Shown: one piece after another, positions 1-52,764 of the stretch
Numbering within the stretch: the first letter of the stretch is position 1
Layout of the letters: each line of letters begins with the position of its first letter
NCBI RefSeq assembly: GCF_016650035.1
Contig: NZ_JAENWM010000017.1
Location: 1 to 52,764 of the forward strand
Source: Clostridium sp.
GTDB lineage: Bacteria; Bacillota; Clostridia; Clostridiales; Clostridiaceae
Length of the DNA stretch: 52,764 bases
Reading direction: 5' to 3'
The notes under the pieces: model-generated
Database searches by the model: none
What the model saw: only the letters and a program-made list of their open reading frames with translations
Told to the model about the DNA's origin: nothing
Made by a program: the position numbers and the translations under genes

Positions 1-4
1 CCCC

Positions 5-487
5 CTATTTAGAATTCATTTTCCTAATAATATCTGGAATAATTTCATCTGGTACTAATCCTTTAATACAACCACCAAACATTGCAACCTGTTTAACTGA
101 TGAAGAACTTAGATATGAATATTCTGCTTTTGTCATCATAAACACAGTTTCTTTACTTGGATCCAATTTATTATTCATTGATGCCATTTGATACTCATAT
201 TCAAAATCCGAAACAGCTCTAAGGCCCTTAACAATAACCCCCGCACCTTCTTTATTCATTAGATTGACAAGTAAGCCACTAAACTTTTTAACTTTTACAT
301 TTGGCAATTCTTTCACTAGTTTTTTTATTTGCTGTACTCTCTCATCAGCAGAAAAGAGATTTTCTTTCTCAGGATTAACTAGTACTCCTACAATTAATTC
401 ATCGAAAACTATAGACGCCCTCTCAATAATATCTAAATGTCCGTTGGTTATTGGATCAAAACTTCCAGGGCAAATTGCTTTTTTCAT
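5..487 (-). CDS. coaD: Phosphopantetheine adenylyltransferase
   Basis: CoaD transfers AMP from ATP to 4'-phosphopantetheine, the penultimate step of coenzyme A synthesis, in the cytosol. The 160-aa length is typical. The nucleotidyltransferase signature [14 protein letters not shown] lies at residues 8-21, with the (T/H)xGH-type motif as TNGH, and an SSSS stretch near residue 128 stands in for the family's ISSTxR motif. The ATG at 487 has GGAGG 6 nt upstream. It follows rsmD by about 30 nt on the same strand, the usual rsmD-coaD pairing, so the two are probably cotranscribed. Confidence 0.96.
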
Positions 488-517
488 GTTATACCTCCAC
501 TTTTTCCACTAGGAAAA

Positions 518-1084
518 TTAATAATTATTAGTTTCCTTATATTCGTAAATAAGTACTGTAGTATTACCATATTTTCTCAAATCAGAAAGGTTAATAATAG
601 AATCACCTTGGTATATTTCTTCTGATGAATCTATTTTGCAAACAATAAGTCCATCTTTACTTAAAAGTCCATTTGTCGCAATAATTTCAATAGCGGGTGG
701 AATCATGTCTTTTGCATATGGTGGGTCTATAAAAATTAAATCAAATACAACTTTCTCATCTGCAAACTGTTGCATATATTTATATGTATCACCTTTTAAA
801 CACTTACATTTATCATTGAACTTTAAATTATCTACATTTTTTTGTAACATTTCAAATGTAGTATCACCCATATCAATTAAATAGCACATGGCCGCTCCTC
901 TACTTATTGCCTCAAGACCCAAGCTACCAGTGCCCGAAAACATATCAACCACAACGGAACCTCTTGTTTTATTTTGTATTATACTAAACATTGATTCTTT
1001 TATTCTATCTAATGTGGGCCGAGTTCCCATACCAATTGGGGATAATAGCCTTCTTCCTCTTGCACTTCCTGCGATGATTCTCAT
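518..1084 (-). CDS. rsmD: 16S rRNA (guanine966-N2)-methyltransferase RsmD
   Basis: RsmD methylates G966 of 16S rRNA using S-adenosylmethionine. The protein starts MRIIAGSARGRRL, contains a SAM-binding stretch VVDMFSGTGSLGLEA and the catalytic N6/N2-MTase motif DPPY (within FIDPPYAKD). I chose the ATG at 1084 because GGAGGG lies about 8 nt upstream; an in-frame start 45 nt earlier lacks a site and adds residues foreign to the family. The length of 188 aa fits. It is followed by coaD. Confidence 0.95.
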   Translation of the reverse strand: MRIIAGSARGRRLLSPIGMGTRPTLDRIKESMFSIIQNKTRGSVVVDMFSGTGSLGLEAISRGAAMCYLIDMGDTTFEMLQKNVDNLKFNDKCKCLKGDTYKYMQQFADEKVVFDLIFIDPPYAKDMIPPAIEIIATNGLLSKDGLIVCKIDSSEEIYQGDSIINLSDLRKYGNTTVLIYEYKETNNY

Positions 1085-1162
1085 ATGTTTTTCCCTCCAT
1101 TCAAGCCAGTTTCGATAATATTTTATCATATATATATAATTTATACAAAGATATTCTTTTTC

Positions 1163-3199
1163 TTAATTAAAACAAATGTAGTTGGCATTTTGTTCTATTT
1201 TTTCTATTATTTCATTCTTTATCTTTTGGTCTTCGATGATATTACTTTCTATTAATTTTTTTGCCTCACTATTTGCAAGTTTCAGAATATTAATATCTTC
1301 AATTACATCAGCTAAAATTAAACCTGATTCACCGTGTTGCTTAAATCCAAATAATTCTCCTCCACCCCTAGTTTTTAAATCTTCTTCTGCGATAAAAAAA
1401 CCATCATTACTTTTTATAAGTATATCTAGCCTTCTTTTCACTATGCCACTTGTAATCTTAGCCAGTAATATACAATAAGACTTATGTTCGCCTCTTCCTA
1501 CTCTTCCTCTAAGTTGATGAAGTTGTGCAAGCCCAAATCTTTCTGAGTTTTCAATTATCATAATTGTGGCATTAGGTACGTTTACCCCCACTTCAATTAC
1601 AGTAGTTGAAATTAACGCCTTAATTTCACCGTTTTTGAATTTATCCATAATTTCTATTTTGTGTTTACCATTCATTTTACCATATATCATTCCTATTTCT
1701 ATAGAGCTAAAATATTTTTCTTTCAATTCTTCATAAAGCACTTGGACAGAGCTTAATTTCATTTCTTCATTTTCTTCTACTAGTGGACAAACAATATAAA
1801 CTTGCCTTCCTTTATTAATTTCACTTAGTGCAAACTCATACACATGACTGCTAGATTCCATACTTTCATAAGACGTATCAATTTTCTGTCTTCCTGGTGG
1901 TAATTCGTCTATTATAGATACATCTAAATCACCATATAAATATAGTGATAGGGTCCTTGGAATAGGCGTAGCTGTCATTACAAGTATATCTATATTTTTA
2001 CCTTTATTAGAAAATCTATTTCTTTGCGATACTCCAAAACGATGCTGTTCATCAGTAACAATCATTCCTAAGTTCTTAAATTCTACATTATCTTCAATAA
2101 GTGCGTGTGTTCCAATAATTATGTCAATAGTTCCGCTTCTTAACTGCTCCTTAATTAGTTCTTTGTTTTTGGGCGATGTACTTCCACTTAATAGTTGTAT
2201 TTCAAGCGGAAAATCTTTTAGCACCTTTTTAATTTCTTCGTAATGTTGCTTTGCTAAGATTTCAGTTGGTGCCATAAGCGCAGCTTGATATCCATTTTTC
2301 ACCACGTTGAACATAGTAATTATAGCAACTATAGTTTTGCCACTTCCAACATCCCCTTGAAGTAGCCTATTCATGCCTCTGTCTTTCTTTTGATCTATCA
2401 GTATTTCCCTTACAACTTTGCTTTGTGCACTAGTTAGCTCAAACGGAAGCAATTTCTTTAAGATAATAAGTTCTGGAGCTATTTTGAATGCAATACCCTC
2501 ATTATGATATTTTATAAACTCTTTTAACATCAATATTTTTAATGAATAGTTAAATAGCTCTTGAAATTTAAGCCGCCTTTTGGATTCATTAAGAAGTTGT
2601 AAATTTTTAGGGCTATGTATATTTCGAGTTGCCTCATCCAGAGAACAAAAATCATATTTTTTAAGGAGCCACTGCGGTAAATTTTCTGCTATTTCAACGT
2701 TACAAAGCACATCTGATATAATTTTATTAAAAAAACTATTAGTAACATTATTTTTAAGTGGATACACAGCGATAATTTTATTTGTATCCATTGATGTGTT
2801 TTTTACTATTTTAGGATTCATAATTGTAATTTCGTTCCTAAATTTATCTACTTTACCTGTTATTATGTATTTATTTGATATCTTAAAACTATTTTTTGCA
2901 TATGTTTGATTAAACCATTTACCTTTGAATTTGTTTCCCCCTTGAGAAAATACTATTGTAGAAAGCGTTTTATTATTTTTTAATCTAAGGTCTCTTAATA
3001 TATCTAAAACAGTACACTCTACAATTATTTTTTCACTTGCTGCGCATTCTAGAATGCTTTTCCCCACAGATACCTGTTCATAATCTCGCGGAAAATATAA
3101 TAACAGATCTATCACATTAAAAATTCCACATTTATTTAAAATTTCAGCCATTTTAGGGCCAACACCTTTTATATATATTATGTTGCTATAAATTTCCAC
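1163..3199 (-). CDS. recG: ATP-dependent DNA helicase RecG
   Basis: RecG is a superfamily 2 helicase that remodels stalled replication forks and Holliday junctions. The N-terminal part is the wedge/OB region. The helicase core has Walker A GDVGSGKT (about residue 285), a DEQH box in VTDEQHRFG, MTATPIPRT (motif III), and GRVGRGEHKSYC (motif VI). A GTG at 3199 is preferred over the GTG at 3208, since GGAG overlaps the latter and sits 8 nt before the former. It gives 678 aa, normal for RecG. The gene lies downstream of fakA across a short terminator. Confidence 0.96.
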   Translation of the reverse strand: MEIYSNIIYIKGVGPKMAEILNKCGIFNVIDLLLYFPRDYEQVSVGKSILECAASEKIIVECTVLDILRDLRLKNNKTLSTIVFSQGGNKFKGKWFNQTYAKNSFKISNKYIITGKVDKFRNEITIMNPKIVKNTSMDTNKIIAVYPLKNNVTNSFFNKIISDVLCNVEIAENLPQWLLKKYDFCSLDEATRNIHSPKNLQLLNESKRRLKFQELFNYSLKILMLKEFIKYHNEGIAFKIAPELIILKKLLPFELTSAQSKVVREILIDQKKDRGMNRLLQGDVGSGKTIVAIITMFNVVKNGYQAALMAPTEILAKQHYEEIKKVLKDFPLEIQLLSGSTSPKNKELIKEQLRSGTIDIIIGTHALIEDNVEFKNLGMIVTDEQHRFGVSQRNRFSNKGKNIDILVMTATPIPRTLSLYLYGDLDVSIIDELPPGRQKIDTSYESMESSSHVYEFALSEINKGRQVYIVCPLVEENEEMKLSSVQVLYEELKEKYFSSIEIGMIYGKMNGKHKIEIMDKFKNGEIKALISTTVIEVGVNVPNATIMIIENSERFGLAQLHQLRGRVGRGEHKSYCILLAKITSGIVKRRLDILIKSNDGFFIAEEDLKTRGGGELFGFKQHGESGLILADVIEDINILKLANSEAKKLIESNIIEDQKIKNEIIEKIEQNANYICFN

Positions 3200-3234
3200 A
3201 AATACCACTCCAAAAATAAAATTTTAAATTATAT

Positions 3235-3260
3235 AAGAAAAAAAGCCCTAAGGCTTTTAT
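3235..3260 (-). terminator. Rho-independent terminator after fakA
   Basis: On the minus strand AAAGCC-TTA-GGCTTT-type arms are followed by a run of T. The hairpin overlaps the fakA stop codon and lies just before recG. Confidence 0.7.
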
Positions 3261-4900
3261 TCAACTGAAGCAATAAAATAATATAATGGTTGTTTTCCAT
3301 TATAATGTTGAATATCTATATCTGGATATTTAAGCTCTAGTGCAGAAATAAACTCCTCAACTTCACTTGAATTACAATCTTCGCCATAGAAAATCGTAAC
3401 AAGCTCGCTATCCTCGGTTATCATACTGTCTATAACTAATTCACAGATTTTATAAATATCTGTTCCAACCTCTTTAATGCTATTCTCTACTAATCCCAAA
3501 ATATTTCCTTCTTTTATTATCTTACCATCTGACTCAGTATCTTTAACTGCAAATGTTACAGAAGCTGTTGCAACATTTTTAATCGCTTCTTTTAATGTAT
3601 TTTCATTTTCTTCAACACTAACTTCTGCATTAAACATTGTTACAGCCGTTACTCCTTGAGGTATAGTTTTAGAAGGAATAACTACCACATTTTTATCTGA
3701 CAGGTCAGCCGCTTGTAATGCTGCCATAAGTATGTTCTTATTATTGGGTAACACAAATATATTTTCTGCATTAATTTTATTTATGCCATCTAGTATGTCT
3801 TGTATACTTGGATTCATAGTTTGGCCACCTTGTATTACAACATCCACACCTAAATCTTCAAAAATGTTTTTAATACCTTCTCCAAGTGCAACAGATATAA
3901 ATCCATATTTTTTATTTTCAGAAGCATGTTCTACTGCAGTTTCCACAACTTCTTCATACTCAAGGCCTAGTATATTTCTATGTTGCTCTCTCATATTTTC
4001 AATCTTAACTTTAGAAAGTTCTCCCAGTGTTACTGCTTTTGAAAGCACTAGTCCTGGATCATTTGTGTGTATATGTATTTTAAGAAATTCGTCCTGTGCA
4101 ACTACAACCATTGAGTCTCCAAACTTTTCTAAATAACTCTTAAGTTCATTTGTATCAACATCTTCAGCTATAACTAAAAGTTCAGTGCAATACCCAAATT
4201 CTATGTGTACAGGCATACCTAGTGCTCCAGGTGATGTTATTTTAGGTTCATCACTTGGTGTTTGCAATTTATTTATTGTAGCCTGCATATTAGCATTCAA
4301 GGCTTCATACATACCTTTAAATAGTATTAGAAGTCCCATACCTCCTGCATCAACTACTTTTGCTTGTTTTAATGCTGGAAGCATATCTGGAGTTTTATCC
4401 AGCATAATTTTACTGTCCTTGCATATATCTTGCATAAGCGTAACTACGTTAGTTGTATTATTATTAACTGCGCTATGACCAGCTGCTTTAATAATAGTTA
4501 AAATAGTTCCTTCTGTTGGCCTCATAACAGCCTTATATGCATAAGTAGCACCTTCTAATATACTCTTGGCAAACTCTTCAGCCGTAGCTTCGTAAAGGCC
4601 CTCGAGTCCTTTACTAATACCTCTAAATATTTGTGATAGTATTACACCAGAATTACCTCTTGCACCCATAAGAGCACCTCTAGCTAGTTTTTGTGATACC
4701 TCAGAAATAGACTCCGTTGTCATATCTTCAATCTCACATACCGCAGCTTTAAATGTCATCGACATATTAGTACCTGTATCTCCATCTGGAACTGGAAATA
4801 CATTTAGTGTATTTACATATTCTTTTTCTGCTTCTAACCTATTTGATGCATTTATTAGCATATTACGGAAATTTTGTCCGTTAATTTTTAAGCATTCCAC
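3257..4900 (-). CDS. fakA: FakA-type fatty acid kinase catalytic subunit (YloV/DAK family)
   Basis: This belongs to the YloV/FakA family, whose characterised member phosphorylates FakB-bound fatty acids. The N-terminal DhaL-like domain (about residues 10-200) has the nucleotide/Mg site in FPVPDGDTGTNMSMT and RGARGNSGVILSQIFRG (written MGARGNSGVILSQ). The C-terminal part is the FakA-specific, DegV-like region. Its length of 547 aa matches S. aureus FakA. The GTG start at 4900 has AGGAGG 8 nt upstream. The asp23-family gene lies 13 nt upstream, the conserved yloU-yloV operon. Assignment of the exact substrate is by family. Confidence 0.9.
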   Translation of the reverse strand: MECLKINGQNFRNMLINASNRLEAEKEYVNTLNVFPVPDGDTGTNMSMTFKAAVCEIEDMTTESISEVSQKLARGALMGARGNSGVILSQIFRGISKGLEGLYEATAEEFAKSILEGATYAYKAVMRPTEGTILTIIKAAGHSAVNNNTTNVVTLMQDICKDSKIMLDKTPDMLPALKQAKVVDAGGMGLLILFKGMYEALNANMQATINKLQTPSDEPKITSPGALGMPVHIEFGYCTELLVIAEDVDTNELKSYLEKFGDSMVVVAQDEFLKIHIHTNDPGLVLSKAVTLGELSKVKIENMREQHRNILGLEYEEVVETAVEHASENKKYGFISVALGEGIKNIFEDLGVDVVIQGGQTMNPSIQDILDGINKINAENIFVLPNNKNILMAALQAADLSDKNVVVIPSKTIPQGVTAVTMFNAEVSVEENENTLKEAIKNVATASVTFAVKDTESDGKIIKEGNILGLVENSIKEVGTDIYKICELVIDSMITEDSELVTIFYGEDCNSSEVEEFISALELKYPDIDIQHYNGKQPLYYFIASVE

Positions 4901-4913
4901 TATCTATACCTCC

Positions 4914-5264
4914 TTAGACCCTTACACCTTGGACGTTCACTGTTATTGCTGCAACATTCAGTCCTGTATAATTTTCAACATTATATTTTGTTTTTTGAAT
5001 TATATTGTTTGCTATTACAGATATCTTTGTGCCATACTCAACTATTATATATAATTCAATAAATAGTTGATTTTCCTTAGAATGAATTTTAACACCTCTA
5101 TTTAAACCATCACTTTTAATTAATTGCCAAAATCCATCCTTAGCGTCTTTTAATGCCATGCCAACAACTCCATAACATTCCATAGTAGAAATGCCAACTA
5201 TGTTAGCTAAAGCCTCCTCTGAATAATATATAGTTCCATTGTCTTTCATAATGTTACCTTTCAT
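4914..5264 (-). CDS. Asp23/Gls24 family envelope-stress protein (YloU-like)
   Basis: A 116-aa Asp23/Gls24 (YloU) family protein. Family members associate with the envelope or with membrane anchors; no enzymatic activity is known. The protein shows the family core beginning GTIYYSEEALANIVG and an alternating hydrophobic beta pattern ending in an AAITVNVQGVRV strand. The ATG at 5264 has AAGGAGG nearby. It is the first gene of the asp23-fakA unit and is divergent from rpmB. A second paralogue lies at 52219-52608. Confidence 0.88.
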   Translation of the reverse strand: MKGNIMKDNGTIYYSEEALANIVGISTMECYGVVGMALKDAKDGFWQLIKSDGLNRGVKIHSKENQLFIELYIIVEYGTKISVIANNIIQKTKYNVENYTGLNVAAITVNVQGVRV

Positions 5265-5373
5265 TGTAACTCCTCCTTATACCACTATATAGATTATTTT
5301 ATATTATAATAGTAATTTATTCAAGAAAATTGTTTTTATAATTGTTTTTAATACTATTTTATTTGTATTTTAC

Positions 5374-5403
5374 TTGCAAGAGTAGTCTAATTTATGATAC
5401 AAT
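5374..5403 (+). promoter_or_regulatory. Sigma-A-like promoter of rpmB
   Basis: TTGCAA at 5374-5379 and TACAAT at 5398-5403 are separated by 18 nt. They sit about 50 nt upstream of the rpmB start in the divergent gap. Confidence 0.6.
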
Positions 5404-5455
5404 AATTGTGTTTCAATCGAGAAGATTTATCTTCGTAGGTTAAGGAGGTGTTTTC

Positions 5456-5647
5456 ATGTCAAGAAAATGCGATATATGTAATAAAGGTGTTATTTCAGGT
5501 AGCCAGTATAGTCACTCACACAGAGAATCAAAAAGAAAATGGGCTCCAAATATCCAAAAAGTTAAAGCTATAGTTAGCGGAACACCTAAATCTATTCATG
5601 TTTGTACTAGATGTCTTCGTTCTGGTAAAGTACAACGTGCAATATAA
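5456..5647 (+). CDS. rpmB: 50S ribosomal protein L28
   Basis: L28 is a small basic protein of the large ribosomal subunit. The 63-aa product has CDICNKG near the N-terminus and CTRCLRSGK near the C-terminus, a four-cysteine zinc-binding version, and the conserved NIQKVKA segment. AAGGAGGTG lies just before the ATG. It is the only plus-strand gene in the left block, with its own promoter and terminator, as in B. subtilis where rpmB is divergent from yloU and next to spoVM. Confidence 0.97.
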   Translation: MSRKCDICNKGVISGSQYSHSHRESKRKWAPNIQKVKAIVSGTPKSIHVCTRCLRSGKVQRAI

Positions 5648-5656
5648 TTGTGAATT

Positions 5657-5690
5657 AAAAATGCAGCTGTAAAGCTGCATTTTTTATTTT
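5657..5690 (+). terminator. Terminator of rpmB
   Basis: ATGCAGCT/AGCTGCAT stem with a GTAA loop, flanked by A and T runs. It may work in both directions, serving rpmB and, on the minus strand, the end of the spoVM transcript. Confidence 0.85.
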
Positions 5691-5701
5691 ACTTTTTTAT
5701 G

Positions 5702-5770
5702 TTACCTTCTCAAAAAAAAATTAATTATTCGAGACATAAATCTAGGCAATTTAATAGCCATAATCTTCAT
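5702..5770 (-). CDS. spoVM: SpoVM, amphipathic spore coat-anchoring peptide
   Basis: A 22-codon gene. The peptide begins MKIMAIKLPRF and ends FFLRR, matching the SpoVM hallmark IKLP(K/R)F with its key proline at position 9. In B. subtilis the 26-aa SpoVM is an amphipathic helix that recognises the convex forespore membrane and anchors SpoIVA. The ATG at 5770 has GGGAGG about 8 nt upstream. The position between thiN and rpmB is exactly the B. subtilis order. It is slightly shorter than the Bacillus peptide. Expression in the mother cell (sigma E) is known for the family; I could not pick its promoter with confidence. Confidence 0.92.
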   Translation of the reverse strand: MKIMAIKLPRFMSRIINFFLRR

Positions 5771-5803
5771 TTCTATTACCTCCCAAACATGAAATGCATA
5801 TCA

Positions 5804-5974
5804 CTAACAATGATTGTTGTGATTCATTATAGTAAACCCACAGTAAACAATTCCCCCTCCCGCAGCAATTAGCCACAACCAAAATGGAACTAGTACTACT
5901 GATATAACCCCTATGCCTACACAGGTAACAATTACTCCAAGCTGATTTCCTAAACGCTTATAATGCCTTCTCAT
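5804..5974 (-). CDS. Small membrane protein of unknown function
   Basis: A 56-aa product with a basic N-terminus (MRRHYKRLGNQ) and one long hydrophobic stretch, probably two short membrane segments around a Trp-rich PFWLWLIAAGGG turn, ending in a His/Asn tail. The ATG at 5974 is chosen because GGGAGGGGAG lies 7 nt upstream; the longer reading from 5992 would start inside that site. It lies between thiN and spoVM on the same strand. I do not recognise the family; the position suggests a sporulation-associated or envelope role, but that is only context. Confidence 0.7.
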   Translation of the reverse strand: MRRHYKRLGNQLGVIVTCVGIGVISVVLVPFWLWLIAAGGGIVYCGFTIMNHNNHC

Positions 5975-6108
5975 AAGTTGCTCCCCTCCCAAAGTATTCC
6001 AATATTATTATATGATTTACCATTGCTAATGATACAAAAAAAGAAAAGTATATATTACACCTTCATATGGCATAATGTATACCTTTCTTATATGGAACTA
6101 AATATATA

Positions 6109-6744
6109 TTAATCACATGATAATATTATCATCAGTGTTCCAGATTTAAAATTAAGCTTAACATTCGATGATACAAACTCATTTGAAATAGTTATACTCT
6201 CACCAATTTTTAAATTATAATTATTTAGTGGATATTTTGCACCATCAATAGTTAATCCAATTACTTCATCGCCATAAGCTTGTACTGAGAAAATTTGGCC
6301 CACAGTGCCATTTAATATAGTTGTGGCATTAGATAACCTAATATCATTGTTTTCGTCCACAATATGGGCACTAACACTATTTTTCAAACACTTTTTAAGC
6401 ATTCCTATGTTTCCAAGCAGATGATCAACTCTACTTCCAGTACATCCTAGTAATACTATTTCACTTGGTTTCATGTTTATAGCTTTTTTAACCGCAATTT
6501 CTGTATCAGTAAAATCTTTTTCTGTAGGATAAATATCTATGATACATTGACTTTTTTCAAAATACTTTAATACCTTTTTACTGATAGAATCAAAATCTCC
6601 TAGCAGCAAATTAGGAAGAATCTTATAGTCATATAAGCAATTAGCACCACTATCTGCTGCAATTATAAATGTACCCTCTGTAATTTCTTTTATGAGAAGC
6701 TCTCTAGAAGGAGGTATACCGCCTGATACTATTATGACCTTCAT
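6109..6744 (-). CDS. thiN: Thiamine pyrophosphokinase
   Basis: ThiN transfers pyrophosphate from ATP to thiamine to give thiamine diphosphate. The 211-aa protein has the family segments ADSGANCLYDYKI and LLLGDFDSI in the N-terminal catalytic half, TEKDFTDTEIA, and GCTGSRVDHLLGNI; the C-terminal half is the beta-rich thiamine-binding domain. It starts 1 nt after the rpe stop, inside the rsgA-rpe-thiN run, as in B. subtilis. No TPP riboswitch is seen upstream. Confidence 0.95.
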   Translation of the reverse strand: MKVIIVSGGIPPSRELLIKEITEGTFIIAADSGANCLYDYKILPNLLLGDFDSISKKVLKYFEKSQCIIDIYPTEKDFTDTEIAVKKAINMKPSEIVLLGCTGSRVDHLLGNIGMLKKCLKNSVSAHIVDENNDIRLSNATTILNGTVGQIFSVQAYGDEVIGLTIDGAKYPLNNYNLKIGESITISNEFVSSNVKLNFKSGTLMIILSCD

Positions 6745-6745
6745 G

Positions 6746-7396
6746 CTAAATTCCTGCTTTCAAAGTTTTTATATTTTTCTCGATTTCATCATTTTTAAAT
6801 ACCGCTGATCCAGCTACAATTACATTAGCACCACTATTTATAACTTCTGAAATATTAGTGCCATCAATGCCTCCATCTACTTGAATCATAAGATCTTTAT
6901 TGAATTTTTCCGAAAGTTCTTTAACTTCCTTGATTTTACCTGAGCAGTACTTAATATACTTTTGACCACCAAATCCAGGGTTTACTGACATAATAAGTAC
7001 CATGTCAACATTGCTTATTAAATGTTTAATTGTGTCTACAGGGGTAGCAGGGTTTAATGCAACTCCTGCTTTAATTCCAAAACTTTTTATGAAATTAATA
7101 GTTCTATCAATATGCCTATCAGCTTCATAATGAACGGTTATGATGTCAGCTCCTGCAGCTGCAAAATCTTCTACATACCTTGAGGGCTCTTCTATCATAA
7201 GATGTACATCAAATGGCAATTTTGTTAGTTTTCTAATACTCTTAATAATAGGCACTCCAAAAGAAATATTAGGTACGAACATTCCATCCATTACATCAAT
7301 ATGAACCATATCAGCACCGGATGCCTCTAGCACTCTAATATGTTCTCCTAGTCTTGAAAAATCCGCTGAAAGTATAGACGGTGCTATTTTTATCAT
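6746..7396 (-). CDS. rpe: Ribulose-phosphate 3-epimerase
   Basis: Rpe interconverts ribulose 5-phosphate and xylulose 5-phosphate in the pentose phosphate pathway. The TIM-barrel signatures are clear: APSILSADFSRLG, HIDVMDGMFVPNISFG with the metal-binding His and Asp, DVHLMIEEP, and MSVNPGFGGQKYI. It has 216 aa. The ATG overlaps the rsgA stop (ATGA), so the two are translationally coupled. Confidence 0.97.
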   Translation of the reverse strand: MIKIAPSILSADFSRLGEHIRVLEASGADMVHIDVMDGMFVPNISFGVPIIKSIRKLTKLPFDVHLMIEEPSRYVEDFAAAGADIITVHYEADRHIDRTINFIKSFGIKAGVALNPATPVDTIKHLISNVDMVLIMSVNPGFGGQKYIKYCSGKIKEVKELSEKFNKDLMIQVDGGIDGTNISEVINSGANVIVAGSAVFKNDEIEKNIKTLKAGI

Positions 7397-8262
7397 TTGT
7401 TATTCCCCCTAGCAATAATTTCTTCTAATGTTTTCACATAGAATTTGTATCTATTAGTATAAATTTCGTTATTTTCTACTGCTTCCTTCACCTTACAGTT
7501 AGGCTCTTTATAATGCATACAATTAGAAAATCTACATTCACATCTATGTTTTTCAAATTCTGGAAAACAATATTGTAACTGTTCTTTATCTATAAAATCT
7601 AAACTTAAAGATGAGAATCCTGGGGTATCTAGCAAAAACCCTTCTTCATACTCAATAAGTTCACTATGCCGAGTTGTGTGTTTACCCTTTTGCGATTTTT
7701 TACTTATATCTCCAGTTTCCATAGCTTCTCTTCCAAGTAAACTGTTTAATATAGTTGACTTACCAACTCCAGACGGTCCACAAAAAACAGAAATATTATT
7801 TGCTATTCTTATCTTAAGCTCCTGAAGTCCTTCACCCTCTAATGCTTTTAAAAATACTATATCACATCCTACGCTTTTAAGTTCTTCTATAAGTTCTCCA
7901 TCAACTTTTTGAACTAAATCCAGCTTATTCAAACAAAGAACTATTTTTAAGTTATAGTGTTCACAAAGCACTAAAAATTTATTTAACAAATCCATATTAA
8001 GATCAGGTTGTTTAAAGGCAAAAACTACAAAGGCTTGAGTGACATTAGCAACAACCGGGCGTATCATTTCTGTTTCTCTCGGGAAAATTTTTTCAATTAC
8101 ACCTTTACTAGTATCCGTCTCTAATATTATTTCCACTTTGTCACCAATAACTGGGGAAAGCCCGGTATACCTAAACTTTCCTCTTGCCTTGCATTCTATG
8201 ACTTTGTCTTCAACTCTTACAAAATAAAGTCCACCTATACCTTTTGTGATTACTCCTTGCAT
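7393..8262 (-). CDS. rsgA: Small ribosomal subunit biogenesis GTPase RsgA
   Basis: RsgA (YloQ/CpgA) is a circularly permuted GTPase that assists late 30S assembly. An N-terminal OB fold (residues 1-65) is followed by the permuted motifs: NKLD (G4), then GPSGVGKST (G1), then DTPGF (G3). A C-terminal zinc site is formed by C-x-C, CMH and NC residues (CRFSNCMHYKEPNC). It has 289 aa. It is followed by rpe with overlap and preceded by prkC, the usual order. Confidence 0.96.
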   Translation of the reverse strand: MQGVITKGIGGLYFVRVEDKVIECKARGKFRYTGLSPVIGDKVEIILETDTSKGVIEKIFPRETEMIRPVVANVTQAFVVFAFKQPDLNMDLLNKFLVLCEHYNLKIVLCLNKLDLVQKVDGELIEELKSVGCDIVFLKALEGEGLQELKIRIANNISVFCGPSGVGKSTILNSLLGREAMETGDISKKSQKGKHTTRHSELIEYEEGFLLDTPGFSSLSLDFIDKEQLQYCFPEFEKHRCECRFSNCMHYKEPNCKVKEAVENNEIYTNRYKFYVKTLEEIIARGNNK

Positions 8263-8329
8263 ATATCCTCCATCTTTTACTTATTTTTTTAATATTCTTC
8301 AAATATATTTTCTACAATTATTAATTGTT

Positions 8330-10246
8330 TTAAGGTTTATCTGTAGGTACTGTAGGTACTGTAGGTACTGTAGGTACAACCGCCTTAGATGTTAAAGTTA
8401 TAGCATCTCCGACATCAGCCTTAGTACCCGCTGCTTTATCCTGAGAATCAATTATGTCCTCATCTGCACCATTAACTTTAATGGTTATGTCTTCTTCTGT
8501 TGCTTTATCTCTTGCCTGTTTAACAGTTTTTCCTACAAAGTCTGGGACAACATATGTTTCTTTTACTGGTTCTTTATAAACATAATAACTAACGCCTACA
8601 GTACTACCTTCCTCAACTTTCGTAGTTGCTGGAATACTTTGATCTAATATTTTGCCTTCCAGTTCTTTATCTTCAGTTTCTACTTCTTTTTTATTTCCCA
8701 ATATTAAATTATTACTTAATAATAAACTTTCTGCTTCACTTACAGATCTTCCAAATAAACTTGGAACCTCTGTAGGTTTAAAATCTTTCCCCTTACTTAT
8801 TACTAAATTTACTTTATCACCTTTTGATACTAAAGTGTCTTCAACCGGATCTTGGCTTATTACAATACCACTAGCTGCAGAATCACTAAATTCCTGTTCA
8901 ACATTGTTTAGTACCAGCCCCCTTTGCTCAATCATGGTTTTAGCCAAAATTTGATCAAACCCTTTAACATAAGGGACTTTAACAGTCTCAGGTCCTTTAC
9001 TTATTTTAACTCTTACTTCTCCAGTAACTGCTTCTGCTCCCTCCTCAGGAAAACATTCTACCACTATGCCCTCAGGTTTTTCGCTATTTACTTCTTCACT
9101 TACTGTAAAGAGTAAATCTTCCCCCTCAACTAATACTTTTGCCTCATCTTGATCTAATCCGATAATTTCAGGCACTAGTATTTGGCCTGCAACTATTTCC
9201 TCATTTTTGTTTCCGGAAAGCATAGTTTTCCATATTATACCGAAAAGAGTACCTAGAACAAGAAGTAAAATTATTGCAAGAGATATCATTATCTTTGTTT
9301 TACTTTTCTTGTTAATATTTGGATTTGCATCTTTTAAATCTTCTTCGTTTGCATAGTCAGCTACGTTTACAGGTGCCATAATTCTAGTGTACTCATTTTC
9401 ATTGTTATTTGTTGCTATAGTATATTCACTATTACTTTGTATCCTCTGTAAATCTAAATACATATCTTTAGCAGTTTGATATCTTTTTATAGGTTCCTTT
9501 TCTATAGCTTTTACTATTAATTTATTTAAATTTAAGGGAATCCTATCATTTATATTTTTAGGTGGAACAACTGGTTCCTGTATATGTTTTAGTGCAACTG
9601 ATACGGGGCTTTCTGCGTCGTAAGGCACTCTCCCTGTAGTCATCTCATAAAGTACTATTCCAAAAGAATATATATCTGTTCTAAAATCGACAAAACTCCC
9701 TTTTGCTTGTTCTGGTGAAAAGTAATGAGCTGAACCCATTACTGTGCTAGTATTAGTCATAGTTACAGAACTAGCAGCTTTTGCTATACCGAAGTCTGTA
9801 ACTTTAACTGTTCCATCTTCAGTTATTAAAATATTATGAGGTTTAATATCCCTATGTATAATGTTATTCTTATGAGCACACTCAAGTGCTTTTGCAATTT
9901 GCATACCATAGTCTATTACAAGATTACTATCCATGCTACCATTTTGAAGTATAATTTGTTTTAAGGTTTTACCTTTAATATACTCCATTACAATATAGTT
10001 AACATCACCTTCCTGGCCAACATCATAAATATTAACTATATTATTTGATGAAAGACTAGCTACAGATGCTGCTTCTCTTTTGAACTTTTCCATGAATTCT
10101 ATATTATTCGAAAATTCTTCTTTCAGTATTTTTACAGCAACAAAACGGTTGAGTAAACGGCATTTAGCTTTATAAACTATTGCCATTCCACCCTCTCCGA
10201 TTTTTTCAAGTAGCTCATATCTACTCCCTAATATTCTACCTATCAT
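8330..10246 (-). CDS. prkC: PASTA-domain Ser/Thr protein kinase PrkC
   Basis: A membrane Ser/Thr kinase that senses peptidoglycan fragments. The cytosolic kinase domain (about 1-265) shows GEGGMAIVYKA, the VAVKIL lysine, HRDIKPHNIL (catalytic loop), VTDFGIAKA (DFG) and SAHYFSPEQA. One membrane helix (MISLAIILLLVLGTLFGII) is followed by four PASTA repeats. The ATG at 10246 with AAGGAGGG is chosen over an upstream in-frame start. It overlaps stp by 11 nt, giving a kinase-phosphatase operon. The C-terminus is an odd VPT tetrapeptide-like repeat encoded by four exact 9-bp units. Confidence 0.96.
   Translation of the reverse strand: MIGRILGSRYELLEKIGEGGMAIVYKAKCRLLNRFVAVKILKEEFSNNIEFMEKFKREAASVASLSSNNIVNIYDVGQEGDVNYIVMEYIKGKTLKQIILQNGSMDSNLVIDYGMQIAKALECAHKNNIIHRDIKPHNILITEDGTVKVTDFGIAKAASSVTMTNTSTVMGSAHYFSPEQAKGSFVDFRTDIYSFGIVLYEMTTGRVPYDAESPVSVALKHIQEPVVPPKNINDRIPLNLNKLIVKAIEKEPIKRYQTAKDMYLDLQRIQSNSEYTIATNNNENEYTRIMAPVNVADYANEEDLKDANPNINKKSKTKIMISLAIILLLVLGTLFGIIWKTMLSGNKNEEIVAGQILVPEIIGLDQDEAKVLVEGEDLLFTVSEEVNSEKPEGIVVECFPEEGAEAVTGEVRVKISKGPETVKVPYVKGFDQILAKTMIEQRGLVLNNVEQEFSDSAASGIVISQDPVEDTLVSKGDKVNLVISKGKDFKPTEVPSLFGRSVSEAESLLLSNNLILGNKKEVETEDKELEGKILDQSIPATTKVEEGSTVGVSYYVYKEPVKETYVVPDFVGKTVKQARDKATEEDITIKVNGADEDIIDSQDKAAGTKADVGDAITLTSKAVVPTVPTVPTVPTDKP
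8342..8377. repeat. Four exact tandem 9-bp repeats at the prkC 3' end
   Basis: TGTAGGTAC is repeated four times without change, encoding VPT x4 just before the prkC stop. The repeats are in frame, so copy-number change would alter only the extracellular tail length. Confidence 0.95.
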
Positions 10247-10967
10247 CTGTGCACCCTCCTTCAAATACGATAACTGATATGTTATCTCTTCCACCTCTTG
10301 ATTTGCTTAAATCTACTAATAGTTTGCAGCTGGAATCATTATCATTTTCTGTAATAATATTAAACATTTCAGAATAGGTCACTTCGTTACTAAGGCCATC
10401 CGTGCATAAAATACATTTAATTACACTCGTCAAATCGACATCAAATAAATCTACTTCCACTGATTCATTTGTCCCAAGCGCTCTTGTAATAATATTTTTA
10501 TTAGGGTGATTTCTAGCTTTTTCTTCAGTTATACTACCATTATCTAAAAGCTGTTGTACCAGTGAATGATCTCTTGTTATTTTTACTAATTTTCTTTTAT
10601 TGTCAACAATGTAACAACTACTGTCTCCTACATTTGCAACAACCATTTTGCTTTGTTTTATTAAGCACATTGTTATAGTTGTACCCATCCCCTTAAGGGA
10701 ATCATCTCTACTTGCCATATCATAAATTTTATCATTGGCAGATTTTATCGCTTCAGAAATCACTTTTTTCATATCTAAAGTACTGTGATTATCTTTTATA
10801 TATTCTATTATAATATTTATAGCAAGTTCACTTGCTACCTCTCCTGCATTGTGTCCACCCATGCCATCTGCTACAGCATAAATACCAATATCATCACCTT
10901 CAAAATAACCCACTGAGTCTTCATTTGTTTTTCTAACATTTCCGACATCAGATAAAATCCCCAGCAT
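10236..10967 (-). CDS. stp: PP2C-family Ser/Thr protein phosphatase
   Basis: The partner phosphatase (PrpC/Stp) that reverses PrkC phosphorylation. PPM/PP2C motifs are visible: VADGMGGHNAGEVAS with metal-binding Asp, GMGTT, NVGDSSCYIV, CTDGLSNEV, and SRGGRDNISVI near the C-terminus. It has 243 aa. It overlaps prkC at its 3' end and starts 2 nt after the rlmN stop, so rlmN-stp-prkC-rsgA form one run. Confidence 0.95.
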   Translation of the reverse strand: MLGILSDVGNVRKTNEDSVGYFEGDDIGIYAVADGMGGHNAGEVASELAINIIIEYIKDNHSTLDMKKVISEAIKSANDKIYDMASRDDSLKGMGTTITMCLIKQSKMVVANVGDSSCYIVDNKRKLVKITRDHSLVQQLLDNGSITEEKARNHPNKNIITRALGTNESVEVDLFDVDLTSVIKCILCTDGLSNEVTYSEMFNIITENDNDSSCKLLVDLSKSRGGRDNISVIVFEGGCTDDR

Positions 10968-10969
10968 TG

Positions 10970-12016
10970 TTATACCCCCTCATTTAAGTTTTCGCCTTTA
11001 ATGTGGCTTATTCTAAGTTGTCCACACGCCGCATTAATATCTAGGCCCATTTCTCTCCTTATTGTTGTTTGAATATTATTAGCTTCAAGTACCCTCTTAA
11101 CCTCAGCAACATTTTCATTTGATGATCTTTTTAATTCATTTTCTTTTATTTCATTGATTGGAATTAAATTAACATGACATAACATTCCCTTTAATAGCTG
11201 GCTTAACTTTTCTGCATCATCCGTGCTATCATTTATATTCTTCACAAGTGCATATTCAAAAGTTATTCTTCTATTGGTCTTCACTATATAGTACTTACAC
11301 GCCTCAATAATTTCTGCAACAGAATACTTGTTTGCAATTGGCATACTTTTCATTCTAACTTCATCCGTAGCTGCGTGAAGTGAAATAGCCAGTGTTGTTT
11401 GCAGGTTAATATTTGCAAACTCTATAATTTTGGGAACAATTCCACAGGTAGAAATAGTTATATGCCTTTGACCTATATTTAATCCATTTTCTGAATTTAC
11501 AATTTCAAGAAATTTCATAACATTGTCAAAATTATCAAAAGGTTCCCCACTGCCCATTAATACCACATTGGAAATTCTCTCAGAGATTAGCTCCTGTGCT
11601 TTCATTATTTGGGACAACATTTCTCCGGGTGTTAAATTTCTAATAAGTCCTCCAATTGTAGATGCACAAAATTTGCATCCCATCCTGCATCCAACTTGAG
11701 TGGATATACATATAGAATTTCCATGTTTATATTTCATAACAACGCATTCAATTAAATTACCATCCTCCAATGCAAATAGATATTTTATTGTATCGTTTTG
11801 TTTTGATTTATATTCGGAAATCAGCTCAGGTATTCTTATACAAAAATTACTTTTAAGCTTTTCTTTTGTACTCTCTGAAATATTACTCATATCTTCAAAC
11901 TTCAAAACACCCTTGTAAATCCATTCTGTCACTTGCTTAGCCCTAAATTGACTCTCCCCATTATTTTTCATCCACTCTTTTAGTTCTACTAAATTCAAAT
12001 CTATAATATTTATCAT
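10970..12016 (-). CDS. rlmN: Dual-specificity 23S rRNA/tRNA adenine C2-methyltransferase RlmN
   Basis: A radical-SAM enzyme that methylates C2 of A2503 in 23S rRNA and A37 in some tRNAs. The radical-SAM cysteines are in [10 protein letters not shown] (CxxxCxxC). The [12 protein letters not shown] segment and the C-terminal mechanistic cysteine (in INAACGQLR) are present. At 348 aa it has family length. It lies between rsmB and stp with tight spacing. Confidence 0.96.
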
Positions 12017-12024
12017 TTATACAC

Positions 12025-13356
12025 CTACCGAGACTTTATAATTTTGGCTATAAAAAATCCATCCATGTACTGGTTTGGTAATATTGTAATATAACCGCTA
12101 TCATTATATCTTATATTATCCAATTCTCCAAAAAATACTGGTTCGACCTTAAATTCGGGATGTGTTTCTATAAACCATTCTATATTGTCTTCATTTTCTT
12201 CTTTATTAAGGGTACAAGTTGAATAAACCATCACTCCACCTTTTTTTAGGTATTTTGAAGCGTTATCCATAATTTTTCTTTGCGTCTCTATTATACTTTT
12301 TATATTATTTATGTGTTTGCTCCACTTTATCTCAGGTTTTTTCCTAATAATTCCAAGCCCAGAACAAGGCACATCAATAAGTACTCTATCTGCACATTCA
12401 AATAAATTTTCAGTACATACCGTAGCATCAATAACATCACAAGTTGTATTTGTAATCCCTATTCTTTTTAAATTCTCCTGGATTAATGACAGTTTGTTTT
12501 GATGTATATCATATGCATAAACCTGACCTGTATTTCTCATAATCTCTGCAATATGTGTGGTCTTTCCCCCTGGTGCACTACATAGGTCTAAAACCTTTTG
12601 ATCTGGCTTTAAATCCATAGAAGGTGCTGTGAGCATTGCACTTTCATCCTGAACAGTTATGTATCCTTCATTAAATAAAAGATTGTTCTCTATGTTTTTT
12701 CCTTTGATAATTCGTATTGCTTCAGGGGCTACATTCCCTTTCTCTATATTATACCCATTTTCTATAAGTTTTTCCCATATTTCTTCAAAAGTTAACTTTA
12801 GAGTATTAACCCTAACTGTAACATCAGGTTTACAATTGAGTCCTTTAAGAATTTCTTCAGCACTATTAAACCCATATTGCTTTATAAAAAGCTTAACTAA
12901 AGCCTTAGTGAAGGAATACTCAAAGCATAATCTTTCAATGTCATCTTCAGTATTATAGTACTTTGCACTTGTTTCTCTTAGATAACTTCTAAGCACCGCA
13001 TTAACAAGTTTTGATGCTCCTATATTGCTCTTTTTTTTGGTTAAGTTTACAGCCTCGTTAACCGCTGCAAAGCTAGGTACTTTATCTAGAAATCTAATTT
13101 GATAAATAGATATTCGCAGTATATTTAAAACAAAGCTATCTAATTTATCTATACCCTTTTTAACATAGTTACACAATATTTTATCTATAGTATATTTATA
13201 TTTTATCGTACCATAAACTATTTCTGTAACTAGTGCTTTGTCCTTATCACTTAAGTCAGATTTATTAAGTTCCATTCCTAAAACTATATTAGAGTAAGCA
13301 TTTTCATTCAATACCTTTTCTATAATTACAATTGCCACAAGTCTACTATTATTCAT
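12025..13356 (-). CDS. rsmB: 16S rRNA (cytosine967-C5)-methyltransferase RsmB
   Basis: Methylates C967 of 16S rRNA. The N-terminal NusB-like domain (about 1-135, with VNAVLR) precedes a Rossmann methyltransferase domain: LDLCSAPGGKTTHIAE (SAM site), DVPCSGLG (first catalytic Cys motif PC) and YSTCTLNKEENE (second, TC). It has 443 aa. It is followed by rlmN. In many clostridia a YugP-type zinc peptidase gene lies between fmt and rsmB; here only 42 nt separate them. Confidence 0.95.
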   Translation of the reverse strand: MNNSRLVAIVIIEKVLNENAYSNIVLGMELNKSDLSDKDKALVTEIVYGTIKYKYTIDKILCNYVKKGIDKLDSFVLNILRISIYQIRFLDKVPSFAAVNEAVNLTKKKSNIGASKLVNAVLRSYLRETSAKYYNTEDDIERLCFEYSFTKALVKLFIKQYGFNSAEEILKGLNCKPDVTVRVNTLKLTFEEIWEKLIENGYNIEKGNVAPEAIRIIKGKNIENNLLFNEGYITVQDESAMLTAPSMDLKPDQKVLDLCSAPGGKTTHIAEIMRNTGQVYAYDIHQNKLSLIQENLKRIGITNTTCDVIDATVCTENLFECADRVLIDVPCSGLGIIRKKPEIKWSKHINNIKSIIETQRKIMDNASKYLKKGGVMVYSTCTLNKEENEDNIEWFIETHPEFKVEPVFFGELDNIRYNDSGYITILPNQYMDGFFIAKIIKSR

Positions 13357-13398
13357 ACTATTACCTCAATTTTCTATTTGATTTTTATCTATCTCTAC

Positions 13399-14328
13399 TT
13401 ATTTTAAGACCACACCGACCTTTATCTTATTTCCAATAATATAATCCTTTACCTTTAACGGCTTTTTACCTGGAAACTGTATCTCTTCAATAAGTAGAAC
13501 ACCACTTCCGGTTGCTACTTTTAGTCCCTCTTTTGAAACCTCTATAACGCTTCCAATTTTTTCATTTGATTCTTCGTTTATTACTCTTGATTTATATATT
13601 TTCATCACTACATCTTCGTAAAGAGTATAAGCAACAGGCCTAGGATTTAATCCTCTTATAAGATTATGAATGTCTACATTACTTGAATTCCAGTTTATCT
13701 GAGCCATTTTCTTGTTTAGCATAGATGCATAGCAGCTGTGCTCATTTTCCTGTTTAATTTGCTCTATCTCACTATTAACTATACCATTTATAGTTTTAAT
13801 TAAGAGCTCACCACCACTACTTTTAAGAATATCAGTAAGTTCACCTGCCGTAATACTATCATTAAGTTCAATTTCCTCTTTTAAAAGTATGTCACCAGTA
13901 TCAAGACCAACATCCATAAACATGGTTGTATTTCCGCTTTTACACTCGCCGTCAATTATACACCAATTTATAGGAGCTGCGCCTCTATATTTTGGTAATA
14001 GTGAAGCATGTAAATTTATGCATCCATATTTAGGAATATCTAATATTTCCTTTGGCAAAATCTGACCAAATGCTACTACTACAATGAAATCTGGTTTTGA
14101 ATTTTTAATTATTTCTATCATTTCCTCATTATTTCTAAGCTTTAGAGGTTGATACACTGGTATATTATAAGAAATAGCTAACTGTTTAACCGGAGACATG
14201 GATAAATTTTTGCCCCTCCCTTTTGGTCTATCGGGCTGAGTGAAAACTTCAGAAACTTCAAATTCATTTATAAGCGACTGAAGTGATGGCACAGAAAATT
14301 CTGGTGTACCCATAAAAATTATTTTCAT
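13399..14328 (-). CDS. fmt: Methionyl-tRNA formyltransferase
   Basis: Formylates initiator Met-tRNA. The N-terminal domain starts [16 protein letters not shown] and contains the folate-binding signature [16 protein letters not shown] with the catalytic Asn-His pair and a downstream DTGDI. The C-terminal OB-like domain contains NWNSS and [12 protein letters not shown] use the ATG at 14328, with GAGGGAGA upstream, rather than an upstream TTG that falls within def. It gives 309 aa. It follows def directly: the def-fmt pair adds and removes the same formyl group. Confidence 0.96.
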
Positions 14329-14329
14329 A

Positions 14330-14782
14330 TTATTCTCCCTCGCCTTCAAGTGCTTTATCTATAAATAAAATACCATCTAAATGATCAATTTCATGGCAAA
14401 GTGCTCTTGCAAGAAGACCTTCTCCGCGAATTACAATTTCTTTTCCTTCTTCATTTAATGCCTTAACTGTTACGTTTAAAGGTCTTTCGACATTTTCCTG
14501 TTTTCCAGGTATGCTTAAACAACCTTCACTATCTATCTGTGAACCAATCATTTCTGATATTTCAGGATTAATAATTACTATAGGTCCATCCCCAACATCT
14601 ATAACTGCTATTCTTTTTAGAATACCAACTTGTGGTGCAGCAAGACCTACCCCCTTTGAATTATACATAGTTTCTTTCATATCTTTAATTAATAGTAAAA
14701 TCCTAGGACTAATTTCGTCTACGATTTTACTTTTTTTCCTTAAGATGTCGTCTCCATAGATTCTAATCGTTCTTATAGCCAT
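14330..14782 (-). CDS. def: Peptide deformylase
   Basis: Removes the N-formyl group from nascent proteins. The three PDF motifs are present: [18 protein letters not shown] (metal-binding Cys) and HEIDHLDG (HExxH with two metal-binding His). The length of 150 aa is typical for the clostridial type. The start ATG at 14782 has a GGAGG just upstream. It lies between priA and fmt. Confidence 0.97.
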
Positions 14783-14800
14783 ACAAAAACCTCCTTAGTT

Positions 14801-17002
14801 TTACATCATATTGCTAGGGTTAATATCTATACTAACCCTAATGCTTGTATAAACTTTTTTTACTGATTCATAAACTATATTCTTTATGTCGCGCGCTACT
14901 TCCCCTTTAATATTTCCCTTAACGATGATTTGCCATCTGTAGAAATTCTTAATTTTCGAAATTCCTGAGGGACATGGTCCAAGTAATGTAATTTTATCAT
15001 TTTGTCCCATCTTATATGTTAAATTTTCGCCAACATTTTGTATATTTTTTATTAACAATTTTTCATCTTCAGAACTCATACTTATCACTAGAATACTTGT
15101 AAAAGGTGGATAATCCATAGCTTCTCTAAGCATTATTTCATTTTTATAGAAATTATCATAATCATTATTTGCTGCATATTGTATAGTTAAATTATCTGTA
15201 TTATATGTTTGAATAACTACCTTACCTTCTTTTTCACCTCTACCTGATCTTCCTGAGACTTGAGTAAGTAATTGAAATGTCCTTTCAAACGCCCTAAAAT
15301 CAGGTAAATTCAATGATAAATCTGCTGCTATAACTCCTACTAAAGTAACATTTTTAAAATCTAATCCTTTAGCTACCATTTGAGTTCCTATCAAAATATC
15401 TGCCTGTTTATTTTTAAATGTATTATATATATATTCATAAGAATTCTTTTTCCGAGTTGTATCAAAATCCATCCTTAGAGTTCTTGCACTTGGAAAAATT
15501 CTGTTGATTTCTTGTTCAATTTTTTCTGTTCCTACTCCAAAATATTTTACATAAGTACTACCACAAGCAGGACATGTTTTACTAATTCTTTCTTTTTCTC
15601 CACAGTAATGGCAAGTTAAGTATTCACTTGAATTATGATAGGTTAAGGAAATATCGCATTTCTTACACTTGAAAACATAACCACATTTTCTGCAAGATAC
15701 GAAGGTTGAAAAACCTCTTCTATTCAAAAATAGAATTACCTGTTCATCTTTTTTAAGAGCCTCAATAATGCCTTCATGTAAGGACTTGCTAAATATTGAA
15801 CGATTATTATTCATTAGTTCTACTCTCATGTCAACAATTTCTACTTTGGGCATGGCCGCACCATCCGCCCTGTCATTAATAGTAATAAGTTGTAATTCAT
15901 TTTTGGTAGTTTTATAATAACTTTCAATAGATGGTGTGGCAGAACCTAGTAGTAATTTGCAATCTTCTAGTTCACATTTCATATAGGCTATTTCACGAGT
16001 ATCATATTTAGGATTACTGTCAGATTTATAACTTGCTTCATGCTCCTCATCTATAACAATTAATCCCAAATTCTCAAAAGGCAGAAATATGGCAGACCTT
16101 GCCCCAATGGCAATTTTAACATTTCCAAACTTTACTCTCATCCACTCATCAAAGCGTTCACCATCTGATAGTCTACTATTAAAAACTGCTATATCACGTC
16201 CAAATCTACCTTTGAACCGTTCAACCATTTGGGGAGTTAGAGATATTTCAGGTATAAGTATTATAGATTGCTTATCCTCTTTTAACATATGGCTGACTAA
16301 GTTCATATATATTTCGGTCTTCCCACTACCTGTAACTCCATGTATCAAGAATTTTTTCCCTTCAGAATTCATTATGAGATCCACAGCCTTGTGCTGCTCA
16401 TCATTTAGTTTTCTTTCTTCATACACTGTATAGTTTTGCTGATTATACCTATTAATTATAATCTCTTCAGTGGCTAAAAAACCGTATTTAATCATTGTAT
16501 TTATTGATGACAATGACTTGTTAAAACTTTTACTAAATTCATTCTTATTGTATTTCGCATCACCCAGCTCTATTAGTTCATAAATACTCTTATATGGTTC
16601 GTTTAAAAATTTACCTTCTAATTTTTTGCAAACGGTTAATACCTGGGCTGTCTTCTTCTTGATACCTTTAGTTATACCTCTTGGAATAATAACTTTTATA
16701 CACTCTAAATATGTACAAAGATATTTTTCTTTCATAATCTTTATAAGTTCAATATCAGTTGTTTTAAGCAGTGGCATATCATCACAAATACTCCATATCT
16801 CCTTAATATTTTTCACATTGGCACAATCCTCAAATAGTTCTAGAACAAAAGCATCCAATGTCTTGTTTCCTTTACCAAAAGGTACTTTAACTCTAAATCC
16901 TAAATCGACTTTGCCCATTAAACTAATAGGTATTTTATATGTAAAAACCTTATCTACTTGAACCGAATCATTATTTACTACAACCCCAGCGTACTGATAC
17001 AT
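14801..17002 (-). CDS. priA: Primosomal replication restart helicase PriA
   Basis: A 3'-5' helicase that reloads the replisome at repaired forks. It has an N-terminal DNA-binding part, Walker A GVTGSGKTEIYM, DEEH box (VIDEEHEAS), SATPSIES, and the zinc-binding module with paired cysteines CRKCGYVFKCKKC and CHYCGEKE...CPAC. The final motif is QVSGRSGRG. It has 733 aa. It starts about 40 nt after the coaBC terminator and leads to def. Confidence 0.96.
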   Translation of the reverse strand: MYQYAGVVVNNDSVQVDKVFTYKIPISLMGKVDLGFRVKVPFGKGNKTLDAFVLELFEDCANVKNIKEIWSICDDMPLLKTTDIELIKIMKEKYLCTYLECIKVIIPRGITKGIKKKTAQVLTVCKKLEGKFLNEPYKSIYELIELGDAKYNKNEFSKSFNKSLSSINTMIKYGFLATEEIIINRYNQQNYTVYEERKLNDEQHKAVDLIMNSEGKKFLIHGVTGSGKTEIYMNLVSHMLKEDKQSIILIPEISLTPQMVERFKGRFGRDIAVFNSRLSDGERFDEWMRVKFGNVKIAIGARSAIFLPFENLGLIVIDEEHEASYKSDSNPKYDTREIAYMKCELEDCKLLLGSATPSIESYYKTTKNELQLITINDRADGAAMPKVEIVDMRVELMNNNRSIFSKSLHEGIIEALKKDEQVILFLNRRGFSTFVSCRKCGYVFKCKKCDISLTYHNSSEYLTCHYCGEKERISKTCPACGSTYVKYFGVGTEKIEQEINRIFPSARTLRMDFDTTRKKNSYEYIYNTFKNKQADILIGTQMVAKGLDFKNVTLVGVIAADLSLNLPDFRAFERTFQLLTQVSGRSGRGEKEGKVVIQTYNTDNLTIQYAANNDYDNFYKNEIMLREAMDYPPFTSILVISMSSEDEKLLIKNIQNVGENLTYKMGQNDKITLLGPCPSGISKIKNFYRWQIIVKGNIKGEVARDIKNIVYESVKKVYTSIRVSIDINPSNMM

Positions 17003-17039
17003 AAAATCACCCTTTTGGTTTTATAATTTTCAATAATAA

Positions 17040-17062
17040 ATAAAAAGCGCATTAGCGCTTTC
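17040..17062 (-). terminator. Terminator at the 3' end of coaBC
   Basis: AAAGCGC/GCGCTTT stem with a 4-nt loop, followed by a T-rich stretch on the minus strand. It touches the coaBC stop codon. Confidence 0.75.
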
Positions 17063-18242
17063 TATTTATTAAATTAAACAATTCCCTAGCAACTTGTTTT
17101 TTTGACATTTTATCTAAAGCTATTGGACTATCGTCTTTGCTTAGAATAAACACTTTGTTATCATCAGTTCCAAAACCACTGTCTTTCTGAGTTATATCAT
17201 TTGCAACTATGTAATTTAAATTTTTCTTTATAAGCTTTGCTTTTGCATTTTGTAGTAAGTCATTACTTTCTGCTGCAAACCCTACTAATATTTGCCTCTT
17301 TTTATGTACTCCTAATTCACTTAAAATATCATTATCACGAACAAACTCTAAACACAATTCATTTCCACTTTTCTTTATTTTATTATAGCTGTATATTTTA
17401 GGCTTATAGTCAGCTACAGCCGCGGATTTAATAACTATATCACTATCTTCATAATTATCTAAAACTGCAGTCCTCATCTCATCATTAGTATTAATTTTTA
17501 TGACTTTTATGCCAAAGGGTATTTTTTCATTACAAGGACCAGATATTAAAGTTACAATTGCACCTCTATCTCTGGCTTCCCTCGCAATTGCATAGCCCAT
17601 TTTTCCTGAAGATCTATTTGTTATGAATCTTACAGGATCGATAGGTGCAATTGTAGGACCCGCTGTAACTAAAACTTTAGTGCCACTCATATCTTTTAAA
17701 GGATACAATTCACTCATAATAATTTCAAAAATATCCTCAGTTTGTGCTAATTTACCTTCGCCTATGTCGCCACAAGCAAGTCTTCCTGAGGTAGGCGCAA
17801 TAAAATCATACCCATAATCCACAAGCTTTTGGATATTACCCTGTACTACTTTATTATTGTACATATTAACATTCATGGCTGGAGCAAAAATCACTGGTGC
17901 ATTTGTTGCCATAATAGTAGTAGTAAGCATATCGTCAGCAATTCCATTTGCAACCTTGCCAATTATATTAGCAGTTGCTGGGACTACAACAAACAAATCA
18001 GCTTTTTTAGCAAGAGATATATGTTGTATCTCCCATGCTTTAGGCTCGTAAAACATATCATGAATCACCATATTTTGACTCATTGTTTGAAAACTTAAAG
18101 GATTTACAAATTCCATAGCAGACTTAGTCATGATAACATGTACCTCAACATTTTCTTTTTTAAGTCTACTAATAACATCTAATGCTTTATATACTGCTAT
18201 TCCTCCCGAAACACCAATAACTACTGTCTTTTTACTTATCAT
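17052..18242 (-). CDS. coaBC: Bifunctional phosphopantothenoylcysteine decarboxylase / phosphopantothenate-cysteine ligase
   Basis: Catalyses two consecutive coenzyme A steps. The N-terminal FMN-dependent CoaC half shows GVSGGIAVYKA, the active-site His region (EIQHISL), PAMNVNMY and the substrate clamp ACGDIGEG. The C-terminal CoaB half has VTAGPTIAPIDPVRFITN and the SSGKMGYA motif, then KSAAVADYKP. It has 396 aa. It starts 1 nt after the rpoZ stop, and coaD at the window's left end supplies a later step of the same pathway. Confidence 0.96.
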   Translation of the reverse strand: MISKKTVVIGVSGGIAVYKALDVISRLKKENVEVHVIMTKSAMEFVNPLSFQTMSQNMVIHDMFYEPKAWEIQHISLAKKADLFVVVPATANIIGKVANGIADDMLTTTIMATNAPVIFAPAMNVNMYNNKVVQGNIQKLVDYGYDFIAPTSGRLACGDIGEGKLAQTEDIFEIIMSELYPLKDMSGTKVLVTAGPTIAPIDPVRFITNRSSGKMGYAIAREARDRGAIVTLISGPCNEKIPFGIKVIKINTNDEMRTAVLDNYEDSDIVIKSAAVADYKPKIYSYNKIKKSGNELCLEFVRDNDILSELGVHKKRQILVGFAAESNDLLQNAKAKLIKKNLNYIVANDITQKDSGFGTDDNKVFILSKDDSPIALDKMSKKQVARELFNLINRKR

Positions 18243-18243
18243 A

Positions 18244-18462
18244 CTATTTTATGCCTTCTTTTGTTGTGATTGCAACAATAGCACCTTCGAAAATTTCATG
18301 TATAGCTATTGTAACAGGCTTAGCTGAATCCACATGTACAAGTGGGCTTTGACCTTCTATTATTTGTCTTGCTCTTTTTGATGTTGCTACAACCAAGGAA
18401 TACCTATTATCGACTTTTTCTAGTAAATTTACTATTGATGGATTAATCATTGAATTATTCAT
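18244..18462 (-). CDS. rpoZ: RNA polymerase omega subunit
   Basis: Omega aids assembly of RNA polymerase around beta'. The 72-aa protein has the family core RYSLVVATSKRARQI and PVTIAIHEIFEG. The ATG at 18462 overlaps the gmk 3' end by 8 nt. The gmk-rpoZ-coaBC order is standard in Firmicutes. Confidence 0.95.
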   Translation of the reverse strand: MNNSMINPSIVNLLEKVDNRYSLVVATSKRARQIIEGQSPLVHVDSAKPVTIAIHEIFEGAIVAITTKEGIK

Positions 18463-19066
18463 TATTTACTTCCTCCTTTAAAAAATCTGCATTTAGTCTA
18501 TCAGCCCTACATCTTTCTGCTATTATAATACTTTGAATTTTTTCACAAGCCTTATCTACAGTATCATTTATCACTGCATAATCATATCTTGTTACAAACC
18601 TTATTTCCTCATGAGCCGATGTAAATCTAGTTATTAACGACTCTGGCGTTTCACTACCTCTATTTGTAATTCTATTTCTTAATTCTTCCATAGATGGTGG
18701 AAGAATAAAAATGAATAAACCCTTGGGATAAGCTGTCTTTACCATAAGTGCTCCCTGGATATCTATTTCAAGTATTACATCCCTACCACTATCTAACACT
18801 TTTAAAACCTCAGACTTCGGTGTGCCATAATAGTTTCCATAAACTTCTGCGTATTCGAGAAAATCTTCTGTTGCAATTTTTTCCTGGAATTTTTCTTTAG
18901 TTAAGAAATAATAATTTATTCCTTCTATTTCAGAATTTCTTGGACTTCTTGTAGTTACAGACACCGAAATCCAAAAATCGTTTTTTTCAAGAATGGCTTT
19001 GCATACAGTCCCTTTACCAGCACCGGAAGGTCCCGAAATAACAATTAGCTGTCCTCTACTATTCAT
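18455..19066 (-). CDS. gmk: Guanylate kinase
   Basis: Phosphorylates GMP to GDP. P-loop GPSGAGKGT at residues 10-18, the GMP-binding [14 protein letters not shown] region, and the YGTPKSEV loop are visible. It has 203 aa. It overlaps remA by 8 nt and rpoZ by 8 nt, so translation is likely coupled. Confidence 0.97.
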
Positions 19067-19337
19067 TATTCAAAGCCTCGTCAATATGTTCCTCGTCTTT
19101 AACTGATAACCTGTGAGCAACTGTTTCAGGTTGAACAGCTGATAAAATAACATGATCACTATCAGTGATAATGACCGCCCTAGTTCTTCTTCCATAAGTA
19201 GCATCAATTAACATGCCTCTATCTCTTGCTTCTTGAATTATTCTTTTGATTGGAGCTGATTCAGGGCTTACTATTGCTACCAATCTATTTGCTGAAACAA
19301 TGTTTCCAAATCCTATGTTTATCAATTTTATACTCAT
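19059..19337 (-). CDS. remA: RemA-family DNA-binding regulator (DUF370)
   Basis: RemA (YlzA) is a DNA-binding activator of biofilm matrix genes in B. subtilis. The 92-aa protein matches the family: [14 protein letters not shown] at the start, then [20 protein letters not shown]. It lies between yicC and gmk as in B. subtilis. Its role in an anaerobe is not established. Confidence 0.93.
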
Positions 19338-19351
19338 GATTCGCCTCCTGT

Positions 19352-20230
19352 TTACTCTACATTCTGTATTTGTTCTCTAATTTTTTCTATTTCACTTTTC
19401 ATATTAATTACTGTATTTAAAATTTCTAAATCATTTGCTTTTGATGCTATAGTGTTAGTTTCTCTATTCATTTCTTGAATTATAAAATCAAGTTTTCTAC
19501 CAATTGGTTCGTCTAAAATTAGGGTTTCCTTCATTTGCTGTATATGACTATTTAATCTTACAATCTCCTCATCAATTCCAGCTTTATCAGCAAAAATTGC
19601 AACTTCCATAGCAACTCTATTCTCGTCAAAAACTATTTCCTTATGAATATCATGAAGCCTTTGGTTTAGTTTTTCTTTATACTCTAAAAAAACCAAGGGC
19701 GATCTTTCTTTAACCTTTTGAACTAACACATTTATTAAATCACATTTACGCGAAAGGTCCTCTAGTAATTTTTCGCCTTCACTTTCTCTCATGAAAAGAA
19801 GAGATTTAAGCGCCTGCGTTAAAGATTTCTCCATAACATCAAAGGTTTCTGAAACATCTTCTTTTTTCTGTTTAAGAGTTACTACCTCCGGTAATCTACC
19901 TATTTGCGAAACTGATATATCGCCAGATAACTCAAACTTATCTTTTAAAATTTTAAAACATTTAATATAACTTTCAGCTAATTTTTCATCCAAAGAGGCG
20001 TAAGCTTCTTCATTGTCATAATTACCTTGAGTTACAAATACATCAAGCTTTCCTCTTTTTACCTTTTCATTAATTGTTTTTCTAATTTTATCCTCAAAAG
20101 CTATTAACACCCTAGGCATTCTAATATTAGTTTCAAAATATCTATGATTAACACTTTTAATCTCTATGGTAAAGCTTTTACCATCTTTTTCACAGGTTCC
20201 GCTCCCGAACCCGGTCATACTCTTAATCAT
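19352..20230 (-). CDS. yicC: YicC/YloC family endoribonuclease-type protein
   Basis: YicC (YloC) family protein; some members act as endoribonucleases. The N-terminal signature [11 protein letters not shown] is unmistakable, and the DUF1732 C-terminal part ends in [18 protein letters not shown] followed by ANDL. I use the ATG at 20230 with GGAAGGA upstream, giving 292 aa. It is the first gene of the conserved minus-strand run ending at coaD. The 197-nt gap upstream (20231-20427) is AT-rich and holds no gene I can support. Confidence 0.93.
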
Positions 20231-20427
20231 AATAACGCATCCTTCCAATGTTCCTTGTGACTACCTTAACATATTATATAAATTCAGAACTATAATTATA
20301 AGTTTTTACCCTCTTATTGATTTTCATCTACAAAATAATATCTAATTGTAATTATAAACATTACAAAAAAATTATGCACTTATAATAAAATATTTCCTAT
20401 CTAGATTATATTATACCAATAATAATA

Positions 20428-21582
20428 TTATTCGTCACATTTTTTTAGAGATTTTAAGGCTTCTTCAATAATAAGTACATCTTTTGTAAGTGCTATACGA
20501 AAATAATCACACCCAAGTTTTCCAAAAACATTTCCAGGTGTAACCACAATACCACTACTCGTTAAAAGCTCTTCGCAAAATTCAATGGTCGAATAATTTT
20601 TAGGTGTCTTGCACCACAAATAAAAAGTAGCTTCTGTATCAAAAAAGCTAATATTTTTTTGTAATAGAATACTTTTAGCAACGTCTCTTCTTTCATCATA
20701 TATTTTTCTTATATTTTGAATATGTGCACGTTCTAAATCAAGCGCAGCAATAGCAGCTTTTTGCACCGGATTAAATTGACCAGAATCACAATTACTTTTA
20801 ATCTTTAGAAGTGCATTTATTACTTTAGCATTACCAACAGCATATCCTATTCTATACCCTGTCATATTGTAAGTTTTAGATAATGTTCCAAACTCCACAC
20901 ATTGCCTTTTTTCGTCAAACTGCATAAGACTAATAGGTTTTTTATTTATCTTAATTATTTCATTATATGCTGAATCATTGCATAAAACAATATTATTATC
21001 ATAGGAAAACTTTATAATGCGCTTATAGAACTCACTAGTAGCTACAGCACCTGTTGGGTTATTGGGATAATTAATAAAAATAAGCTTACTCTTTTCAACA
21101 ATTTCAGTAGGAATATCTAAAACATTTAGCATATATCCATCTTTTTCTTTTAAAGGTACAGTATAAGGCACACAACCCCATAGTTTTGAACAAATACTAT
21201 AAACAGGATATGCAGGCTCTGGTACTATTACAAAATCAGAAAAATCACATACAGCTGGAATTATATTGCTTATGCCTTCTTTTGACCCAATAAGAATTAT
21301 TACTTCATCCAAATTTAAACACACAGAATAAACCTTGCTATAATATCTTATAACTGCTTTTTTAAGGTCAATTAACCCATCATAAGGAGGATAATTATTA
21401 TATCTATTTTCATTTAACCCTTTTATTAAAGCATCTGTAATATTCGAATGCACTCCTAAATCTGGATCCCCTATACTCAAATCAATAATTTTTTTACCGC
21501 TTAAAATAGCTTCATTTTTTATGTCGTCAATTTTTTTAAAATGATATTCATCCACATTTGATAATCTATTATTTATTTTCAT
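20428..21582 (-). CDS. PLP-dependent aminotransferase, class I/II
   Basis: A fold-type I aminotransferase of 384 aa. The Schiff-base lysine is in GTLSKTYNMTGYRIGY. Other family segments are NYPNNPTGA (Asn binding PLP), CNDSAYNEI (Asp binding the pyridine nitrogen) and a terminal FRIALTKD with the carboxylate-binding Arg. The early LSIGDPDLGVH and NRYNNYPPYDG segments recall LL-diaminopimelate/aspartate-type aminotransferases; the substrate cannot be fixed from sequence. It is 55 nt downstream of the asparaginase gene, suggesting joint aspartate/asparagine nitrogen use. Confidence 0.88.
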   Translation of the reverse strand: MKINNRLSNVDEYHFKKIDDIKNEAILSGKKIIDLSIGDPDLGVHSNITDALIKGLNENRYNNYPPYDGLIDLKKAVIRYYSKVYSVCLNLDEVIILIGSKEGISNIIPAVCDFSDFVIVPEPAYPVYSICSKLWGCVPYTVPLKEKDGYMLNVLDIPTEIVEKSKLIFINYPNNPTGAVATSEFYKRIIKFSYDNNIVLCNDSAYNEIIKINKKPISLMQFDEKRQCVEFGTLSKTYNMTGYRIGYAVGNAKVINALLKIKSNCDSGQFNPVQKAAIAALDLERAHIQNIRKIYDERRDVAKSILLQKNISFFDTEATFYLWCKTPKNYSTIEFCEELLTSSGIVVTPGNVFGKLGCDYFRIALTKDVLIIEEALKSLKKCDE

Positions 21583-21637
21583 AATATCACCCTTTATACG
21601 ATTTTCGTATTATGTTATTCCGGTGATACTAACTTTG

Positions 21638-22636
21638 TTACATTATTTTGCTTTTGTAACTTCCACTTTCAAATATATGTTGTATTTCATTCATATCAGT
21701 TGTTTTTGCAAGTGCAAGCATAAGTTTAATTCTAGCCTTTTGCCCTGGTAGTCCATCTCCAAAAATGACGCCTGCATTTCTAAGTTCTTTCCCACCACCT
21801 GGATATCCATAAGAGTCTAATACTCTTCCTTTAAAGCATCTAGATACGATAACTACAGCTACCCACTTTATTATAGCTTTTCTTACTCCATCTGCCATCT
21901 TAGGCGGTATATTCCCTCTTCCCATAGCCTCAATAACAAGACCTCTTGCACCCTCTAAAACACAAAAATCAATTAATTTTGAATCCATTCCAGCACAGGC
22001 TTTTATTAAATCTACTCTTGTTTCTATATTATCTGTCATTATATGTTCTTTTTTCAAACTATCTCTATAGAATATTGCTTCATTATTATCAATAATACCT
22101 ATTGGGCCAAACTCTGGACTTTGAAAAGTATTTAGATGCATAGAATGAGACTTAGTAACCTCACCTGCACAATTAAGTTCATCATTTAAACAAACTAATA
22201 CTCCCCTATTTCGAGCTTCCTCAGAAATAGCAGTACAAATGGAAGCAGATAAATTTGCTGGACCATCATAACCCAGTTCCGAACTATTTCTCATTGAGCC
22301 TGTAACAATTACAGGTTTAGGACTATCTATAGTTAGGTGCAATAGATATGCTGTTTCTTCAAGTGAATCCGTACCATGAGTCACTACAACTCCGCATATA
22401 TCCTCTCTACATAAGAAGCTTTGTATGTATTTAGATAGTTCCATCATGAGCACTGGTGTTACATGAGGTCCCGGTAAATTCGAAAAAGTATATGATTCTA
22501 TATCTGCATAATTTTCGATTCCAGTAACCATAGCCATTATTTCTTCTCCACTGAGCGTTGGAACTGCAGCCTTTATTCTTGGATCTACCGTCATTGTGAT
22601 TGTACCGCCATTAAAAATAACTGCAACTTTTTTCAT
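21638..22636 (-). CDS. L-asparaginase
   Basis: Hydrolyses asparagine to aspartate and ammonia. Both catalytic threonine motifs are visible: NGGTITM at residues 9-15 and VVTHGTDSLEETAY around residue 87, plus GSMRNSSELGYDGPANL. No signal peptide is present, so it is cytosolic. The protein has 332 aa. The ATG at 22636 has AGGAGGG upstream. It is the first gene of a two-gene unit with the aminotransferase. Confidence 0.93.
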   Translation of the reverse strand: MKKVAVIFNGGTITMTVDPRIKAAVPTLSGEEIMAMVTGIENYADIESYTFSNLPGPHVTPVLMMELSKYIQSFLCREDICGVVVTHGTDSLEETAYLLHLTIDSPKPVIVTGSMRNSSELGYDGPANLSASICTAISEEARNRGVLVCLNDELNCAGEVTKSHSMHLNTFQSPEFGPIGIIDNNEAIFYRDSLKKEHIMTDNIETRVDLIKACAGMDSKLIDFCVLEGARGLVIEAMGRGNIPPKMADGVRKAIIKWVAVVIVSRCFKGRVLDSYGYPGGGKELRNAGVIFGDGLPGQKARIKLMLALAKTTDMNEIQHIFESGSYKSKIM

Positions 22637-22792
22637 TCCAAATCCCTCCTAATTACTAGTTTAGCATGAAATTTTTTTTTATTTTCATAGCAAAATATTA
22701 ATAAATATAATTTTTCATATAATAACAAATACTATTTTACAATATATTTATCACAATTACATCCCTTATATGAAATTTCGCCCCTAATAAGA

Positions 22793-22829
22793 AAATAAGA
22801 TATACTTATCCAATAAATATATCTTATTT
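22793..22829. terminator. AT-rich 12-bp inverted repeat between asparaginase and the broken small gene
   Basis: AAATAAGATATA at 22793-22804 pairs with its complement at 22818-22829 across a 13-nt loop. It lies just downstream of the small broken gene on the minus strand and could end its transcript. It has almost no GC, so termination is uncertain. The rest of the 22637-22865 gap is AT-rich and holds nothing else I can support. Confidence 0.4.
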
Positions 22830-22865
22830 ACATTATTACCATTATCTTTCTTTTAAGCTACCCAC

Positions 22866-23065
22866 CTATTTATTTTTTAAATATTTAAATAAATCCTTTT
22901 CTATTTCATCTGCATCATTATCATCTAAAGTTATATACTCAAAATGTCCATCTAAGGCCTTAAGTTCAATTTTCCCTATCTCTTGCCCAGTGATCATATC
23001 AATATCACGTTCAAACTTCATTATCTTATCACTTTCATTTATTAAATACTGTGATTTTTTTCCAT
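22866..23065 (-). pseudogene. Small unknown gene frameshifted in a poly-A run
   Basis: A GAGGAG site and ATG at 23065 open a reading frame that stops after a few codons. Adding one A to the A7 run at 23054-23060 would give a continuous 66-codon gene ending at 22866. The downstream frame reads KSQYLINESDKIMKF, then an acidic region with ITLDDNDADEIEKDL. The family is not recognised. Either a real 1-nt deletion, a base-calling error, or slippage could explain it; an internal ATG would still give 51 aa. Confidence 0.6.
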
Positions 23066-23320
23066 AATATCATTCTCCTCTTCGAATTAAATTATGTTCT
23101 ATTTTTAAGTTACATGTGAAACTTCTTTATTATTTTCTCATATAAAATATTTATTATACCTAAAGTCTTCACTTAAATTTCATACTTTAAACACTAAAAA
23201 TTTTTGTAACCTTTTTTTAAAATTCTCATAATATATATTATAGTAGTTTTTATCATATTAAATGGACTAAATACATCACAATTTTTAATTTTTATTGATG
23301 GTTCCGATCCCCCCCATAAA

Positions 23321-23352
23321 AAACCACCTCTCTATAACTAGAGAGGTGGTTT
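23321..23352 (-). terminator. Terminator of the ferritin-like gene
   Basis: A 13-bp perfect stem (AAACCACCTCTCT with its complement) and 6-nt loop, with T-rich flanks on both strands. It is 25 nt past the stop of the ferritin-like gene. The rest of the 23066-23320 gap is very AT-rich and shows no gene. Confidence 0.85.
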
Positions 23353-23377
23353 TATAGCTATTTGCAATAATATTCAA

Positions 23378-23872
23378 TTAGAATGGTGAATATCCTTGTT
23401 CTGACCACCATTCCTCTTTTAACTCTTCATACTGAGAAGAAAATTTATCCAAGTGAACTTTTTCCCAATTAGTTAAAATGTTATATAGTTCCTTTGCCTC
23501 TTTAATCTTTGTCTCCTTAGCAGCTTTTTCATAATATTCAACTGAGGCTTTTTCCATCTGTATTCCAATTCCAAACGCAGATACAGCAATACCCGCATCT
23601 ACTCTATCTATATTTTCCCATTTGAAAATTGCTGGAGAAGTAGGTTCTGGTATTAATGCCAATTGGAAATCGGAAACATTATTATCTTTAACCTTACTAA
23701 ACAAATCTTTTAACCAAATCACATGTTGCATTTCTTCATTTGCCAATTCTAAAAAAGCATTTTCCACCTCTTTTGAACTAGATTTACTACTTGCCATGTT
23801 ATAAAATTCGTAACCTTCTATCTCGTTTATAATCGCTTGTTTTATCACCATTAACTCTTCATTATTCAACAC
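23378..23872 (-). CDS. Ferritin-like / rubrerythrin-type diiron protein
   Basis: A 164-aa four-helix protein with a likely diiron site. The ligand motifs are visible: NEIEGYEFY in helix 1, ANEEMQHVIWL (ExxH) in helix 2, QMEKASVEYY in helix 3, and NWEKVHLDKF (ExxH) in helix 4. It lacks the rubredoxin-type cysteine domain of classical rubrerythrin. The start is GTG at 23872 or TTG three bases later, both after GGAGGAG. It sits back to back with the gpx-ohrR unit, which suggests an oxidative-stress role. Confidence 0.82.
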   Translation of the reverse strand: MLNNEELMVIKQAIINEIEGYEFYNMASSKSSSKEVENAFLELANEEMQHVIWLKDLFSKVKDNNVSDFQLALIPEPTSPAIFKWENIDRVDAGIAVSAFGIGIQMEKASVEYYEKAAKETKIKEAKELYNILTNWEKVHLDKFSSQYEELKEEWWSEQGYSPF

Positions 23873-23997
23873 TATCTCCTCCTTTAATATTAACCTGAAA
23901 ATTTTAAATATGATTTGTATTTGTTCTTGATTAATAATTATTATCTTTGTATTATTTTATCATAAATTTAACTTTAAAACAACAATAATACTTTATT

Positions 23998-24068
23998 ATT
24001 TATAAATGAATAAAATACTCATCATTTATAAATGAATAAAATACTCATCATTTATAAATAATAAGTAC
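23998..24068. repeat. 26-bp tandem repeat, 2.3 copies
   Basis: A unit starting ATTTATAAATGAA runs from 23998 to 24023, repeats exactly at 24024-24049, and begins a third time at 24050. It lies in the divergent gap (23873-24183) between the ferritin-like gene and gpx, just upstream of the gpx promoter. Confidence 0.9.
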
Positions 24069-24097
24069 TTGACAGTTTGATATTAACCTGGTAAATT
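24069..24097 (+). promoter_or_regulatory. Candidate promoter of gpx-ohrR
   Basis: A perfect TTGACA at 24069-24074 and TAAATT at 24092-24097, spaced 17 nt, lie about 90 nt upstream of the gpx start. The -10 falls inside the outer inverted repeat described in the next entry. Confidence 0.6.
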
Positions 24098-24142
24098 TAA
24101 ATTAATTGTACACAATTTAATTTAATACATTTAAATTTACCA
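24089..24142. promoter_or_regulatory. Nested inverted repeats, candidate OhrR operator
   Basis: A 14-bp perfect inverted repeat (TGGTAAATTTAAAT at 24089-24102, complement at 24129-24142) encloses a smaller palindrome AATTGTACACAATT at 24104-24117. The inner sequence resembles AATTGTA-type OhrR/MarR half-sites. It overlaps the -10 and start region of the gpx promoter, and the second gene of the unit encodes OhrR, so autorepression is likely. Confidence 0.6.
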
Positions 24143-24183
24143 AAATTAATTTTTAATTATATTTTAAGGAGGATTATTATATT

Positions 24184-24729
24184 ATGAAAATTTACGATTT
24201 CAAATTTAAAACTATAGATGGTGAGGATGCTTCGCTAGACCAATTCAAAGACAAGGTATTGTTAATTGTGAATACTGCAAGTAAATGTGGTTTTACACCT
24301 CAGTATAAAGATTTACAAAAACTATACGAGAAATATAATGCTAGTGGTTTAGAAATACTAGGTTTCCCATCCAATCAATTTGCAGAACAAGAACCAGAAA
24401 ATAATGATGATGTTAAAAAGTTTTGTGAAATTAATTTTGGAGTAACTTTCCCACTTTCAGAAAAAGTTAACGTTAAAGGTAACGATGCAGATCCATTATT
24501 CAAATATTTAACGAGTGAATCTCCATTTCAAGGGTTTGACATGAATAACCCCGGTGCTAAGAGACTACATGGTATCTTGCAAGAAAAATTCCCTGAAAAT
24601 TTAGTGGGTGATTCTATTAAATGGAATTTCACTAAATTTTTGATAGACAGACAAGGAAACATTTTAGAGAGGTTCGAATCACCTACAGAACCAATGGACA
24701 TAGAACAATCAATTAAAAATTCACTTTAA
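24184..24729 (+). CDS. gpx: Glutathione peroxidase-family thiol peroxidase
   Basis: A GPx-family peroxidase, in bacteria usually a thioredoxin-dependent hydroperoxide reductase. The peroxidatic cysteine lies in NTASKCGFTPQY (Cys rather than Sec), followed by the Gln of FPSNQFAEQEP and the Trp-Asn of IKWNFTKFLID. It has 181 aa and no signal peptide. AAGGAGG precedes the ATG at 24184. It is followed by ohrR 23 nt downstream, so organic-peroxide control of a peroxidase is the simplest reading. Confidence 0.94.
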   Translation: MKIYDFKFKTIDGEDASLDQFKDKVLLIVNTASKCGFTPQYKDLQKLYEKYNASGLEILGFPSNQFAEQEPENNDDVKKFCEINFGVTFPLSEKVNVKGNDADPLFKYLTSESPFQGFDMNNPGAKRLHGILQEKFPENLVGDSIKWNFTKFLIDRQGNILERFESPTEPMDIEQSIKNSL

Positions 24730-24752
24730 AAATTCATAGGAAGTGATTAACA

Positions 24753-25199
24753 TTGAATGATGAAGCTCTTAAATTAGAAAACCAATTATGCTTTGCTTTA
24801 TATGCTTGTTCCCGTGAAATAACAAAATTATACAAACCAATATTAGCGGAACTTGGTATAACCTATACTCAGTATATTTCTCTTTTAGTATTATGGGAAA
24901 AAGATAATATAACCGTGAAAACTCTGGGAGAAAAATTGCACCTTGACTCTGGAACATTAACTCCACTACTTAAAAAATTAGAGTCTATGAACCTAGTAAA
25001 AAGGATTAGAGATACTGTTGATGAACGAAATGTATATGTTACATTAACTTCCGACGGTGTAGCCCTCAAGAAAAAAGCTCTTAAAATACCAAACAAAATT
25101 CTTTGCTCTACAGGACTTTCACTCAAAAATGCAGATTTAATAAAAGAAGATATTAATTCACTATTACTTTATTTAGGTGTGCAAAATAAATGTAAATAA
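24753..25199 (+). CDS. ohrR: OhrR-type organic hydroperoxide sensor (MarR family)
   Basis: A 148-aa MarR-family repressor closely resembling B. subtilis OhrR. It has the LENQLCFALYACSRE segment, where the Cys corresponds to the redox-sensing Cys15, the winged-helix stretch LHLDSGTLTPLLKKLE, and DERNVYVTLT in the wing. TTG at 24753 is the start, after AGGAAG. Unusually it is paired with gpx rather than ohrA. A candidate operator lies upstream of gpx. Confidence 0.9.
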   Translation: MNDEALKLENQLCFALYACSREITKLYKPILAELGITYTQYISLLVLWEKDNITVKTLGEKLHLDSGTLTPLLKKLESMNLVKRIRDTVDERNVYVTLTSDGVALKKKALKIPNKILCSTGLSLKNADLIKEDINSLLLYLGVQNKCK

Positions 25200-25202
25200 A
25201 AG

Positions 25203-25259
25203 CTACATGTAGTAGATAAAATGTATTTTTTACATTTTGCTTACTGCATGTAGTTTTTT
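25203..25259 (+). terminator. Terminator of gpx-ohrR
   Basis: Two 23-nt arms (25203-25225 and 25231-25253) pair with few mismatches and are followed by TTTTTT. It starts right after the ohrR stop and may also end the convergent transcript. Confidence 0.85.
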
Positions 25260-25293
25260 ATCCTGTGATTATCTAGTCTAAACTAATTTAAAA

Positions 25294-25704
25294 TTACCAT
25301 AAACACCTTTCAATATGGACTATAGTATCATGTATTTTTTCAAATATGAGCCCAACCACAATCCACACTGGTGCATAACTAAGTGTAATTATTCCGCATA
25401 CTGACAAAGTGTTATTTACATAGTTCCAAGGGCACGAACCTAAAACTAATCTAAGCAGCAGTCCGCAAGTTAATTCTACTGCAAATATAATAACCATATA
25501 TATGCCTCCCCTCACAATAAGCGGAAGATGTTTTATCCTATAATGTACAGGTTCAAGAAATACAGCAAGACCATATATAGGAAACATCCAGATACAGGTG
25601 GTGCCCCTCAGTAATATATCTCCTTTAATCATTGCTCCAAAACCATTCCACAATACTTCTGCCAACAGACCTAAAAATCCATATATAATAAATTTTTTCC
25701 ACAT
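25294..25704 (-). CDS. Putative ABC-transporter type IV membrane protein (CmpB-like)
   Basis: A 136-aa polytopic membrane protein with about four hydrophobic segments. The start MWKKFIIYGFLGLLAEV, the internal WMFPIYGLAVFLEP and the GSCPWNY motif recall the putative ABC-transporter type IV family found widely in clostridia; its function is not known. No good ribosome binding site precedes the ATG, so the start is uncertain. It lies downstream of the FAD oxidoreductase, separated by about 50 nt. Confidence 0.7.
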   Translation of the reverse strand: MWKKFIIYGFLGLLAEVLWNGFGAMIKGDILLRGTTCIWMFPIYGLAVFLEPVHYRIKHLPLIVRGGIYMVIIFAVELTCGLLLRLVLGSCPWNYVNNTLSVCGIITLSYAPVWIVVGLIFEKIHDTIVHIERCLW

Positions 25705-25752
25705 AAAAGTATTGTTTGTATTACTTAGTAAAATATACTTCTAAAATTTAAT

Positions 25753-27030
25753 CTATATAAGTTTTTCATTAAATATATTGGTTAAATTTAATTTATCTAC
25801 TTTAGCCTTTATTTTCTCTATATCCAAGGTATAAAGTCCCACCTCCTGCATTCTTTTAAAATACTCTGCTCCTGCAAATGTATATCTGTTTGCTCTTCCT
25901 TCTTTAGTTTCTATTCTTTCATTAGCATAAGCTATTATGTCTCCAACAGCTAGTGACCTTGGCAATATAAGTAGAGGCATTCCTAGGTAATTCCTTATAG
26001 CATTTTGACCTGCTAAAGCCCCCGTCATAATAGCTTCAGTATGACCTACAAATAATCCGCCTTTTTCTCCTGCACAGAATAAATTATCTAAACCTACAAC
26101 CTTCATACTGTTTGTTCTTGGGGCTACTGATAAGTATCTTATAGAGTTCCCCTTTCCACCAGCATATGGATCTATATATTTTGCGTTTTCAAGCCCTTTA
26201 ATTTTTCTTAGTTTATCTAATGGGTAATATGAAGTCATAAGTTTAACATGACCTGTATCTAATAGGACTATATTTTCTGCAAACTCTTTAAGAGCATACT
26301 GTTGACATACCTTTAGTTTAAGTTTTCCTAAATTTACATCTTCCTCCGGAACTTTTATAACAGCAACGCCTGTTGCTTCTAGCTCTTTTATAATATCATC
26401 AGCTAGTGATTCCTTAGCTAGTTTACACGAACCGCTAAAAGCACCATATACATCTTCTTCTCTTTCTCCTTTTAAGTCTTCAATACCCGCTCTATAACTT
26501 ATGCTAACTCTTGGACCAAAAGCTGGGCACCTTAACACGCACATTACACATCCATTGCCATATTTTAAGCAGTTACCCATTGGACCTGTAGAACCTGTGG
26601 TTTCTATAAATACATCTGCTTCAATATATTTACCATCTGATAAATATATTCCTTTAATGCTATTACCTTCTTTTTCAACATCTACTACTCTCGTAATAAG
26701 GTTTATTTCTATATCCATAGCTTTTAAATATTTTCCAACTGCCGGTTCAATTTTATTTACATCGTAAAGCCAGGCATTTTTGTGCCCAGGAAATTCAATG
26801 TTTTTATGTCTGCTATTTTCATCCGTCAAATGTATTAAATCTCCCGCCCCCAGTGCTATCATTTCTTCTGAAGCAGTATATCTTCCATTATTCCTCATAA
26901 TGCCACCTACATTTCCCAGCCCCAAAAGCATATCCGTTTTTTCATATAATGCAACCGTAGCACCAGCTTTTTTCGCTATTATTGCTGCGCTACAACCAGA
27001 CCATCCACCGCCAATTATGATAACCTTCAA
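25753..27030 (-). CDS. FAD-dependent oxidoreductase (GidA-like fold)
   Basis: A 425-aa flavoprotein. The N-terminal Rossmann motif is IIIGGGWSGCSAA, and a second FAD segment is NLFCAGEKGGLFVG with TGALAGQNA. Between them a cysteine cluster GNGCVMCVLRCPAFG could bind a metal or FeS cluster or act as a redox centre. The fold recalls GidA/TrmFO-type proteins but the substrate is unknown. TTG at 27030 follows GGGAGG. It overlaps the upstream reductase gene by 4 nt, so the two are coupled. That upstream gene is split by a mobile element, which probably uncouples this gene from its native promoter. Confidence 0.85.
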   Translation of the reverse strand: MKVIIIGGGWSGCSAAIIAKKAGATVALYEKTDMLLGLGNVGGIMRNNGRYTASEEMIALGAGDLIHLTDENSRHKNIEFPGHKNAWLYDVNKIEPAVGKYLKAMDIEINLITRVVDVEKEGNSIKGIYLSDGKYIEADVFIETTGSTGPMGNCLKYGNGCVMCVLRCPAFGPRVSISYRAGIEDLKGEREEDVYGAFSGSCKLAKESLADDIIKELEATGVAVIKVPEEDVNLGKLKLKVCQQYALKEFAENIVLLDTGHVKLMTSYYPLDKLRKIKGLENAKYIDPYAGGKGNSIRYLSVAPRTNSMKVVGLDNLFCAGEKGGLFVGHTEAIMTGALAGQNAIRNYLGMPLLILPRSLAVGDIIAYANERIETKEGRANRYTFAGAEYFKRMQEVGLYTLDIEKIKAKVDKLNLTNIFNEKLI

Positions 27031-27974
27031 AATATTCTCCTCCCTTCTAATACATATTTAGGTTCTGTCTGCATTTTACAAAGCCTTCTTAATTTACGAT
27101 CATTATTTTTTCTTGTACAGCAGCCACATACGCCTTCTCCACAAGACATTTTAGAATTATTACAACAAGAAAATTTAATGTTTTCATCTATATTTTCTAC
27201 AGTCTTCATCATTTCATAATTTAAAACGTCTGCTGCATCACAGTGTACTAATCTAATATCATTATCTTTAATTATTTCATTCAATATGTTATTGAATTCT
27301 TCTGTAATTCTACCACTGCATATAGTATTTACCTGTATAGTTTTTAAAGCATATTTATCTAGATACCCATTCACAAAACTATTTTTATAAGGCGTATTAT
27401 CAAGCACAACTATAATCTCATTATTATTTGAATATAAATGCTTGAGTGCTGGTATCATTGGCGCTTGACCTATACCCCTTGCTACAATTAAACATTTGCT
27501 ATTTTTTATTGTATATATGTTTTGAAGTCCCAAAATACCATTCCAGAATGGTGCTTTTACAAGCATATCTTCACCTTTATTTAACAAATCTAACGCTTTG
27601 GTTTTAACTCCCTTAAGCTCTATAGCAATAGTTACAGTATTATTTCTAGTATCCGTATCCATTATAGATATTGGTGTATCAAAACTTGTTTCTGCGCCTG
27701 GTCTTCTCATAAAAATAAAGCTTCCCGGACGAACTAATTCACTTACTAATTTTTGTGTACCTTGTAGCGTGAGTATAATAATATCATCTTCGAATCTAGT
27801 TTTTTCTAATATTTCCCACTTATAATATTTTCTACCCTCTTTAGCTTTGTAATTGTTTGAAGCATATTCTTGATATATACATACTCCATTCCAGTTACCA
27901 CAGTCACAAAAATTTTTTCCTGCTAGCTGTGAACATAATATACAATCTCCTGTTTCTGCCAGATGGCAAGGACA
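27027..27974 (-). pseudogene. 3' part of split FAD/NAD-binding reductase gene (sulfide/dihydroorotate dehydrogenase-like)
   Basis: Encodes all but the first 15 residues of a ferredoxin-NADP reductase-like protein. It has a Cys-rich N-terminal region (CPCHLAETGDCILC then FCDCGNW and VCIY), a flavin/NAD domain with RGIGQAPMIPALKHL, and a C-terminal 2Fe-2S-like cluster (MSCGEGVCGCC, RLCKM). In the present sequence the frame runs on to a TTG at 27989 with no ribosome binding site; those extra codons belong to the inserted element. The missing start lies at 33417-33464. The joined gene would have 330 codons. Family known from clostridia; redox partner unknown. Confidence 0.85.
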
Positions 27975-27997
27975 TGGTTGAGACACCAAAGTGCGAT
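27950..27997. other. Left attachment site of the serine-recombinase element (attL)
   Basis: Host side: reductase gene sequence up to TGT/ACA. Crossover trinucleotide ACA at 27972-27974. Element side: arm GGTTGAGACACC...GTGCG at 27976-27995. The element arm is the imperfect inverse (14/20) of the arm at the other end. Confidence 0.8.
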
Positions 27998-28160
27998 ATT
28001 TTTTGTGTAAAAGTATAATCTATAAATGATACAGTTGTTTAGTTTTAATATTTTGACATAATATTATATAAACCTCCATAAAAAATATTGAAAACACTAT
28101 AATTCTGGGTTAAACTAATCTTTGAGATAAAAATTTATATTTGAAAAGAGGATTGATTAA

Positions 28161-28820
28161 TTGAAGATTGTTTTTAAGAAATTATTGCCCCTAATACTTA
28201 TTGGATGTGTTCCACTTTCTAATTTGTTTTATTGGGGCCTAAATAATACCGAAAGAGGAGTTTACGATTTAACTACTGATTTAGATAGAGTTTTACCACT
28301 TATAAAAATATTTATAATACCCTATATGACTTTATGGTTTTTCTAAGCCATTTGTTTTGTTTACTTATGTTACAAAAACAGAAGTGTTTATTATAAGATT
28401 ATGATTACCTTGTGCTTATGTTATGTTGTTACTTTTATAACTTATTACTTTTTTCAAACAACTGTTCCAAGGCCTCTTGTTACAGGAGATGACATATTTT
28501 CTAAACTTATTTTATTTACTTATAATTCTGATGCGCCTTTTAATTGTTTCCCAAGCATTCATGTAATTACTGCATACTTAGCTATGAAAGGAATTAATGC
28601 AACTGATGCTATTAAAAGGATTAAATTTCCAGTTAACATAGTTGGATTTCTTATTATCATCTCCACTGAATTTGTAAAACAACATGTTATAATGGATATA
28701 TTTTTTGCAATAATTTTATGTGATGTGATTTTGAATTGCACTAATTATATAGAAGTCCACTACAAATTATATAATTCCAATAAATCACTTAGCTCTCACA
28801 ATCAAAATATTGATCAATAA
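28161..28820 (+). pseudogene. PAP2-family phosphatase gene with an in-frame stop
   Basis: TTG at 28161 after AAAGAGGA opens a frame that reads 61 codons, meets TAA at 28344, and continues in the same frame to 28820. The downstream part carries the PAP2 motifs: TVPRPLV (RP of motif 1), CFPSIHV (PSxH of motif 2) and STEFVKQHVIMD (H...D of motif 3), in the arrangement of the AUR1-like PAP2_3 group, with several membrane helices. The whole would be about 219 aa. A single TAA breaks it. It lies at the left end of the element. It is either a decayed gene or a single-base error. Confidence 0.78.
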
Positions 28821-28825
28821 CATAA

Positions 28826-28862
28826 ATCAAAGGCTACTGAAAATTTTCAGCAGCCTTTGGTT
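28826..28862. terminator. Bidirectional terminator between PAP2-type gene and clpE
   Basis: Arms at 28828-28843 and 28844-28859 (CAAAGGCTACTGAAAA and near-complement) form a 14-bp stem with one mismatch and A/T flanks. It separates two convergent genes. Confidence 0.8.
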
Positions 28863-31195
28863 TATATTATAACAACTTTACCATTTACTAACCCCATTGA
28901 TATTTTTGATCCCGCTCTAAATTCGTTTTTAAGATATTGTTCTGCTATCTCATCTTCAATATATTTTTGAATAGTTCTTCTAAGTGGCCTTGCGCCGAAT
29001 TTTTCATCGTATCCAGTTGCTAAAATAAAATCCTTTACCTCTTCTGACACATCCAATGTAATATTCTTTTCTTGTGCCTCATCGACTACTTCTTTAATCA
29101 TTAAATCAACTATTTTTCGAAGTTCTTGCTTTTCAAGTAGGGTAAATACAATCGTTTCATCTACTCTATTTAAAAATTCCGGCCTAAAGGTTTCTTTTAA
29201 AGCATCCTTTACATGCGCCGATAATACATCATAATTATCTTGAACAAAACCAATGCCACTTGTTTTAAACTGAGTCCCTGCATTTGATGTCATTATTATT
29301 ACGGTATTTTCAAAGAAAACAGTTCTGCCTTGACTATCCGTTAGTCTTCCGTCTTCTAGAATTTGGAGCAGCATGTTAAATAGATCCGGATGAGCCTTCT
29401 CTATTTCATCTAAAAGAATTACTGAATAAGGCTTTCTTTTCACCTTTTCCGTTAACTGACCACCTTGATCATAGCCTACATATCCTGGTGGTGCACCAAT
29501 CAGCTTAGAAACTGTATGTTTTTCCATATATTCAGACATATCTATACGAATTAATGCTTCTTCACTTCCAAAAAGTTCACAAGATAGTGCTTTAACTAGC
29601 TCTGTTTTTCCGACCCCCGTTGGTCCTACAAAAATAAAAGAAGAGGGCTTTTTCTTTTTTCTAAATCCCGAACGGTTGCGTCTGATTGCTCTTGATAAAC
29701 TAATAATAGCCTCATTTTGACCTACAACTCGTTTGTGTAGCCTACTCTCCAAATTTAATAACTTGCTAGCCTCTTTTTCTGTAATCTTCTGAATTGGAAT
29801 TTTAGTCCATGACTCAATGACAAAAGCAACATCCTCTAATGTAATTTGAACTTCATTACATGTTTTTTCAATTTCATTAATATCTTCATTTATTTTGCAA
29901 AATTTCGTTTTATATTCTGCAGCTTTTTTAAAGTTCGCAGTATCATCTGCTTCTTTCTGTGATGCCTTAATTTCTTCTAATTCCTCTTTGAGTCCCGCTA
30001 GTTCCACAAGACCTTTGTTTTTTAAATTAGCTCTAGAACCCGCTTCATCAATAACATCTATAGCTTTGTCTGGAAGAAATCTATCTGTTATATACCTCTC
30101 AGATAAATTTACGACTTCCCGTATTACTTCATCAGATATTTTAACTTTATGATACTCTTCATAGTATACTCTGATTCCCTTTAAGATTTCTATTGTCTCA
30201 TCTATACTTGGTTCTTCAACTAGTACTGGTTGAAATCTTCGCTCAAGGGCCGCGTCTTTTTCTATATATTTTCTATATTCTTCTAATGTAGTAACCCCAA
30301 TGACTTGTATTTCTCCCTTAGCTAACGCCGGTTTCAAAATATTGGCTGCATTCATTGAACCACCTTGAACTTCACCCGCACCCATTATATTATGTACCTC
30401 GTCAATAACTAATATAATATTTCCACTTTCCTTAGCTTCTTCAATAATTGACTTCATACGGCCTTCAAATTGTCCTCTAAACTGTGTACCTGCAACCACA
30501 GCGGTGAGATCAAGCAGATAAACCTCTGAATCGAATAATTTTTCTGGAACTTGCTTTTCCGCAATTCTCACTGCTAACCCCTCTGCAATAGCTGTTTTAC
30601 CTACACCAGCTTCTCCAATTAATATAGGATTATTTTTGGTTCTTCTATTTAATATTTGTACCACTCTATCAATTTCACTATGCCTTCCTATAACTTTATC
30701 TATACCCTTTTGATTTGCTTTATTTGTTAGATTTATCCCATATGTATCTAAGTGTTTTCTCTTCTTTTTAAACCAACTTTTCTTTGATTTATCATCATCC
30801 GATTGTTTACTCTTTGGGGTATCCTCCACTTCATCTTCTACAAAATCCTTGTTTTCATCTTTAGCTCCAAATAAACCGCTAAAAACATTTCCAATTGATT
30901 TTTTTCCTTCACCTTCTTCATCATCCATATCTGAAATATCCAAATCCTCAAGGTTCATGCCTTCTAAGTTCATATCTTCCAAATTCATGCCTTTAAACAT
31001 ATTACCCATTTGATCATTTAAGTTTTCAATATCATCAGAGGATATTCCCGCTTGTTGCATTAGTTGATCCATTACAGGGATGCCCCTCTTCTTAGCACAC
31101 TCCATGCATAGAGCTACTGTTTCAGTTTTTCCATTTTCAACTTTTGATGTTAAAATCATTGCTATATTTTTTTTACATATATCACATAATTTCAT
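28862..31195 (-). CDS. clpE: ClpE-type AAA+ unfoldase with N-terminal zinc finger
   Basis: A Hsp100 ATPase of 777 aa. The N-terminus has two CxxC pairs (LCDICKK and LCMECAKKR), the ClpE/McsA-type zinc finger, instead of the ClpC double-Clp N domain. An acidic spacer with [10 protein letters not shown] repeats follows. D1 has GEAGVGKT (about residue 192) and VIDEVHNI; the linker carries a UVR-like coiled segment; D2 has GPTGVGKTE (about 522) and LLDEIEKAH. The loop GIGFVQ matches the (L/I/V)GF ClpP-binding tripeptide, so it probably feeds ClpP. The ATG at 31195 has GGAG 9 nt upstream. It lies inside the element, behind a 74-aa gene. No CtsR operator was found upstream. Confidence 0.9.
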
Positions 31196-31243
31196 ATAAA
31201 TCATCTCCATATTTTATGTTGTATTTAATACTATAATATAATG

Positions 31244-31468
31244 TTATATTAGTATATCATCTTTTAGTAGAATTTGCTTCGTATATTCAGATTGTTTCTT
31301 TTTTATTAATAAAACACCACCATTCATTAGCTTTTCTATTAATTCGTTTATTTCTTGTAGCGAAAGCTTTGAAGCTATTATTCTTGCAATAATCCTTGTA
31401 TACTGCTGAGTCAAAAGTTCCCTCTGTTCTTCATTTAATTCTGATATAATCGTAGATTTAACTTTCAT
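31244..31468 (-). CDS. 74-aa helical protein of unknown function upstream of clpE
   Basis: Begins MKVKSTIISELNEEQ and is predicted to be mostly helical, with a basic/aliphatic heptad-like middle (RIIARIIASKLSLQEINEL) and a LLIKKKQSEY tail. GGGGGAG precedes the ATG by 5 nt. It is 48 nt upstream of clpE on the same strand and divergent from the recombinase, so it may belong to either system. I do not recognise the family. Candidate roles, by position only, are a Clp partner or a recombination directionality factor. Confidence 0.7.
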   Translation of the reverse strand: MKVKSTIISELNEEQRELLTQQYTRIIARIIASKLSLQEINELIEKLMNGGVLLIKKKQSEYTKQILLKDDILI

Positions 31469-31648
31469 TTATTCTCCCCCAAGTAAACTATTATATTATA
31501 GTATGCTGCATGAATTTCAGTGTTACAAAATGTATATACATAAATATATTTAGTTAAATTCTTTTTTACGTAATATTATTTTTTTAAGACACATATGTTT
31601 ATCTTGTAACTCTTAGTATTTTAAATCAATTGTTAAGGAGTGTGTAAA

Positions 31649-33247
31649 TTGAAAATAGCAGCTATATACTCCAGAAAATCAAAGATTACAGTAAGTGGAG
31701 AATCAATTATAAACCAAATTGAACTATGTAGGCATGAAGGCACACATTTAGGCATTAATGAATTTATAATATACGAGGATGAAGGTTTTTCAGGAAAAAA
31801 TATAAAAAGGCCTCAATTTCAAAAAATGCTTGTTGATGCAAAAGAAAATAAATTTCAGGTGCTTATTTGTTATAGACTTGATAGAATTAGTAGAAACATA
31901 TCTGATTTTTCTACTCTTATAAAAAAGCTGGATAGTTTACACATAAGCTTTATAAGTGTTAACGAGAAGTTTGATACCTCAACACCTATGGGACGTGCCA
32001 TGATGTATATTTCCTCAGTTTTTGCACAGTTAGAACGTGAAACTATTGGCGAGCGAGTTCGCGATAATATGTTAGAACTATCTAAAACCGGAAGATGGCT
32101 CGGTGGACAAACGCCTCTAGGTTATGAAAGTAAGAAAATATCATATTTGGATTTCGATCACAAAGAAAAAAACATGTATGGTTTGTCACCTATAAAAAAA
32201 GAGTTAGCAGTGGTGAAAATTATTTATGATAAATATTTAGAATATAAATCTATTAACCAAGTTTTTATCTACCTTTTTAAAAATAACATCAAAACAAAAT
32301 ATGGTGCTGACTTTACTAAGAAAAGAATTCAACTCATATTGAGAACCCCTCTTTATGTTAGAGCAAATGAAGATGTTATGAAATATCTTGATTATATTGG
32401 CATGAATGTCATTGGAAACACTAATGAAAAATATGGTATTTTAACTTATAACAAAAGTAAAGGCACCCGAACTAAACGAGTTATAACGGAATGGATTGCA
32501 GCTGTTTCCTTCCATGAAGGGATTATTGCTAGCACGTCTTGGCTTAAAGTTCAACAAATACTAGACCAAAATAAAAACAAAGCTCCAAGACTTGGCACCT
32601 CTGCTTCTGCATTACTTACTGGAACCTTAAAATGTTCTAAATGTGGTAAGAGTATGATTGTTAAACATGGTCATATTAGTTCAGAAACCAATAAAAAAAT
32701 TCAGTATTATGTCTGCAGTACTAAAGATTATTCAAGGGGCCTTCGATGTAATAATCCTAATATCCGTGTAGATGAACTTGAAATTATAGTTATAGATTAT
32801 TTAAAAAGTATGACTATTGACAAGACTCTTTTATTAAAAGAATTAACTATTATAAAATCCGAACTCCTTAAAAACGTCGACCTGCAATGCGAAATAACTA
32901 GTCTTCCAACACAAATAAAGATAAAACAAGACCAAATTGACGTTCTAGTAAATCATTTATCTTTAGAGAATGACATTTCCAAATATATAAGCCCTCAAAT
33001 TTATAAATTGGGAAATGAATTAGAAGAATTAACACATAAATATGAAATTTTAAAAGCAAGTTCCTATGAATATAATAAAGATAATAATAATTCAAATATT
33101 TTTTTTACTTCCTCAAATAATTTTTTGGATATTATCGATCTCTTAGATTTTAATAATAAACGACTTTTAATTAATAATATTGTAAACTCAATATTTTGGG
33201 ATGGTGCAAAAGGTGAAGTATTAATAAATCTAATTTCTTTAAATTAA
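31649..33247 (+). CDS. Large serine recombinase (integrase)
   Basis: A 532-aa site-specific recombinase. The resolvase-type catalytic domain (1-145) starts with IYSRKS (nucleophile Ser11 in YxRxS), then YEDEGFSG, YRLDRISRN and SSVFAQLERETIGERV. The Recombinase domain follows from WLGGQTPLGY to about residue 300. A zinc ribbon lies at about 328-375 (LKCSKCGKSM ... YYVCSTKD ... LRCNNP), then a coiled coil and C-terminal tail. TTG at 31649 is chosen: AAGGAG sits 8 nt upstream, whereas the GTG at 31640 overlaps that site. It reads toward the right att site 170 nt away. Confidence 0.93.
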   Translation: MKIAAIYSRKSKITVSGESIINQIELCRHEGTHLGINEFIIYEDEGFSGKNIKRPQFQKMLVDAKENKFQVLICYRLDRISRNISDFSTLIKKLDSLHISFISVNEKFDTSTPMGRAMMYISSVFAQLERETIGERVRDNMLELSKTGRWLGGQTPLGYESKKISYLDFDHKEKNMYGLSPIKKELAVVKIIYDKYLEYKSINQVFIYLFKNNIKTKYGADFTKKRIQLILRTPLYVRANEDVMKYLDYIGMNVIGNTNEKYGILTYNKSKGTRTKRVITEWIAAVSFHEGIIASTSWLKVQQILDQNKNKAPRLGTSASALLTGTLKCSKCGKSMIVKHGHISSETNKKIQYYVCSTKDYSRGLRCNNPNIRVDELEIIVIDYLKSMTIDKTLLLKELTIIKSELLKNVDLQCEITSLPTQIKIKQDQIDVLVNHLSLENDISKYISPQIYKLGNELEELTHKYEILKASSYEYNKDNNNSNIFFTSSNNFLDIIDLLDFNNKRLLINNIVNSIFWDGAKGEVLINLISLN

Positions 33248-33271
33248 ATCATCATCTGCGAAGCTACAATA

Positions 33272-33379
33272 TTAACAACTTCAGAAGGAGACTTATACAC
33301 CCACTAAAGTTTTTTATTTGTTATAGCATGTAACTCCCACTTATAGAAGTGGGAGACTTTCCTTCTGAAATGTTGTTAA
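33272..33379. repeat. Long imperfect inverted repeat with nested hairpin
   Basis: TTAACAAC + TTCAGAAGGA (33272-33289) pairs with TCCTTCTGAA + AT bulge + GTTGTTAA (33360-33379). Nested inside is CTCCCACTT/AAGTGGGAG (33334-33355) with a 4-nt loop. Next to it, CACTAAACTG/CAGTTTAGTG (33382-33408) forms another 10-bp hairpin that overlaps the recombinase arm. The nested hairpin resembles those at IS200/IS605 ends, but no transposase is present. It could also be the recombinase terminator or a small RNA. This covers most of the 33248-33585 gap. Confidence 0.75.
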
Positions 33380-33383
33380 ACCA

Positions 33384-33467
33384 CTAAACTGGGTGTCGCA
33401 GTTTAGTGTAGCTAGCACAAAATTCACTTCCTACATCAATACAATCATAAGGTTCGTAACTCATCAT
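33384..33467 (-). pseudogene. 5' part of split FAD/NAD-binding reductase gene
   Basis: GGAGG at 33473-33477 precedes ATG codons at 33467 and 33464. The native codons run to the TGT at 33417-33419 and read MSYEPYDCIDVGSEFC; beyond it the frame enters the element and stops at 33384. Joined to the CPCHLAE part at 27974, the result is GSEFC-PCHLAE, in frame with no extra or missing bases. It lies downstream of the DD-carboxypeptidase gene. Confidence 0.8.
33395..33441. other. Right attachment site of the serine-recombinase element (attR)
   Basis: Element arm CGCAGTTTAGTGTAGCTAGC at 33397-33416, crossover ACA at 33417-33419, then host sequence that encodes the start of the split reductase on the minus strand. 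Confidence 0.8.
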
Positions 33468-33495
33468 TATTACCTCCAATGCACTATACTATTAA

Positions 33496-33524
33496 AATAT
33501 ATAAAAATCATAAAATTGTTACAA
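33496..33524 (-). promoter_or_regulatory. Candidate promoter stranded with the 5' gene fragment
   Basis: On the minus strand TTGTAA (33519-33524) and TATATT (33496-33501) are spaced 17 nt and lie about 30 nt before the fragment's ATG. The surrounding sequence is AT-rich, so chance matches are likely. Confidence 0.4.
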
Positions 33525-33585
33525 ATCAAACAATAATCTCTATACTTATTAACTCATACACAAAAGGCACTAAAATATCTATACA

Positions 33586-34716
33586 CTACTTACTTTGAAG
33601 GAAGAAACTCTTGATTTTACTGAACCTATCTTTTATAAAATTCTTTTTCTGAACAGCGTTTTTAGCTACTAGTGCTTCCGTAAATAGAAGTTTACTATTT
33701 TGGTATATATCTACCCTACCAACCTTTTCCCCTTCATTTATCGGTGCATAAACGTCATACAATGGCTTTTTAATCTTAGCTTCAATCTTCGAATCTTTTA
33801 CTACTGGAATTATAATATCTCTTTCACTTACTATTTCAACACTATTGGCTCCGTTTTTTATAGCAAATCGTTCCAAGATATCATCTTTACTAATTATTTT
33901 TTTATATTCATAATTTTTTTCAACATATTTACTTATCTTTTCGGTTTCCTTCCATCTAGGTGTACAATTCAAAGTTACTATAATAACTTCTCTATTATTA
34001 ATGGTTACAGAAGTTACTAAACATTTTCCTGCCTTCCCAGTATACCCAGTTTTCACTCCAGTAGAATTTGGTAGAAGATATAGAATTTTATTTATATTAT
34101 GATAACTTCTAGTGAAATTATATTCTTTTGCATCAATATCTTTAGAGCCCACTATATCGTTAAAAAGTTTTATTTCTTTTGCCTTTGCAGTAATTAGAGC
34201 TAAATCATATGCAGTAGAATAATGATTAGTACTATCAAGTCCATGAGGAGACTCAAAATTGCTGTTTAGAAGTCCAATTTCTAAAGCATACTCATTCATA
34301 AGCTTTAAAAACTCATCAACACTTCCACTTATTCCTTCTGCTATTGCAATGGCTCCATCATTTCCTGACCTTAACATAAAGCCATATAATAGTTCTTTTA
34401 AGCTTATTTGTTCTCCACTTTTGTATCCTATTTCTGATCCACGAATGCTTGCTGCCTTTTCAGATATAGTTATTTTTTTGTTCAAATCGCCACATTTTAT
34501 TGCCACAAGAGCTGTTACAATCTTTGTAGTACTTGCAATTTCAATGGGAGTGTATGCATTTTTTTCATATAAAACAATTTTGGAATCTGCGTCTAATGCT
34601 ATAGCACTTACAGCATCAATGTATATATCATCAGCATACACATTTTGAGCTAAGGTTGTGAGTAAAAAAAATAAACTTAAAGACAATGATATTGATATTT
34701 TATATTTCTTTTTCAT
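33586..34716 (-). CDS. D-alanyl-D-alanine carboxypeptidase (DacF/PBP5 type)
   Basis: A serine DD-carboxypeptidase that trims peptidoglycan stem peptides. A signal peptide (KKKYKISISLSLSLFFLL) is followed by the three active-site motifs: STTK (in EIASTTKIVTAL), SGN (in LRSGNDGA) and KTG (in TGVKTGYTGKAG). A C-terminal beta domain and a basic amphipathic tail follow, as in membrane-anchored PBP5-type enzymes. It has 376 aa. GAGGTG precedes the ATG. It is divergent from the DUF2953-ytfJ pair, and a paralogue lies at 37515-38696. Confidence 0.92.
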   Translation of the reverse strand: MKKKYKISISLSLSLFFLLTTLAQNVYADDIYIDAVSAIALDADSKIVLYEKNAYTPIEIASTTKIVTALVAIKCGDLNKKITISEKAASIRGSEIGYKSGEQISLKELLYGFMLRSGNDGAIAIAEGISGSVDEFLKLMNEYALEIGLLNSNFESPHGLDSTNHYSTAYDLALITAKAKEIKLFNDIVGSKDIDAKEYNFTRSYHNINKILYLLPNSTGVKTGYTGKAGKCLVTSVTINNREVIIVTLNCTPRWKETEKISKYVEKNYEYKKIISKDDILERFAIKNGANSVEIVSERDIIIPVVKDSKIEAKIKKPLYDVYAPINEGEKVGRVDIYQNSKLLFTEALVAKNAVQKKNFIKDRFSKIKSFFLQSK

Positions 34717-34846
34717 AACCGCACCTCTTTTAAATTATTTTTAATTGAATTACTAACTATAAAAAAATAATAATTATTATTGATTTTTTAATAGATTTTT
34801 GGGCATAATACCAGTTATTAGGTATTCATTATTATGGGAGGTTGTG

Positions 34847-35413
34847 ATGTTTGTAAGTATACTAGTGTTTGTTATTGCGCTAACAATTATATTATTTCCA
34901 ATTCCTATTAAAATAACTCTCAAATACTCAAAGAAAATTTTAGAAATTTTTATATACAATAAAAAACTAAAAGCAAAAAAAAGCAAGAAAAATAATCCAG
35001 CAAAAAAACAAAAAATCACTACTGAGAAATCTTATACTTTTATCGACATAAAATTAATTATAAATAAAATTATGAGTTTAAAATTCAAGCCTACTTTAAC
35101 CTTAACCACTAAACTAGAATATGGATTTGATGACGCTGCACTTGTAGCTATATTATTTGGATTAATTCATTCGACATATAGTCTTTTATATTTATTATTG
35201 TTAAATTTTGTTAAGATAAAAAATATAGATCACAAAGTTATTCCTTATTTCAAAGAAAAAAATTTAAGTATTGAAATTTCCAGTATAATTTATACCAATT
35301 TAGCAAAAATTATATATATGTCAATTCTAATGTTAATTTGCCTTAAAAGCATAAACATAAGACATAAGAAAATCAATTCACAAAAATATAAAGGAGGAAA
35401 TGTACATGGATAG
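34847..35413 (+). CDS. DUF2953 protein (YtfI-like)
   Basis: A 188-aa protein with an N-terminal membrane helix (FVSILVFVIALTIILF), a Lys-rich linker, the FDDAALVAILFG segment and a final hydrophobic helix. It matches the DUF2953/YtfI type that precedes ytfJ in spore formers. The ATG at 34847 follows GGGAGG, preferred over an upstream TTG. Its 3' end overlaps ytfJ by 8 nt. Function unknown; a sporulation link is by neighbourhood. Confidence 0.8.
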   Translation: MFVSILVFVIALTIILFPIPIKITLKYSKKILEIFIYNKKLKAKKSKKNNPAKKQKITTEKSYTFIDIKLIINKIMSLKFKPTLTLTTKLEYGFDDAALVAILFGLIHSTYSLLYLLLLNFVKIKNIDHKVIPYFKEKNLSIEISSIIYTNLAKIIYMSILMLICLKSINIRHKKINSQKYKGGNVHG

Positions 35414-35828
35414 TCACCCAATTGAAAATTTAATGAGAAGCACCATGGAAAGTATAAAGGATATGATAGATGTAAACACCATTGTAGGTGATCCTGTAGA
35501 ATCACTAGATGGAACTACAATTATTCCCATTTCTAGAGTATGTGTTGGTTTTGCATCTGGAGGTAGTGAGTTTAATAGCGTTAAGCATTCTGATTCAAAC
35601 GCTAAATATCCTTTTGGAGGTGGTTCTGGAGCTGGAGTCACTGTAAGACCTGTTGCATTTTTAGTAGTCAAAAATGATTCAATAAGACTTTTATCTGTAG
35701 ATCAGCAAAATACATATGATAAAATCGTTGATACAGTACCACAAATTATCGATATTATTAAGGGAATGTTTAAAGATAAAGGTAACACAAAATCAAAATA
35801 CGATGATAAAGAAGATTTTGATGAATAA
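35406..35828 (+). CDS. ytfJ: GerW family sporulation protein YtfJ
   Basis: YtfJ/GerW family protein, linked in Bacillus to germination and sporulation. The 140-aa protein shows family features: VNTIVGDPVESLDGTTIIPISRV, then a Gly-rich FGGGSGAGVTVRPVAFLVV segment split here by short phrases, then IRLLSVDQQ. The ATG at 35406 is preferred to the one at 35400, because AAGGAGG is only 2 nt from the latter and 8 nt from the former. It overlaps the DUF2953 gene. Confidence 0.9.
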   Translation: MDSHPIENLMRSTMESIKDMIDVNTIVGDPVESLDGTTIIPISRVCVGFASGGSEFNSVKHSDSNAKYPFGGGSGAGVTVRPVAFLVVKNDSIRLLSVDQQNTYDKIVDTVPQIIDIIKGMFKDKGNTKSKYDDKEDFDE

Positions 35829-35854
35829 TTGCTTATAATATAATTCTTAATTGA

Positions 35855-35908
35855 TAAACCCCATCACAGTAAAGTTTTTAATGAAAAACTTTACTGTGAT
35901 GGGGTTTA
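35855..35908. terminator. Perfect 25-bp hairpin terminator between ytfJ and scpB
   Basis: Arms 35855-35879 and 35884-35908 are exact complements around an AATG loop. It ends two convergent genes. Confidence 0.9.
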
Positions 35909-35941
35909 TAACTTTGTACCTAAGTCATTTTAGTTAAATAC

Positions 35942-36550
35942 CTAAACTGTTTGGGTCGTCTTAGCTGTATCAATATCACTCTCTGAATTTTCATCCGCAA
36001 AACTTTCTAAGCAAGGCATATCTTGAAGACTATTAAAATCAAAGTGTTTAAGAAATTCATCCGTGGTTACATAAATAATTGGCCTTCCTGGAACATTTTT
36101 CCGACCACTTTCTTTAATTAATTTTTTTTCTGATAATGTATAGACACCCCTATCGCTTTTAACACCTCTTATCTCCTCTATTTCCACTCTCGTTATTGGT
36201 TGTTTATATGCAATTATTGCTAGTGTTTCGAGGGAAGCCTGAGATAGTGATTGTCTGATATTTGTTTTTAATAATTTTTGCACATATTCGCTATTACAAG
36301 ATTTTGTAACAAATTGAAATTCATCATTAGTTACTATAATTTTAATTCCCCTATTATCTTCTTCGTATTTTACTCTTAATTCATCTGTTAATTGCCTTGT
36401 AAAATCTATGCTACATTCTAAAATATTTGCCATTTCAGTTAGTTTTAGTGCTTCTCCCGTAACAAAGAGCAGAGATTCAATAATAGAAAAATATATGTTT
36501 TTAGTAGAAACTTCTTCAATATCTATCGGTTTAATGTTTATTCCATCCAT
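35942..36550 (-). CDS. scpB: Chromosome segregation and condensation protein ScpB
   Basis: ScpB forms the Smc-ScpA-ScpB condensin with ScpA. The 202-aa protein has two winged-helix domains; the family signature LETLAIIAYKQPITRVEIEEIRG is represented by LAIIAYKQPITR and GVYTLSEKKLIKESG, and a C-terminal FLKHF segment is present. It starts 1 nt after the scpA stop. Confidence 0.95.
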   Translation of the reverse strand: MDGINIKPIDIEEVSTKNIYFSIIESLLFVTGEALKLTEMANILECSIDFTRQLTDELRVKYEEDNRGIKIIVTNDEFQFVTKSCNSEYVQKLLKTNIRQSLSQASLETLAIIAYKQPITRVEIEEIRGVKSDRGVYTLSEKKLIKESGRKNVPGRPIIYVTTDEFLKHFDFNSLQDMPCLESFADENSESDIDTAKTTQTV

Positions 36551-36551
36551 A

Positions 36552-37292
36552 TTAATTTACCCTTTCTAAATGTATATCTTTAAAGTTACTTTCCTGAATT
36601 ACTATTACACCACTAATTTTGATCAGCTCAAGTAGAGCTAAAAAGGTAACAATAGCCTCTAATTTTGATGAATATCCAATAATTAAATTTGTGAAATGAA
36701 TTTTCCCAAAGAAAATAACCTTTTCTTTAAGTTCTTCCATTTTATCTTCTATTTTATATTCCTCCATTTTAATTTTTTTATTTATAATATTATCAGTATT
36801 CATTTTATTTATATAGTTTAACATTAAATTATTATACAAATCGTATAAATTCAGCATTGTAATATTTTTTAAAAAATCCGGTTCCACAATGTTATAGGTA
36901 TCTTCTATTATTATTTCAGGTTTTTTACTAAACATTATACCTGCATCCTGTTCCATGATCTTTAGATTTTGAGCTATGAGTTTATATTTTCTATACTCTA
37001 TTAATTTATTTAATAAATCCATCTCTATATCATTTTCTTCCTCTTTACTAACCTCATCTTTATTTTTGGGCAACAAATATTTTGATTTAATTTCAATTAA
37101 TGTTGCAGCTATAACAATAAATTCTGATGTTACCTCTAAATCCATTTCCGCAATACTTTTTAGGTAATCTAAATATTGATTTGTAATTTCAAAGATATTA
37201 ATATCATAGATATTCATCTCATTTTTTTTAATAAGATGTAATAACAAGTCAAATGGGCCTTCAAAATTAGTTATTTTTATACTTAATGGCAT
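36552..37292 (-). CDS. scpA: Segregation and condensation protein A (kleisin)
   Basis: The kleisin subunit that bridges the Smc heads. The N-terminal FEGPFDLLLHLIKKNEM signature is present, followed by ITNQYLDYL and a long helical middle; the C-terminal winged helix includes FLALLELIKISGV. The ATG at 37292 follows AGGAGAG at 7 nt; the GTG at 37298 is too close to it. It has 246 aa and forms a tight pair with scpB. Confidence 0.95.
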   Translation of the reverse strand: MPLSIKITNFEGPFDLLLHLIKKNEMNIYDINIFEITNQYLDYLKSIAEMDLEVTSEFIVIAATLIEIKSKYLLPKNKDEVSKEEENDIEMDLLNKLIEYRKYKLIAQNLKIMEQDAGIMFSKKPEIIIEDTYNIVEPDFLKNITMLNLYDLYNNLMLNYINKMNTDNIINKKIKMEEYKIEDKMEELKEKVIFFGKIHFTNLIIGYSSKLEAIVTFLALLELIKISGVIVIQESNFKDIHLERVN

Positions 37293-37434
37293 GTACACTC
37301 TCTCCTAATAAAAATTTAATTGTAAAGAAATTACAAATTCGCTTTAATTTCTTTACTGCAAGTTATCCTAATTATAATGCATCTTTTGGAAAATAACTAG
37401 TGAGTATAATTTAAAAATTAAAAATAGATTGCAC

Positions 37435-37490
37435 TATAAAAGATAAGCTTCTAAACAAATAATTAATTGTTTGGAAGCTTATCTTTTATA
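37435..37490 (-). terminator. Terminator after dacF
   Basis: Arms of 24 nt (37435-37458 and 37467-37490) pair with one mismatch, leaving T-rich sequence on the minus strand. It lies 25 nt past the dacF stop. Confidence 0.85.
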
Positions 37491-37514
37491 TTAATGCCAT
37501 ACAATAGTCGTAGT

Positions 37515-38696
37515 TTAAATTGCCTTATCAAATAAGTCTATTAAATTATTCTTAATATTATCCCATACTCCAGATTTTTTAATGTCCCTGTCGCTGTATA
37601 TAACAACCTTACCAGATAATTTACTATCAACGTATATTTCACAAAATCCAATTGGACTATCCTTCTTATACTCTTTTAATTCTTTATCTATAATAAACTT
37701 CTTAGTAACTTCATTTTTGTTACCTCTTTCAAGTGTTATGTTAAAATCTTCTTTTGCTTTTGCTATTAGGAACTTGTCACCTTTTTTATTTAGTGGTATT
37801 TTTTCTAATTCTTCATTTTTGGTTATTATTTTTTTAGTTTCAAACTTAGAAAACCCAAAATTCATTAGCATACTAGCATCACTATTTCTTATTTTATAAG
37901 TTGGTGCGCCCATAATTATTGCAAGCATTCTTACATTGGACCGAACTGCAGTTGCAGATATACAGTATTTTGCCTCATTTGTAAATCCTGTTTTAAGTCC
38001 GTCACATCCGTCAAAAAATCTAACTAGCTTATTATGATTAACAAGACCAATTGGAGTTTTTCTTCCCTCTGAAATAGTTTCCATATAAGTTCCTGAATAT
38101 TTTAATATTTTAGGATGTTTCAAAAGTTCTCTAGACATAATTGAGATGTCATAGGCAGAGGTGAAATGTCCTTCTGCACTTAGCCCAGTACAATTTTTAA
38201 AAGCAGTATCTTTCATATTAAGGCTTTGTGCTTTTGCATTCATCATTGATACAAAACCACCTTCACTTCCACCTAGATACTCTGCCATAGCTACAGCAGC
38301 ATCATTGCCAGATGCAATGGCAATTCCTTTTAAAATTTCTTCTACAGTTCTAATCTCCCCTGTATCCAGGATCATGCTGCTTCCACCCATTTTTTTAGAA
38401 TTTTCACTTATAGTTATTTTGTCTTGTAATTTAACCTTACCACTATCTATTGCCTCCATTGCTAATAACATAACCATTATTTTAGTTACTGACGCAGGTG
38501 CAAACTTTTCATGAGCATTTTTTTCGTAGATTATTTTGCCACTAGATGGCTCCATTAACAAAGCCGACTTCGCCTCCACTACAATTCCTTTATTATCCTT
38601 ATTTTCTTCTACTGCCAAAACTGACAAAGTTAAAATCTGAGCAGTAACAATTAATGATAAAATCAAACATAATGCAATTTTAATGTTTTTCTTCAT
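37515..38696 (-). CDS. dacF: D-alanyl-D-alanine carboxypeptidase DacF
   Basis: A PBP5-type DD-carboxypeptidase in the dacF position near spoIIM/spo0A; B. subtilis DacF sets spore cortex cross-linking from the forespore. A signal peptide (IKIALCLILSLIVTAQ) precedes STxK as SVTK (APASVTKIMVML), SGN (IASGNDAAVAM) and KTG (GLKTGFTNEAKY). It has 393 aa, with a beta-rich C-terminal domain and an amphipathic tail. The ATG at 38696 with GAGGAGG is used in place of the one at 38711, which lies at the ribosome binding site. Confidence 0.92.
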   Translation of the reverse strand: MKKNIKIALCLILSLIVTAQILTLSVLAVEENKDNKGIVVEAKSALLMEPSSGKIIYEKNAHEKFAPASVTKIMVMLLAMEAIDSGKVKLQDKITISENSKKMGGSSMILDTGEIRTVEEILKGIAIASGNDAAVAMAEYLGGSEGGFVSMMNAKAQSLNMKDTAFKNCTGLSAEGHFTSAYDISIMSRELLKHPKILKYSGTYMETISEGRKTPIGLVNHNKLVRFFDGCDGLKTGFTNEAKYCISATAVRSNVRMLAIIMGAPTYKIRNSDASMLMNFGFSKFETKKIITKNEELEKIPLNKKGDKFLIAKAKEDFNITLERGNKNEVTKKFIIDKELKEYKKDSPIGFCEIYVDSKLSGKVVIYSDRDIKKSGVWDNIKNNLIDLFDKAI

Positions 38697-38846
38697 ATGG
38701 ATCCTCCTCATATTACATTCTTGTATCGTTCAAAGTAGACAAGATTTACAAAAGTTTGCCTACTTGCTTCAAATTCATAACATTATTTTTACCCAATTGC
38801 CATAATATTATAACTATATTTTTCAAAATTAAAAATAATAATATAT

Positions 38847-38883
38847 AAAACTCCGCTTTCATAATTAATGAAAGCGGAGTTTT
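38847..38883 (-). terminator. Terminator after the spoIIM unit
   Basis: 16-bp perfect stem (AAAACTCCGCTTTCAT and its complement) with a 5-nt loop, flanked by T on the minus strand. It ends the spoIIM-small gene transcript before dacF. Confidence 0.9.
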
Positions 38884-38896
38884 ATTTTAAAGCTAT

Positions 38897-39124
38897 TTAG
38901 ACTCTGAAAAACAAGTAAAATTTAAGAATATAATTGTAAACTAGTTTATAATTTAAATCTACTAACTTGTAAACAGCAATACTATTTTTATAGATTTCTG
39001 TATTATTTATTAAATTATGAAGCAAGAAATCTACAGCTTTAGGCATTAAAATCCCCATTGCCAGTAAAATTATAAAACATTTTACTGTTAAAATCGTAAA
39101 ATTCCATAACTCTTTATATTTCAT
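38897..39124 (-). CDS. Small membrane protein downstream of spoIIM
   Basis: A 75-aa protein with one clear membrane helix (CFIILLAMGILMPKAVDF) and an aromatic C-terminus with many Tyr/Asn/Lys. It overlaps the spoIIM stop by 4 nt, so the pair is translated together. No family recognised. Overlap with spoIIM suggests a sporulation membrane role, but that is inference. Confidence 0.7.
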   Translation of the reverse strand: MKYKELWNFTILTVKCFIILLAMGILMPKAVDFLLHNLINNTEIYKNSIAVYKLVDLNYKLVYNYILKFYLFFRV

Positions 39125-39771
39125 AGTATTATACTTCCTAAACTATTAATAAGCTTTTTAACAAAATATGGAGCGATATAGGACTCTATAATTATCCCTA
39201 TAAATAATAATATTATTATCAAAATAAATATAACACTATAATATATAATTTTGCTAGATATACTACTTGTCCATTGTTTACTAAATTTATTCTTAACTAG
39301 CATTATAGAAAATTCCATTGATACTACCGATGCAAAAATAATACAGGGTATATAGATCAAATTTTGAGGCAGTACCCCAAGGATTGCAATTCCAATACCA
39401 TTTTTTGAAATCCCGTTAATCATAAAGCTAAATGTAAATCCAACGGTAAATCCTTTCAATACATCGATTATTAATATTACTGGTAATCCTACAATAGTTA
39501 AACCTAAAAACCAAAGAAAAATAATCACAGGCAGATTATTTTTAATTGATTGTATAAATATTAATTTATAACTAATCCCCCCTGTATTAGAAGGATTGGT
39601 AAAATTAGTCAAATAATTCAATAAATCATTTCGTTCATAATCTCCCATGTATTTCACACTATAAATTCCTAAAATTATACCTGTAAGCACACAAAGAATA
39701 CTTATCATATACAACCAAAAATTTTGTTGTATATGTTTGTTTATATTGCTTAATAAAGTATTAGATGACAT
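39121..39771 (-). CDS. spoIIM: Stage II sporulation protein M
   Basis: SpoIIM belongs to the SpoIID-SpoIIM-SpoIIP complex that thins septal peptidoglycan and drives engulfment. The 216-aa protein has about five membrane helices, the family-type NNLPVIIFLWFLGLTIVG-like region, GFTVGFTFSFM and a conserved GVLPQNLIYIP. GGGGGA precedes the ATG. It lies between spo0A and dacF, the usual clostridial site. Confidence 0.92.
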   Translation of the reverse strand: MSSNTLLSNINKHIQQNFWLYMISILCVLTGIILGIYSVKYMGDYERNDLLNYLTNFTNPSNTGGISYKLIFIQSIKNNLPVIIFLWFLGLTIVGLPVILIIDVLKGFTVGFTFSFMINGISKNGIGIAILGVLPQNLIYIPCIIFASVVSMEFSIMLVKNKFSKQWTSSISSKIIYYSVIFILIIILLFIGIIIESYIAPYFVKKLINSLGSIIL

Positions 39772-39882
39772 AATTTTTTCCCCCTTTGTTAATAACGTTA
39801 CTTTTATTAATAACTTTATTCATATTTATGATAGCAAAGAGGTTTATATGCATAGTTGTTTTAACATTAGTTTATAAATAAT

Positions 39883-39912
39883 ATAACCTATGCGCATAAG
39901 CGCATAGGTTAT
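39883..39912 (-). terminator. Terminator of spo0A
   Basis: 13-bp perfect stem ATAACCTATGCGC / complement with an ATAA loop, then T-rich sequence. It lies 10 nt after the spo0A stop. Confidence 0.88.
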
Positions 39913-39922
39913 ATTATTTTGA

Positions 39923-40738
39923 TTAACTAACTCTATTTTGAAGTCTTAACTTATCGGCAACCATAGCTATAAACTCGCTATTAGTTGGTTTACCTTTAGC
40001 ATTGTGTATGGTGTAACCAAATATTTTATTTATAGTTTCAACTTGACCACGTCCCCATGCTACTTCTATAGCATGCCTTATTGCTCTTTCAACTCTGCTT
40101 GCAGTTGTATTAAATTTCTTAGCAATAGATGGATATAATTCCTTTGTTACCGCAGATAATAATTCAATATCATTTACTACCATAGTAATTGCTTCCCTTA
40201 GATACATATATCCCTTAATATGGGCTGGAACACCAATTTCATGAATAATACTTGTAATCTCAGCTTCTAAGTCCATTGGTCCACTACGATTACTTTTTCT
40301 AGGTTCATTTTCATCAACATAAGAAATGGATTTTTTACTGCTATCACCAGATATGGTGTTATTAAACATTTGTCTAATTCGTTTTGTGAAAACATCCATG
40401 TCAAAAGGTTTTACTACATAATAATCTGCTCCCAAACTAATAGCTCTTTGAGTTATTTTATCTTGACCTACAGCAGATAATACTATTATTTTAGGTATTG
40501 GGTCAATATCCATGCTACCCAATCTTTCAAGCACACCAAGACCATCTAAATGAGGCATTATTATATCTAATACCACCAAATCCGGCTTTCTCTCTTTTAT
40601 TAACTTAAGAGCCTCTATTCCATCTTTTGCAATACCTGTAACCATAATATCTCTTTGGCTTAATAAATAATCATTTAAAATATTACAGAATTCTTTATTA
40701 TCGTCTGCAATAAGTACGCTAATTCTAGATTCTTCCAT
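39923..40738 (-). CDS. spo0A: Sporulation master response regulator Spo0A
   Basis: The phosphorylated regulator that starts sporulation. The N-terminal receiver has the acidic pocket (IADDN) and the phosphoacceptor Asp in [12 protein letters not shown], then VKPFD. The C-terminal DNA-binding domain has the strongly conserved [19 protein letters not shown] recognition region. ATG at 40738 has GAGGGGG 9 nt upstream; the longer frame from 40771 adds residues before MEESR that the family lacks. It has 271 aa. Adjacent to spoIVB as in B. subtilis, with a sigma-H/0A-box promoter upstream. Confidence 0.97.
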
Positions 40739-40788
40739 ATTATAAATCCCCCTCACAAATAAATTTACCAATTACTAACAAATTATTA

Positions 40789-40815
40789 ATTCGACAAAAG
40801 AAATTCAATTCCTTC
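40789..40815 (-). promoter_or_regulatory. Sigma-H-like promoter overlapping a 0A box upstream of spo0A
   Basis: On the minus strand GAAGGAATT (40807-40815) fits the sigma-H -35 consensus RWAGGANNT, and CGAAT (40789-40793) fits the -10, spaced 13 nt. The 0A box TGTCGAA (40790-40796) overlaps the -10. It lies about 50 nt from the start codon, fitting sigma-H transcription with Spo0A autoregulation. Confidence 0.62.
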
Positions 40816-40869
40816 TTTTTATTAAAAAAATTACAAATAAGTGATTATTTAGTATTATTTGCAAAATAA

Positions 40870-40890
40870 AAGATAGCAATTGCTATCCTT
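40870..40890 (-). terminator. Weak terminator after spoIVB
   Basis: Palindrome GATAGCAATTGCTATC (40872-40887) followed by T-rich sequence on the minus strand, about 45 nt past the spoIVB stop. The stem is short. Confidence 0.5.
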
Positions 40891-40934
40891 TAACCCACAA
40901 TTCTATTTTACCCTTTTTTTTAAAATAATGCTAG

Positions 40935-42134
40935 TTATTCCGATAAAATATCCGCATCTTTTAACATCCACTCTATATATATCCCATAACCTATATCAGG
41001 TTTGTTAATTAGTACATGGGTAACAGCACCAATTATTTTATTATTTTGTATTATTGGACTACCACTCATACCTTGAACTATACCTCCAGTTTTGTCTAAA
41101 AGTCTTGAATCTGTGATTTTAATAATCATACTTTTAGATCCTGATGTATCTTGATTTAATAATTTTTGAATTTCTATATCAAATAATTCTGGTTCGTTTC
41201 CATTTATGGTTGTTATAATTTGAGCTTTTCCTTCTTTAATCTCATTCTTTAACCCTATTTTCATAGGCTTATTGAATTTATTATTTATAAGACTTTTATT
41301 TCCATTGCCGAATATACCACATTCTGTATTTTTCATTATTTGTCCTTTAATCTTATCTTCATCTACAAAAAGGCCTCTTAATTCTCCTGGATTTCCTTTT
41401 GTTCCTTTTTTTATCGAAACAATATTAGACGATATAATTACACCATTGTTAACATTAAGTATAGTACCAGTATCTGTATCTGTTATTGGATGTCCTAAAG
41501 CTGCAAACTTTTTAGTCTTATCATCATAAAAAGTTAATGTACCCACTCCAGCCGTTGAATCTCTTACCCAAAGTCCGATTTTTTGCTTCCCATCATTAGA
41601 ATCTGTAACTGGTTTAACTTTCACTTCAAAATGATCTGTATTATTTTTTCTCAGTATTTTAAGAGTAAGCTCTGAATTTTTTTCTCTATTTACAAATCTA
41701 GTTACTTCTTCAGCACTATTTATTTCAATATCATTTATTTTTATTATGCTATCTCCTATTTGTATACCTGCACTTGCAGCAGGGCTTTGTATTTTACCTT
41801 TAACCCCCTCAATATCAGATAATGCTACTACTAAAACACCCTTTGTATTGAGTTTAACACCTATAGGTGCTCCTCCTGGATAAATCATTATTTCTTTACT
41901 ATCTTTTAGAGGGATTGAATTAACTCCTGTAAATTCTTTCAAATTCACTTCTACATCACTATCTCTTTGGTTTAAATTCGAGCTAATACAATTATTGTAA
42001 TTAGCTTGTTTTATTTTAATGATTTGACTTGAATATATAGCAAAAGCTTTACTAGGACTTTTAAATAAAGTACCAAAAGAGATAATTAATAGTGGTGCAA
42101 TAATCCAGCATATTCTATTTGGTCTTTTTTTCAT
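40935..42134 (-). CDS. spoIVB: SpoIVB peptidase (S55 family)
   Basis: The forespore serine peptidase that signals activation of pro-sigma-K processing through SpoIVFA. A signal/membrane helix near the N-terminus (ICWIIAPLLIISFGTLF) is followed by a PDZ domain (about residues 115-190, with SPAASAGIQIGDSI and INDIEI) and the S55 peptidase part: AALGHPITD with the catalytic His and VQGMSGSPI with the catalytic Ser. It has 399 aa. It lies between recN and spo0A, the B. subtilis order. Confidence 0.95.
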   Translation of the reverse strand: MKKRPNRICWIIAPLLIISFGTLFKSPSKAFAIYSSQIIKIKQANYNNCISSNLNQRDSDVEVNLKEFTGVNSIPLKDSKEIMIYPGGAPIGVKLNTKGVLVVALSDIEGVKGKIQSPAASAGIQIGDSIIKINDIEINSAEEVTRFVNREKNSELTLKILRKNNTDHFEVKVKPVTDSNDGKQKIGLWVRDSTAGVGTLTFYDDKTKKFAALGHPITDTDTGTILNVNNGVIISSNIVSIKKGTKGNPGELRGLFVDEDKIKGQIMKNTECGIFGNGNKSLINNKFNKPMKIGLKNEIKEGKAQIITTINGNEPELFDIEIQKLLNQDTSGSKSMIIKITDSRLLDKTGGIVQGMSGSPIIQNNKIIGAVTHVLINKPDIGYGIYIEWMLKDADILSE

Positions 42135-42374
42135 AAGCTTTAGCTCCTTTCCCGGTATAATTATGCTTTTAAGTTACCCTCAATCTACCTACATTATGCT
42201 ATAATATTAATGCAATAATAGTCAAAGAAATAAATTATAAACTAATTTATGATAAATTAAAAAAATTTCTCTTTATTTGAATTATTTTCACCTTTTCTAT
42301 AAATCTAACAATTAAAAACTTATATGTATCTATATTATAAAAATAATATCCATCTTCAATATCCACAAAATAAA

Positions 42375-42402
42375 TAAAAAAAAGCCATACATATATACGA
42401 CT
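42375..42402 (-). terminator. Terminator after recN
   Basis: An 8-bp stem with several G-U pairs (AGTCGTAT / GTATGGCT on the minus strand) leads into eight T. The rest of the 42135-42459 gap is AT-rich; it must hold the spoIVB promoter, but I cannot point to it with confidence. Confidence 0.6.
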
Positions 42403-42459
42403 TTATTTTTCCCTATAAAACATATTTTTATTACTAATTATTTTAAATAATAACAACAT

Positions 42460-44148
42460 CTATTTTTTCTTTTGTTTGTTAGCCATATTTATCATTTCTT
42501 TAGAATTCTCAAGTGTTAACTTAGTAACCTCAGTTCCACCTATCATTCTAGCTATTTCTTGCTGTTTTTCACTATCACTCATCTTTATAATATTCGTAAA
42601 TGTTTTATCATTTATAACATTTTTAGATATTAAATAATTTGTATCTGCCATACTAGCTATTTGTGGCAAATGTGTAACACAAAAAATTTGATGACTTAAT
42701 GATATTAAATACATTTTTTCTGCGACACACTGTGCAATTCTACCACTAATACCTGTATCAATCTCATCAAATATAACAGTAGGTATTTCATCCTTATCAA
42801 CGAATACAGTCTTTAAAGCAAGCATGATTCTAGATAATTCTCCTCCTGACACAATATCTTCTAATGGGTTTAATGGTTCACCTGGATTAGTTGATATACA
42901 AAATTGAACTTTGTCACAACCATTCTCATAAAATTCATCTTCTAATTTTACTTCTATATAAAATTTACTTTTTTCAAGACCGATATAGTTTAATTCATCT
43001 TTTATTTTGTCCCCAAGTTCTTTTGCTATACTACCTCTAATTTTATGGATTTTATCACCAATAATCTTCATTTCACACTCTAGTTCTAATTTTTCTTTTT
43101 TTAGAAGCAAAATTATTTCAGTACTATTAATTAATTCTTCACACTCTAATTCTATTTTTTCTTTATATTTAAATATTTCTTGTATAGTAGTTCCATACTT
43201 TTTTTTACAAGTATTAATTAGCTGTATTCTACTATTGGTATATTCTAATTCACTTTCATCATAATAAATTGTTTCTTTTAAGTCTCGGAGGTCTGTAATG
43301 TTTTCCTCAATATTATAGTAACTTTCTTCTATTGAATCAGTAATTGTTTTTATTTTTTCCATATGATTTTCTATAGTTCTTAGTTCTTTGATAGCAATAG
43401 CCAAGCTGTCAAAAACCGAATTTTTTTCTTCATCACTAGTGTATAAAACACTATAGCTTTTTGATAAATGTTTTTCCAGTTTTTCTGAATTAGTAATTAT
43501 TGCACACTTTTCTAGGAGTTCCTTGTCTTCATCAATTTTAAGATTAGCTGTCTTAATTTCTTCTAATTGATAATTTAAAAAATCAATTCTTTTTTCACGT
43601 TCTCCTTCATTTCCTTCTAGTTTGTTAATTTTATTCTTTATAGTTGTCATTCTTATATATTTTTCATTATATGATATTATAATTTTATTAATTTTATCAG
43701 AGCCAAAAGAATCCAGATAAGATATGTGATTAGCTTTATCTAATAAATTATAATTATCGCGTTGACCATGGATATCCAGTAATGTCTTACTAATATATTT
43801 AACCTTTGAAAGTAACAATGATTTCCCATTAATTTTAGCGATGCTTTTTCCAGATTGAAAGGTTTCACGACTTATAAATATCGTGTCCTCATAATCAATT
43901 TCCATTTCATCAAAAACATTTTGATTGTGTTTAGTATCCAATGAGAATATTGCCTCAACATAAGTTTTGTTTTCCCCTGTCCTAATTAAGTTCTTGTTGA
44001 ATTTTCCGCCTAATACATAATTTATAGCATCAATTAAAATTGATTTACCAGCCCCTGTTTCGCCAGAAAGCACATTAAATCCTTGTTCAAAATTAATACT
44101 TAGCTTTTCAATTAGGGCAAAATTCATAATATTTAATTGTAGGAGCAT
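42460..44148 (-). CDS. recN: DNA repair protein RecN
   Basis: An SMC-like ATPase that acts early at double-strand breaks. Walker A GETGAGKSILIDAI is near residue 30, long coiled-coil arms fill the middle, and the C-terminal half has the ABC signature LSGGELSRIMLALK and Walker B VIFDEIDTGISG, then VTHLPQIA. It has 562 aa. It starts about 10 nt after the argR stop. Confidence 0.96.
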   Translation of the reverse strand: MLLQLNIMNFALIEKLSINFEQGFNVLSGETGAGKSILIDAINYVLGGKFNKNLIRTGENKTYVEAIFSLDTKHNQNVFDEMEIDYEDTIFISRETFQSGKSIAKINGKSLLLSKVKYISKTLLDIHGQRDNYNLLDKANHISYLDSFGSDKINKIIISYNEKYIRMTTIKNKINKLEGNEGEREKRIDFLNYQLEEIKTANLKIDEDKELLEKCAIITNSEKLEKHLSKSYSVLYTSDEEKNSVFDSLAIAIKELRTIENHMEKIKTITDSIEESYYNIEENITDLRDLKETIYYDESELEYTNSRIQLINTCKKKYGTTIQEIFKYKEKIELECEELINSTEIILLLKKEKLELECEMKIIGDKIHKIRGSIAKELGDKIKDELNYIGLEKSKFYIEVKLEDEFYENGCDKVQFCISTNPGEPLNPLEDIVSGGELSRIMLALKTVFVDKDEIPTVIFDEIDTGISGRIAQCVAEKMYLISLSHQIFCVTHLPQIASMADTNYLISKNVINDKTFTNIIKMSDSEKQQEIARMIGGTEVTKLTLENSKEMINMANKQKKK

Positions 44149-44159
44149 ACCAATACCTC

Positions 44160-44612
44160 CTAATCTGTTATCATTTTTTTGATCTTTTGAAGTAATTCGT
44201 CTTTATCTTCTTCTGTTCTAACTAAAATAAAAATAGTATTATCACCTGCTATAGTTCCTACAATACCATTGAATTTTAGTGTATCTAAAGCTTCGGCAGC
44301 AGCTGATGCAGCTCCTGATATAGTTTTTATAATTACAAATTTATCTACGTAATCAACACAAACAACTGTTTGAGAAAAAATATTAACTAATTTATTTGAT
44401 AAAAAAGTATCAGTTGGAGAAATAGTAGCATACTTATGAGTTCCATGTGAATTCATTACCTTAATTAATTTAAGTTCCTTTATATCCCTAGATACTGTTG
44501 CTTGAGTAATATTGAATCCACTTATTTTTAAACTTTCTGCTAATTGTTCTTGAGTCTCAATATCTTTAGCCTGAATTATTTCAATTATTTTAGCTTGCCG
44601 CGCAATTTTCAT
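44160..44612 (-). CDS. argR: Arginine repressor ArgR/AhrC
   Basis: A hexameric arginine-responsive regulator. The N-terminal winged helix includes IETQEQLAESL and the recognition stretch ITQATVSRDIKELKLIK; the C-terminal domain has GAASAAAEALD and the arginine-binding GTIAGDNTIFI. I start at the ATG 44612, after GGAG at 6 nt; a longer frame runs into nadK. It has 150 aa. It is directly after nadK, as in other Firmicutes. Confidence 0.95.
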   Translation of the reverse strand: MKIARQAKIIEIIQAKDIETQEQLAESLKISGFNITQATVSRDIKELKLIKVMNSHGTHKYATISPTDTFLSNKLVNIFSQTVVCVDYVDKFVIIKTISGAASAAAEALDTLKFNGIVGTIAGDNTIFILVRTEEDKDELLQKIKKMITD

Positions 44613-44613
44613 T

Positions 44614-45462
44614 TTATTCTCCTTCACAATCTATAGCTCTAGAAATTATTTTTTTCCTTAATATATGATAATAATCATAATCATTAAATTTAACTAATCT
44701 ACATTTTTTATCTGAAACACTTACTACTATTTGCTCATAAGTGTTTAACTTTATTGCACGTTGTCCATCTAATGTCAAAAATATGCTTTCATTTTCACTT
44801 TTTATACTTACGGATATTTTACTTTTACCATCAAGTACTATAGTTCTCATAGATAATGATAATGGACAAATTGGTGTTAATGCTATAACATCTAGATTAG
44901 GATAAATAATAGGTCCACCTGCTGATAGGGAATATGCTGTAGACCCTGTGGGAGTAGATATTATAAGTCCGTCCCCTGTAAAATCCGTATAAAATTTATT
45001 ATCTATATGTATTTCATACTTAACAACTCTGGCTAGTGTTCCTTTTGATACAACTATATCATTTAAAGCAACATATTCTTTAGTGTCCCCTCGATGAGGA
45101 AATGTGCAATTAAGCATCATTCTGTCTTCTACGTAATAATCATCTTCAAAAAAATTTTTCATTGCACTTTCAAATTCTATTAACTCCACACTAGAAAGAA
45201 AGCCTAAATTTCCTATATTCACTCCTAAAATTGGAATATTAAAATTATTTAGATTACGTGATGTCCCTATAATAGTTCCATCTCCACCTAAAGCAATAAT
45301 AATATCTAAATCCTTATATTTAATATTTTCAAGTCCAATTGAATCTTTAAATATAAATATATTAGTTTCATCAATATATTTCCGAATGACGTCGTTTACA
45401 TATTTAATTGTTTTTCCATCTTTATCTTTAGTGGTATTTATATTAATGCCAATTTTTTTCAT
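44614..45462 (-). CDS. nadK: NAD kinase
   Basis: Phosphorylates NAD to NADP. The GGDGTIIGTSR motif, the NLGFLSSV segment and GDGLIISTPTGSTAYSLSAGG are diagnostic. It has 282 aa. AAGGAGG precedes the ATG. It lies between tlyA and argR. Confidence 0.96.
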   Translation of the reverse strand: MKKIGININTTKDKDGKTIKYVNDVIRKYIDETNIFIFKDSIGLENIKYKDLDIIIALGGDGTIIGTSRNLNNFNIPILGVNIGNLGFLSSVELIEFESAMKNFFEDDYYVEDRMMLNCTFPHRGDTKEYVALNDIVVSKGTLARVVKYEIHIDNKFYTDFTGDGLIISTPTGSTAYSLSAGGPIIYPNLDVIALTPICPLSLSMRTIVLDGKSKISVSIKSENESIFLTLDGQRAIKLNTYEQIVVSVSDKKCRLVKFNDYDYYHILRKKIISRAIDCEGE

Positions 45463-45522
45463 ATTTCCTCCTTGCCATTCTCTATGTCAGATATCAACTA
45501 TAAATTATTACCTTCCTTACAC

Positions 45523-46335
45523 CTAATTTAAATTACTGTGAGCTTCACCAACTAGTAGCTTTATATCTTCCTCAATATAATTATGATTTTTATCTTTAGA
45601 TTTTGTAAAATAAATTAAGTATTCAATGTTTCCATTTGGTCCTTTTATAGATGAGTAATTAACATTAATAATACTTAAATCAAGAAATTTCAAATAATTT
45701 AAAACCCTAATTATTACCTCCACATGTTCACTTTGCTTTTTAACCACACCTTTTTTATTTACAACCCCTACCCCTACTTCAAATTGTGGCTTTAATAGTG
45801 CAACAGCACTACCATCGGCCTTTAATAAGTTTAGTAAATTCGGAATAACCTTTTGGAGGGATATAAATGACACATCTATACTTGCAAAGTCAGAGAGCTC
45901 ACCTATACTGCCTACACCTAAATATCTTATGTTGGTATTTTCCAGTGACACTACTCTCGTATCTCCTCGCAGCTTATCGTCTAACTGATTTGTTCCAACA
46001 TCTATAGAATATACCTTAGACGCTCCATAAAATAGCATGCAGTCGGTAAACCCACCTGTAGAAGCACCTATATCAAGGCAGATTTTATCCTTAAGGTCTA
46101 TGTTGAAGCTTTCTATAGCCTTTTCAAGCTTTAATCCACCTCTACTTACGTAAGGAAAATCTTCTCCTTTAAACTCGATATCACATGATAAATCCACTTT
46201 TTTTCCATATTTAGTAGTCATAATACCATCCACAAATATGTTTCCAGAAATTATATTTTCCTTTGCTCTTGCTCTAGAACATAGAATTCCCCTTTTAACT
46301 ACAAGTACATCTAATCTTTCTTTATTTTCTAACAT
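45523..46335 (-). CDS. tlyA: TlyA-family rRNA methyltransferase
   Basis: TlyA (YqxC) family: an N-terminal S4 RNA-binding domain (RLDVLVVKRGILCSRARAK) joined to an FtsJ-like methyltransferase domain with DIGASTGGFTDCML as the SAM site. Mycobacterial TlyA 2'-O-methylates 16S and 23S rRNA; in Firmicutes the target is inferred. It has 270 aa. It lies just after dxs. Confidence 0.93.
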   Translation of the reverse strand: MLENKERLDVLVVKRGILCSRARAKENIISGNIFVDGIMTTKYGKKVDLSCDIEFKGEDFPYVSRGGLKLEKAIESFNIDLKDKICLDIGASTGGFTDCMLFYGASKVYSIDVGTNQLDDKLRGDTRVVSLENTNIRYLGVGSIGELSDFASIDVSFISLQKVIPNLLNLLKADGSAVALLKPQFEVGVGVVNKKGVVKKQSEHVEVIIRVLNYLKFLDLSIINVNYSSIKGPNGNIEYLIYFTKSKDKNHNYIEEDIKLLVGEAHSNLN

Positions 46336-46371
46336 AAAAAACTCCTTAAAGATTCCACTAAAGTGGCTTTT

Positions 46372-48234
46372 TTAGACTAGCTCTAAAATACTTTCAAAAA
46401 TACCATCCACATCTAGCTTATGCAATTTATAAAGTGTATCTACTACCCCATGAGTAATAAATTCATCTTGAAATCCTAAATTAATAACTTTTGTTTTCCC
46501 CTCCAATGTACTTACGTATTCTAATACTAAAGAACCCAGGCCCCCATGTATAAGATTATCTTCTATAGTTACAATGGAATATTTTTCGTTGACAAGCTCT
46601 TCAATTAATTTTTTATCAATAGGTTTAATAAAACAAGCATTAATTACAGTAGCTTCTACTCCTAGTTTATTTAATTTTTCTCTTACTAAAATTGCATTTT
46701 GAACCATTTTACCTGTTGCTATTAATGCTATTTTACCACCATCAAATAGTTTCTCCCACTTTCCTCTCTGAAGGTTTTCAATACAAGACATTTTAACATT
46801 TGAATTATCGCCGCCCCTTGGGTATCTTATAGCAATGGGATACTCTTGTTTTACTGCAAAAGTTAACATAGACTTTAATTCACTTATACACTTAGGTGCC
46901 ATAATTGTCATATTAGGAATATGAGATAAATACGATAAATCAAATACTCCTTGGTGCGTTTCTCCATCTTGGCCAACTATCCCTGCTCTATCAATAGCAA
47001 AAATAACAGGTAGTTTTTGAAGACAAACATCATGTACTATTTGGTCATAAGCCCTCTGAAGAAAAGTTGAATAAACTGCAAAAATAGGTATTATACCTTG
47101 CGTTGCCATTCCTGCAGCCATAGTAACAGCGTGTTGCTCTGCAATTCCTACATCAAAAAATCTATTACTAAACTGTTTTGAAAATGCTTCTAGCCCTGTA
47201 CCTTCTGGCATTGCAGCCGTTATTGCTACTATATTTTTATTATCTGTTGCAAGTTTTACCATTTGCTCACCGAATGCCTTAGAGTAACTTTCCTTAGAAC
47301 TACCTTGTAACTCCCCAGTTAAGGGATCAAATGGACCTACTCCATGAAACTTATGTGGTTCTCTTTCAGCAAATTTATACCCCTTGCCCTTTTTAGTAAT
47401 AACATGAATAATAACCGGCCCGTCTGTTACTCTAGCTAACTTTAAAACCTTACTTACTTCTTTAATATTATGTCCGTCAATAGGCCCTAAATACTTTATA
47501 CCCATATGCTCAAAGAGCATACCTGGTACCAGTGCTTGTTTAATCCCATCTTTTAGTTTTTGAATTGAATTAACCATGCCTTTACCAAGAGAAGGAATCT
47601 TTATTAACGTTTGATTTATTTCTTTTTTTATCCTATTATATGTTGGATCAATTCTTATTGAGTTTAAATATTTGGACAATCCTCCAACATTTCTGGATAT
47701 AGACATTTGATTGTCATTAAGCACGATAATCATTTTAGTTTTCTTAAACCCTATATCATTTAGCGCCTCAAAAGCCATGCCCCCAGTAAGGGCCCCATCA
47801 CCTATTACTGAAATAACGTCATAGTCTTCGCCCTTTAAGTCTCTAGCTCTTGCCATACCTACCCCTGCTGAAATAGATGTACTACTATGTCCTGCTCCAA
47901 ACACATCATATTTACTTTCATCCCTTTTAGGAAAACCGCTGAGTCCACCGTAATTTTTAAGTGTATCAAATTTATCTTTTCTTCCTGTAAGAATTTTATG
48001 TACATAGGATTGATGCCCTACATCCCATATTATTTTGTCCTTGTCAAGATCAAAAACATTGTACAAACTTAGCGTTAACTCTACAACGCCTAGGTTAGAA
48101 GCTAAATGGCCTCCGGTTTTAGATACTTTTTCAATTAAAAAGTCTCTAATCTCACCTGCAAATATATTCAATTGTTGTATGGACATATCTTTCACGGCAT
48201 TTATATCATTAAAATCATCTATAATTTTACTCAT
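46372..48234 (-). CDS. dxs: 1-deoxy-D-xylulose-5-phosphate synthase
   Basis: A thiamine-diphosphate enzyme that condenses pyruvate and glyceraldehyde 3-phosphate, the first step of the MEP isoprenoid pathway. Present are [26 protein letters not shown], the TPP motif [15 protein letters not shown] with a later LNDNQMSIS, and the transketolase C-domain [16 protein letters not shown] and YPRGG. It has 620 aa. It follows ispA, another isoprenoid gene. Confidence 0.97.
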
Positions 48235-48381
48235 ATATATATCTATCCTCTTTTATTATTAAATTTATATTACCCACAATTATGGGCATATTATATCATA
48301 TAATAATATTTATTTCAAAAGCTATTCACTATTAACGAGCAATTTAGAAACATCATATTAAGAGTGATTACTTTGCAAACA

Positions 48382-49251
48382 CTAACAATCTCTTTTCAAT
48401 AAAAATTCAGTAATTTCTTCTAAATATACTGTATTCACTTTAAGTTTTTTCAGAATTCCAAAGCACTCCTGAGTTAAATCGTTACATTTTGTTTTACATT
48501 TTTCTAAACCATACATAGTTATAAAGGTTGTTTTATTATTACATTCATCGGCTTTTACATTTTTGCCTAAAATCTCAACCTCTCCAATTACATCTAATAT
48601 ATCGTCTTTTATTTGAAATGCTAAACCTAATTTGTCACCATACTCTTTTAAATCCAATAAATCTTCCTCACTAGCATTTCCTAAAACAGCACCACATAAT
48701 ATTCCAGCTTTAATTAATTGCCCTGTTTTATTTCTATGCATGTATAAGAGTTCTTCCTCTGATATTGATATGCCTTCACTCAAAATATCGCATATTTGTC
48801 CTGCTATCATGCCCTGTGCACCAGAAGCTTTTGCTATAAGGCTACTGGCCACAATTTTATTTAAACTTCCATCTAAACACTGATTTAGCATTATTATCAT
48901 AGCCTCGTTCAAAAGCCCATCTCCTGCAAGGATGGCTATTGCCTCCCCGTAAATCTTGTGATTTGTAGGCTTCCCACGGCGTAAATCATCGTTGTCCATT
49001 GAAGGCAGATCATCATGAATAAGCGAGTATGTATGAATCATTTCAAGAGCGCCTGCAAAAGGTAAAATTACTCTATAATCCTCTTTGTACATAGCATAGG
49101 TAAGAAGCATTAAAATAGGTCTAACTCTTTTCCCGCCAACCTTTATACTATAAGCCATTGCCTCAAAATTTCTACTGTCAGTTTCTGGTACACCCTCAAA
49201 GTAATCACTTATCCACTTCTCTATTTCATTTTTAAGCGATATCATGTTCAT
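48382..49251 (-). CDS. ispA: Polyprenyl (farnesyl) diphosphate synthase
   Basis: Condenses isopentenyl diphosphate with allylic diphosphates. The first Asp-rich motif is HDDLPSMDND with RRGKPTNH, the second is QIKDDILDV, and GGKRVRPILML is present. It has 289 aa. Two start ATGs, 49251 and 49245, are possible after AAGGG. It lies between xseB and dxs, the usual order. Confidence 0.95.
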   Translation of the reverse strand: MNMISLKNEIEKWISDYFEGVPETDSRNFEAMAYSIKVGGKRVRPILMLLTYAMYKEDYRVILPFAGALEMIHTYSLIHDDLPSMDNDDLRRGKPTNHKIYGEAIAILAGDGLLNEAMIIMLNQCLDGSLNKIVASSLIAKASGAQGMIAGQICDILSEGISISEEELLYMHRNKTGQLIKAGILCGAVLGNASEEDLLDLKEYGDKLGLAFQIKDDILDVIGEVEILGKNVKADECNNKTTFITMYGLEKCKTKCNDLTQECFGILKKLKVNTVYLEEITEFLLKRDC

Positions 49252-49278
49252 ATTATCCCTTCTTTTCTTTATATGTTT

Positions 49279-49509
49279 TTATTTAACTACGTCCCCTGTT
49301 GCCCTAAAATCTTTTTCACCTTCTGATGTTAGTATTTTTATCTTACCTTCTGTATCATTCAAAATTTTATATAAACTATTACAGATTTTTACACCTTCTT
49401 CATAACTTGCCATAGTCTCTTCTAATGTAATTTCATTTACCTCCATAAGGTCAACAATTACTTCAAGCCTTTCCATCATGTTTTCATAAGATTCTTTTTT
49501 CTTTGCCAT
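49279..49509 (-). CDS. xseB: Exodeoxyribonuclease VII small subunit
   Basis: The small subunit of ExoVII, which degrades single-stranded DNA. The 76-aa helical protein has the family pattern YENMMERLEVIVDLME, then LEETMASYEEGVKIC. The ATG overlaps the xseA stop by 1 nt. Confidence 0.95.
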   Translation of the reverse strand: MAKKKESYENMMERLEVIVDLMEVNEITLEETMASYEEGVKICNSLYKILNDTEGKIKILTSEGEKDFRATGDVVK

Positions 49510-50714
49510 TAAAACCCCTCCAGATTGCTTATATTAAATGAAGCACTACCATCTTTCAATGTAATTTTTACCTCTTTCACATTATTAAGTGCACCTATTT
49601 CACTGATAACCGCATTTTCATTGTTTTTAAGTACCGCGTACCCCTTATTAAGTATATTCAGCGGGTTATGTGCATTCAAAAGAGCATTGAATTTAGAAAG
49701 CTTCTGCTTTTCCATTGAAACTTTGGTATTAAGTTTATAACACAATGCTTCTTTTAGATTATCTATTTGAATATATTGATTAACTATATAATTTAGGGGA
49801 TTATTTATTTTTAGTGTTTTACCCATTAATTTAACTTTATTATATTCTTTTGTAACCACAAGTTCCACACGTCTTAATAGTAGTTCTCTAAATCCTTTAA
49901 TTTCATTGTTTAACTCGCTTAAATTCTTCACAGCAATTTCTGCAGCTGCTGATGGAGTTGGTGCTCTATAGTCACTCACAAAATCTGCTATAGTAAAATC
50001 CGTTTCATGACCAACTCCAGTAATTATAGCTATTTTAGAATTATAGATTTCATTTGCTAAATTTTCTTCATTAAATGCCCATAATTCTTCTATGGAACCT
50101 CCACCTCTTGCAATAATAATTAATTCAACATTTTTTGATTCATTAAAATATTTTATTCCGCGTATAATATCCGCACTAGCATTTACTCCCTGAACTAGCG
50201 CTGGGTATATAAGCATGTTAACCAAGGGATTTCGTCTTATGCCTACATTAATTATATCTTTAACTGCAGCCCCTGTTTCTGATGTAATTACACCTATTCG
50301 TTTTGGGAATGAAGGTATGCTTTTTTTATGCACAATATCAAATAGCCCCTCATTTTCTAGCTTTTCCTTTAGATTTTGAAAAGCTAAATATAACTGTCCC
50401 TCTCCATCTGCTTCCATTGAGTCACAATAAACCTGATATGCTCCTCCACGTTCATAAACAGAGACTTTACCTCTTATGATAACGTTCATACCATCTCTAG
50501 GAGTAATTTTAAGCTTGGATGCCTGAGATTTAAACATTACACAATTTATCTTTCCAAATTCATCTTTTAATGAAAAATATATGTGCCCGCTAGAATGCAA
50601 TTTTACATTAGATAGTTCTCCTTTAACATTGGTATTATTTAAAATAAAGTCGTTATCTATTATTTTTTTAATATATCCATTTAGAGCAGTTACTGTTAAT
50701 ACTTTAATAAACAT
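49509..50714 (-). CDS. xseA: Exodeoxyribonuclease VII large subunit
   Basis: The catalytic subunit of ExoVII. An N-terminal OB fold (GELSNVKLHSSGHIYFSLKD-type core) precedes the nuclease domain with IGVITSETGAAVKDI, IIARGGGSIEELWAFNEE and GHETDFTIADFVSDYRAPTPSAAAE, then a coiled coil. ATG at 50714 with GGAGGG at 3-4 nt is used; the frame upstream lies within folD. It has 401 aa and overlaps folD by 11 nt. Confidence 0.96.
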   Translation of the reverse strand: MFIKVLTVTALNGYIKKIIDNDFILNNTNVKGELSNVKLHSSGHIYFSLKDEFGKINCVMFKSQASKLKITPRDGMNVIIRGKVSVYERGGAYQVYCDSMEADGEGQLYLAFQNLKEKLENEGLFDIVHKKSIPSFPKRIGVITSETGAAVKDIINVGIRRNPLVNMLIYPALVQGVNASADIIRGIKYFNESKNVELIIIARGGGSIEELWAFNEENLANEIYNSKIAIITGVGHETDFTIADFVSDYRAPTPSAAAEIAVKNLSELNNEIKGFRELLLRRVELVVTKEYNKVKLMGKTLKINNPLNYIVNQYIQIDNLKEALCYKLNTKVSMEKQKLSKFNALLNAHNPLNILNKGYAVLKNNENAVISEIGALNNVKEVKITLKDGSASFNISNLEGF

Positions 50715-51552
50715 TATCCCTCCATGATTCGCATACATTTTTAATAAGCATTGTGGTAGTCATGAGTCCTGTTCCACCAGGTACTGGGGTAACATAGCTT
50801 GCATGAGATATAACCTCATCAAAACATACATCTCCAGTAATTTTACCATCTACCATAGAAGTTCCAACATCTATAACAACAGCTCCTTCTTTAATAAAAT
50901 CACCGGTAACAAAACCTGGTCTACCTATTGCTGCAACTAAAATATCTGCACTTTTACAAATTTCCTTTAAATTTAGTGTTTTAGAGTGACATATAGTTAC
51001 TGTTGCATCCTCGTTAAGTAGTAGTTGTGCTGCTGGTTTACCTACAATATTACTTCTACCTAAAACAACAGCATGTTTGCCTTTAATAATGCATCCAGTA
51101 TTTTTAATCATTTCAATCACACCTAAAGCAGTACAGGGAATAAAACAATTCTCCCCCTTATAAAATCTACCCATATTCTTGTCAGTTAATCCATCAATAT
51201 CCTTTTTATATGAAATTTTCGAAGTTATTTCTTTTTCATTAAATTTTTTCGGTAGTGGCAATTGAAGTATTATACCATCCACACTATTATCAGCATTCAA
51301 TTTTTCTATAATATCTACAACATTTTCTTCAGAAGTGTCCGCATCTAGTTTAATACAAGCATAAGAAATTCCAAGTTTATCACAGAGATTGTTCTGGCTC
51401 TTTACATATGACAGTGACCCACCATCATCACCTACTAAAATTGTTTTGATTGAAGGTACCCTTCGCCCGTTTTTAGTCCCCTCATTTATAATGGACTTAA
51501 TTTCATCTCTGTATTTTTCAACAATTAGCTTTCCATTAACTCTAATACCCAT
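50704..51552 (-). CDS. folD: Bifunctional methylenetetrahydrofolate dehydrogenase / cyclohydrolase
   Basis: Interconverts one-carbon folates. YVKSQNNLCDKLGI with the catalytic Lys, DGIILQLPLPKKF and VLGRSNIVGKPAAQLLL (NADP site) are present, then PVPGGTGLMTTTML. It has 282 aa. It overlaps xseA and follows nusB across a terminator. Confidence 0.97.
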   Translation of the reverse strand: MGIRVNGKLIVEKYRDEIKSIINEGTKNGRRVPSIKTILVGDDGGSLSYVKSQNNLCDKLGISYACIKLDADTSEENVVDIIEKLNADNSVDGIILQLPLPKKFNEKEITSKISYKKDIDGLTDKNMGRFYKGENCFIPCTALGVIEMIKNTGCIIKGKHAVVLGRSNIVGKPAAQLLLNEDATVTICHSKTLNLKEICKSADILVAAIGRPGFVTGDFIKEGAVVIDVGTSMVDGKITGDVCFDEVISHASYVTPVPGGTGLMTTTMLIKNVCESWRDNVY

Positions 51553-51636
51553 ATTATCCGCTCCTTTTATATATTCTAAAAATATTAGTTAATATAAAAA
51601 TTCTAACATAATCCTAAAATACCTCTTTTATATAAA

Positions 51637-51670
51637 TAAAATAGCTAGTCATGGTTGACTAGTTATTTTT
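51637..51670 (-). terminator. Terminator after nusB
   Basis: AAATAACTAGTCAA pairs with its near-complement (one G-U) around a short loop and runs into a T-rich stretch on either strand. It is 40 nt beyond the nusB stop. Confidence 0.7.
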
Positions 51671-51708
51671 TTGAATAATTATATTATATTTTTGTTAATG
51701 CATTGCTC

Positions 51709-52104
51709 TTAGAGCATTTTCGCTAATATACCATTTATAAAAGCTGGAGAACTATCTTCTCCATATTTCTTAGCAAGTTCTATCCCCTCGTTAACTGATA
51801 CCTTATCAGGTATTTCTTCCTCAAATAATATTTCATATGTACTAATTCTTAAAATAGCTAAATTCATTTTTGATAATCTATTAAGTTTCCACTTGATTAA
51901 GTGTTTTTCAATATTTTTATCAATTTCAGTTATATTTTCATTGATTCCTGCTAACGCCTTAGTGATGTATGACATATCAACATCTTCTAAATCAACATCT
52001 GTATGCTCTTTGAAATTTTCAATTATATCCTCATACTTTTCTTTGTTTATTGACATTTCAAAAAGCAATTTCATTGCTATCTCTCTTGACTTTCTTCTAT
52101 TCAT
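51709..52104 (-). CDS. nusB: Transcription antitermination factor NusB
   Basis: NusB works with S10 at boxA to support rRNA antitermination. The 131-aa protein starts MNRRKSREIAMKLLFEM and has ISTYEILFEEEIPDKVSVNEGIELAKKYG-type family segments (here shown as DKVSVNEGIELAKKYG) and FINGILAKM. It lies between asp23 and folD. Confidence 0.95.
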   Translation of the reverse strand: MNRRKSREIAMKLLFEMSINKEKYEDIIENFKEHTDVDLEDVDMSYITKALAGINENITEIDKNIEKHLIKWKLNRLSKMNLAILRISTYEILFEEEIPDKVSVNEGIELAKKYGEDSSPAFINGILAKML

Positions 52105-52186
52105 TTAAATATACTCCTTCATTTTCGTAATATTTAATTATAGCTTTTACATAAGCACAATGATATAAATATCAAATTTAACGTGG

Positions 52187-52214
52187 AAACACCCTCTGAT
52201 AACAGAGGGTGTTT
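52187..52214 (-). terminator. Terminator after asp23 (right paralogue)
   Basis: Perfect 12-bp stem AAACACCCTCTG / complement with an ATAA loop, immediately after the asp23 stop. Confidence 0.88.
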
Positions 52215-52218
52215 ATAA

Positions 52219-52608
52219 CTATGCTTCTATTTCCTCTAGCTTTTCTGTTTTAGGTAATACAACATTTTGTACATAAACATTTACAGCTGACACTGCAAGG
52301 CCTGTCATTAGCTCTACAGATCTTTTCACATTAATTTGTGCTTTCTCAGTTACTTCTGGTATTTTAACACCATATTCAACTACAATGTGTAAATCAATTA
52401 CAGCACTGTTTTCTTCTACATTTACCTTAATACCTTTAGATAAATTTTTTTTGCCACTTAATATTTGAGTTATCCCACCAACAATACTAGCACTCATTCC
52501 AACTATTCCCTGTATTTCAGCAACAGCGAGTCCTGCAATGACACTAACAACATCCTCAGATATTTTAACAATACCTATCTCTGTTTCATTTATTATTTTA
52601 TCTTCCAT
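52219..52608 (-). CDS. Asp23/Gls24 family envelope-stress protein
   Basis: A 129-aa Asp23 family protein with the typical ISEDVVSVIAGLAVAEIQG and GVKIPEVTEKAQINVK segments and the final NVYVQNVVL strand. GGGGG lies upstream of the ATG at 52608. It heads the part of the nusB cluster visible here. In other Firmicutes such genes follow a small membrane protein (DUF2273) and an AmaP anchor, which may lie past the right edge. Confidence 0.9.
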   Translation of the reverse strand: MEDKIINETEIGIVKISEDVVSVIAGLAVAEIQGIVGMSASIVGGITQILSGKKNLSKGIKVNVEENSAVIDLHIVVEYGVKIPEVTEKAQINVKRSVELMTGLAVSAVNVYVQNVVLPKTEKLEEIEA

Positions 52609-52614
52609 ATTAGT

Positions 52615-52764
52615 ACCCCCTTATTTAGCTTGAGCTTTCACGGAAACTCATTAGCTCCTATGATTACTCATTTCTAGTATCATTAATTTTTGTTGATTCC
52701 CCCGTTTTTTCTGCATAAAACGCTTGACAAGTCTGTAAAGATTTGAAAAATCCCTCCTAGAGAC
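52615..52764 (-). other. Right edge, probable 3' end of an upstream gene
   Basis: All three minus-strand frames have a stretch open or nearly open to the edge. One ends RNHRS-type after QKKRGNQQKLMI, one ends GGINKN, and one (broken by TAG at 52757-52759) ends TKINDTRNE. A DUF2273-type gene is expected here from synteny but I cannot choose the frame. Treated as unresolved. Confidence 0.3.

Follow-up and report, generated by a model that had tools for sequence, protein, structure and literature searches.

A serine-recombinase element within a clostridial reductase gene and recurrent splits of its operon across Clostridiaceae

The locus and its intervening element

The window, that is, the whole analysed stretch of 52,764 nucleotides from Clostridium sp. 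(contig NZ_JAENWM010000017.1), contains a redox operon whose first gene, a reductase, is split by an element of 5445 bp (Table 1). As the earlier note had described, a ribosome binding site (GGAGG at 33477-33473) and a short first exon lie on one side of this element and the remainder of the gene on the other side, in the same orientation. The exon 2 ORF is assigned to PRK05802 (NCBIfam NF004470, 424.5 bits with a cut-off of 313), the match covering only profile positions 13-329 of 330, and the reductase and FAD oxidoreductase genes overlap by 4 nt. The borders, previously given as two copies of ACA, hold within both copies the common dinucleotide CA (plus strand). The two att halves form a conserved dyad centred on a single TG (12 and 13 sequences compared), with arms that match as an inverted repeat at 12 of 15 positions.

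Table 1. Features of the split operon and the element
Feature	Position	Strand	Details
FAD oxidoreductase, operon gene 2	25753..27030	-	Pfam GIDA and FAD_oxidored
Reductase exon 2	27027..27974	-	PRK05802 remainder, starting at the TGT codon in common with exon 1
attP far half	27973..27997		CA core 27973-27974, 8-bp spacer, 15-bp arm 27983-27997; same form in 13 genomes
PAP2-superfamily gene, cargo	28161..28820	+	two ORFs, 61 and 139 aa
Clp-type AAA+ ATPase, cargo	28862..31210	-	782 aa; Pfam and NCBIfam matches
Small ORF	31244..31468	-	74 aa, divergent from LSR; candidate recombination directionality factor (RDF)
Promoter-like site of small ORF	31494..31526	-	GTAACA, spacer, CATACTATAATA
Large serine recombinase (LSR)	31652..33247	+	531 aa; Pfam Resolvase, Recombinase, Zn_ribbon_recom
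attP recombinase-side half	33395..33419		15-bp arm 33395-33409, 8-bp spacer, CA core 33418-33419; same form in 12 genomes
Reductase exon 1	33417..33464	-	codons 1-16, MSYEPYDCIDVGSEFC, read from 33464 to 33417
Promoter-like site of exon 1	33490..33522	-	GTAACA, spacer, ATATTTTAATA

The large serine recombinase reported earlier is borne out by the three Pfam domains of the 531-aa ORF. It is of the integrase type (phrog_95), matches SprA/YokA structures (9dxh, E 1e-11), has a phage relative with 45 % identity, and is under purifying selection (dN/dS 0.13, 10 carriers). Its scores fall below the NCBIfam curated cut-offs of CcrB (142.6 of 900 bits), CcrC (94.9 of 900), CcrA (76.2 of 700), and XisF (121.4 of 375), and the element was not assigned to the SCC (ccr) or heterocyst (XisF) elements on this test. 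The payload had been characterized as minimal and non-phage; the first term does not hold, as a Clp-type ATPase, a PAP2 gene, and the 74-aa ORF are also present. No phage structural or lysis gene was matched by Pfam or NCBIfam among the scanned element ORFs of at least 60 aa, and the element was not classed as a prophage on this ground. The Clp-type ATPase (dN/dS 0.10, 10 carriers) has CxxC pairs at its N-terminus, seen by eye, and a zinc finger is suggested there. In other carriers, the PAP2 gene is a single ORF of 219-241 aa. Rfam gave no match across the whole window.

Carriers and whole-gene relatives in the host genus

In 11 of the 17 genomes examined from this genus, a related LSR element interrupts the reductase gene at an identical base, a recurrence that excludes chance or assembly error; carrier type strains include C. 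bowmanii DSM 14206 and C. psychrophilum DSM 14207. Four genomes of the genus (G001, G003, G004, and G011) carry the gene whole and encode MSYEPYDCIDVGSEFCPCHLAETGDC in one frame. The earlier prediction that removal of the DNA between the cores restores the reading frame is thereby matched in nature, as all four whole homologues have the predicted N-terminus and nothing had to be joined artificially. These four species form a clade nested within the carriers and therefore lost the element. Their Clp and PAP2 genes lie outside the reductase gene in inverted orientation, accompanied by neither LSR nor small ORF, so that the refutation proposed earlier, relatives with the intervening genes and no split, failed to materialize; no att-arm remnants were found in them that would account for the relocation of the two genes. 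That four related species manage without the element is counted against the mechanism proposed below.

A second proposed refutation, homologues starting near the TTG at 27989, corresponds to a reading in which exon 2 is complete by itself, beginning at a start codon of its own, and exon 1 encodes an accidental or unrelated peptide. Upstream of the CPC codons, 10 of 12 carriers do contain an in-frame start codon (TTG, GTG, or ATG), but the other two have no in-frame start, a ribosome binding site scoring 5 or 6 of 6 accompanies such a start in none of the 12, and exon 1 is identical to the N-terminus of the whole homologues, all four of which begin as predicted. We regard this reading as barely credible; the detached 16-codon exon and the distant remainder are confirmed as one interrupted reductase gene, a case that the earlier observation understated.

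Exon 1 is retained in all 11 carriers and is under purifying selection: among its eight changes only one is nonsynonymous, with about 6.5 expected, and none of 20000 simulations gave a value as low. This weighs directly on the notion of a plain mobile element whose LSR is aimed at a conserved but dispensable host gene, which would then be dead in the carriers. The integrase type of the LSR, its phage relative, and large elements at other sites that may be prophages would fit such a scenario; however, purifying selection on exon 1, on the middle exons of other genomes (see below), and on the ribosome binding site, together with a single base shared by 11 species, makes it very improbable, and the present data refute it.

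The small ORF, promoter-like sites, and proposed excision

The small ORF, which is 49-54 aa long in 10 other carriers, is a candidate for the directionality factor of the LSR. Searches of Pfam and PHROGs gave chance-level matches only and no family, and its own family has no credible kin in the PDB and no match to the YokA-YotN chain. Both the small ORF and exon 1 are preceded by a promoter-like site with GTAACA; the -10 element of the former resembles sigK promoters, and that of exon 1 lacks the C of CATAnnnTA in carriers. Matches to the rare pattern common to these two sites number five in G000 (four in a reversed control) and five in G015 (none in the control), both sites being included in each case. 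GTAACA with ATAnnnTA is found upstream of 33 of 52 operon loci (a few genomes being entered as two loci), compared to 0.07 expected. GTAACA failed as an internal positive control, as it is rare at the promoters of sigK (3 of 14) and spoIIID (4 of 16, these four overlapping the ribosome binding site); its reading as a SpoIIID box is thus an analogy. Outside the genus, the idea that it marks candidate RDFs in general was also rejected (1 of 22 small ORFs at other sites). CATAnnnT is enriched upstream of LSRs as well (11 of 40, 5.05 expected), less strongly than upstream of small ORFs (13 of 22, 3.4 expected; Fisher P 0.028). The rarity of GTAACA at these other promoters, the missing C, and the enrichment before LSRs count against the mechanism proposed next.

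These features lead us to infer excision, when and in which cell it takes place, and what the small ORF does. We consider it likely that the element is an intervening element of the skin type, removed in the sporulating mother cell by the LSR together with the small ORF product as putative directionality factor. The LSR would keep the element integrated in reductase codon 16, at the TG dinucleotide, until, during sporulation, a mother-cell sigma-type promoter drives the small element protein, which would switch the LSR to excision. On departure, the element would form a circle bearing a symmetric attP. The promoter and exon 1 would be reunited with exon 2, so that the reductase and FAD oxidoreductase would be made late and in the mother cell only, while the forespore would retain the element, which would thus be inherited together with its cargo. 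Selection on the detached exons and the promoters lends indirect support to programmed excision; the split pieces evolve as if rejoined, which would probably happen in the sporulating mother cell.

Excision could also take place outside sporulation, with low-level loss in growing cells maintaining a minority with a working gene, as bet-hedging or in the manner of the "active lysogeny" of the comK prophages of Listeria. Selection on the exons requires excision at any one stage only, the LSR has no GTAACA-type promoter and may therefore be made during growth, and a related element is represented in C. difficile assemblies by three circular records. The sporulation-type promoters of the operon and the small ORF, however, speak against this scenario, and losing conserved cargo would presumably burden growing cells; we deem it rather unlikely.

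The comparison with skin that the earlier note had drawn holds by anatomy, and its interpretation as an intervening element is supported. Skin in sigK (B. subtilis; in C. difficile skinCd with the LSR CD1231 and the RDF CD1234) likewise combines an LSR with an in-frame split of a host gene, and in C. difficile a small separate RDF gene with a TGTAACAAT box is under mother-cell control by sigmaE and SpoIIID, whereas the LSR lacks such control (PMC5025042). The window element differs in its host gene, in having no recognized phage genes, in a target operon that is struck at several sites, and in that its small ORF is only a candidate RDF. The gin element of B. cereus (in gerE, with GirC/GirX), like the window element non-phage and equipped with an LSR and a small factor (a candidate in the window), is reported to restore a sporulation gene; it measures 28.6 kb with three recombinases and, according to the paper, stems from a recent transfer (PMC5595907), in contrast to 5.4 kb and 11 species in common. 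Yin in yabG, a sporulation gene of C. botulinum, is a Clostridium element with a candidate small RDF, a possible SigK promoter of the latter, and a circle detected by PCR, although from one strain only and in another gene (PMC10747680). For SPbeta in spsM (B. subtilis, SprA/SprB), restoration of a sporulation gene by an LSR is reported (PMC4191935), and the window LSR matches SprA/YokA structures; SPbeta is, however, an active phage. Finally, cyanobacterial elements such as those of heterocyst nifD interrupt one orthologue in several places with multiple elements per gene, four in nifD (PMC4874684), and thus resemble the situation in the operon described below, but belong to another phylum and programme.

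Splits of the operon across Clostridiaceae

Among 206 family genomes, both parts of a split operon gene lie on one contig in 43 (hand count) and in 55 when different contigs are included; the counts are based on hand-sorted tblastn pieces, with G189 entered once. LSR elements recur at reductase residue 16 and at FAD oxidoreductase residues ~86, ~263, and ~334, with up to three elements per gene. The FAD oxidoreductase gene is split in 37 of the 48 family genomes searched (residue ~86 in 14, ~263 in 17, and ~334 in 15), with the pieces on one contig in 26 and on different contigs in 11; as the 48 were those with a weak best match, splits behind a full-length paralogue may be missed, and one-sided cases such as G086, G100, G109, G110, and G112 were left out. 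An LSR adjoins a piece in 31 of the 37 (the exceptions being G079, G089, G105, G115, G116, and G124). Reductase exon 1 is detached in 19 genomes (11 of the host genus, G031, G129, G188, G189, G060, G028, G143, and G029, i. e., Oceanirhabdus L096), with the parts on two contigs in G013; this count excludes G009 (far half only) as well as G144, G145, G207, G134, and G018, in which the N-terminus is unmatched and exon 1 unconfirmed. In eight pairs of other genomes, the detached exons of both genes contain no stops and show dN/dS of 0.03-0.16, the middle exons 0.041-0.045.

For a handful of genes (sigK, spsM, gerE, spoVFB, and yabG), spore formers are known to use programmed excision. In the present case, a single small operon is split at recurrent sites in about one fifth to one quarter of the 206 genomes, with pieces under selection, which provides many natural replicates for studying excision timing, the change of LSR targets within one operon, and the evolution of directionality factors. 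We think it somewhat probable that a mother-cell redox operon serves as docking station for LSR elements that have radiated throughout Clostridiaceae and, going by the attP core and the kinship of the LSRs, C. difficile, with at least four recurrent sites and up to three elements per gene, and a new directionality-factor family of its own. The enzyme would be assembled by several excisions in a doomed cell, while the spore lineage would keep the elements with their conserved host genes (Clp, PAP2, asd, and the C. difficile eut operon), amounting to multi-exon genes and a bacterial soma/germline DNA elimination. In C. difficile, the eut element is predicted to lie at FAD oxidoreductase codons ~334. 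The cases suggest that elements can absorb host genes and are then hard to lose, and split genes of this kind are probably not pseudogenes.

The uncharacterized pair of PRK05802 and FAD oxidoreductase is predicted to act late in the mother cell. A text search of two C. difficile sporulation papers gave no passage on expression of the operon (PMC3789829, PMC3789822), and open-licence PMC yielded nothing on targeting of the operon by elements or on eut circles in C. difficile. Eighteen genomes were scored as lacking the FAD oxidoreductase gene (15 had no match; G101, G102, and G214 had E >1e-6), and "present" may include a paralogue (G227); on this basis, the gene occurs in 186 of 193 SpoIIE-positive versus 2 of 13 SpoIIE-negative family genomes, an association confounded by descent.

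An intervening element in the reductase gene

The element in the window is a gene-intervening element of the large serine recombinase (LSR) type, a known kind, that is very probably excised at some stage, thereby restoring the reductase gene, most likely in the mother cell. The 5445 bp that separate reductase codons 1-16 (exon 1) from the remainder (exon 2) have a CA dinucleotide at either boundary, which on the coding strand reads TG. The reductase gene overlaps the FAD oxidoreductase gene of the same operon by 4 nt, and its upstream neighbour is a D-Ala-D-Ala carboxypeptidase gene. New here are the recurrent multi-site targeting of one operon by LSR elements, conserved host genes as cargo, and a candidate family of recombination directionality factors (RDFs); a literature search of open-licence PMC articles found no publication describing this variant.

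Features of the split reductase gene and of the element in the window
Feature	Position	Strand	Remark
Reductase exon 1 (PRK05802-type)	33464-33417	-	codons 1-16; RBS GGAGG
LSR	31652-33247	+	inside element
Small ORF, 74 aa	31244-31468	-	inside element; divergent from LSR
Clp-type AAA+ ATPase	28862-31210	-	inside element
PAP2 gene	28161-28820	+	inside element; as two ORFs
Reductase gene resumes (exon 2)	from 27974	-	

The recombinase side typically reads GAATTT TG TCCTAGCC ACACTAAACTGCGAT and the far side ATCGCAGTTTGGTGT CTCAACCA TG TCCTTGCC. The inner att halves form a dyad centred on TG, with 15-bp arms and 8-bp spacers. This form, which varies somewhat, recurs in 12 sequences of the recombinase side and 13 of the far side; 12 of the 15 arm positions match in the window. 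Since the base following TG differs on the recombinase side in G031, a genome of another genus, the crossover is placed at TG. Adjoining the recombinase-side arm of the window lies a roughly 140-bp repeat whose ends are inverted (33242-33381), MITE-like by eye, that other carriers lack at this place and that recurs elsewhere in the genome as six copies of at least 126 bp (89-92 % identity) and six shorter matches. The window's genome (G000) also holds an intact FAD oxidoreductase paralogue elsewhere (C24:13566-14840; 76 % to the G001 protein).

Distribution and selection within the genus

Among 17 genus genomes, 11 (including the window's) carry an LSR, 72-77 % identical to that of the window, together with a reductase lacking its N-terminus, and in all 11 the detached exon MSYEPYDCIDVGSE(F/Y)C and its RBS are found on the other side of the element (in G013 on another contig). 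Eight carriers are named records, including C. bowmanii, C. tagluense, C. algoriphilum, C. lacusfryxellense, and C. psychrophilum, which we take to group with C. estertheticum. In G009, the far half of the split alone was seen, and in G014 (51 % complete) neither half. The gene is whole in four species (G001, G003, G004, G011), which are nested inside the carriers in a 17-row tree built from the two host proteins (support 96/90 and 100/99); the element was therefore lost in those four. Their loci (L071-L074) hold Clp and PAP2 genes in inverted order upstream of the intact reductase, and neither LSR nor small ORF was found there.

Exon 1 shows 8 distinct changes across the 11 carriers, of which 1 is nonsynonymous versus 6.5 expected (a value reached in none of 20000 simulations), and a mean pairwise identity of 0.95 as compared to 0.72 for the 48 bp of the element that follow it. 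Exon 2 alone has a start with a good RBS in 0 of 12 genomes, the start codon being absent in G002 and G008. Median dN/dS values are 0.13 for the LSR, 0.10 for Clp, and 0.07 for the FAD oxidoreductase (10 genomes each), 0.16 for PAP2 (9 genomes, window excluded), and 0.36 for the small ORF (9 genomes).

The operon as a recurrent target across Clostridiaceae

Related LSRs (~40-55 % identity) occur in the same two operon genes across the family. Exon 1 was seen detached at reductase residue 16 in 19 genomes. Cuts in the FAD oxidoreductase fall at residues ~86 (14 genomes), ~263 (17), and ~334 (15); a further site near residue 10, with more distant LSRs (33-36 %), was found in G178, G075, and G076. 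Overall, the operon is split with both parts on one contig in 43 of 206 family genomes (55 including different contigs). The FAD gene is split in 37 of the 48 family genomes searched for this (26 with pieces on one contig). Two of the three main FAD cuts coexist in G075, G076, G135 (C. magnum), G160, G168, G177 (C. acidisoli), and G193, G189 combines the reductase cut with that at ~334, and the FAD gene of G190 lies in four pieces with three LSRs. Junctions were examined for 10/14 genomes at ~86, 11/17 at ~263, and 9/15 at ~334; with few exceptions (such as one side of G070 at ~263), their arms are inverted and the core is common to both sides.

Detached exons elsewhere gave dN/dS of 0.03-0.16 and contained no stops in eight genome pairs sharing a split; middle exons, which require two excisions, gave 0.041-0.045 in the same comparison, some of the pairs having almost saturated dS. 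Site labels mapped on an 86-LSR tree, with which a 64-row tree agrees, need 8 changes versus 48 when shuffled; LSRs of the ~86 site form one clade, as do those of the ~263 site, and neither the ~334 nor the residue-16 LSRs are a single clade. Related LSRs outside the operon (L097, L125) end at the Walker A motif of what is, by eye, an apparent ATPase gene of a pilus or type II secretion system.

Cargo of the residue-16 elements in G188 and G189 includes asd (aspartate-semialdehyde dehydrogenase; L167:4607-5692 and L168:6427-7512; NF006416, 472.8 and 471.3 bits, cut-off 232). NZ_CP149734.1 (L228) is a circular C. difficile "plasmid" of 23987 bp, and there are two further circular records of like size. 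It contains the eut operon, an LSR of the operon-targeting group, and, divergent from the latter, a 58-aa ORF. The arms of its attP are inverted and flank AGCAGAAGC, the core of the ~334 site, from which we infer that it would be the excised form of a ~334-site element, caught in assemblies.

Candidate RDFs and probable mother-cell control

A small-ORF profile, searched against 37416 ORFs, matched similar ones (E 9e-6 to 0.5) beside LSRs at each of the four main sites and also in Caloramator, mostly divergent from the neighbouring LSR. CATAnnnT precedes 13 of 22 small ORFs (3.4 expected), 11 of 40 LSRs (5.05 expected), and sigK in 12 of 14 genomes; judged by sequence, the putative small-ORF -10, CATACTATAATA, resembles sigK promoters. 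The -10 of exon 1 in carriers has no initial C.

Upstream of exon 1, GTAACA followed after 13-18 bases by ATAnnnTA was found at 33 of 52 loci versus 0.07 expected, and GTAACA alone at 38 of 52 (1.9 expected) and at 29 of the 38 loci outside the genus. A stricter pattern had five matches in G000 (reversed control 4) and five in G015 (reversed control 0); in each genome, one of them lies at exon 1 and one at the small ORF. GTAACA fits a box that has been proposed for SpoIIID of C. difficile (PMC5025042). In the genomes analysed here it is scarce at sigK (3/14 genomes) and spoIIID promoters (4/16, those four overlapping the RBS). SpoIIID was present in 16 of 16 genomes tested, and the FAD gene occurs in 186 of 193 SpoIIE-positive versus 2 of 13 SpoIIE-negative family genomes, an association confounded by descent.

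A second SpoIIID-like gene lies close upstream of the split operon in G160 (C2:1925237-1925467), and another, scoring below cut-off, inside the ~334-site element of G178 (C. akagii; C3:303703-303936). In G135 (C1:1379974-1380390) and G178 (C2:80600-81019), sigK was found only from residue 1 to about 143, and this gene may itself be split there by a skin-type element.
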